A stretch of DNA of 35,379 bases. Origin: Chromatiales bacterium. GTDB lineage: Bacteria > Pseudomonadota > Gammaproteobacteria > UBA6429 > Thiohalophilaceae. Shown piece by piece: positions 1 through 35,379 of the stretch (position 1 is the first letter of the stretch; every line of letters starts with the position of its first letter). Under the pieces are notes generated by a model, which was given only the letters and a program-made list of their open reading frames with translations, did not search any database and was not told the DNA's origin. The DNA is taken from contig JALSSV010000088.1 in assembly GCA_026984045.1 (NCBI GenBank), positions 1 to 35,379 on the forward strand. The letters are read 5' to 3'. A program made the translations under genes and the position numbers.

Positions 1-306
1 CTGTCGGATCTGGCGGCAGAAGAAGGCCACGCAACCTTCGCTGAGCACCTGAACCGTGAACACGGGCGGATCGGCGGCGATCAGCCGGCTCTCGGTAATG
101 GTCGGGCTCAGATGGTGGAGATGGGCATAGTCGGTCAAGCGTTCGCGGATCCGGGCAGCCGGCGCGGCCAGATGGGCTTCCAGGTGGACGAGGTAACGAT
201 CGCCCTCGGTCCAGACCCGCTGTTCAAGAATTTCTCCTGCGCCAAGGGGGGCGAGGGTGGGCAGCCACAGGAGCAGTCCGGTCACCGGGTGCATGGAGGA
301 AATCAT
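1..306 (-). CDS. START/SRPBCC-like protein, C-terminus beyond the window
   Basis: The gene reads leftward from ATG at 306 and stays open for 102 codons to the window edge, so only its N-terminal part is seen. Its ATG overlaps the TGA of the AsmA-family gene in an ATGA arrangement, which suggests translational coupling. Residues 7-24 are hydrophobic (signal peptide or anchor). The following segment, with YLVHLEAHLAAPAARIRE, a DYAHLHHLSP stretch and CVAFFCRQIR, resembles the first half of the START/polyketide-cyclase (SRPBCC) fold, whose members bind hydrophobic ligands in a helix-grip cavity. The family assignment comes from pattern recognition on a partial protein. The ligand is unknown. An envelope location is inferred from the hydrophobic N-terminus and the AsmA neighbour. 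Confidence 0.6.
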   Translation of the reverse strand, partial: MISSMHPVTGLLLWLPTLAPLGAGEILEQRVWTEGDRYLVHLEAHLAAPAARIRERLTDYAHLHHLSPTITESRLIAADPPVFTVQVLSEGCVAFFCRQIRQ

Positions 307-2435
307 GGCAGTTTCAGCCCCTTGAACAGTTCCCGGGCCTTCTTTTCGAGTTCCTGGCGGGCGCGATTCTTCATTTCCCGTTCGCGTTTTTTCAGTTCCC
401 GGCGGGCCAGTTCCTTCAACACGGCCTTGAAGTCGGGGCGGATGGCCGGATCGCCGAACGGACCGGTGATGTGCACGGGCAGGGCCGGCTTGTCGAGTTT
501 TTCGTAGGGCGTCCCCGCCTGGCCTTCGACTTCGGAGGTGAACTTGACCCACAAGGTGTAATCCACGGTTTCTCCCACCAGGTCGGCCTGGCCCTTGCCC
601 ACCGCACGGGCGTGGGGGAAGTCGGCGCGCAGATCGTCGTTGCGGGCCAGGCCGTTGCGGATCGTGGCCGTTCCCCGGATCCGCGAGAAACCGGTTTGCG
701 ACGGACCCGTGGCGGCGGGAAGGGGTTGGCCCTTCAGCCGTGCGTGCAGCTCCCGTTCGATGCGGGGCAGATCGAAACCGGTGATCACCCCGTCGCGAAA
801 ATCGAAATGGGCCTTGCCGTTCAGCGTGCGGCGGAAGCGGACAGGGTCGAGAGCGTCGGCCGAGAGGGTGGCCGCCAGATTGGCCGTGCCCTGTAGCTTG
901 TCCTTGCCGAGCAGGTCCCGCAGCAGGGGACCGATCTGTACCTGTTCCAGGTGTTCATCGAGCTGGATGTGGGGATCGGGTCCGGTCACGTCCAGGCGGA
1001 TGTCTCCGGCGTAGGTTCCCTGGTAGAGACGGGCCGACAGGGGCGCGAGGCGGATCCGGCCCGCTCGGGCGCGCAGGGGAACCCGGATGGCCTGCGAGTG
1101 AAGGTTCATCGCCTTGAGTCGGTCGACTCGCAGCCGACCTTCCACATCGAGCCGGCGCAGCGCAGCCAGCGGCAGGCCGTGTCCGCCGCCCGCGCGGGCC
1201 GCGTCGGGGCTTGCCGGCGGGGACGAGCGCACAGTTGCAGGGTGCCTTTCCGGCGGCGGGAGATAGCGGTCGGCATCGATCTCGTCCAGCCGCAGATCGT
1301 AGCGGATGGCCACAGGGGCAAGACGGGGAAGCCGCAGGCTTCCCCGCAGCGTGCTGTCGTCGATCGTCAGTCGCAGGGGATCGATGGCCAGCCGTTGGCG
1401 GGTACCCGTGATCCCGGCATCGAGGGCGAGCGAATGGAGGGTGGAGTCATCCGCCATGGGAGGCAGGGTGATATTGAGATGGGAAAGATATTGGCGCAGA
1501 TCGAATGCGGGCACGACCAGTTTGGCCCGCCAGGCCGGATCGGTTCGCAGGCCGGTCACGGTGAGGTTTGTGAGTGCAAGATCGAAACCGGCGTCCTGCC
1601 ACTGCAGGCGGGGGCTGTCGAGGCGGTTCGTGGCCAGGTCGATCTTCACATCGGGGGAAGTGAGCTGGCCGTGCACGCGGGCGCCGGACAGGGCCTTGCC
1701 CTGCAGATCCGGTTCGACGGCAAGGGCCGTGATGTGCAGAACCGGTCCCTCGGGAACGAAGGTGATTCGGCTCTTCAGCGAGACCCTGCCCCAGATTGCC
1801 GGCGTGTGGCTGGCGAGTGCGATGCGGGCCTCGAGCGGGAAGGGTTGTCCGGGGCGGATTTGGCCCACGTCCAGATCCAGAGGGCCGAGATGGAAGGCCG
1901 TGCCTTCGCGGGCATCCGCCCAGTCGATGACCGCATCCCGAACGCGGATGCCGGCAAGCGCCAGCACGGGCAGGGTGGCGCGACGTGCCGGACCGGTTGC
2001 CGGTGCCGATTTGCGCTTGCCGGCGGAGGAAGGCCGAACCAGGTCTTGCCAATTGCCGAGCCCTTGCCGGTTGCGGGCCAGACGCAGGCGCAGTTCTTCG
2101 AGCATGACGGTGTCCACGCGCAGCTCGCCACGCAGCAGTGGCAGCACCTGCACCTCGACCGCCAGCCGCCCCACCTGGAGCATGGGGCGTTCGCCGAAGC
2201 CCGGCGCATTGCTCAGAGACACGTCCGTGGCCTCCACGCCCAGCGCGGGAAAGAACATCAGACGCAGATCACCGCCGAAGGACAGCGTACGCCCGGTGCG
2301 TTCCCGGATCTGCTCGATGAGTTGCTGCTGCCAGAGGCCGGTGTCCACCAGGGCCCACAGTGTCACACCGAGCCCCAAGGCCAGCAGCAGAAACCCCAGA
2401 AGAACCCGGGAAATCACCTTGTGAGCACGCGCCAT
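303..2435 (-). CDS. AsmA family protein
   Basis: This 710-residue protein has one N-terminal membrane helix (about residues 9-30) followed by a long beta-rich periplasmic region, the layout of AsmA-like proteins. The N-terminal part carries typical AsmA features: GRTLSFGGDLRLMFFPALGV, then VSLSNAPGF, then alternating layer-like repeats. The C-terminal half has the AsmA_2-type LNGKAHFDFRDGVITGFDL segment (about residues 540-560) and a PVHITGPFGDPAIRPDF segment, ending in a Lys/Arg/Glu-rich tail. The family belongs to the bridge-like proteins proposed to carry phospholipids across the envelope and affect outer-membrane assembly. The start is supported by GGAGG seven bases before the ATG. It overlaps the next gene by four bases. 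The family call is firm; the substrate is not known. Confidence 0.9.
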   Translation of the reverse strand: MARAHKVISRVLLGFLLLALGLGVTLWALVDTGLWQQQLIEQIRERTGRTLSFGGDLRLMFFPALGVEATDVSLSNAPGFGERPMLQVGRLAVEVQVLPLLRGELRVDTVMLEELRLRLARNRQGLGNWQDLVRPSSAGKRKSAPATGPARRATLPVLALAGIRVRDAVIDWADAREGTAFHLGPLDLDVGQIRPGQPFPLEARIALASHTPAIWGRVSLKSRITFVPEGPVLHITALAVEPDLQGKALSGARVHGQLTSPDVKIDLATNRLDSPRLQWQDAGFDLALTNLTVTGLRTDPAWRAKLVVPAFDLRQYLSHLNITLPPMADDSTLHSLALDAGITGTRQRLAIDPLRLTIDDSTLRGSLRLPRLAPVAIRYDLRLDEIDADRYLPPPERHPATVRSSPPASPDAARAGGGHGLPLAALRRLDVEGRLRVDRLKAMNLHSQAIRVPLRARAGRIRLAPLSARLYQGTYAGDIRLDVTGPDPHIQLDEHLEQVQIGPLLRDLLGKDKLQGTANLAATLSADALDPVRFRRTLNGKAHFDFRDGVITGFDLPRIERELHARLKGQPLPAATGPSQTGFSRIRGTATIRNGLARNDDLRADFPHARAVGKGQADLVGETVDYTLWVKFTSEVEGQAGTPYEKLDKPALPVHITGPFGDPAIRPDFKAVLKELARRELKKREREMKNRARQELEKKARELFKGLKLP

Positions 2436-2571
2436 GTCACTGCCTCCGGTGGTCAGGAGTGTTCATGGAACCGGAACCGGCGACAGGATGCAAGGGGGGA
2501 TGAACGAAAGAGACGGGGGGAATGGCGAGGTGCGTTCTCGCCACTCGCCCTCGTCATTCGGGACGGGAAAT

Positions 2572-2645
2572 TGGAGCGGGTGATGGGAATCGAACCCACG
2601 TCATCAGCTTGGGAAGCTGAGGTTCTACCATTGAACTACACCCGC
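2572..2645 (-). tRNA. tRNA-Gly (anticodon CCC)
   Basis: On the minus strand a 74-nt cloverleaf can be drawn. The acceptor arm GCGGGTG pairs with CACCCGC, followed by T and an encoded CCA (2574-2572). The D arm contains TTCAATGGTAGAA. The anticodon stem is TCAGC/GCTGA around loop TTCCCAA, which gives anticodon CCC. The T arm contains GGTTCGATTCC. The sequence closely resembles enterobacterial tRNA-Gly(CCC), which reads GGG codons. The 5' end lies 11 bases from a 30-bp inverted repeat (2656-2800), so its promoter must lie in or beyond that repeat unless it is co-transcribed with the acyl-CoA ligase gene. Confidence 0.96.
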
Positions 2646-2655
2646 GGGTGTGGTG

Positions 2656-2800
2656 GCTGGTGGCGGGTAGCGGGTGGCTGGGAAAGACGTGCTTTTTGAA
2701 CACCTGCCGCGCAGAACACATGGGTTGTTCAATCGTGCCCGGACAATCTGTTTGGCGTCGTGAACCTGCTTTTCCCAGCCACTCGCTACCCGCCACCAGC
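2656..2800. repeat. Inverted-repeat element between tRNA-Gly and the acyl-CoA ligase
   Basis: Two 30-base arms, 2656-2685 and 2771-2800, are reverse complements with one mismatch and flank 85 bases without a credible reading frame. The arm core GGCGGGTAGCGGGTGGCTG recurs in variant form near 12151-12170 and 27607-27711, so this is one copy of a dispersed family. The element could form a long hairpin in RNA or a cruciform in DNA. Its function is not known. Confidence 0.75.
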
Positions 2801-2806
2801 AACCCG

Positions 2807-4615
2807 TTAATTATACATACTCTCGATCAGATCCCCATACGCCTCGATCACCTTCGGCCGCTTGATCTTCAGCGTGGGCGTAAGCAGGCCGTTGTCGATG
2901 GTCCAGGGCTGGAGCAGGGGGGTGACGCGGCGCACGCGGGCGTAGCCGGGGAAGTCGTGCAGGGCTTCGCCCAGCCGTTTGAGCAGGGTGGCGTGAAGGT
3001 GGCGGTCCTGCAGGCTTTCCTCGGCGAAGGGATCCAGACCGTGTTCGGTGGCCAGCGGAAACCATTCCTCACCGTTGAGGACCACCAGGGCGCTGAGGTA
3101 GGGCCGGCCCTCGCCGATGATCAGGGCCTGCTCGAACAGGGGATCGAGCGTGATGGCCATCTCCATGTCGCCGGGCGGCACCTTCTCGCCGTTGGAAAGG
3201 ACCACGATGTCCTTGATCCGGCCGGTGATGTGCACGAAGCCCTCGGCGTCGATGTTGGCCTTGTCGCCGGTGTGCAGCCAGCCGTCGTGGTCGATCATCT
3301 CGGCGGTGGCACGGTGGTTGTTCCAGTAGCCGAGCATCACGCTGGGGCCTCGCGCCAGCAGCTCCCCGTGTTCGTCCACGCGCAGTTCGATGCCCGGCAG
3401 GGGCAGGCCCACGGACTTCGGCAGGTTGCGCTCCAGGCGGTTGGCGGTGAGTACCGGGCTGGTCTCGGTCATGCCGTAGCCCTGGATCACCGGGATCCCC
3501 AGGCCAATGAAGATCTTCGCCACCGCCGGCGGCAGGGCGGCGCCCCCGCTCACGGCGTAGCGCAGGCGCCCTCCAAGGCGGGCTTGCACCCGGCCTGCCA
3601 CCAGTTTCTCCAGCAGGGGCCACAGCAGCAGGGCGGGGCCGGGGCGGGCCCGGCCCTGCCGCACCTCGAAGCGTCGCCAGCCCACGTTCACCGCCAGGTT
3701 GAACAGGCCCCGGCGCAGGGCCGAGTCCTTGCGCATCTGGCTGTGCAGCTTGTCGTAGATTCGCTCGAAGATCCGTGGCACCGAGATGAGGCCCGTGGGC
3801 TTGAGCTGCTGGAGATCCTCGGCCAGTTGCTGGATGGAGCGCACGTAACTCACGCTGGCGCCGCTCATCATGGGCACGTAATAACCACAGGTGCGCTCGA
3901 AGGTGTGGGAGATGGGCAGGAAGGAGAGCAGTTCGTCGTTTGCGTCGACGCCCAGCGCCCGGATCGCGGCCTCGGCGTTGGAGAGAATGTTGCGGTGACT
4001 GAGCATCACGCCCTTGGGCCGGCCGGTGGTGCCCGAGGTATAGACGATGGTGGCCAGGGCATTGGGATCGCCGCCCCGTTCGTGCAGCAGCTCCGGCTTC
4101 TCCGGCAGCCAGTCCTCCACGCGCACCGCCGCCTCGTCGTTGGTCAGCCGTTCGGGGTGTTTCGCCTCCGCCACCACGTAGCGCTGCACGCTGGTCAATT
4201 CGTCACGGTGGGGCCCCAGGGCCGCGAGCTGCCGATCGGTCTGCACGAACAGCAGCCGGCAGCCGGAATCGTCGAGGATGTAGGCCACGTTGTCGGGCCG
4301 GTCGTCGGTGTACAGGGGCACCACCACCAACCCCAGCCCCAGGGCGGCCTGTTCGAAGGCCACCCATTCCGGGCCGTTGGCGTGGAGGATGGCGACCCGG
4401 TCACCAGGCTCCAGGCCCTCGGCGGTCATGGCCTGCTGCCAGCGGCTGACGCGCACGCCCATGTCGCCCCAGGAAAGGGTTTCCCATGCCTTGCGATCAC
4501 GGCGGTAATGGCGGTAGGCGGTGCGCTCGGGGCTCTGGCGAACCCGTTCGCGGAACAGGCCGTCGAGGGTGCCGGCCACGTTGGCCGGAATGAAGTGGGG
4601 ATTGTCCTTGGGCAT
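2807..4615 (-). CDS. Long-chain acyl-CoA synthetase (AMP-forming)
   Basis: The 602-residue protein belongs to the ANL adenylate-forming superfamily, in the FadD15-like group of long-chain fatty acid-CoA ligases. It should activate a fatty acid with ATP to acyl-AMP and then form acyl-CoA. The P-loop YTSGTTGRPKG lies at about 192-202, the GYGMTETSP motif at 379-387, DGWLHTGD at 444-451 (its Asp binds the ribose), and the hinge GRIKD at 465-469, followed by LSNGEKVPP. The length matches the roughly 600-residue FadD15 type rather than the shorter E. coli FadD. No membrane helix is obvious, so it is probably cytosolic or peripheral. It stands alone, divergent from thiS. Substrate chain length cannot be read from sequence. 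Confidence 0.9.
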   Translation of the reverse strand: MPKDNPHFIPANVAGTLDGLFRERVRQSPERTAYRHYRRDRKAWETLSWGDMGVRVSRWQQAMTAEGLEPGDRVAILHANGPEWVAFEQAALGLGLVVVPLYTDDRPDNVAYILDDSGCRLLFVQTDRQLAALGPHRDELTSVQRYVVAEAKHPERLTNDEAAVRVEDWLPEKPELLHERGGDPNALATIVYTSGTTGRPKGVMLSHRNILSNAEAAIRALGVDANDELLSFLPISHTFERTCGYYVPMMSGASVSYVRSIQQLAEDLQQLKPTGLISVPRIFERIYDKLHSQMRKDSALRRGLFNLAVNVGWRRFEVRQGRARPGPALLLWPLLEKLVAGRVQARLGGRLRYAVSGGAALPPAVAKIFIGLGIPVIQGYGMTETSPVLTANRLERNLPKSVGLPLPGIELRVDEHGELLARGPSVMLGYWNNHRATAEMIDHDGWLHTGDKANIDAEGFVHITGRIKDIVVLSNGEKVPPGDMEMAITLDPLFEQALIIGEGRPYLSALVVLNGEEWFPLATEHGLDPFAEESLQDRHLHATLLKRLGEALHDFPGYARVRRVTPLLQPWTIDNGLLTPTLKIKRPKVIEAYGDLIESMYN

Positions 4616-4693
4616 GGGATTCGTCTTCCGGATGACGGACTGCCGATGTTACCCAGAAACCGCCCCGGCGTGCCAGCGGGCGGCGGCGCGGGA

Positions 4694-4723
4694 TTGACGC
4701 CGGAAGGCCCTTCTGGCTAGGCT
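4694..4723 (+). promoter_or_regulatory. Candidate promoter of thiS
   Basis: TTGACG (4694-4699) and TAGGCT (4718-4723) are separated by 18 bases. The -35 is strong and the -10 weak. A transcript started seven bases after the -10 would begin at the ATG at 4730, so the message could be leaderless. No clear Shine-Dalgarno sequence precedes either candidate ATG, which fits that reading. Confidence 0.4.
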
Positions 4724-4729
4724 ATGGCC

Positions 4730-4930
4730 ATGAAGATCACCGTCAATGGCGAGGTCCAGGAAGTCCCGGATGGCATCACGGCCGCCGATCTGGTCCAGAA
4801 TCTCGGCCTCATCGGCCAGCGCATCGCCATGGAAGTGAACCGGGAAATCCTGCCCCGTTCCCGGCATGCCGATCACGTCCTGCAGGCCGGCGACACGGTG
4901 GAAATCGTGCGCGCCGTCGGCGGCGGCTGA
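4730..4930 (+). CDS. thiS: Sulfur carrier protein ThiS
   Basis: This 66-residue beta-grasp protein begins MKITVNGE and ends AVGGG, with the C-terminal Gly-Gly required of ThiS. In the known pathway ThiF adenylates this terminus, sulfur is loaded as a thiocarboxylate, and ThiG uses it to build the thiazole of thiamine. ADLVQNLGL and LQAGDTVEIVRAVGGG match the family core. An alternative ATG lies two codons upstream at 4724; 4730 gives the usual family length and a typical N-terminus. thiG follows 75 bases downstream on the same strand, the standard thiS-thiG pair. No TPP riboswitch was recognised upstream. thiF and thiO/thiH are not in this window. Confidence 0.93.
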   Translation: MKITVNGEVQEVPDGITAADLVQNLGLIGQRIAMEVNREILPRSRHADHVLQAGDTVEIVRAVGGG

Positions 4931-4938
4931 TTCCGGGT

Positions 4939-4944
4939 TATAAT
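4939..4944 (+). promoter_or_regulatory. Candidate -10 box upstream of thiG
   Basis: A perfect TATAAT lies in the 75-base gap between thiS and thiG, shortly after the thiS stop. No good -35 is visible 16-18 bases upstream, inside the end of thiS. It may be an internal or activator-dependent promoter, or chance. Confidence 0.3.
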
Positions 4945-5005
4945 TCTCCCTTTCCACGCCGTCTCACCGGGCCCTGCGCCCGTCATCCCGATTTCAGGAA
5001 CCGTC

Positions 5006-5797
5006 ATGAGCACCGAACAAGACACCCCTCTGGTCGTCGCCGGCCGGGAATACCGTTCCCGCCTGCTGGTGGGCACCGGCAAGTACAAGGATCTGGACGA
5101 GACCAGCGCGGCCATCGAGGCCAGCGGCGCCGAGATCATCACCGTGGCCGTGCGCCGCACCAACATCGGCCAGAACCCCGGCGAGCCCAACCTGCTCGAC
5201 GTGCTGCCGCCGGATCGCTACACCCTGCTGCCCAACACCGCCGGCTGTTACACGGTGGAAGACGCGGTGCGCACCTGCCGCCTGGCCCGCGAACTGCTCG
5301 ATGGCCACGATCTGGTGAAGCTGGAAGTGCTGGGCGACGAGAAGACCCTGTTCCCCGACATCACCGCCACCCTCGAAGCCGCCGAAATCCTGATCCGGGA
5401 CGGCTTCCAGGTCATGGTCTATACCAACGACGATCCCATCATCGCCAAGCGCCTGGAAGAGATGGGCTGCGTGGCCGTGATGCCCCTGGCCGCGCCCATC
5501 GGTTCGGGCCTGGGGATCCGCAATCCCTACAACATCCGCACCATCGTCGAAAACGCCGACGTGCCGATCCTGGTGGATGCCGGCGTCGGCACCGCCTCCG
5601 ATGCCGCCATCGCCATGGAGCTGGGTTGCGACGGCGTGCTCATGAACACCGCCATCGCCGCGGCGCAAAACCCCGTGCTCATGGCCTCGGCCATGAAGAA
5701 GGCCATCGAAGCCGGCCGCGAAGCCTACCTGGCCGGTCGCATGCCACGCAAACGCTACGCCAGCGCCTCCTCGCCGCTGGACGGGACGTTCTTCTGA
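5006..5797 (+). CDS. thiG: Thiazole synthase ThiG
   Basis: The 263-residue TIM-barrel enzyme condenses 1-deoxy-D-xylulose 5-phosphate, the sulfur from ThiS thiocarboxylate and dehydroglycine into the thiazole phosphate moiety of thiamine. The Schiff-base lysine lies in LVKLEVLGD (K105). [11 protein letters not shown] near the N-terminus, the [14 protein letters not shown] loop, the [12 protein letters not shown] phosphate-binding loop and the [11 protein letters not shown] and LMNTAIA segments are all typical. The length agrees with the family. Translation is supported by a short GGA six bases before the ATG. It is paired with thiS. The protein should be cytosolic. Confidence 0.96.
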
Positions 5798-5815
5798 GGA
5801 CGGGATACTGCGAAT

Positions 5816-5950
5816 AACACGGAGGGCACGGAGGACACGGAGAATATTCTGTTTTGGCGAGGCATCGGCATTGCTTCAGTTCGTCATGCCATGCCGTCAT
5901 GAAAACCATTCGGCTCTGTGCCCTCCGTGTCTCCGTGATCTCCGTGTTCT
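5816..5950. repeat. CACGGAG-unit inverted repeat
   Basis: The gap between thiG and trmB carries AACACGGAG-type units: three CACGGAG units on the left (5816-5842) and four in reverse complement on the right (5914-5950). The two arms are imperfect inverted repeats around about 70 bases. A very similar CACGGAG repeat is widespread between genes in environmental bacteria. The right arm ends 17 bases before the trmB ATG, so it forms most of the trmB leader. Confidence 0.7.
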
Positions 5951-5967
5951 TTCCACCGAGCGCGACT

Positions 5968-6657
5968 ATGCCACATCAGGAAAAGCATCGCCGTATCCGC
6001 AGCTTTGTCCGCCGTGAGGGCCGGTTGACCAAGGCGCAGCAGCGGGCGCTGGAGGCGTATTTCCCGCGTTACGGTTTCACCCTGGACGAGGGGGCGCTGG
6101 AGCCGGCGGATCTGTTCGGGCGCGAGGCGCCGGTGACGCTGGAGATCGGCTTTGGCAATGGTGATGCGTTGCTGGCCATGGCTGAGGCCGCGCCGGAGAA
6201 CAATTTTCTCGGCATCGAGGTACACCGCCCGGGGGTGGGACATCTGCTGCAGGAGGTGGCGCGGCGATCCCTGGAGAATATCCGCGTCAGCCGGGACGAT
6301 GCGGTGGAGGTGCTGGAGCGGCAGATACCGGACGCCAGCCTGGATCGGGTGTGTCTGTTCTTTCCCGATCCCTGGCCCAAGAAACGCCATCACAAGCGGC
6401 GCATCGTGCAGCCGGATTTCGTGCAGCTCGTGCGGCGCAAGCTGAAGGCGGGCGGCGAGTTCCATCTGGCCACCGACTGGGAGGACTATGCCTGGCACAT
6501 GCGCCAGGTGCTGGACGCCGCCGAAGGCTTCGAGAACGTGGCCGGCCCTGCCGGTTTCGTGCCTCGGCCTTCTGCCCGGCCGCGCACCCGTTTCGAGGCC
6601 CGCGGCGAGCGGCTTGGCCACGGGGTGTGGGATCTGCTCTATCGTCGCCGCGCCTGA
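5968..6657 (+). CDS. trmB: tRNA (guanine-N7)-methyltransferase TrmB
   Basis: This 229-residue S-adenosylmethionine enzyme makes 7-methylguanosine at position 46 of tRNA. The SAM-binding motif [12 protein letters not shown] lies at about 58-69, [10 protein letters not shown] at about 82-91 holds the acidic ribose-contact residue, and the diagnostic [15 protein letters not shown] is at 131-145. The C-terminal [17 protein letters not shown] is also typical. The frame is open upstream to 5854, but that extension would be translated from the CACGGAG repeat, so the ATG at 5968 ([16 protein letters not shown]) is preferred and gives the usual length. The Shine-Dalgarno sequence is weak. Confidence 0.94.
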
Positions 6658-6674
6658 TCCCGGCGCGGCGGGCG

Positions 6675-6683
6675 TGCTATATT
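6675..6683 (+). promoter_or_regulatory. Candidate extended -10 promoter for the DUF302 gene
   Basis: TGC followed directly by TATATT (6678-6683) forms an extended -10, just after the trmB stop and about 120 bases before the DUF302 gene. No -35 is recognisable, which extended -10 promoters can tolerate. Confidence 0.4.
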
Positions 6684-6801
6684 TGCCCGGGCCGGCAAAG
6701 CAGGATGGCCGGCGCAGGCCACAGGGAATCCGTGCTGTATCCTCCCTTCGCCATGCGCCCCCCGGCACCTCTGTTTCATTCAAACCCCAACGAGGCGCGT
6801 C

Positions 6802-7389
6802 ATGAAGATACTCTGGAATCTCTTTGCCCTGCTCGGCGTCGCCGCCGCGGCGCTGGTGATCTACTGTGCCGTGGCCCTGTATCCGGCCTGGCAGACCTGG
6901 CAACAGTTCGACCCGGAAGCCGGCCGGGTCTATCGCGAGCTGGCCGAAAATCTCATCGAGACCGGCAACGCCGCCGAGGCCACGGTGTGGAAGGTGAAGG
7001 TGGAGAAAGGCCTCACCGCCAAGGACGTGGAAGAAACCATGCGCTTCGTGGCCAACGAGCACAACATCAAGAACGTCGGCGAGCTGCCCCTCTACAAGCA
7101 GGTGGAGGCCATGAGCGGCAAGCCCTACCGTTTCGCCAAGATCTTCATGTTCTGCAACGCCCTCACCGCGGCGCGCATGATGGACTACAGCGACGCCTTT
7201 TCCGCCTACCTGCCCTGCCGCGTGTCGCTGATCGAGGACAAGACCGGCCAGTTGTGGATCTACTCGCTGAACATGGACATGATGATCTACGGCGGCAAGC
7301 CCCTGCCGCCGGACCTCAAGAAGGAAGCCATGGAAGTGAAGACCATCATCCTCGACATCATGAAACGCGGGGCCAGCGGCGAGTTCTGA
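6802..7389 (+). CDS. DUF302 domain protein, membrane-anchored
   Basis: The 195-residue protein has one N-terminal hydrophobic segment (about residues 4-27) and a soluble domain. The portion from about 95 to 180 (YRFAKIFMFCNALTAARMMD, FSAYLPCRVSLIED, GQLWIYSLNMDMMI) fits the DUF302 fold. DUF302 proteins are common in sulfur-oxidising and other chemolithotrophic bacteria, often exported; their molecular function is not established. Two cysteines (in MFCNAL and LPCRV) could be functional, but the family literature known to me does not settle that. It stands alone and converges on the lipoprotein gene 14 bases away. Confidence 0.75.
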   Translation: MKILWNLFALLGVAAAALVIYCAVALYPAWQTWQQFDPEAGRVYRELAENLIETGNAAEATVWKVKVEKGLTAKDVEETMRFVANEHNIKNVGELPLYKQVEAMSGKPYRFAKIFMFCNALTAARMMDYSDAFSAYLPCRVSLIEDKTGQLWIYSLNMDMMIYGGKPLPPDLKKEAMEVKTIILDIMKRGASGEF

Positions 7390-7403
7390 AGCCGCAATAC
7401 GAC

Positions 7404-7856
7404 CTATCCCCCGTCTTCCGCATAATCGAAATGCACCGGCGCGTCGCTGGCCGGCAGCCGGATCATGACGAAGGGGGTGGTGATCACCTGAGCCGCCAGG
7501 GTGCCGGACGCCGGCCGCCGGCGGCGGATCAGCACGTGCAGGCCGTCGTTCGCGCGGTGCACGTCCAGCACCCGCAGGCCGTGACCGGCGGTGGGGTGTT
7601 CGCCCATGAACACCGCCACCACCATCTCCCGGGAAAAGTCGACGGTCGGGCGCTCGCCGGGCGCGCCGCCGTGGCGCTTCCACAAACGTTGCCATTCCCC
7701 CGAATTACGCACCACCATGGCCGTGGCCTGCCGGATCCGGCTGTGTTCCCCCATGGCGAGGGTGGTGAAGGGGACGGGGACTTCCCGCGGCGGCGGCAGG
7801 GTACAGCCGGCAAGCCCGGTGGTGAGCACGAGCAGCACGAACAGCAGCCTCTTCAT
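7404..7856 (-). CDS. Lipoprotein with PrcB-like C-terminal domain
   Basis: The 150-residue protein begins with a lipoprotein signal peptide. The lipobox LAGC places the lipidated cysteine at residue 18, followed by a proline-rich linker. The rest matches the PrcB_C type of small domain: MVVRNSGEWQRLWKRH, then VDFSREMVVAVFMGEHPTAGHGLRVLDV, and near the end a TTPFVMIRLP strand. In spirochetes PrcB assists a surface protease, but in proteobacteria the role of such lipoproteins is unknown, so no protease link is claimed. It starts 12 bases after the Rof-like gene and probably shares its transcript with hemW. Confidence 0.7.
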   Translation of the reverse strand: MKRLLFVLLVLTTGLAGCTLPPPREVPVPFTTLAMGEHSRIRQATAMVVRNSGEWQRLWKRHGGAPGERPTVDFSREMVVAVFMGEHPTAGHGLRVLDVHRANDGLHVLIRRRRPASGTLAAQVITTPFVMIRLPASDAPVHFDYAEDGG

Positions 7857-7868
7857 CGGTTCCGTCTC

Positions 7869-8102
7869 TCAGCCAAAGGATTCGATGTGATCGAGCCGGA
7901 TGCGCAGACGGTTTCCGCGTCCGTCTTCCACGATCAGGAATTCGCTTCCGTCACGGGTTTGCAGGTCCCGGGGCCGGAGCCGCGCGGAACGGCGCCGGCC
8001 GTTTTCCGTCCATATCAGTTCCAGCCAGCGGCCGTGCATGATGGCCAGCTCCAGTTCGCTGTGCAGGGCACAGGATACCTGCCGGTAGACATCATTGCCC
8101 AT
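7869..8102 (-). CDS. rof: Rof-like Rho-binding antiterminator
   Basis: The 77-residue protein lines up along its length with E. coli Rof (YaeO): both have a Y-x2-[IV]-x-C opening, an ELELA stretch followed by a His, a DL-x-[ST]R segment, an E[YF]L[IV]VE strand, and a closing RLD-x-I-x-SF. Rof binds Rho near its primary RNA site and blocks Rho-dependent termination. The ATG at 8102 overlaps the last 11 bases of hemW. An in-frame ATG at 8123 would add seven residues but overlap hemW further. The closely spaced lipoprotein gene follows. The match rests on remembered E. coli residues, so a structure or profile comparison would firm it up. Confidence 0.78.
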   Translation of the reverse strand: MGNDVYRQVSCALHSELELAIMHGRWLELIWTENGRRRSARLRPRDLQTRDGSEFLIVEDGRGNRLRIRLDHIESFG

Positions 8103-9297
8103 GATGCGGTTCCCGTTTTTCATCTTCCTCTGGCAGGAAAAGGGCCTGCACGTCGTTGAGAAAACGCCGCCCCCGTTCGGTGGGACGCAGGCGATCGCCG
8201 GTTTGTTCCAGCCAGCCTTCCTGCCGCGCCCGGCGCAGCGCGGGATCGGCCTCCGGCCAGGGCAGGCCCGCATGGGCCGGATAGAGCGCCGTGTCGAACC
8301 CTTCGGTCAGACGCAGGGCGTTGAGAAAGAACTCGAAACGCACATCGTCGGGTGACAGCCGGTGGCGGACGCCGAAGGGGGCGGTGCCGGAGCCGTGTGC
8401 CGCGCGCAGGTAGTCGCGGGGATGGCGCGGCTTGCGGTGCCGTTCGATCACGCCGGCCTCGGCCAGTGTGATCTTGCCATGGGCGCCGGCCCCGATGCCG
8501 AGATAGTCGCCGAATGTCCAGTATTGGTGATTGTGTCGGCAGCGATGGCCGGGCCGCGCCCAGGCCGAGATTTCATATTGTTCGAAGCCGGCGCCGGTCA
8601 GTTTCTCGCTGGCGGCTTCCTGCATGGCCCAGGCCGTGTCGTCGTCGGGCAGGACCGGCGGAGCGTGTGCGAAAGCGGTGTTCGGCTCGATGGTGAGCTG
8701 ATACAAGGAGAGGTGCGAGGGCGCGCAGGCGAGGGCCTGTTCCAGATCGGCGAGCATCGCCGGCAGGCTCTGTTCGGGCAGAGCGAACATGAGATCGAGA
8801 TTCAGCGAGGTGAAACCGGCGGCGTGGGCGGATTCGATCGCCTTGCACGCCTCGCGGCCGTCGTGGATCCGGCCCAGGGCGCGAAGCTTTTCGTCGTCAA
8901 AGCTCTGGATGCCCAGTGACAGTCGGTTGATACCGGCGGCGCGGAATTCCTCGAATCGTCCCCGTTCGGCGCTGCCGGGATTGGCTTCCAGGGTGATTTC
9001 GCAATCGCCGGCCAGCGGCAGGCGTGCCCGTATCCCTTCGAGCAGGCGGTGGAGCGCGTCCGGCGAGAAAAGGCTGGGGGTGCCGCCGCCGAAAAACAGG
9101 GAAACCAGCGGCCGTTCAACCACCGCCGACCGTTCCCGATCCAGATCGGCCAGCAGGGCCTGTACGTAGGCGGTTTCGTCCATGTCCTCCCTGATCGCGT
9201 GGGAATTGAAGTCGCAATAGGGACATTTGCGCACGCACCACGGGAAGTGTACGTACAGCGACAGCGGTGGCGGGGCGGTGAAACGAAACATGGCCAT
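8092..9297 (-). CDS. hemW: Radical SAM protein HemW (heme chaperone)
   Basis: The 401-residue protein has the radical SAM cluster motif CVRKCPYC (C21, C25, C28) followed by DFNSH, and GGGTPS at about 71-76. The cluster lacks the extra cysteine (CxC) found in true HemN, which points to HemW, a heme-binding chaperone proposed to deliver heme to respiratory enzymes, rather than coproporphyrinogen dehydrogenase. The frame is open upstream to 9534, but the ATG at 9297 (MAMFRF) gives the family length; the upstream part contains a terminator and a predicted RNA. An ATG two codons later is also possible. It overlaps the Rof-like gene by 11 bases. In many gammaproteobacteria hemW follows rdgB, which lies upstream here on the same strand. 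Confidence 0.92.
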   Translation of the reverse strand: MAMFRFTAPPPLSLYVHFPWCVRKCPYCDFNSHAIREDMDETAYVQALLADLDRERSAVVERPLVSLFFGGGTPSLFSPDALHRLLEGIRARLPLAGDCEITLEANPGSAERGRFEEFRAAGINRLSLGIQSFDDEKLRALGRIHDGREACKAIESAHAAGFTSLNLDLMFALPEQSLPAMLADLEQALACAPSHLSLYQLTIEPNTAFAHAPPVLPDDDTAWAMQEAASEKLTGAGFEQYEISAWARPGHRCRHNHQYWTFGDYLGIGAGAHGKITLAEAGVIERHRKPRHPRDYLRAAHGSGTAPFGVRHRLSPDDVRFEFFLNALRLTEGFDTALYPAHAGLPWPEADPALRRARQEGWLEQTGDRLRPTERGRRFLNDVQALFLPEEDEKREPHHGQ

Positions 9298-9342
9298 GGC
9301 AACGGGCAGAAGACGTGGCCATTGTACCCTGCCGAGAGGCAT

Positions 9343-9367
9343 AAAAAGGGGGGCCTGGAGGGCCCCC
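9343..9367 (-). terminator. Intrinsic terminator upstream of hemW
   Basis: On the minus strand a perfect 7-bp stem GGGGGCC/GGCCCCC with a 5-base loop is followed by one C and TTTTT. It ends 46 bases before the hemW ATG. It can end a short upstream transcript or act as an attenuator for hemW. Confidence 0.8.
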
Positions 9368-9490
9368 GAAGCGGTCATGGAGATAATGCCAGCTTGAAAA
9401 ATCGATTCCCATTGCAGAGAACGGAAACGATCCGCCGGTTGGCATAACCGGCCCGTCAAGACGAAAACCGGTGGATTCCCTCTCAACGGT
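9343..9490 (-). ncRNA. Predicted structured small RNA or hemW leader
   Basis: About 148 bases lie between a predicted start (near 9490, set by TATAGT at 9502-9497) and the intrinsic terminator. By hand the RNA folds into a bulged helix pairing 9473-9484 with 9417-9433 (3+5+4 base pairs) and a perfect 7-bp hairpin GCCGGTT/AACCGGC (9434-9452). An unpaired stretch containing GAUUUUUC follows, then the terminator. No known family was recognised (6S, Spot 42 and RyhB-type were considered). It could be a free-standing small RNA or an attenuated 5' leader of hemW. The evidence is structural only. Confidence 0.5.
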
Positions 9491-9496
9491 GTGAAA

Positions 9497-9548
9497 ACTA
9501 TAGTGGGCGGGTTGCCGCGAGACAATCGCGGCAATTGATCTGGATCAG
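9497..9548 (-). promoter_or_regulatory. Promoter with palindromic operator and FNR-like box
   Basis: On the minus strand TTGTCT (9525-9520) and TATAGT (9502-9497) are 17 bases apart, a good sigma-70 promoter. The -35 lies in the centre of a perfect 9-bp inverted repeat, TTGCCGCGA-N5-TCGCGGCAA (9512-9534). Directly upstream is an FNR/ANR-like box, TTGAT-CTGG-ATCAG (9535-9548), matching nine of ten half-site positions. Its centre is about 51 bases before the predicted start, not the classical 41, so activation is uncertain. Confidence 0.55.
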
Positions 9549-9562
9549 TTTAGCGTGTCATG

Positions 9563-9823
9563 TCAGCCGGCGGCTTCGAGGGTGTCGGGGATCGGGATGC
9601 CGAGCCGTTGCAGATGATCCCGCTGCCGGCGGTCGAGGGCGGTCAGAAAGGCATGATAGTCGTGGCGGATGCCGCGATCCGGCGAGGCGGCTGCGGCGGT
9701 CAGCAGCTCGATGATCTGACGGCGATCGCTCAGGCGAAAGTCGAAACCGAATTCCTGTTCCAGCTTGCGCCGGATGCGCACCAGCAGGGCCAGACCGGCC
9801 TGGCTGAACAGCAACTCCTCCAT
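9563..9823 (-). CDS. Small protein of unknown function
   Basis: The gene encodes an 86-residue soluble, mostly helical protein that I do not recognise. The start is decided by GGAGG eight bases before the ATG at 9823; a longer reading from 9889 would have no such signal. It contains hydrophobic and charged alternations (LALLVRIRRKLEQEFGFDF, RRQIIELLTAAA) and no cysteine, membrane segment or catalytic motif. It lies between the GT25 gene and the predicted small RNA, all on the minus strand. A DNA-binding or adaptor role is possible but nothing in the sequence shows it. Confidence 0.6.
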   Translation of the reverse strand: MEELLFSQAGLALLVRIRRKLEQEFGFDFRLSDRRQIIELLTAAAASPDRGIRHDYHAFLTALDRRQRDHLQRLGIPIPDTLEAAG

Positions 9824-9943
9824 GGCAAGGCCTCCACCCGGGAAGAAAGGGGAATGGTTGTTGTCGTTATCCGGGAGCGAAAAGCCCAAGGATGGGCTCT
9901 CAAGACCGTGTTATAGAACAGCCTGACGTTTCTGTCGAGTCTG

Positions 9944-10753
9944 TCAGCGGAACAGGTCGGGGTCGGGACGTTGCAGTTCGCCTCGCCACAACCGCCAGCG
10001 GGCCCGCCACTGGAGCCATTTCCAGTGCAGGGAGATGGAGGCGGAGGAGAGGACGTAACCCGGATGGAACTTGGCGCCAACCGTGGCGCGTTGTTCGTTG
10101 ATGCGGTTGCGATCGGCGGTCAGCGCCGATGGCAACCCTTCCGCCACCCAGACGGCGTTGGGCAGGAGGTAGTAATAGCCTCGAATCCCGTTGCGCCAGG
10201 TGAATTCCAGTTGTACGTCGTTCGCCCGGTAGGGGGATTGCCACATACGATGCAGTTTCACGCCGGCGGCATGGGTCATGAGATAGGCGTGCGCGCCCAC
10301 TTCCTTGTGGGGGTATTCGATGAGCGCCCATTCCCCGTTCCGTTCTTTCACGTAAACATGCTTGCGCTTGCCCGGCGGGGATCCGACGTTGATGAATTCC
10401 CACGGGGTCTCGAACTGCGCAATGCTGGCGAACAGGCGTTTCAGATCGGTCTTGATCAAGGCATCGTCTTCGAGCACGAAGGCCAGGGGAATCCGTTCTT
10501 CGGCGATTTTCCGGTACACGAGACCATGGCTCAGGTAGCAACCGACCTCGTTGGGCGAGAAAGGGCGCCGATAGTGCCTCAACAAGGGGCGGTTGACGCG
10601 ATCCCGCTCTTCCTCTGTCAGCGATTTTCCATGCACTGCATCGATGAACTCGAAATCCAGGCCTTGTTCCTCGAGCTGCCGGGAGATGGATTCGCGCCGG
10701 TCCTGCGCGTGAGGCAGGCTGATGACGAAGATGCGGGGTTGTTCAGTGGTCAT
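9944..10753 (-). CDS. Glycosyltransferase family 25 (LPS-type)
   Basis: The 269-residue protein fits glycosyltransferase family 25, used for adding galactose or glucose to lipooligosaccharide cores. Its N-terminus [20 protein letters not shown] is the family signature. [13 protein letters not shown] (about 71-83) and the metal-binding acidic VLEDDALI (E95, D96, D97) follow in the expected order, and [14 protein letters not shown] resembles the later family motif. The start codon lies 11 bases inside the end of rdgB, so the two genes are probably co-translated. This is a lone transferase without other LPS genes nearby. Sugar and acceptor are not predictable from sequence. Confidence 0.85.
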
Positions 10754-11339
10754 GGGTTTTCAGATTCTCCACCAGGCAGCGCAGGGCCCGGCCGCGATGG
10801 CTGAGGCGGTTCTTTTCGTCTGCAGCCAGTTCGGCCGAGGTGCAGCCGCGTTCGGGCACGAAGAAGACCGGATCGTAGCCGAAGCCGCCTTCGCCGGCGG
10901 GGGCCGTGGTGATCCGCCCTTCCCAGATCCCCTGGCAGATGAGCGGCAGGGGATCGGCGGCGTGGCGCAGGTAGACCATCAGGCAGACGAATCGGGCGCT
11001 GCGTTGTTCTTCCGGTACGTCGGCCATGGCGTCGAGCAGCTTGTGCAGGTTGGCCTCGTCAGAGGCGTGCTCGCCGGCGTAGCGCGCCGAGTGGATGCCG
11101 GGCGCGCCGTTGAGGGCGTCCACCACCAGCCCCGAGTCGTCGGCGATGGCCGGCAGGCCCGACTGCTCGGCGGCATGGCGGGCCTTGAGCAGGGCGTTCT
11201 CGACGAAGGTCAGGCCGGTTTCCTCCACCGATGCCACGGCGAAATCCGACTGGGGCAGGATCCGGATGCCGCTGTCTTCGAGCATGGCGCCGATCTCGCG
11301 CACCTTGCCCGGGTTGTTGCTGGCCAGGACGATTTTCAT
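10743..11339 (-). CDS. rdgB: dITP/XTP pyrophosphatase RdgB
   Basis: The 198-residue enzyme hydrolyses dITP, XTP and other non-canonical purine nucleoside triphosphates to monophosphates, keeping them out of DNA and RNA. Family motifs are clear: the N-terminal [35 protein letters not shown] in the middle, the substrate loop GGFGYDPVF, and [12 protein letters not shown] near the end. The length matches the roughly 197-residue E. coli enzyme. It follows rph by 12 bases and overlaps the GT25 gene by 11, indicating one transcript. The rph-rdgB adjacency is common in gammaproteobacteria. Confidence 0.95.
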
Positions 11340-11351
11340 GGTGAGGTTCGT

Positions 11352-12068
11352 TCAGCCCGTCAGCGCCTGGCGCTGGTGTTCGATCAGTTCGGCGATGGCC
11401 TGGTTGCCCAGTTCGAGCATGGCTTCCAGTTCGTTCCGGTTGAAGGCCGCGCCCTCGGCGGTGCCCTGGATCTCGATGTAGCCGCCGGCGCTGTTCATGA
11501 CGATGTTCATGTCGGTGTCGCAATCCGAGTCTTCGAGGTAGTCCAGATCCATGACCGGTACGCCCTTGTAGATCCCCACCGAGACCGAGGCGACGTGATC
11601 GAGGAGGGGATCGGTGGTGATCCACTTTTCATTCTGCATCCAGGCGATGGCGTCGGCCAGAGCCACGAAGCCGCCGGTGATGGAGGCAGTACGGGTGCCG
11701 CCGTCGGCCTGGATCACGTCGCAGTCGATGGTGATGGTGTGCTCGCCGAGGGCTTCCATGTCCACCGCCGCGCGCAGCGAGCGGCCGATCAGGCGCTGGA
11801 TCTCCATGGTGCGCCCGCCCTGTTTGCCGCGCGCCGCTTCGCGGCCCATGCGCGAGCCGGTGGAGCGGGGCAGCATGCCGTATTCGGCCGTCACCCAGCC
11901 GCGGCCCTGACCCTTGAGAAAGCCCGGCACCTTCTGTTCCACGCTGGCGGTGCACAGCACCTTGGTGTCGCCGAACTCGATGAGCACCGAGCCTTCGGCA
12001 TGCTTGGTGTAATGGCGGGTGATGGTGATGGGGCGCAGTTCGTCGGGCGCGCGTCCGCTGGGTCGCAT
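11352..12068 (-). CDS. rph: Ribonuclease PH
   Basis: The 238-residue phosphorolytic 3'-to-5' exoribonuclease trims the 3' ends of tRNA precursors. It opens [16 protein letters not shown] and keeps [13 protein letters not shown], the RLIGRSLRA segment with the phosphate-contact arginine, [18 protein letters not shown], and the acidic metal-binding [15 protein letters not shown]. The length equals that of full-length RNase PH, so the C-terminal frameshift of E. coli K-12 is absent here. It is the first gene of the rph-rdgB-GT25 run; a TATACT box lies upstream at 12105-12100 and a REP-like repeat just beyond that. Confidence 0.96.
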
Positions 12069-12099
12069 GGGGAATCCTCGTTGGTTGGCTGGATAGGGA

Positions 12100-12105
12100 A
12101 GTATA
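12100..12105 (-). promoter_or_regulatory. Candidate -10 box of rph
   Basis: TATACT on the minus strand lies 32 bases before the rph ATG. The best upstream -35 match is weak (CGGTCA at about 16 bases) and sits at the edge of the REP-like repeat, so the repeat borders or enters the promoter. Confidence 0.35.
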
Positions 12106-12126
12106 CCGCGTCAACGGTGTCTGACC

Positions 12127-12233
12127 GTAGGAGCGGCGCCCTCGCCGCGATTACGGGTAGCGGCTAGCCGGGAAACGTACATGGTATTACCAGCAACCAG
12201 CCACCGCCGTATCGCGGCTCGCGCCGCGCCTAC
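12127..12233. repeat. REP-like doublet between rph and the PP2C gene
   Basis: A 24-base REP-like unit (12127-12150, beginning GTAGGAGCGGCGCC and ending CCGCGA) has a 6-bp stem around CCCT. It is followed by a GGGTAGCGG-TAGCCGGGAAA tail and by a degenerate inverted partner at 12212-12233. The same unit, inverted and identical, lies at 30552-30575. The partner copy contains the TAG stop of the PP2C gene. Confidence 0.75.
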
Positions 12234-13090
12234 TTCATTTCCTTTTCATACTTCTTGATCGCCTGCTCGATTTCGGCGATGGCCGAGGCGAGGGGGTCGG
12301 TTTCCTGGCGGCGCTGGCGGTCTTCGGCGGCCCGGCCGCGGCCGGGCTGTTGCAGGGAGACCACCTTGAGGGCCACCGCCGAGGTGTTGTCGGCGTTGGG
12401 ATAGCGATCCGCCTCGGCTTCCTCGGCCAGTTCGGCGAGGGTGTCGCTGAGACGGCCCTGGCCGATCACCGCGCCGATGCGCGCGTCGTCCAGCGGCTCC
12501 CAGAAGCCGTCGGAGCACAGCAGCAGGATGTCGCCCTCGCGCAGTTCCACCGCCTGGCTGATGCTGACGTCCGGATCCCGGGTCTGCAGGCCGATGCAGC
12601 GGGTGACGTAGTTGCGCATGGGATGATCGTGGGTGTGGCGCAGGGAGATCCGGCCGGCCTGGTAGAGCTGTTCCACGTAGGAGTGATCCTGGGTGCGGTA
12701 CAGGGGCAGGCCGTTGCGGAACAGGTAGAAGCGGCTGTCGCCCACGTGGGCCCACCAGGCCTTGCGATCCTGCACCAGGCACAGCACGGCGGTGGTGCCG
12801 GGGGCGATGGCCGGTTGCTGTTCCTGGCCGGCCATGAGGATGGCGTGGTGGGCGCGGCGCAGCAGCTCGTGCAGGAACTTCTCCGGCTGTTCGGCCGGCA
12901 GGGGGTTGAGGTTCAGCTCCTCGGTGATGGTGTCCACCAGCGTCTGGGCGGCCAGGTCGCCGCCGGGCTTGCCGCCCAGGCCGTCGCCGAGCACCAGCAG
13001 GGCGCCGGCCGCCTGTTCGATCACGGTGAGGCGATCCTGGTTGATCTGCCGGTTGCCGAGGCGGCTGGTGATGCCGAATTCGAACTGCAT
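12230..13090 (-). CDS. PP2C-family serine/threonine phosphatase
   Basis: The 286-residue protein belongs to the metal-dependent PP2C (PPM) family. It begins MQFEFGITSRLGNRQINQDR, whose NQD-type region contributes metal ligands. LVLGDGLGGKPGGDLAAQ holds the catalytic Asp-Gly, ILLLCSDGFWEPL the second Asp, and YPNADNTSAVALKV the last. No membrane segment is present. The ATG at 13090 lies one base after the stop of the kinase gene, so the two act as a unit: the kinase phosphorylates and this enzyme reverses it. The frame is open further upstream but there overlaps the kinase. The stop codon lies within a REP-like repeat. The substrates are unknown. Confidence 0.9.
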   Translation of the reverse strand: MQFEFGITSRLGNRQINQDRLTVIEQAAGALLVLGDGLGGKPGGDLAAQTLVDTITEELNLNPLPAEQPEKFLHELLRRAHHAILMAGQEQQPAIAPGTTAVLCLVQDRKAWWAHVGDSRFYLFRNGLPLYRTQDHSYVEQLYQAGRISLRHTHDHPMRNYVTRCIGLQTRDPDVSISQAVELREGDILLLCSDGFWEPLDDARIGAVIGQGRLSDTLAELAEEAEADRYPNADNTSAVALKVVSLQQPGRGRAAEDRQRRQETDPLASAIAEIEQAIKKYEKEMK

Positions 13091-13091
13091 G

Positions 13092-13988
13092 TCAGCCTGC
13101 CTGCTTGCCCTTGGCTTCCGGCACCTTGCGCAGGGCCGCCAGCAATTCGTCCACGTTCTGGGGCCGCAACAGGGGATCGACCTCCATGGCCCAGTCCACC
13201 GCCTCGAGCAGTTCGGGGGTGTAACGCTTGCGAAAGGCCGAGGCGGCCGGGCGCATGGTGTCCCTTTCGCGGCGCTTGGTGGAAGGGGGCGGCGGCGTGC
13301 CCGCCATGCAGGTGCGCATGGTGGCGCCGATGGCATAGATGTCGGTCCAGGGGCCCACGTAACCGCCCGGGTCGAGCTGTTCGATGGGGGAGAAGCCGGG
13401 CGTGACCACCTGGCTGGGCTGGAACTGGCGGGTGTGCATCATTTCGTGCACGGCGCCAAAGTCCAGCAGCAGCGGATTGGCGCCGGCGCGCAGATGGATG
13501 TTGCCGGGCTTGACGTCCAGGTGCAGCAGGCCCTGGCTGTGAATCACCCGCAGGCCGTCGAGCAGGGCCGGGAACACGGTCATGATGAAGGCCTCGCTCA
13601 GCTTGCCCCGGTGGCGCTGGATGTAGGCCTGCAGGTTGTGCCCGTCCTCGTAGTCCATGACCATGTATACCGTGCCGTTGGCACGGAAGAAATTGATCAC
13701 GTTGACGATGTTGGGATGCTTGAGGGTGGCCAGGGAGCGGGCTTCCTGGAAGAACAGCCGCCGGCCCTGGGCGAAGCGCTCTTCGTGGTAGTCGTGGCAG
13801 GCCACCACTTCGTGGTTGTCCGTGCGCCGGGCCAGCTTGCCGGGCATGTATTCCTTGATCACCACCCGCTTGCCGGCATCGTCGCGGGCCAGGTAGACCA
13901 CGCTGAACCCGCCCCCGCCAATGGTCCGCTCGATGGTATAGCCATCGACGCGGGTGCCGCGGGGCAGTTCGTGGGCATTCTTCGGCAT
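13092..13988 (-). CDS. Serine/threonine protein kinase (non-RD type)
   Basis: The 298-residue protein is a Hanks-type kinase domain with no membrane helix or sensor domain. The glycine loop GGGGFSVV lies at about 24-31, the ATP-binding lysine in VVIKEY at 45, the catalytic loop HLDVKPGN at 156-163 with D158, and DFG at 176-178. TPGFSPIEQ and the WTDIYAIGATM segment follow. The usual Arg before the catalytic Asp is Leu, making it a non-RD kinase that may not need activation-loop phosphorylation. It is coupled to the PP2C gene by one base. In type VI secretion clusters such pairs control assembly, but this pair is not next to a complete T6SS, so that role is only a possibility. Confidence 0.92.
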   Translation of the reverse strand: MPKNAHELPRGTRVDGYTIERTIGGGGFSVVYLARDDAGKRVVIKEYMPGKLARRTDNHEVVACHDYHEERFAQGRRLFFQEARSLATLKHPNIVNVINFFRANGTVYMVMDYEDGHNLQAYIQRHRGKLSEAFIMTVFPALLDGLRVIHSQGLLHLDVKPGNIHLRAGANPLLLDFGAVHEMMHTRQFQPSQVVTPGFSPIEQLDPGGYVGPWTDIYAIGATMRTCMAGTPPPPSTKRRERDTMRPAASAFRKRYTPELLEAVDWAMEVDPLLRPQNVDELLAALRKVPEAKGKQAG

Positions 13989-14102
13989 GAGCGGGCTGTG
14001 GACGGGGTTCAGTCCGGATTATCGGTTGTTCGAACGCCTAACATTAGCACAGCCCGGAACCGGGACGGCAATGGCCCCGCGGCTCAGCCACCCTGGCCAT
14101 CC

Positions 14103-15668
14103 TCATCCTCCAAGGCGGCGGGCCAGCTCGGCCGGATCGACCCCGCCGGTGGTGTCCACCCGCAGCACATCCGGCTCGTCGGCCGGGATGGGCCGGTAGT
14201 GCTCGAGCTGGTGTTCCAGCACCTGCAGATCCGCCTCCGAGGCGTCCCGTTGACCGGCCAGCCGCTGGCGGATCCGCGCCCGCAGCACCGCCGGCGGGGC
14301 CTGCAAATCCAGTACCGAGAAGGGAACGTCCAGACTGGCGGCCAGGCGGCGGAAGTCGGCACGGCGGGCCGGGTCGAGGAAGGTGGCGTCCACCACCACC
14401 GGCCAGCCGGCATCGAGGAGAAGCCGGGCCAGCTCGGCCAGGCGGGCGTAGGTGCGCTCGGTGGCCTCGGGCGTGTAGATGCCCCCGGCCACGGCCGACG
14501 CGCTGCGCGCGTCCATGGGCAGGCCGAACAGGCGCTTGCGCTCCACGTCGGAACGCAGGTGAATGGCCGGCCAGTGGCCGAGCAGCCGGTGAACCAGGGT
14601 GCTCTTGCCGCTGCCCGACAGCCCGTGGGTGATGACCAGACGCACCGGCGGCGGGTGGGTGCCGGTCTCGGCCAGCTGCAGGTAGGCGCGGTATTCGGCC
14701 TGTCCGGCGCGACGTTCCCGTGCCGACAGATCCGGCTGCGCCAGGCGCAGGGCCGCCACCTTGGCCCGCACCATGGCGCGGTAGACCACGAAGAACCGCA
14801 GCAGCGGCACACCCGCGTAGTCGCCGGTGATGAACAGCCAGTCGTTGAGCAGCCAGATGGCCAGATCCTGTCGCTGGCGGGCCATCAGATCCATGATCAG
14901 AAAGGCCAGTTCGTTGATCACGTCGATGAAGCGCAGGGCGTCGTTGAACTCGATGCAGTCGAACGGCACCGGTTCGCCGTCGATCAGCACGATGTTGTTC
15001 AGGTGCAGATCGCCGTGGCCGTCGCGCACGCAGCCCGCCTCGCGCCGCTCACGAATGGACGGCGCCAGTTCGGCGAATCGGGCCTGGCTCCACTGCGCCA
15101 CGGTGGCGAGTTCGCCTGCGCCTTGCCCCAGGGCCGCGCGGATCTGTTCGAAGTTCTCCGCCACGAAGTGCCAGACCGTCTCCGGCGTGCCCCAGGGCGC
15201 GTCGTCGGGCACGCGTTCGGCGCGAGCCTGGAAGTCGGCAATCGTCCGGGCCAGCCGCGGCATGAGCCGATCGTCCAGTTCGCCCCGTTCGACGAGCCGG
15301 GCCAGCAGCCGGTTCTCGTCGAAACGGCGCATCTTCACCAGGTATTCGATGGGATCGGCGGGGTCGCCCGGGCGGGGGCGTTCCGGCGTGCCGCTGACGG
15401 GAAGCACCTCCAGATAGATCATCGGCGCCGTGCGCTGATTGAGCGTCACTTCCCGTGCGCATTGCTGCCGGCGATCTTCCAGTGTGGAATAGTCCAGAAA
15501 GCCGAAGTCCACGGCCTTCTTCAGCTTGTACGCATACGCCCCGGCCAGCAGCACCCAGGAGATGTGGGTCTCGCGCACCTCGACGGTCTCGGCGGGAGGA
15601 TCCCACACGGCCGGATCCTGCAACGCCCGCACCAGTTGTGCCTGGGCTGCCAGATCGAGTTCGGTCAT
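14103..15668 (-). CDS. APH-like and P-loop kinase fusion protein
   Basis: The 521-residue protein joins two domains. The N-terminal part (to about residue 340) has the aminoglycoside-phosphotransferase/kinase-like fold, with HGDLHLNNIVLI and FDCIEFNDALRFIDVINELAF as catalytic and metal-binding segments. The C-terminal part is a P-loop NTPase with Walker A GLSGSGKST at about 352-360 and VVVDATFLD as a likely Walker B region. This two-domain type is widespread in proteobacteria (often annotated as bifunctional aminoglycoside phosphotransferase/ATP-binding protein), but its substrate is not established and it need not be a resistance enzyme. GGGAG six bases before the ATG at 15668 sets the start. 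It lies upstream of the kinase gene on the same strand, 114 bases away. Confidence 0.85.
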   Translation of the reverse strand: MTELDLAAQAQLVRALQDPAVWDPPAETVEVRETHISWVLLAGAYAYKLKKAVDFGFLDYSTLEDRRQQCAREVTLNQRTAPMIYLEVLPVSGTPERPRPGDPADPIEYLVKMRRFDENRLLARLVERGELDDRLMPRLARTIADFQARAERVPDDAPWGTPETVWHFVAENFEQIRAALGQGAGELATVAQWSQARFAELAPSIRERREAGCVRDGHGDLHLNNIVLIDGEPVPFDCIEFNDALRFIDVINELAFLIMDLMARQRQDLAIWLLNDWLFITGDYAGVPLLRFFVVYRAMVRAKVAALRLAQPDLSARERRAGQAEYRAYLQLAETGTHPPPVRLVITHGLSGSGKSTLVHRLLGHWPAIHLRSDVERKRLFGLPMDARSASAVAGGIYTPEATERTYARLAELARLLLDAGWPVVVDATFLDPARRADFRRLAASLDVPFSVLDLQAPPAVLRARIRQRLAGQRDASEADLQVLEHQLEHYRPIPADEPDVLRVDTTGGVDPAELARRLGG

Positions 15669-15771
15669 CTCGTGCTCCCGCCGCAGCTCCGCTTCGTTCG
15701 ATTGTACGCCATGAATGCGCCGCCCGTTCATGCTAGGCTTGGCGCCATCACTGTCACCGCAGGACCCTCGC

Positions 15772-16638
15772 ATGATCCGCAGCATGACCGCCTTCAGCCG
15801 CCGCGAACACAGCGATGCGGCAGGCGACTTTACCCTCGAGATCCGCAGCGTCAATCACCGCTATCTGGACATCGCCCTGCGCCTGCCCGAGGAGCTGCGC
15901 AGCCTCGAGCCGACGCTGCGCGAACGGATCGCCGCACGCCTTGGCCGGGGCAAGGTGGAGGTCAGCCTGCGCTTCACGCCGGGCGAGGGCGAAGGCGAGG
16001 ATCTGCCCCTGGACGACGCGCGGATCCGCAAGATCGCCCACGCCACCCGCCACATCGATTCCATTCTCTACAATCCCGCACCGGTCAGCTCGCTGGAGGT
16101 GCTGCGCATGCCCGGCGTGATCCGGAGCCAGCCACTGGATCTGGAACAGCTCGGGAAGGTGGTCGGCGAGCTGCTGGAGGCCGCCCTCGACGACCTCCTC
16201 GCCACCCGCGAACGCGAGGGCGAGCGTCTGGCCGCCATGCTGCGGGAACGGCTCGCGGCCATGCGCGAGATCGTCGCCAACGTCCAGGCACAACTGCCCG
16301 ACTACCAGCGCCAGTGGCGCGAGCGGCTGCTGGCCAAACTGGAAGAGGTCAAGGGCGAGCTGGACGAGAACCGCCTCGAACAGGAAATGGTCTATTTCGC
16401 CCAGAAGACCGACGTGGCCGAAGAGCTGGATCGGCTGGCCCTGCACATCGACGAAGTGGAACGGGTGCTGCAGCAGGATAAGCCGGTGGGCCGGCGGCTC
16501 GACTTCCTCATGCAGGAACTCAACCGCGAGGCCAATACCCTCTCCGCCAAGTCCATTCACGCCGAAATGACCCAGGCCGCCGTGGATCTCAAGGTGCTCA
16601 TCGAGCAGATGCGCGAGCAGGTGCAGAACATCGAGTGA
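15772..16638 (+). CDS. yicC: YicC/YloC-family endoribonuclease
   Basis: The 288-residue protein starts MIRSMTAFSRREH, the family opening, and contains the YicC-N region (LEIRSVNHRYLDIALRLPEELRSLE). The C-terminal DUF1732 region carries the family's VYFAQKTDVAEELDRL and GRRLDFLMQELNREANTL blocks. Family members have been shown to be endoribonucleases; E. coli YicC promotes degradation of the small RNA RyhB. The ATG at 15772 is chosen because an upstream ATG at 15715 would add residues not seen in the family. The gene is divergent from the APH/AAA gene, with 103 bases between the starts. yicC next to gmk and rph is a conserved theme. Confidence 0.94.
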   Translation: MIRSMTAFSRREHSDAAGDFTLEIRSVNHRYLDIALRLPEELRSLEPTLRERIAARLGRGKVEVSLRFTPGEGEGEDLPLDDARIRKIAHATRHIDSILYNPAPVSSLEVLRMPGVIRSQPLDLEQLGKVVGELLEAALDDLLATREREGERLAAMLRERLAAMREIVANVQAQLPDYQRQWRERLLAKLEEVKGELDENRLEQEMVYFAQKTDVAEELDRLALHIDEVERVLQQDKPVGRRLDFLMQELNREANTLSAKSIHAEMTQAAVDLKVLIEQMREQVQNIE

Positions 16639-16656
16639 AGCCGTCCGGCAGCAAAG

Positions 16657-16699
16657 TGTGATCCAGTTCACACGTTCGGGAAGGCGGGGTTGGTAGCAT
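16657..16699 (+). promoter_or_regulatory. CRP-like site and class II promoter geometry
   Basis: TGTGA-TCCAGT-TCACA (16657-16672) is a perfect CRP/Vfr-type palindrome. TAGCAT (16694-16699) downstream can serve as a -10. A start seven bases later (about 16706) puts the site centre at -41.5, the class II activator position. The DUF6484 gene begins at 16814. Confidence 0.6.
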
Positions 16700-16813
16700 T
16701 TGCCCTGCCAACGAATCTGGCCGAGCAAGGACGAACCGCCGGCGAACGCGCTGCCGGAGCAGGAAGCCGGCGCCCGTCCCGCCTCGCCCCGCCTGCCGTT
16801 TCAAGGAGGAACC

Positions 16814-17248
16814 ATGAGCGCCAGCACCGAAAACCCCAAGATCGTTTCCCTGCCGGAAGCCCAATACCGCCACCTCGCACAGGTAACGCGCGCCAGCGTC
16901 GGTGAAGCCCTGGAAGTTCGCCTCGACGGTCGCTCGCTTCCCGTCAGCGCCCATCTCGATACCGTTACGCCTCTCTCGATCGGCGATGCCGTGCTGGTGG
17001 AAGCCACGGTCGACGGCGTGGTCGTCGTCGGGCGCCTGCGCCGTCCCGGCGAGCCGCCCGCGGTCCCCGTGCGTGTCGACGGCGAGGGCCGGTTGCTGTT
17101 CGACGCGAGGGCAGGCGTCATCCTGCGCGCTGCCGGCAGCACCCTGGAATTGCGCCCCGACGGGGCCATCGTGCTCGAAGGCAGGACGATCCTCGCCAGG
17201 GCCGAAGGCCTGCACCGCCTGCAGGGTGCCACCATCGAACTGAACTGA
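16814..17248 (+). CDS. DUF6484 domain protein (T6SS-associated)
   Basis: The 144-residue protein ends with the pattern typical of DUF6484: LLFDARAGVILRAAGSTLELRPDGAIVLEGRTILARAEG and finally a Gly/Asn-rich beta strand GATIELN. These resemble the repetitive beta-strand tips of VgrG and baseplate-associated proteins, and DUF6484 genes are commonly found beside vgrG, DUF2169 and TIGR02270 genes. A strong AAGGAGGA four bases before the ATG sets the start. It is followed 21 bases later by the TIGR02270-like gene and then by DUF2169 remains, but no vgrG, hcp or sheath gene is present. The role is probably structural or assembly-related, by context. Confidence 0.72.
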   Translation: MSASTENPKIVSLPEAQYRHLAQVTRASVGEALEVRLDGRSLPVSAHLDTVTPLSIGDAVLVEATVDGVVVVGRLRRPGEPPAVPVRVDGEGRLLFDARAGVILRAAGSTLELRPDGAIVLEGRTILARAEGLHRLQGATIELN

Positions 17249-17269
17249 CTTCCCCGGACGATCGCCCAC

Positions 17270-18490
17270 ATGGACGTGACGCTTCAGCAGACCCACCGGG
17301 ATGCCGCCTCGGCACTCTTCGAGCAGCGCATGGAATGGCGTATCCGGCCTGGCACCAGCGCCCGCGCCCTGCGCCGGCTCGAGCGGCGCCTGCACTTCCA
17401 TCTTCATGTGCTCTCCCGCCTGCCGCCGTCGGAGGTAGAACCGCTTCTGTATGAGACCACCTTCGTTTTTCTGGCCGCCGGCCTGCGCAGCCCCGATACC
17501 CGGCGACGCCGCGAAACCGCCCGGCTCGCCGCGAACTGGGTGGCCGATGAGGATGTCGAGCGCATGACAGCCGCGTGCCACGCCCTGGCGCTTCATCCGG
17601 GCGAGGAGACGCTGGCCGAGACCCGCCGTCTGTATGAGGAAGATCCGGAACGGCGGCACCTGATTCTCGATGCATGGCGCATCCAGCAGGCGGCGGTGCC
17701 GCGTGGCCTGCTCAACCAGGGCGAGCTGCATGCCCACGACCTGCGCCTGCAGGCCGTCGCCCTGCGCTTTTGCGCCGACTGGCCGGAGGCCGGCCTGAGC
17801 GTGTTTCAGCCCTATTACCGCGTGCTCGGCGAGGATCCCTTCGCCAGCGTGGCCGAGTTGCCGGTGCTGGCCGAAGCCCTGCGCGGGGGACTGCTGCGGG
17901 GCGATGACGCGGCTCCCCTGGCCCTGCGCCGGGTCATCGAACGCCAGGCCGACAGCGATGAAATCGGTTTTTTGTTGTACCTGGCCGCGCTGAGCGGCGA
18001 GCGGGATTTCCATCCCGTGCTCGTTCAGCGCCGCCTGGCCAAACCTGCTAGCGGCTGCCGGTTGCTGGCTCTGTGGGGGCACCGCGAGGCGGTGCCCGAG
18101 TTGCTCGAGGCCCTCGAAACGCCCCAGGCCAATGCCGCAGCCGCCGATGCCTGGCAATGGCTCACCGGCCAGCGCCTGCCCCGGCGCCCACGCATGCAGG
18201 TGGTGGGCGAGGAGGCCGCGCCGGCCAGCGCCGAAACCATCGCCGACGCGCAGGCCGCTCATGCATGGTGGGATGCCCACAAGGCGGCCTGGCCCGAAGG
18301 TGAGCGCCGCCTGCTCGGCCGGCCCCTTTCCCCGGTCGTCGTGCGCGACGCACTCGAGGAACACGCCGGGGCGGGTGCGGCCGATGCGCTCGATCTGCTC
18401 GGCCTGATCACCGGCCGGCCCGCGGGCGTGGTGAAAGAAGACTGGCTGTTGCGGCGCGATGCCGTCCTTTCCGGCCTAGCAGGCTGTTGA
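17270..18490 (+). CDS. TIGR02270-like protein (T6SS-associated)
   Basis: The 406-residue helical protein resembles the TIGR02270 family, seen in T6SS islands next to DUF2169 and DUF6484 genes and built of HEAT-like repeats. Features include FEQRMEWRIRPGTSARALRRLERRLHFHLHVL near the N-terminus, LYEDEPERR-type helices, YLAALSGERDFHPVL, and AADAWQWLTGQRLP. The C-terminus ends SGLAGC-stop, and the TGA lies inside a perfect 18-bp hairpin (18478-18516). The natural C-terminus may therefore have been replaced by the repeat. The Shine-Dalgarno sequence is weak. Function is unknown; family assignment is from memory of the pattern. Confidence 0.62.
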   Translation: MDVTLQQTHRDAASALFEQRMEWRIRPGTSARALRRLERRLHFHLHVLSRLPPSEVEPLLYETTFVFLAAGLRSPDTRRRRETARLAANWVADEDVERMTAACHALALHPGEETLAETRRLYEEDPERRHLILDAWRIQQAAVPRGLLNQGELHAHDLRLQAVALRFCADWPEAGLSVFQPYYRVLGEDPFASVAELPVLAEALRGGLLRGDDAAPLALRRVIERQADSDEIGFLLYLAALSGERDFHPVLVQRRLAKPASGCRLLALWGHREAVPELLEALETPQANAAAADAWQWLTGQRLPRRPRMQVVGEEAAPASAETIADAQAAHAWWDAHKAAWPEGERRLLGRPLSPVVVRDALEEHAGAGAADALDLLGLITGRPAGVVKEDWLLRRDAVLSGLAGC

Positions 18491-18516
18491 AAAACGATGT
18501 TTTTCAACAGCCTGCT
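18478..18516. repeat. Perfect 18-bp hairpin (AGCAGGCTGTTGAAAAAC type)
   Basis: AGCAGGCTGTTGAAAAAC (18478-18495) and its exact reverse complement (18499-18516) flank a 3-base loop GAT. The sequence type is widespread between genes in proteobacteria. A 12-base half copy, TTCAACAGCCTG, occurs at 26342-26353. It contains the stop codon of the preceding gene. It could also terminate transcription on either strand, having an A/T-rich apex but no U-tract after the stem. Confidence 0.8.
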
Positions 18517-18558
18517 GGAAGACGCCCTGGCGGCTCCAGCGAAGCGACTGACCCGGTG

Positions 18559-18793
18559 CCTGAGCTGCACAACGAAACCCGTTTCGCTCCCGGCCTCTAT
18601 CCGGGCTGGAACCGGCAGCGCCTGTCCCCTCAATCCCGTCGGCCTCGGCTACGACCCCTCCGACTGGAAACTGGTCAACCATGAACCGCCCCGCATCGAG
18701 AATCCGAAGCACCCGGTGGCCAGGCCCACCCACAAACCTTTGCCCCCCCTGCCCGCGTTCTGGCAACCCCGCCCTGGGGGTGGCGGTCTCTGA
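18559..18793 (+). pseudogene. Remains of a DUF2169 (T6SS accessory) gene
   Basis: Two fragments in different frames fit the DUF2169 family. In one frame, PELHNETRFAPGLYPGWNR (from 18559) matches the N-terminal family block. In another frame, from about 18626, PLNPVGLGYDPSDW, then PPRIENPKHPV and a P-x-FWQPR motif match blocks that normally lie over 100 residues later. The gap between them is missing and the frame is shifted, so the gene has been internally deleted. The remainder of the 3' half is not recognised. DUF2169 proteins accompany vgrG and effector genes. The fragments lie directly behind the hairpin at 18478-18516, which may mark the rearrangement point. Confidence 0.6.
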
Positions 18794-19062
18794 AGGTGCA
18801 GAGGAACAGTTCGGTGGTCGGTTAGTATTTTCAGCCAAACTCAACCAATACCAAGCCATCAATGGCGCCGTGATGCCGGGCGCCATCCTGCTTTCACCAG
18901 GAGTGGCCAAGGCGGTGGTGCCGGGAGATGCTGAAGCGCTATCCCGGGGACCTGGGTCGAGAGGAGGCGCTGGCGACGGGCTGGGAACCTTCGGGGGATG
19001 GGAGAGAGAGCATCCGGTCGCATCCGCGGCGCTCGGGTCGTAAATGCGGGCCGTCTGGCGTT
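18794..19062. other. Unexplained stretch behind the DUF2169 remains
   Basis: This 269-base stretch holds no credible gene on either strand, no repeat shared with the rest of the window and no clear promoter or terminator. It probably represents decayed coding DNA of the T6SS-associated island. Confidence 0.4.
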
Positions 19063-20010
19063 TCAGCCGGACTGTTCTCTGAGCGACTGTTCCTGCAAGG
19101 CCAGATAGTTCTTCTCCAGCTCGGCCAGCCGGGCTTCCAGTTCGGTGATGGTCTCGTCCCGGGTGGCAATCTGGTTTTCCAGCCTTTCCCGTTGTTCGGC
19201 GAGCGTGTTTTCGTACTTGAGTTCTTCCTTGAGCAGGGTGGCGATCTGGTTGCAGAGGAATTCGTTTTCCTCCTTGTAGCCTTGCAGTTCGTCGAGGACG
19301 TCCTGGGGAGTGCCGGCTGGGGGCTCGTCGGCCTCGTTCTGCTGTTGCAGGAACTCGACGTTCTTCATCAGCGTTTCGTATTCCTGTTCGACGAGGGAGA
19401 GCTGATCTTCCAGTAGCTGTTTTTCCTCGCGGATGTTCTGCAGCGCCGTTTCGAGTTCCGCGGAACGGGATTCGGCGGGCAGGTGCTTTTCCAGTTCCGC
19501 TTCCAGGTGCTGGATGGTTTCTTTCGACCGGCGCAGTTTTTCGGCCAGGGCGAAGACCTGGGTCTTGAAGCCTTCGAGATTGTTGATCCGCTCGAGATAG
19601 GTGCGCAGGCGGAATTGCAGTTCGGCCAGGCGGGCGTTGAAGGCCCGGTTGATGCCATCGAAATAGTCGGCGATCTGCTGCCAGTAGAGGTGCTCGTCCT
19701 CACCGGCGGCGCACACGGCCAGCTCGCCTTCGAGCACGCGGATGCGAAACTCGCAGGCCTGGTGCAGGCGTTCGGCCTCCGGCGAATTGGTGCCGGCCTG
19801 TTCGGCCTTGCGGCGGGTTCGTTCCAGTTCCAGTTCCAGCCCCTGGAGCAGCATTTGCCGGGCGTCAGCGGCGTCATCGGCGCCACCGCCGGCGAGCTGG
19901 CGCCGAAGCCGCCGGTTGCGCCAGGTCAGGAACGCCAGCGCCGCGCTCATCAGGATGAACGTTTCGATGATCAGCAGCCAGGCGACGTCGGTATCGAGTG
20001 CGATGTCCAT
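19063..20010 (-). CDS. Membrane-anchored coiled-coil protein
   Basis: The 315-residue protein has one N-terminal transmembrane helix (about residues 9-31, WLLIIETFILMSAALAFLTW) followed by WRNRRLRRQL, which suggests the bulk is cytoplasmic. The rest is almost entirely Leu/Glu/Lys/Arg-rich helix with long coiled-coil stretches (for example about 140-225 and 240-310). No catalytic motif was found. The ATG at 20010 (MDIALDTDVAW) is chosen because the upstream frame has no family-like features. It reads opposite to gmk, with 136 bases between the starts. It may organise or scaffold a membrane structure, but the partner is unknown. Confidence 0.75.
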   Translation of the reverse strand: MDIALDTDVAWLLIIETFILMSAALAFLTWRNRRLRRQLAGGGADDAADARQMLLQGLELELERTRRKAEQAGTNSPEAERLHQACEFRIRVLEGELAVCAAGEDEHLYWQQIADYFDGINRAFNARLAELQFRLRTYLERINNLEGFKTQVFALAEKLRRSKETIQHLEAELEKHLPAESRSAELETALQNIREEKQLLEDQLSLVEQEYETLMKNVEFLQQQNEADEPPAGTPQDVLDELQGYKEENEFLCNQIATLLKEELKYENTLAEQRERLENQIATRDETITELEARLAELEKNYLALQEQSLREQSG

Positions 20011-20113
20011 ACGAAAATGGGGTACGCCAATCAATGGCGGTTCGTGGAAGATCCAGCGGCCGTCCGGGCGGGAACTTGAGTCCGTCCGTGACCGGCTGGC
20101 TCGTCCCCGGTAG

Positions 20114-20770
<657 letters not shown>

Positions 20771-20786
20771 CCGGGTCAGGATCATT

Positions 20787-21050
20787 ACTAAGACCAACGA
20801 CACTAAAGCAAGATTCAGAGCGTCCCAAACGTTTCGGATCAAGGCGCAGCCCGCCGGGAATGGCGAGCCCTTGCCAAGGGCTGCAACGCCGAGCCGGAAC
20901 GTTTGGGACGCTCCCTTCGGGCGGGCATCTGGGCGGCCATTCGCGGCGTTGCCGCGGCTTGCCATGGGTGTGCCATGGCGGCGCCACGGCGCCTTGCGCC
21001 TGACCGCCCAGATGCCCGCTGAATCTTGCTTTAGTGTCGTTGGTCTTAGT
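20787..21050. mobile_element. 264-bp MITE-like element with three-armed palindrome
   Basis: Perfect 32-bp terminal inverted repeats (20787-20818 and 21019-21050) flank two inner palindromic arms. The first has 16-bp arms, GAGCGTCCCAAACGTT (20818-20833) with 20898-20913. The second has 16-bp arms, 20921-20936 with 21004-21019. If ends are set at CTAAGACC...GGTCTTAG, the flanking dinucleotides are TA on both sides, as in IS630/Tc1-type insertions. No gene lies inside. The whole element can fold into a Y-shaped three-way junction. It fills most of the gmk-rpoZ gap. Confidence 0.8.
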
Positions 21051-21119
21051 ACAATTTCCGGTCACCTTGCGAATTGACCCCCGCTCGCCGTGCCGGCGGG
21101 CGCCATCCGGAGAGAACCC

Positions 21120-21539
21120 ATGGCTCGCGTTACCGTCGAAGACTGCCTCGAAAACGTCAAGAACCGCTTTGAACTGGTGCTGGTGGCCGCCAAGCGCGCC
21201 CGCCAGCTTTCCAAGGGGGCCGAGCCCCTGGTGCCCGAGGAGAACGACAAGCCGACCGTCATCGCCCTGCGCGAGATCGCCGAGAACCTGGTCAATGCCG
21301 ACATCCTGGAAGAGCAGGAGCCGGTGATCCAGGAAGAGCTGCTGGAGGAGCCCACCGCCGAGGATCAGGCCATCGCCGAGGAGACCGGCAACCAGCCCCT
21401 GTCCGAGATGGACGTGGCGGCGGCCATCAAGGCGGCCCTGGAGAGCGACCTGGCCGGTGGGGGCGGGGCCGCCGCGGAGGCGGACGCGGGCGAGAAGACG
21501 GTCGAATCCGGCGAGGAAGGCGAGACAGGAGGCGAGTAA
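21120..21539 (+). CDS. rpoZ: RNA polymerase omega subunit with long acidic tail
   Basis: The 139-residue protein starts [30 protein letters not shown] and contains [15 protein letters not shown], the omega fold that binds the beta' subunit and, in E. coli, contributes to a ppGpp site. Typical omega proteins have 70-95 residues; here about 65 additional residues form an acidic, Ala/Glu/Gly-rich tail ([19 protein letters not shown] and onward), probably disordered. GGAGAG upstream supports the ATG at 21120. The TAA overlaps the presumed AUC start of spoT. The inverted-repeat element lies directly upstream, so the native promoter arrangement may have changed. Confidence 0.93.
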
Positions 21540-23692
21540 TCGCCACCCCCGGCACACAGCTTCAGGAGACCGGTGCCGAATTTCGCATCAGCGATCTGTG
21601 TGAGATTCTGGAAACCTATCTCGAGCCGGAGCAGGTCAGCGAGGTCTATGCGGCCTACCTGTTCGGCGCCGAGGCCCACGAGGGCCAGCAGCGCCTCTCC
21701 GGCGAACCCTACATCACCCATCCCATCGCCGTGGCCCGCATCCTTGCCGAGATGCACATGGACCACAAGAGCATCGCCGCGGCCATCCTGCATGACGTGA
21801 TCGAGGACACCGGCATCGCCAAGGAACAGGTGGCCGAGCGCTTCGGGGAGGAGATCGCCGAGCTGGTCGACGGCGTCAGCAAGCTCACCCACATCCAGTT
21901 CGAATCGAAGGCCGAGGCCCAGGCCGAGAACTTCCGCAAGATGATGCTGGCGATGGTGCGGGACATCCGCGTCATCCTCATCAAGCTGGCCGACCGCCTG
22001 CACAACATGCGTACCCTGGGCGTGATGCGCCCCGACAAGCGCCGGCGCATCGCTCGCGAGACGCTCGAGATCTACGCCCCCATCGCCAACCGCCTGGGCA
22101 TGAACCGCATGCGCCTGGAGCTGGAGGATCTGGGTTTCGCCGCCCTCCATCCCATGCGCTACCGGGTGCTGCGCGAGAGCCTGAAACGGGCCCGGGGCAA
22201 CCGCAAGGAGATCGTCGGCAAGCTGCAGGAGGCCATTCAGGCGCGCCTCGAACAGGAGGGGCTGGCCGGCGAGGTGATCGGCCGCGAGAAGCACCTGTAT
22301 TCCATCTACAAGAAGATGAAGGACAAGCACCTGGCCTTCAGCGAGGTGATGGACGTCTACGCCTTCCGCATCATCGTCGACTCGGTGGACACCTGCTACC
22401 GGGTGCTGGGCGCGGTGCACAATCTCTACACGCCCATGCCGGGCAAGTTCAAGGACTATATCGCCATCCCCAAGGCCAACGGTTACCAGTCCCTGCACAC
22501 GGTGCTGTTCAGCCCCTACGGCGTGGCGCTGGAAGTCCAGATCCGCACCGCGGAGATGCACAAGGTGGCCGAGTCGGGGATCGCCGCCCACTGGCTGTAC
22601 AAGAGTTCCGACGAGGCGGCCGGCAACAGCGCCCAGATCCGCGCCCGCCAGTGGCTGCACGATCTGCTGGAGATCCAGCAGAAGGCCGGCAATTCCATCG
22701 AGTTTCTCGAAAGCGTCAAGATCGATCTCTTTCCCGACGAGGTGTACGTGTTCACTCCCCAAGGCGACATCATGGTGTTGCCGCGCGGCTCCACGGCGGT
22801 GGACTTCGCCTATGCGGTGCACACCGACGTGGGCAACCAGTGCGTGGCGGCCAAGATCGACCGGCGCCTCGTGCCCTTGCGCACCGAACTCTACAACGGC
22901 GCCACGGTGGAGATCATCACCTCCAAGGGCGCCCAGCCCAACCCCGCCTGGCTCGATTTCGTGCACACCGCCAAGGCCCGCACCCACATCCGCAACGTGC
23001 TCAAGAACCTCGAACGCGAGGAAGCGGTGATGCTCGGCGCCCGCCTGCTCAACAAGAGTCTGGCCGCCCACGGCGCCAGCCTCGAAAGCCTGTCGGAAGA
23101 GCAGACCCGCCGGGTGCTGGCCGAATTCAATTACGCCGAGCTCGACGATCTCTACAGCGACATCGGCCTGGGCAACCAGATGCCCATGGTCATCGCCCGC
23201 GCCCTGCTCCAGGGCGAGGAGCATCTTGGCGACGAAGCCGCCCGGCCGAAGCCCCTGGCCATCAAGGGCACCGAAGGCGCGGTGGTCACCTTCGCCAAGT
23301 GCTGCCGGCCGATCCCCGGCGATCCCATTCTCGGCTTCGTCACCTCCGGCCGGGGCATCGTGATCCACACCGAAGACTGCAAGAACGTGGCCGAATACCG
23401 CAACCGGCCCGAGAAGTGGATCGACGTGGCCTGGGAGGCCGATCTGGAAGGCGAGTTCCCCATCGACATCAAGCTGCTGGTGCTCAACCAGCGCGGCGTG
23501 CTGGCCAAGGTGGCGGCCACCCTCTCCGACATGGAGGCCAACATCGAGAACGTGAGCATCGAGGAGCGCGACGGCATGCACTCCACTCTCAGTTTCACGG
23601 TGATGGTCCGCAACCGCCGCCACCTGGCGCGGATCATGCGCAGCCTGCGCAGCCTGGAGATGGTGCAGCGGATCTACCGCCTGAAGAAGTAG
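21539..23692 (+). CDS. spoT: Bifunctional (p)ppGpp synthetase/hydrolase SpoT
   Basis: The reading frame gives 717 residues, close to the 702 of E. coli SpoT. The HD hydrolase domain has the metal-binding His in GEPYITHP, HD in ILHDVIEDT and Asp in KLADRLHNMRTL. Then come the synthetase domain (REKHLYSIYKKMKD, YAFRIIVDSVDTCYRVLG, KDYIAIPKANGYQSLHT), TGS (DEVYVFTPQGDIMVLP), a Cys-containing CCRPIPGDPI block and a C-terminal ACT domain. No ATG, GTG or TTG occurs in frame before the HD domain: the first ATG (21731) would remove the essential first His. AGGAGG lies six bases before an AUC at 21539 that overlaps the rpoZ TAA (TAATC). That AUC is the assigned start, by inference. Confidence 0.93.
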   Translation: MATPGTQLQETGAEFRISDLCEILETYLEPEQVSEVYAAYLFGAEAHEGQQRLSGEPYITHPIAVARILAEMHMDHKSIAAAILHDVIEDTGIAKEQVAERFGEEIAELVDGVSKLTHIQFESKAEAQAENFRKMMLAMVRDIRVILIKLADRLHNMRTLGVMRPDKRRRIARETLEIYAPIANRLGMNRMRLELEDLGFAALHPMRYRVLRESLKRARGNRKEIVGKLQEAIQARLEQEGLAGEVIGREKHLYSIYKKMKDKHLAFSEVMDVYAFRIIVDSVDTCYRVLGAVHNLYTPMPGKFKDYIAIPKANGYQSLHTVLFSPYGVALEVQIRTAEMHKVAESGIAAHWLYKSSDEAAGNSAQIRARQWLHDLLEIQQKAGNSIEFLESVKIDLFPDEVYVFTPQGDIMVLPRGSTAVDFAYAVHTDVGNQCVAAKIDRRLVPLRTELYNGATVEIITSKGAQPNPAWLDFVHTAKARTHIRNVLKNLEREEAVMLGARLLNKSLAAHGASLESLSEEQTRRVLAEFNYAELDDLYSDIGLGNQMPMVIARALLQGEEHLGDEAARPKPLAIKGTEGAVVTFAKCCRPIPGDPILGFVTSGRGIVIHTEDCKNVAEYRNRPEKWIDVAWEADLEGEFPIDIKLLVLNQRGVLAKVAATLSDMEANIENVSIEERDGMHSTLSFTVMVRNRRHLARIMRSLRSLEMVQRIYRLKK

Positions 23693-23821
23693 GCCTCAAG
23701 GGCCCTGTGTGCATGTCAAACGCCTGTCCAGGCCTCCGGAACGGCGTTTTCGCGCCGGGCGTTTCCTTCGCCCGCGGCCCCGTGCGACAATTCCGCCGGT
23801 TTCTTCACGAGGTCAGGATCC

Positions 23822-24208
23822 ATGGCAAAGGAAATCATCCGCACCGATCGGGCCCCCCAGGCCATCGGCACCTATTCCCAGGCGGTGAAGGTCAACGGCA
23901 CCGTCTATCTTTCCGGCCAGATCCCGCTGGTGCCCGAGACCATGGCGATGGTCGAGGGCGACATGGCTGCCCAGATCCGGCGGGTGTTCGACAATCTCGC
24001 CGCCGTGTGCGAGGCCGCCGGCGGCACGCTCGCCGACATCGTCAAGCTCAACGTGTTTCTCACCGATCTGGGCCATTTCCCGCTGGTCAACGAGATCATG
24101 GCCGAATACTTCCGCGAGCCCTACCCGGCGCGCGCCGCCATCGGCGTGGCCGCCCTGCCCAAGGGGGCCGGCGTGGAGATGGACGCCGTGATGGTGCCCG
24201 GGGATTGA
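23822..24208 (+). CDS. ridA: Enamine/imine deaminase RidA
   Basis: The 128-residue protein is a YjgF/YER057c/UK114 (Rid) family member that hydrolyses reactive 2-aminoacrylate and other enamines arising from PLP-dependent enzymes. The family core is clear: [26 protein letters not shown], then [21 protein letters not shown], and the closing [22 protein letters not shown] with the catalytic Arg in PAR. The length fits the family, which forms trimers. It lies between spoT and recG, where E. coli has trmH. The protein should be cytosolic. Confidence 0.95.
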
Positions 24209-24229
24209 CGCCAGCCCGTTTCCTCGCCC

Positions 24230-26341
24230 ATGCCGCGTGAACACAGGGACGTGACGCGCACTGCTGCCGCCCTGCCCGTGACCGCCCTCAAGGGCGTGGG
24301 GCCGCGCATGGCCGAAAGGCTGGCGAAGCTCGGCATCCACCAGGTGGCGGATCTGCTCTTCCACCTGCCCCTGCGCTACGAGGATCGCACCCGGGTCACG
24401 CCCATCGGCGCCCTGCGGCCCGGCCGCGAGGCGGTGATCGTGGGCACCGTGGAGCTGACCGAGGTGAAGTTCGGCCGGCGGCGGATGCTGCTCTCGCGCC
24501 TGTCCGACGGCACCGGGTTTCTCACCCTGCGCTTCTTCCATTTCAACGCCCGCCAGCAGCAGGCCCTGGCGCGGGGCGTGGTGCTGCGCTGCTTCGGCGA
24601 GGTGCGCAAGGGCCCCGGCGGGCTGGAGATGGTGCATCCCGAATACCGCGCCGTGGACAGCGACGAGCCGGTGGCGATGGAAGAGAGCCTGACCCCCATC
24701 TATCCGGCCACCGAAGGCGTGCACCAGCTCACCCTGCGCAATCTCACCGACCAGGCGCTCCAGTGCCTGGCGCGCGGCGAGCTGCACCTGCCCGAATTGA
24801 TCCCCGAGGCCCTGCGCGACGACGCCGATCTGCCCTCGTTGGCCGAGTCCCTGCGCTTTCTGCACCGCCCGCCGCCCGATGTCTCGCTCGACTCGCTGGC
24901 CGAGCCCGATCACCCCATGCGCCAGCGCCTGGTGCTGGAGGAACTGCTGGCCCACACCCTCAGCCTGCGCCGGCTGCGCAGCCGGGTGCAAAAGCATCCC
25001 GGCTTTCCGCTGCGCGGCGGCGAGGCGCTGATCGAACGCTTTCTCGCCACCCTGCCCTTCGAACTGACCGGCGCCCAGCGCCGGGTGGCGGCCGAGATCG
25101 ACGCGGATCTGGCTCGTGGCGTGCCCATGCAGCGCCTGGTGCAGGGCGACGTGGGCGCCGGCAAGACCCTGGTGGCCCTGCTGGCGGTGCTGCGCGCCGT
25201 GGGCTCCGGCCACCAGGCGGCGCTGATGGCGCCCACCGAAATCCTGGCCGAGCAGCACTACCGCAACTTCCGCGACTGGCTGGCGCCGCTGGGCATCGAA
25301 GTCGCCTGGCTGTCGGGCAAGCTGCGCGCCTCGGCGCGGCGCGAGGCCCTGGCGGCGCTGGCGGCCGGCGAGAGCGCGGTGGCCGTGGGCACCCATGCCC
25401 TGTTCCAGGAGGAGGTGGCCTTCGCCCGCCTGGCCCTGGTGGTGGTGGACGAGCAGCACCGCTTCGGCGTGCACCAGCGCATGGCCCTGCGCGAGAAGGG
25501 CCGCCAGGACGGGCGGGTGCCCCACCAGCTCATCATGACCGCCACCCCCATTCCCCGAACCCTGAGCATGGTGGCCTACGCGGATCTGGACTGCTCGGTG
25601 ATCGACGAACTCCCGCCCGGCCGCAAGCCGGTGGAGACGGTGGTGATCCGCGATACCCGGCGCGACGAGGTGGTGGCCCGGGTCCATGCGGCCTGCCGCG
25701 GCGAGGGCCGCCAGGCCTACTGGGTCTGCACCCTGATCGAGGAATCGGAGGCCCTGCAGGCTCAGGCCGCCGAGGACACCGCCGCGCAACTGGCCGAGGC
25801 CCTGCCCGACGTGCGGGTGGGCCTGGTGCACGGGCGCATGAAGGCCGGCGAGAAGGAGGCGGTGATGGCCGCCTTCAAGGCCGGCGAAATCGATCTGCTG
25901 GTGGCCACCACGGTCATCGAGGTGGGGGTGGACGTGCCCAACGCCAGCCTCATGATCATCGAGAACGCCGAGCGCCTGGGCCTGGCCCAGCTCCACCAGC
26001 TTCGCGGCCGCGTGGGCCGCGGTCGCGCCGCCTCGGTCTGCGTGCTGATGTATCATGGCGAGCTGAGCGACACGGCCCGCGAACGCCTCGGTACCCTGCG
26101 CGCGACCACCGACGGTTTCGCCATCGCCCGCAAGGATCTGGAGCTGCGCGGCCCCGGCGAGGTACTGGGCACCCGCCAGACCGGCCTCATGCAGTTGCGC
26201 ATCGCCGATCTGCAGCGTGACAGCCACCTGCTCCCCGAGGTGGCCCGCCTCGCGGATCGGCTGCTGGCCGACTACCCCGATCACGTCCAGCCGCTCATCG
26301 ATCGCTGGATCGGCGAGGCGACGCGCTACGGCGAGGTTTGA
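24230..26341 (+). CDS. recG: ATP-dependent DNA helicase RecG
   Basis: The 703-residue helicase reverses stalled replication forks and branch-migrates Holliday junctions. The N-terminal wedge domain includes LKGVGPRMAERLAKLGIHQVADLLFHLPLRYEDRT. Helicase motifs follow: Walker A GDVGAGKTLVA at about 305-315, MAPTEILAEQH, the DEQH box in VVVDEQHRFG, MTATPIPRTLS, and ATTVIEVGVDVPNA with QLRGRVGRGR. It is the last gene of the gmk-rpoZ-spoT-ridA-recG run. The ATG at 24230 is slightly longer at the N-terminus than E. coli RecG; a GTG at 24251 is a shorter alternative. Just after its stop lies a half copy of the hairpin repeat. Confidence 0.96.
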   Translation: MPREHRDVTRTAAALPVTALKGVGPRMAERLAKLGIHQVADLLFHLPLRYEDRTRVTPIGALRPGREAVIVGTVELTEVKFGRRRMLLSRLSDGTGFLTLRFFHFNARQQQALARGVVLRCFGEVRKGPGGLEMVHPEYRAVDSDEPVAMEESLTPIYPATEGVHQLTLRNLTDQALQCLARGELHLPELIPEALRDDADLPSLAESLRFLHRPPPDVSLDSLAEPDHPMRQRLVLEELLAHTLSLRRLRSRVQKHPGFPLRGGEALIERFLATLPFELTGAQRRVAAEIDADLARGVPMQRLVQGDVGAGKTLVALLAVLRAVGSGHQAALMAPTEILAEQHYRNFRDWLAPLGIEVAWLSGKLRASARREALAALAAGESAVAVGTHALFQEEVAFARLALVVVDEQHRFGVHQRMALREKGRQDGRVPHQLIMTATPIPRTLSMVAYADLDCSVIDELPPGRKPVETVVIRDTRRDEVVARVHAACRGEGRQAYWVCTLIEESEALQAQAAEDTAAQLAEALPDVRVGLVHGRMKAGEKEAVMAAFKAGEIDLLVATTVIEVGVDVPNASLMIIENAERLGLAQLHQLRGRVGRGRAASVCVLMYHGELSDTARERLGTLRATTDGFAIARKDLELRGPGEVLGTRQTGLMQLRIADLQRDSHLLPEVARLADRLLADYPDHVQPLIDRWIGEATRYGEV

Positions 26342-26384
26342 TTCAACAGCCTGTGTCCGGGAGAGAAATCGAAGGGAGGCGAAC

Positions 26385-26651
26385 ATGGGAAAAATGGAAC
26401 GCCTGCGACAGCAGATTCTGTCGGGGCAGTCGGATGCCAACATTGCGTTTCAGGCGCTTCGCCTGTATCTGAAGTCGCTCGGGTTTGCAGAACGGATCAA
26501 AGGAGACCATCATATCTTCACGCACCCTCGGGTGGAGGAAATCATCAACCTTCAGCCCAAGGGGGCCAAGGCCAAGCCCTATCAGGTCAAGCAGATTCGG
26601 GGCATCCTCGTCAAATACCGTTTCGGAGTATCCGGCCATGATTCGCTATGA
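26385..26651 (+). CDS. hicA: HicA-family toxin (mRNA interferase)
   Basis: The 88-residue protein has the HicA-type small double-stranded RNA-binding-like fold with the typical GDHHIFTHP block carrying the key His, followed by INLQPKGAKAKPYQVKQIRGIL. It is somewhat longer than the usual 60-residue HicA because of an N-terminal extension (MGKMERLRQQILSGQSDANI). Characterised HicA toxins cleave mRNA independently of the ribosome. GGAGG five bases before the ATG sets the start. The gene overlaps hicB by 14 bases, toxin first, the usual order. It lies directly behind recG beside a half copy of the 18478 hairpin, suggesting insertion. Whether the toxin is active is not known. Confidence 0.82.
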   Translation: MGKMERLRQQILSGQSDANIAFQALRLYLKSLGFAERIKGDHHIFTHPRVEEIINLQPKGAKAKPYQVKQIRGILVKYRFGVSGHDSL

Positions 26652-26847
26652 AATGATCATCTACTGGAGCGATGAAGATCAGGCCTTCATCGTGGAGGTG
26701 CCCGAATTGCCGGGTTGCATGGCCGACGGTCAGAGTTACGAGGAAGCCGTACGCAATGCCGAACGGGTGATCGAAGAATGGATTGAAACCGCGCGTGAAG
26801 AGGGGCGGCCCATTCCCGAGCCGAAGGGTCGCTTGCGCTATGCCTGA
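26638..26847 (+). CDS. hicB: HicB-family antitoxin
   Basis: The 69-residue protein starts MIRYEMIIYWSDEDQAFIVEVPELPGCMADG and continues QSYEEAVRNAERVIEEWIETA, the degraded RNase H-like fold of HicB antitoxins. In longer HicB proteins a C-terminal DNA-binding domain follows; here the protein ends at PEPKGRLRYA, so this is the short form and DNA-binding autoregulation is not visible. The start overlaps hicA, consistent with co-translation. Partner binding to HicA is inferred from family and arrangement. Confidence 0.85.
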   Translation: MIRYEMIIYWSDEDQAFIVEVPELPGCMADGQSYEEAVRNAERVIEEWIETAREEGRPIPEPKGRLRYA

Positions 26848-26886
26848 GCGGAGCGGCGCCGGTGGCGACGGCCCGGCCGCGTTTTC

Positions 26887-27453
26887 ATGAACCGCTTCGG
26901 TCAGCATGCCGCCGAGCCGGTGTGGCGCGGGCGTCGGGCGCTGTTCGCCCATCCGGTGCCGGCACGGGTGGCGCCCTGGCTGTTCGATCCGGGTTCGCTC
27001 ACCCGCCGGCTGGTGGCGCGCTGTGGCGGGGGCTTTCGGGTGCGGGTGCTGGGCCAGGGCTGGGCGCGGCCCCTGCTCAACGAGGCCACCCGCCTTGGCC
27101 TGCCGCCGCAGCAGGTGGCCCTGATCCGCGAGGTGCAGCTCCTGTGCCATGAGGTGCCCTGGGTCTATGCCCGCACCGTGATCCCCCACAGCACCCTGCG
27201 CGGCGCCCAGCGCCATCTGGCCCATCTGGGCACCCGGCCCCTCGGCGCCGTGCTGTTCGCCGATCCCGGCCTGCGCCGCGAGGACGTGGAGGTGGCCTGC
27301 ATGACCGCCCGCCACTGGCTCTTCCATACCGCCGTGCAGGGCCTGCCCGAGCCGCCGGCGCGGATCTGGGGGCGCCGCTCCGTCTTCTTCACCGGTGGCA
27401 AGCCGCTTCTGGTCAACGAGGTGTTTCTGCCGACGCTGGTGGCAGGTTATTGA
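26887..27453 (+). CDS. ubiC: Chorismate lyase UbiC
   Basis: The 188-residue enzyme removes pyruvate from chorismate to give 4-hydroxybenzoate, the first committed step of ubiquinone synthesis. Family features include LFDPGSLTRRL, EVQLLCHEVPWVYARTVIP with the conserved substrate-contact Arg, the RHWLFHTA region, and the C-terminal RRSVFFTGGKPLLVNEVFLP with the catalytic Glu. The length is slightly more than the roughly 165-residue E. coli enzyme. It stands alone: no ubiA lies downstream, where it is often found, and a repeat-rich gap follows. The start is ATG at 26887; no strong Shine-Dalgarno is visible. Confidence 0.93.
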   Translation: MNRFGQHAAEPVWRGRRALFAHPVPARVAPWLFDPGSLTRRLVARCGGGFRVRVLGQGWARPLLNEATRLGLPPQQVALIREVQLLCHEVPWVYARTVIPHSTLRGAQRHLAHLGTRPLGAVLFADPGLRREDVEVACMTARHWLFHTAVQGLPEPPARIWGRRSVFFTGGKPLLVNEVFLPTLVAGY

Positions 27454-27454
27454 A

Positions 27455-27488
27455 CGACACAAAATCGTTTTGACACGATTTTGTGTCG
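27455..27488. terminator. Strong hairpin after ubiC
   Basis: A perfect 13-bp stem CGACACAAAATCG/CGATTTTGTGTCG with an 8-base loop starts two bases after the ubiC stop. No U-tract follows the stem, so a Rho-independent terminator is not certain; it may instead protect the 3' end of the message. Confidence 0.5.
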
Positions 27489-27496
27489 CCCCGTAG

Positions 27497-27562
27497 GGCG
27501 GCTCAAGCGCAGCGGAGCCGCCATGTCGGGTGATTCTTTGCCGGCTCCGCTGCCCTTGAGCC
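27497..27562. repeat. Inverted repeat of GGCTCAAG...GGAGCC units
   Basis: A 20-base unit (27500-27519), itself part of an 8-bp hairpin GGCGGCTC/GAGCCGCC, is repeated in reverse complement at 27543-27562 with one mismatch. It lies in the ubiC/SpoU gap after the strong hairpin. No gene is present. Confidence 0.65.
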
Positions 27563-27606
27563 GGCCTGCCTCCTGGGAAAACCGAATGTCGTTTCCAGCT
27601 ACTTGT

Positions 27607-27711
27607 CCCCAGCCACCCGCCACCGCATCATCGCGGCTTGCCCCGCTCCTACACGACACTGGCTGGGAAAGAATGGCGTTGGGTTTTCCCCGCCACCCGC
27701 TACCGCCCGCC
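27607..27711. repeat. Compound REP-like repeat at the SpoU gene end
   Basis: The stretch holds a CCAGCCACCCGCCACC unit, a REP-like unit at 27631-27652 (reverse complement begins GTAGGAGCGGGG), a GGCTGGGAAA unit at 27661 and an inverted CCGCCACCCGCTACC unit. These are the same building blocks as at 2656-2800 and 12127-12233. The SpoU methyltransferase stop codon (27702-27700) lies in the last unit. Confidence 0.65.
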
Positions 27712-28251
27712 CCACTGGCGAACGTATTCGTACATGACGATGGAGGCGGCGATGCTCACGTTGAGGCTTTCGGTCTGGCCGAACAGGGGGATCGCCAGGC
27801 CGCGCACGTCCGGGTAGCGGGCCGGCTCGAAGGTGATGCCGAGGCCCTCGTTGCCGAGGATGAAGGCGGAGCGCCGCGGCAGTTCGATGGCATCGAGGCG
27901 CTCGGCGCCGCCGGCCTCGAGGCGGAACAGGGTGTAGCCGGCCTCGCGCAGTTCGGCGTGGCTGTCGGCAAAGCGCGCGTGGAAGCGGGCCGGCACCTTG
28001 CGGAAGGCGCCCTTGGCCGGGGCCGGGTCGAAGGGTTCGGCGCCGATCAGGTGGATGGCGTGGGCGCCGAAGGCCTCGGCGCTGCGGAAGATCTTGGGAA
28101 TGTTGAAGCCGGCCTTGAGGTGGTCGAGCACCAGCACGAAGTCGTGGCAGCCGGGCTCGGCCAGGCGGTTGCGCAGGCGATCCTTCTCGTAACGCCTGAG
28201 GGCGTTGCGGCGGTAACTCTGGCGGGCCTTGCGTTCCTGACGGCTGACCAT
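27700..28251 (-). CDS. SpoU-family RNA 2'-O-methyltransferase
   Basis: The 183-residue SPOUT enzyme should transfer a methyl group from SAM to a ribose 2'-OH in RNA. The three family motifs are in order: LDHLKAGFNIPKIFRSAEAFG (motif 1 with N and the catalytic Arg), AFILGNEGLGIT (motif 2) and IPLFGQTESLNVSIAASIVMYE (motif 3, knot region). An N-terminal basic segment (RQERKARQSYRRNALRRYEKDRLRNRL) probably contacts RNA. Candidate substrates include tRNA or rRNA, but the exact member (TrmH, RlmB or another) cannot be fixed from sequence. The stop codon lies within a repeat. Confidence 0.85.
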   Translation of the reverse strand: MVSRQERKARQSYRRNALRRYEKDRLRNRLAEPGCHDFVLVLDHLKAGFNIPKIFRSAEAFGAHAIHLIGAEPFDPAPAKGAFRKVPARFHARFADSHAELREAGYTLFRLEAGGAERLDAIELPRRSAFILGNEGLGITFEPARYPDVRGLAIPLFGQTESLNVSIAASIVMYEYVRQWGGR

Positions 28252-28329
28252 GGGGATTCCCGGGCGTTGAAAGGGCGGCCATGATAGCCTGCGGGAAGGG
28301 GACGGCGAAATTCCCCTACGATCCGCAGG

Positions 28330-28364
28330 TTGAAATATAAGAAATCGCTAATATACTAGCATTT
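28330..28364 (+). promoter_or_regulatory. Rhodanese promoter with palindromic operator
   Basis: TTGAAA (28330-28335) and TATACT (28352-28357) are 16 bases apart. An inverted repeat, AAATCGCTA-N6-TAGCATTT (28342-28364), overlaps the -10. The shape and AT-richness resemble operators of ArsR-family repressors such as BigR/SqrR that control sulfur-handling genes. The regulator is not in this window. Binding is inferred. Confidence 0.55.
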
Positions 28365-28390
28365 CGGTCAGACATTGGAGAGCGAATACC

Positions 28391-28729
28391 ATGCACTGGA
28401 ACATCAAGGAAATCGAGGCCCCGGAGCTGGCCCGCTGGATGGAAGAGAAGGGTGAGGATCTGCGCGTGATCGACGTGCGCGAGATGGGCGAGATCACCGC
28501 CGGCACCATTCCCGGCGCCGAGCCCATGCCCATGGCCTCCATTCCCCTGCGCCTGAACGAACTGGACAGGGACAAGGACACCGTGTTCATCTGCCGCAGC
28601 GGCGCCCGCTCGGCGCAGGTCTGCATGTTCCTGCAGCAGCAGGGATTCGACAAGGTCTACAATCTGCGCGGCGGCATGTTCGGCTGGGCCCGCAGCGGCC
28701 AGCAGATCAGCCTGCCGAAAACGGCCTGA
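28391..28729 (+). CDS. Single-domain rhodanese sulfurtransferase
   Basis: The 112-residue protein is one rhodanese domain with active-site loop CRSGARS (C68), which forms a cysteine persulfide in this family. VIDVREMGEITAGTIPGA and LRGGMFGWARSG complete the fold. There is no signal peptide, so it is cytosolic. Single-domain rhodaneses carry sulfane sulfur to acceptors such as TusA or to sulfur-oxidation enzymes; the donor and acceptor here are unknown. A promoter with a palindrome over its -10 precedes it. The gene is followed by a hairpin and the convergent hemerythrin gene. Confidence 0.93.
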   Translation: MHWNIKEIEAPELARWMEEKGEDLRVIDVREMGEITAGTIPGAEPMPMASIPLRLNELDRDKDTVFICRSGARSAQVCMFLQQQGFDKVYNLRGGMFGWARSGQQISLPKTA

Positions 28730-28752
28730 TTCCGTTTCCGGCCGGCGTGCTG

Positions 28753-28770
28753 CGCCCCCGCCCGGGGGCG
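28753..28770. terminator. GC-rich hairpin between rhodanese and hemerythrin genes
   Basis: CGCCCCC and GGGGGCG form a 7-bp stem around GCCC in the 54-base gap between the two convergent genes. Only a weak TCTTCG follows on the plus strand, so the terminator call is tentative. Confidence 0.4.
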
Positions 28771-28783
28771 TCTTCGTCGCGGC

Positions 28784-29209
28784 TCAGTCCGCCCCGCCGG
28801 TGTGTTCGAGCAGCGGGAAGATCCGCTCGTCCTCGTAGGCCAGGCGCTGGCGGATCAGGTTGAAGATTTCCCGGCTCTCCTCCAGCAACTGCTGGTGCTC
28901 GCTGTCCGAGACCTCCGGCTGACACCAGCGGCGCAGGTAGCCGGAGAAGCGCTTTTTCAGCGCCCGGGCGCTGTCGTGGAACTCCTGCACGGCCTTGCGG
29001 GTGGTCTCGTCGTCGTGCCGGGCCAGCTCCTGGTAGAGGGCGTTGTCCTCGAACACCAGATGCAGCCAGACCTTCTCCTTGAAACGCTTCATCAGTTCGC
29101 AGACCACGGGGTTGTTGTGCAGGTGGGGGTGCTCCACCAGCACGGCGAGCACCTCGCACAGATGGGCGATTTCCCGGTTCTGGGCCTGCAGTTCTTCGAG
29201 GGTGTACAT
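28784..29209 (-). CDS. Hemerythrin-like (HHE) domain protein
   Basis: The 141-residue helical protein matches the HHE cation-binding family: HLVFEDNALYQEL (H50, E54), EFHDSARALKKRFSGYL with H78, and YEDERIFPLLEH near the C-terminus supply di-iron ligands in a four-helix bundle. The pattern places it in the HHE family, whose members bind oxygen or NO or repair iron centres. No signal peptide is present. The ATG at 29209 starts MYTLEELQAQNREI. It converges on the rhodanese gene. A perfect TATAAT lies upstream at 29248-29243. Confidence 0.85.
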   Translation of the reverse strand: MYTLEELQAQNREIAHLCEVLAVLVEHPHLHNNPVVCELMKRFKEKVWLHLVFEDNALYQELARHDDETTRKAVQEFHDSARALKKRFSGYLRRWCQPEVSDSEHQQLLEESREIFNLIRQRLAYEDERIFPLLEHTGGAD

Positions 29210-29242
29210 GCACGGAAGCCTTGTGGGTGTGGTTTGCCCGGG

Positions 29243-29248
29243 ATTATA
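29243..29248 (-). promoter_or_regulatory. Candidate -10 box of the hemerythrin gene
   Basis: A perfect TATAAT on the minus strand lies 33 bases before the ATG. No -35 is recognisable at 16-18 bases, where a GC-rich palindrome occupies the position. It may need an activator. Confidence 0.4.
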
Positions 29249-29365
29249 CCCCGGCCGGCGCCGCCGGCCCTGATCGGCGCGGTTTACCCGCCTTGCGGCA
29301 GGGATTATGATTGACAGCTTCCTGTTCTGCCGCCGCGGCCCGTGGATGAATCGACCGTCATGACC

Positions 29366-30433
29366 ATGAAATACAAGACCGACGACCTGCGCATCACCGC
29401 CATGAGCGAGGTGGTGCCGCCGGTCCAGCTCCACCAGGATCTGCCCATCACCGATCCGGTGAGCCGGCTGATCTTCGACACCCGCACGGCCATCCACAAC
29501 ATCCTCTTCGGGCGCGACGACCGCCTGCTGGTGATCATCGGCCCCTGTTCGGTACACGATCCCGAATCCGCCATCGAGTATGCGGGCCGCCTGGCGGCCC
29601 TGCGCGAGGCGCTGGCGGAGGATCTGCTGGTGGTGATGCGGGTCTATTTCGAGAAGCCCCGCACCACCGTCGGCTGGAAGGGGCTGATCAACGATCCGGA
29701 TCTGGACGGCAGCTTCCGAATCAACAAGGGCCTGCACATCGCCCGCCAGCTGCTGCTGGAGATCAACGGCCTCGGCGTGCCGGCGGCCACCGAATTCCTG
29801 GATCTGATCACCCCCCAGTACATCGCCGATCTGATCAGCTGGGGCGCCATCGGCGCGCGCACCACCGAATCCCAGGTGCACCGGGAGCTGGCCTCGGGCC
29901 TCTCCTGCCCCGTGGGCTTCAAGAACGGCACCGACGGCACCCTGCGGGTGGCGGTGGACGCCATCCGCGCCGCCAGCCAGCCCCACAACTTCCTCTCGCT
30001 GACCAAGGCCGGCCACTCGGCCATCTTCGCCACCACCGGCAACGAGGACTGCCACATCATCCTGCGCGGCGGGCGCGAGCCCAACTACGACGCCGCCCAC
30101 GTGGCCGAGGCGGTGCGCCAGCTCCAGGAGGCCGGCGTGCAGGACCGGCTGATGATCGACTTCAGCCACGCCAACTCCCGCAAGCAGTATGAGCGCCAGG
30201 TGGAGGTGGGCCATGACGTGGCCGGCCAGATCGCCGCCGGCAACGGGCACATCATGGGGGTGATGATCGAGAGCCACCTCAAGCCCGGCCGCCAGGACGC
30301 CGAGCCGGACAAGCCGCTGGAATACGGCGTCTCCATCACCGATCCCTGTCTGGGCTGGGACGACTCGGAACCCCTCCTGCGAGAACTGGCCGAGGCGGTG
30401 CGCCAGCGCCGCGCCCGCGCCGAGGTGGCGTGA
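29366..30433 (+). CDS. DAHP synthase (AroF/AroG/AroH type)
   Basis: The 355-residue class I 3-deoxy-D-arabino-heptulosonate 7-phosphate synthase condenses phosphoenolpyruvate and erythrose 4-phosphate, the first step of aromatic amino acid synthesis. Its sequence tracks E. coli AroG closely: LLVIIGPCSVHDP, RVYFEKPRTTVGWKGLINDP, EFLDLITPQYIADLISWGAIGARTTESQ, SGLSCPVGFKNGTDGT and MIDFSHANSRKQ. The start at 29366 (MKYKTDDLRI) aligns with the E. coli N-terminus; an ATG two codons upstream and a GTG at 29342 also fit. Whether it is inhibited by Phe, Tyr or Trp is not decided here. It is followed by a REP doublet and a terminator. Confidence 0.93.
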   Translation: MKYKTDDLRITAMSEVVPPVQLHQDLPITDPVSRLIFDTRTAIHNILFGRDDRLLVIIGPCSVHDPESAIEYAGRLAALREALAEDLLVVMRVYFEKPRTTVGWKGLINDPDLDGSFRINKGLHIARQLLLEINGLGVPAATEFLDLITPQYIADLISWGAIGARTTESQVHRELASGLSCPVGFKNGTDGTLRVAVDAIRAASQPHNFLSLTKAGHSAIFATTGNEDCHIILRGGREPNYDAAHVAEAVRQLQEAGVQDRLMIDFSHANSRKQYERQVEVGHDVAGQIAAGNGHIMGVMIESHLKPGRQDAEPDKPLEYGVSITDPCLGWDDSEPLLRELAEAVRQRRARAEVA

Positions 30434-30444
30434 GGGGAGGAGCC

Positions 30445-30575
30445 GTGGGAGCGGCGCCCTCGCCGCGATGAACAAGGCCGCGCGATGCGTGCCGAATGAC
30501 CAGGTCCGACGAAGTCGCAAGCGCCATGGTTATTCCTCGTCCCCCGGCTGGTCGCGGCGAGGGCGCCGCTCCTAC
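30445..30575. repeat. REP-like doublet (REPIN type) after the DAHP synthase gene
   Basis: Two 24-base units in inverted orientation (30445-30468 and 30552-30575) differ at one position and flank 83 bases. Each contains a 6-bp stem around CCCT. The right unit, reverse complemented, is identical to 12127-12150. Paired REPs of this kind are moved by RAYT transposases in other bacteria; no such gene lies in this window. Confidence 0.8.
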
Positions 30576-30601
30576 AGCCGGGAAAATACCTGCACATAAC
30601 A

Positions 30602-30633
30602 CGAAAAAAGCCCCGGTGACGGGGCTTTTTTCG
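30602..30633. terminator. Bidirectional terminator between the DAHP synthase gene and rpoH
   Basis: CGAAAAAAGCCCC-GGTGAC-GGGGCTTTTTTCG is a perfect hairpin with A- and T-tracts on opposite sides, so it ends transcription in both directions between the convergent genes. Confidence 0.9.
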
Positions 30634-30653
30634 TGGCTGAGAGGAAGAGGACT

Positions 30654-31502
30654 TCAGGCGGCCATCGCCTTCTGCAGCTTCCTGATGGCGTTGTTCTCGA
30701 TCTGGCGGATCCGTTCGGCCGAGACGTGGTACTTGTCGGCGAGCTGGTGCAGGGTGGCCTTGTCCTCGGTCAGCCAGCGGGATTCGATGATGTCCCGGCT
30801 GCGTGCGTCGAGGGTGTCCATGGCTTCCTGCAGCTGCTCGTGATGATGGGCCTCCCAGTCCTCGGCCTCGATGATGCGGGACGGTTCGTGCTGCACGTCC
30901 TGCAGGTACGAGACCGGGGAGAAGGTGGGCCGGTCGTCGTCCGAATCGGGTTCGTCGAAGGCGATGTCCTGACCGCTCATGCGGGATTCCATTTCCAGCA
31001 CGTCGGCCCGGGTGACGCCGAGATCCTTCGCCACCGTTTCCACTTCCTCGTGGTTCAGCCAGCCCAGGCGCTGCTTGGCGCTGCGCAGGTTGAAGAACAG
31101 CTTGCGCTGGGCCTTGGTGGTGGCCACCTTGACGATCCGCCAGTTGCGCAGGATGAACTCGTGGATCTCGGCGCGGATCCAGTACACGGCGAAGGAGACC
31201 AGGCGCACGCCCACCTTCGGGTCGAAGCGCTTGACCGCCTTCATCAGGCCGATGTTGCCTTCCTGGATGAGATCCGCCAGGGGCAGGCCATAGCCGCTGT
31301 AGCCCCGGGCGATGTGCACCACGAACCGCAGGTGCGACAGAATCAGCTTCTGCGCGGCACCCAGATCGCCCTTTTCCTGCAGACGGGTGGCCAGATCCTT
31401 TTCTTCCTCCGCGCTGAGCATCGGAATCGAACGGGTGGCCTGGATGTAGGCGTCCAGGTTCCCGGCCGGTACAGCCAACTGCATTGCAAGGTCCTTGTTC
31501 AT
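30654..31502 (-). CDS. rpoH: Heat-shock sigma factor RpoH (sigma-32)
   Basis: The 282-residue sigma factor directs RNA polymerase to heat-shock promoters. The RpoH box QRKLFFNLR is present. Region 2 includes [39 protein letters not shown] and [22 protein letters not shown]; region 4 includes [23 protein letters not shown]. The ATG at 31502 ([15 protein letters not shown]) follows GGGGAT; an extension to 31580 would run through the CIRCE element and is rejected. In gammaproteobacteria rpoH normally follows ftsX; here two inserted modules separate them. A CIRCE element overlaps the promoter, so HrcA control is predicted. A shared terminator follows. Confidence 0.96.
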
Positions 31503-31533
31503 GGTTCTATCCCCCGTGGAAAGATTCGTCTTC

Positions 31534-31563
31534 ATGTTAGCACTCGGGCTCTTAGAGTGCCAA
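31534..31563 (-). promoter_or_regulatory. CIRCE element overlapping the rpoH promoter
   Basis: On the plus strand TTAGCACTC-N9-GAGTGCCAA spans 31537-31563, matching the HrcA operator consensus at 17 of 18 arm positions. On the minus strand the arms include a -35 TTGGCA (31563-31558) and a -10 TAACAT (31539-31534) 18 bases apart. HrcA binding would therefore cover the promoter. The rpoH ATG lies about 30 bases downstream. hrcA is not in this window. Confidence 0.8.
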
Positions 31564-31597
31564 GGCAGGGGAAAGTTCACGCCACGCGAAGGGACAT

Positions 31598-32986
31598 TCA
31601 GTGATTTGGATCAATTGCGGCGGGGGAGGCAGGCAGTTCGGCCTCGTGCCAGGGCGAGAGGCGAAGCCCCTCGGGCGTGCACAGGCAGATCCGGTTGCGC
31701 CCCCCCTCCTTGGCGGCATACAGGGCCTGGTCGGCGCGGGCCAGGAAGTCGGAGATGTGCAGATCCGGGAAGTCGGCGGTGCCGGCCACGCCCACGCTGA
31801 TGGTCACGTCCACGTCGGCGGGTCGGCGGGCCTGGACGTCACGCCGCAGGGCTTCAAGGCGAGTGAGTACTTGCTCCTGGGTATTTTGGCGCACCAGCAC
31901 GCAGAATTCCTCGCCGCCGAAGCGCACCACCATGTCGTCGGGAAACGCGCGGTTGAGCAGGTTGCCCATCTCGGCCAGCACGTGATCGCCGGTGATGTGG
32001 CCCTGGGTGTCGTTGATCCGCTTGAAGTGGTCGAGATCGATGATGACCGCCCAGGTGGGCTGGTTGGCCGGCTCGCGCAGGAATTCCTCGCCGTGGTCCA
32101 CCAGGTAGCGGCGGCTGTGCACGCCGGTGAGGCTGTCGGTGACCGCCACCCAGCGGATCTTCTCGGTCTGGGCCTTGAGGGCGTCGTACTGGTGCTTGAT
32201 CAGCAGCAGGGCGCGCACCCGCGCCAGCAGGATCTCCTCCACGATGGGCTTGGCCACGAAGTCGTTGCCCCCGGCGTGGAAGATTTCCACCTGGGTCTGC
32301 TGATCGTCGGCCGAGGTCAGCAGCAGCACCGGCAGCTCCTGCTGGGAGAAGTGGAACTTGGCGCGGATGGCGTGCAGCAGATCGCCGCCGGTCATCTCGC
32401 CCACCGTGTAGAAATCGGTGATCACCATGTCGAAGTGCTCGGCGTCTTCCGGTTCGCTGCGCATCCTGGCCAGCAGCCGGTAGGCTTCTTCGGCCGAGTT
32501 GGTGTGGTGATAGGTGAGGCCGTGCTTGTCGAGCATCTTGCAGGTGACGGCGGCGGAGGTGCGGCTGTCCTCCACGAACAGGATGTGCCCCGAGAGCCCG
32601 GAGTTGCGCTGCAGGAAGCTCTTGATGAAGGCGCCGAAGGCCTTGTAGCCGTTGGACTTGTCGAAGTAGTCGGTGACCCCGGCCTCGAAGCCTTCGCGCA
32701 GCAGGCGGTTGTCGGCATCGCCGGAGACCACGATCACCGGCGTGTAATGATGGTGATCCGACTCGCGCACCCGGCGGGAGAGGGCCAGGCCGTCCATGTC
32801 GGAGAGCAGCAGGGCGGTGGTGATGAGATCGAAACGGCCCCGCTCCAGCGCCGCCAGGGCCGCCGCGCCGGAGGCGGCGGTGACCACCTCGGTGTGATCC
32901 AGCTCCTCGCGCAGGATCCGGGAGAGGATCTCGCGGGTCAGCGCCGAGGTGTCGACCACGAGGATGCGGGTGATGGCGTCGTTCAT
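31598..32986 (-). CDS. Double-receiver GGDEF diguanylate cyclase
   Basis: The 462-residue protein has two receiver domains (about 5-125 and 133-260) and a GGDEF domain (about 280-440). The GGEEF active-site loop is at 357-361, so c-di-GMP synthesis is plausible. The RxxD inhibitory-site motif is not present at its usual position. The first receiver has Ala58 where the phosphorylated Asp is expected (ITTALLL), while the second keeps Asp191 (VITDFY) and the AKP lysine, so signal input probably enters through the second domain. GGAG four bases before ATG 32986 supports the start. It sits between VapC and rpoH on the minus strand, in a spot that is usually empty. The cognate kinase is unknown. 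Confidence 0.9.
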
Positions 32987-33072
32987 CGCGCTCCGGGGCA
33001 CATGCCCCCAATGGAATCAATCTGGAATCTTATGTCAGTATCGGCAGAACGTTCGCACAGTTTATCGGAAAT

Positions 33073-33462
33073 TCAGGGCTTTCCGGCGGGTTTGGGAAAG
33101 TATCGAACGCCGTCCAGATCGCGGAAATCCTCGTCCTGGGTCCAGAGCGTGGCGCCATGGGCGCGGGCCGTGGCCAGGATGATGCTGTCCGCCATGGGCA
33201 GCCCGAGTTCGAGGCCGAGCGCGGCGGCCTGGATGGCCAGGGGCGCATCCAGCGACACCTCCCGGCCCTGTTGCATGACCGCCAGTACCTGGATGGCGGC
33301 GTCCCGGCCACGCTGGCGCTGGACCACCTTGCTGACCTCGTAGAGCGTGATGGTCGGGACGATCAGTTGCTCGGGGGACGAGAGGGGTTCCAGGAAGGCT
33401 TCGGCATTGGGACCGTCGGCGAAGAACTCCAGCCAGGCGGAGGAGTCCACCACGTGTTTCAC
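33073..33462 (-). CDS. vapC: VapC-family PIN-domain toxin
   Basis: The 129-residue PIN-domain ribonuclease starts with GTG (33462) and carries the acidic metal-binding residues expected of VapC: D6 in VVDSSAWLEFF, Glu in LYEVSKVV, and Asp in PMADSIILATARAHG with a further Asp in TQDEDFRDL. VapC toxins cut tRNA or rRNA when released from VapB. The start overlaps the antitoxin stop (GTGA), the standard bicistron. It lies between ftsX and the GGDEF gene, an insertion into a conserved gene order. The target RNA is not predictable. Confidence 0.92.
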   Translation of the reverse strand: MKHVVDSSAWLEFFADGPNAEAFLEPLSSPEQLIVPTITLYEVSKVVQRQRGRDAAIQVLAVMQQGREVSLDAPLAIQAAALGLELGLPMADSIILATARAHGATLWTQDEDFRDLDGVRYFPKPAGKP

Positions 33463-33665
33463 AGGCGGTCGTCCTCGCGCGGCACCGCCGTATCGATACC
33501 CCTGAGAAAGCCGCGCAGTGCCGTGATGGGGCGCTCGGGGACGAGTTCGATGCGATCGCCGAAGTCGATGATCCGCAGCTTCTGGCCGGGATGCAGGTTC
33601 ATGGACTCGCGGATCCGCTTCGGAATCACGACCTGGAATTTTGGAGAAATTTTCACGGCTTCCAT
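33459..33665 (-). CDS. vapB: AbrB/MazE-type VapB antitoxin
   Basis: The 68-residue protein opens with the swapped-hairpin AbrB fold: MEAVKISPKFQVVIPKRIRESMNLHPGQKLRIIDFGDRIELVPERP. In this family the N-terminal domain binds operator DNA and the C-terminal tail (here ITALRGFLRGIDTAVP) wraps the toxin. GGAGG nine bases before the ATG supports the start. It directly precedes vapC with a GTGA overlap. Autoregulation at a promoter in 33666-33785 is expected, but no clear operator palindrome was recognised. Confidence 0.92.
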   Translation of the reverse strand: MEAVKISPKFQVVIPKRIRESMNLHPGQKLRIIDFGDRIELVPERPITALRGFLRGIDTAVPREDDRL

Positions 33666-33785
33666 GTTTCCGGCCTCCGCAGGCAGGTTGGTATTACAAA
33701 AAGCTAGTCGATGGCGTTTCCGTTGGCAAGTTTGACAACGTTGTGCGGAAACGGTTTCCCGGCCGTTTTGTTTGCGCGTTCCGAA

Positions 33786-34721
33786 TCAGGTCGGCTCGAT
33801 TTCCCGCAGATGCCGGCCCACGGCCAGCCAGGAGCCGGCCAGGCCCAGGCCGATGCCGGTGGCGAGCAGGGTGAGGAGTTCCCCGCCGCCCAGGCCGGCG
33901 AGGCGGAAGGGGCTCTGGTAGAGCCCGGCCAGGCGTTCCACCGGGCCGGCCAGGGTCCACAGGGCCAGGCTCACGAGCAGCGCGGAGATCAGGCCGCCGA
34001 ACAGGCCGTACCAGAAGCCGGTGTAGAGGAAGGGGCGGCGGATGAAGGCGTCGGAGCCGCCCACCAGCTTCATCACCACGATCTCCTGGCGGCGGTTCTG
34101 GATCGCCAGACGAATGGTGTTGCCCACCACCAGCAGCACGGCCAGGCCCAGCAGCAGGCCCAGCACCAGCACGCCCCGGCGCACCAGCTCCATGATCACG
34201 TACAGCCGCTTGACCCACTGCATGTCGAGCTGGGCCAGGTCCACCGGGCCGTACTGCTTCAGGTGGGTCAGGAGCCGTTCGGCCGCCTCCGGGGTGGCGG
34301 CCGCGGGGGCGGGGGTGACGATCAGCACCGGCGGCAGGGGGTTTTCGTCCAGGGCCTTGAGGGCGTCGCCGAAGCCCGACAGGCGCTCGAACTCGGCCAG
34401 GGCCTTCTCGCGGGGGAGGTAGTCCACCGCCGCCACCTGGGGCAGGCGGCGCAGGGTGGCGGCCAGGCGGCGGGCCCGCTCATCGCCCACGTTGCGCTTG
34501 AGGAACAGGGAGATCCGCGAGGCGCTGTCCCAGCCGCCGGTGAGCTGCTGCACGTTGTCCAGCAGCACGTGCAGGCCGGCGGGCAGGGCCAGGGCGATGC
34601 CGATCACCGCCGCGGTCATCAGGCTGGCCAGGGGCGCGCGGGCGAGCTGGCCGAGGCTGTAGAAGAACACCTGCAGGTGGCGCAGCAGGTGCACGCGGGC
34701 GGCGGTCAGGGGGGCGGCCAT
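33786..34721 (-). CDS. ftsX: Cell division protein FtsX
   Basis: The 311-residue inner-membrane protein has four transmembrane helices: one at about 30-52, and three after about 190 (ELVRRGVLVLGLLLGLAVLLVV, GFWYGLFGGLISALLVSLALW, LLATGIGLGLAGSWLAV). The large periplasmic loop between helices 1 and 2 contains the PQVAAVDYLPREKALAEF region, typical of FtsX. With FtsE it forms an ABC-like complex that couples the divisome to periplasmic amidases. Its ATG shares one base with the ftsE stop (TGATG). In gammaproteobacteria ftsY-ftsE-ftsX-rpoH is the usual order; here vapBC and a GGDEF gene separate it from rpoH. Confidence 0.95.
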   Translation of the reverse strand: MAAPLTAARVHLLRHLQVFFYSLGQLARAPLASLMTAAVIGIALALPAGLHVLLDNVQQLTGGWDSASRISLFLKRNVGDERARRLAATLRRLPQVAAVDYLPREKALAEFERLSGFGDALKALDENPLPPVLIVTPAPAAATPEAAERLLTHLKQYGPVDLAQLDMQWVKRLYVIMELVRRGVLVLGLLLGLAVLLVVGNTIRLAIQNRRQEIVVMKLVGGSDAFIRRPFLYTGFWYGLFGGLISALLVSLALWTLAGPVERLAGLYQSPFRLAGLGGGELLTLLATGIGLGLAGSWLAVGRHLREIEPT

Positions 34722-35379
34722 CAGGCGGCGGCTCCGGGCGCCGTGTCGCCCACCAAGCGGCCTTCGCGCAGGGTCAGGCGGCGGTAGGGCAGGGTTTCGA
34801 TCAGGGCGATGTCGTGGGTAGCCACCAGCACGGTCACGCCCACCCGGGCGAAGTCCTCGAAGATCCCCATGATCTCGCGTGACAGTTCCGGGTCCAGGTT
34901 GCCGGTGGGCTCGTCGGCCAGCAACAGCGGCGGCTTGTGGACCACCGCGCGGGCGATGCCCACCCGCTGCTGTTCACCGCCGGAGAGGGTCACCGGCATG
35001 GCCTTTTCCCGGCCCAGCAGGCCCACCTTGTCGAGCGCGGCGCGCACCCGCTTGCCGATCTCCCGGTGGGGCAGGCCGGCGATCACCAGCGGCAGGGCCA
35101 CGTTGTCGAACACGCTGCGGTCGAACAGGAGCTGGTGATCCTGGAAGACGATCCCGAGCTGGCGGCGAAACGCCGGAATCCGCCGGCGTTCCACGCGGGC
35201 GGTGTTCTGGCCGTTGATCAGCACCTGCCCGCGGGTGGGCCGCTCGATCAGGGCGATGAGCCGCAGCAGGGTGCTCTTGCCGGCCCCCGAGTGGCCGGTG
35301 AGGAAGGCCATCTGGCCGCGGGGCTGGTGGAAGCTGACGTCGCTGAGGGCCTCGTGGCCGCCGGGATAGCGCTTGAAGG
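34721..35379 (-). CDS. ftsE: Cell division ATP-binding protein FtsE, N-terminus beyond the window
   Basis: About 219 residues are visible; the first few lie beyond the right edge. The visible part starts [16 protein letters not shown] and carries Walker [10 protein letters not shown], the signature [14 protein letters not shown], Walker [13 protein letters not shown] and the switch histidine in [10 protein letters not shown]. It is the ATPase partner of FtsX; ATP hydrolysis regulates septal peptidoglycan hydrolysis. The stop codon overlaps the ftsX ATG by one base. Confidence 0.95.

Follow-up and report, generated by a model that had tools for sequence, protein, structure and literature searches.

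The spoT gene of a Chromatiales bacterium (GenBank contig JALSSV010000088.1) is predicted to start at an AUC codon that overlaps the stop codon of rpoZ. This start is strongly supported by sequence comparison. An AUH start of spoT (AUC, AUU or AUA, as opposed to the canonical ATG, GTG and TTG) is, judging from the aligned genomes, a conserved feature in most of the order. We consider it likely that spoT is initiated at this AUC and that the AUH start has been kept across most of the order for its weakness, which would make it sensitive to initiation factor IF3.

The rpoZ-spoT junction in the window

The window, by which we mean the whole stretch of 35,379 nucleotides analysed, carries gmk, rpoZ and spoT in this order, as does Escherichia coli K-12. 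On the forward strand, rpoZ, encoding the omega subunit, occupies positions 21120-21539, from ATG 21120 to the TAA stop at 21537-21539. The list of open reading frames begins the same frame at GTG 21090; we prefer ATG 21120, which presumably fits the omega N-terminus. spoT extends over 21539-23692 of the same strand and encodes 717 amino acids plus a stop. Its putative AUC start codon, at 21539-21541, overlaps the rpoZ stop by one base, the shared A. We take the protein to combine an HD hydrolase with a (p)ppGpp synthetase; the GEPYITHP motif (21701-21724, forward strand) lies at the start of the HD domain, where we assume its histidine to have a role. SpoT of the relative L004 matches that of the window over residues 1-717, at 85% identity. 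A relA paralogue of spoT is found elsewhere in the genome of the window.

The AUC start had been proposed in a sequence-only reading, from a Shine-Dalgarno sequence six bases upstream and from the lack of a canonical codon in the frame; both observations were confirmed. AGGAGG occupies 21527-21532 of the forward strand and is separated from the ATC by the 6-nt spacer CGAGTA. The spoT frame is open for 122 codons 5' of the ATC, within rpoZ, and holds no ATG, GTG or TTG from the upstream stop to 21731. Initiation at 21731 would indeed lose GEPYITHP, since this position lies past the motif, as that reading had said; the codon it called ATG is in fact GTG, and the first in-frame ATG, at 21752, is also past the motif. 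Given the base composition, a run of 186 codons, the length open in the window, would lack any canonical codon with a probability of about 0.005, and a run of 64 codons, the distance from ATC to GTG, with one of about 0.16; the absence alone is thus not decisive. It amounts to more than chance because it is conserved in relatives.

Conservation of the start codon

The family comprises 40 genomes, the same set as the order in this collection. A spoT gene was found in 39 of them and its start is readable in 38; the two others are G024, whose contig starts inside the gene, and G002, without a match. Comparison of the rpoZ-spoT junction in relatives, which the sequence-only reading had called for, places an AUH codon at the homologous position in 30 of the 38: 15 genomes have ATC, 14 ATT and one ATA. 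The remaining eight have GTG and all come from one genus; none has ATG. The nearest readable relatives, at 83-85% identity, carry ATT (L004) or ATC (L005 and L006); among named relatives, L007 is closer still in identity (95%), but its sequence starts within spoT. The isolate Thiohalophilus thiocyanatoxydans DSM 16326 (L008; NCBI order Thiohalomonadales) likewise carries ATT or ATC at this position.

Among the 37 family genomes with an uninterrupted frame, 22 have no canonical codon 40 or more codons before the motif. This count leaves aside G033, whose frame is interrupted by a stop nine codons ahead of the motif and whose ATC was read by eye; it is counted in the 38. The other 15 consist of the eight genomes of the GTG genus and seven in which a canonical codon follows the AUH, 42-46 codons short of the motif. 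In six of these seven AUH genomes the later GTG or ATG has a poor Shine-Dalgarno sequence; in G016, the genome with ATA, a good one precedes an ATG that lies 17 codons further on, which makes this genome an ambiguous exception. A Shine-Dalgarno match of at least four bases precedes the AUH in 28 of 29 loci, several of these matches being only four bases long or oddly spaced; none was found by pattern in L112, the one remaining locus of the 29.

Several features of the junction point to initiation at the AUH itself. An in-frame stop lies within six codons upstream of it in 23 of 29 AUH genomes, including a TAA immediately 5' of the ATT in G025 and G026 and a TAG one codon 5' of the AUH in G029-G032 and G039. 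Downstream, from the AUH to the FRIS residues, near relatives differ 106, 82 and 174 times at codon positions 1, 2 and 3, as against 66, 52 and 66 times in the eight codons 5' of the AUH (the pairs compared are not independent in either count). The spoT leader after the AUH shows coding periodicity.

With rpoZ anchored in relatives by its omega motif, the rpoZ stop was found from 4 nt inside to 134 nt upstream of the spoT AUH (28 of 29 AUH loci readable), and all three frame relations between the two genes occur. The view that TAATC is a TAATG stop/start overlap with its last base altered therefore applies to part of the clade: it agrees with the branch of the window, where 11 AUH genomes have the one-base overlap, and fails elsewhere, where the spacing differs and the AUH is kept. 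Since the rpoZ-spoT distance spans -4 to +134 nt in three frames, the AUH codon is no by-product of TAATC.

Outside the clade, no locus lacked a canonical spoT start, neither among 77 loci of the class (among the matches listed) nor among 56 anchored loci of named genomes, both counts asking for a canonical start 40 or more codons ahead of the motif. The class search matched at least 244 genomes; 84 loci were read, namely 27 loci outside the family and, out of 60 plus-strand matches for which the list gave no locus, all but G061, G229 and G294, which makes 57, and seven of the 84 were dropped for want of a motif match (L233, L248, L253, L263, L268, L273 and L278). The search of named genomes gave 80 loci, of which L007, L065 and L069 were dropped for the same reason. 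All 11 flagged named loci fall inside the clade, by our own assignment of clade membership, L025 being flagged solely through an internal stop. GTG or TTG occurs at spoT in 36 of the 77 class loci by a rough rule, among the matches listed, and spoT of E. coli K-12 is annotated from TTG. The AUH clade is the extreme of a wider tendency to weak spoT starts.

A quick tree of SpoT requires at least five changes between the codon states, and one between AUH and GTG. Two loci starting with ATG, L019 and L022, are placed inside the clade on this tree (SH-aLRT 94), which implies either two gains of AUH or a single reversal. One genus can dispense with the weak start, since its eight genomes have GTG.

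Other genes of the family were read in the same way. The infC set consisted of 25 match rows from 24 genomes, reduced to 23 loci as L142 was not included and L148 is a second piece of G012. infC starts with AUC in 21 of the 23 loci, and the other two (L130 and L147) have AUU and AUC side by side. No canonical codon lies upstream in frame in 22 of the 23; L135 has upstream TTG codons. A match to IF3 itself was obtained in 24 of the 40 family genomes and in none of the contigs of the assembly of the window (G000), possibly through an assembly gap or a search miss. In the six genomes read, relA has an ATG 5' of the homologous part. For pcnB, 24 of 30 loci were inspected by eye, and the starts are mixed: the genome of the window has ATG, and three of four loci of genus g3 have ATT with no upstream canonical codon. 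Binns and Masters (2002) reportedly found the AUU start of E. coli pcnB to be translationally limiting.

As a rough base rate, we screened the genes of regions of 20 kb or less surrounding spoT, infC, pcnB and relA in five relatives, together with those of the window, requiring counterparts in at least two other genomes. Homology extends upstream of the first canonical start in 13 of 235 genes: six are spoT, four infC, and three are others that begin at their first ATG, as judged by eye. The rate is rough because the screen is blind to genes with a chance upstream canonical codon; infC of G023 was missed by it. A clade-wide looseness of start choice is unsupported by this sample, in which, of 52 clusters spanning at least three genomes, only spoT and infC stood out. 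An initiator tRNA specialised for AUC was also considered and rejected: eight of eight genomes, G000 among them, gave one initiator-tRNA match each, with a CAT anticodon, and no variant was found by pattern.

Local structure at the start and competing explanations

In the window, folds and a stem search place a hairpin, GGCGA(GUAA)UCGCC, at the start of spoT (21531-21544, forward strand). The last two G of the Shine-Dalgarno sequence belong to its 5' arm and the rpoZ UAA to its loop; the AUC spans the loop and the 3' arm, with two bases in the latter. Different stems can form at the spoT start in other genera, GGCGUUA(AAU)UAACGCC in G026 and GGAGCU(AUA)AGCUCU in G016, and the 3' arm in G025 reads UAGCGCC. 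Between G018 (GGCGU/ACGCC) and G017 (GGUGU/GCACU) a C-G pair changes to U-A, the best fold of G017 being a different one. A stem of at least five pairs lies at the start in 19 of 29 AUH genomes, a count taken without a control.

Statistics were computed on 29 of the 30 AUH rows, leaving out G033. The mean minimum free energy of the 33-nt region around the spoT start is -8.5 kcal/mol in these 29 genomes. Dinucleotide shuffles average -5.7, 115 control starts from the sampled genomes -4.1, 133 spoT starts outside the clade -6.4 and 23 infC starts -2.7. A Shine-Dalgarno-like match was required of the control starts; the spoT starts of outgroups were chosen roughly by rule, and the infC fold set by a pattern requiring ATC, the identity of the infC codon being read separately. 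GC content of the 33-nt regions is 0.56 versus 0.49 in controls, a difference for which the shuffles account. Genus means lie below the shuffles (Wilcoxon p 0.0008) with a wide spread: the mean z is below -1 in nine of 17 genera and above -0.2 in six. Pairs spanning the start are in slight excess over shuffles (mean z 0.67); the 111-nt junction fold of the window is not unusually stable (z -0.38). The GTG genus has a weaker start structure, at -4.7. From these sequences, the hairpin is likely to be real in about half of the clade. The extra structure around the start codon speaks for a start selected to be weak.

This structure bears on the most serious competing explanation, namely that the AUH start is real and has no regulatory meaning: few SpoT copies would be needed, and a weak start reached by drift would be tolerated behind a strong Shine-Dalgarno sequence. 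The GTG of one genus, the frequent GTG and TTG outside the clade (the 36 of 77 class loci above, by the rough rule and among the matches listed) and the TTG of E. coli K-12 would all agree with such tolerance. Against mere drift stand this extra structure and the lack of ATG in all 38 family genomes, although ATC, ATT and ATA interchange. Moreover, the third base of the start codon changed at least four times on the tree, as opposed to 5-12 times in 17 invariant internal Ile codons (27 of the 30 AUH rows, those with the full gene). On this comparison of four with 5-12 changes, the start codon does not drift like an elongation codon. We regard an AUH start without regulation as possible, though rather improbable.

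Initiation further downstream, at CTG 21596, at an Ile codon in the FRIS region or at GTG 21731, is very unlikely. Some relatives do have an ATG 32 codons, or a GTG or ATG 42-46 codons, before the motif. CTG 21596, named by the sequence-only reading as an alternative start, is not conserved: its column reads TTA, TTG, CTC or CTT in relatives, and GTG 21731 would delete the HD motif. The third-position excess in the leader also argues against these starts, as does an F-IS-LC pattern shared with outgroups whose spoT starts upstream of the pattern.

A sequencing or assembly error hiding a true ATG, which the same reading held to be the simplest alternative, might be suggested by the single base that separates ATC from ATG and by the origin of the window, a contig of a 104-contig assembly; it is excluded for practical purposes, because 29 other family genomes, the isolate L008 among them, would need an error of the same kind at this position, where they have ATC, ATT or ATA. 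Hardly any more credible is an origin of SpoT in a fusion with RpoZ, through frameshifting or readthrough of the stop, for which the 122 open codons inside rpoZ in the window and the shared frame with a single intervening stop in G029, G030, G032 and G039, where readthrough alone would fuse the proteins, could be cited: the window would need a frameshift, G025 the passage of two in-frame stops, and G026 a frame change as well as passage of the TAA directly before its ATT, so that no single recoding event fits a clade in which the rpoZ/spoT frame relation varies by genome.

Proposed control of spoT and known weak starts

For the AUC-initiated spoT that we favour, the ordinary initiator tRNA would read AUC 21539 behind the strong Shine-Dalgarno sequence. 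fMet-tRNA is expected to pair poorly with AUH, and IF3 would destabilise such 30S complexes; through both effects, SpoT would be made at a small, IF3-dependent fraction of the AUG yield. By analogy with the starts discussed below, we infer that spoT is under IF3 control, with a low yield that would vary inversely to IF3; the sequence-only reading had raised low expression and IF3 sensitivity as possibilities, and both are plausible. In about half of the genera, the hairpin would also pair part of the Shine-Dalgarno sequence or spacer with the first codons. Wherever the rpoZ stop falls within this hairpin or close by, terminating ribosomes may open the site; the hairpin could then have a role in coupling SpoT to rpoZ translation.

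SpoT both makes and removes (p)ppGpp. One may conjecture that the supply of IF3 and ribosomes is linked by feedback to this alarmone. In its fullest form, (p)ppGpp control throughout the order would have two locks, an AUH rejected by IF3 and, in many genera, a hairpin opened by translation of rpoZ, so that SpoT would report the supply of IF3-free 30S subunits and feed back on the alarmone that sets ribosome numbers. This extended reading we hold to be doubtful, and rate it lower because a clear hairpin signal is present in nine of 17 genera only.

If the order-wide AUH on spoT is regulatory, it would join start-codon fidelity, through IF3, to the stringent response. There is also a practical consequence: gene callers limited to ATG, GTG and TTG would annotate SpoT of this order too short, and for the window would begin it only after the first HD motif. 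We found no report of a non-canonical spoT start in the open-access literature, searched by title and abstract opening among the matches listed, in which "spot" also matches unrelated words. To our knowledge, AUH starts are known in few bacterial genes.

Those treated in PMC5472188, PMC13009471 and PMC9410913 are regulators, or translation and RNA-processing genes, that are kept low. According to the first, infC autoregulates via an ATT start in E. coli or an ATC start in Streptomyces, and Streptomyces sigR starts with GTC behind AGGAGGTG and is repressed by IF3; exchanging the sigR start codon leaves the stress response deregulated (PMC5472188). Starts of the AUU and AUA type, conserved and preceded by an extended Shine-Dalgarno sequence, also occur in Staphylococcus aureus; in poor medium their reporters yield about 10% of what AUG gives, and in rich medium that of ccpN yields up to 30% (PMC13009471). 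E. coli pcnB starts with AUU (PMC9410913).

By sequence criteria, spoT of this order belongs with the genes that have AUH starts. It resembles infC in its near-cognate AUH behind a good Shine-Dalgarno sequence, and the same order has AUC at infC; it differs in that its product is a (p)ppGpp enzyme, that its codon varies between AUC, AUU and AUA, and that its start region is more structured than that of infC. With E. coli pcnB it shares an AUU-type start, in another gene, while pcnB of the window's own genome has ATG. The likeness to sigR (PMC5472188) is broader: each is a stress regulator whose start is non-canonical, conserved (within a genus for sigR), preceded by an extensive Shine-Dalgarno sequence and misannotated by gene callers. 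The sigR codon is, however, GUC rather than AUH, and its repression by IF3 is experimental, whereas the spoT start is known here from sequence. S. aureus ccpN (AUA) and cvfC1 (AUU) likewise have a conserved AUH with an extended Shine-Dalgarno sequence; these are other genes in other bacteria, and their starts were mapped by retapamulin profiling (PMC13009471). Finally, spoT of E. coli K-12 also follows rpoZ and has a non-AUG start, in that case the canonical UUG and not AUH. By analogy with these systems, spoT would be a new gene for a weak start of the infC, sigR and ccpN type.

Further start regions of spoT

At L063, a locus outside the clade with AUC, AUU or AUA (AUH) starts of spoT, the stretch 58-63 codons before the GEPYITHP motif of the HD domain contains an ATG with hardly any Shine-Dalgarno sequence and, five codons after it, an ATC with a better one. 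This ATC could be another AUC start. In the genus whose spoT begins with GTG, the L091 locus of genome G010 carries an ATA immediately 5' of the start (GTA ATA GTG ACT), perhaps a remnant of an earlier AUH start.

The spoT gene of G033 (L117) retains the ATC start region, yet a TAA interrupts its reading frame nine codons ahead of the HD motif; either the gene is broken or the sequence contains an error. L025 presents the same picture.

IF3 searches and apparent pcnB starts

Neither PF05198 nor PF00707 matched IF3, the infC product, in the window's own genome assembly (99% complete). Because 16 of the 40 family genomes give no PF05198 match, this is probably a gap or a search miss.

Three pcnB loci of the genus g3 (L152, L157 and L167) appear to start at ATT, in the context ATT TCA ACN CCA, and their upstream frame is free of canonical codons; pcnB of other genera has ATG or other start options.

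A repeat element between gmk and rpoZ

Between gmk and rpoZ, at 20786-21051 of the window, lies a MITE-like element with inverted repeats (perfect 33-bp terminal ones and two inner ones). Elsewhere, the same genome holds two more near full-length copies, which are 79-80% identical, as well as four partial matches.
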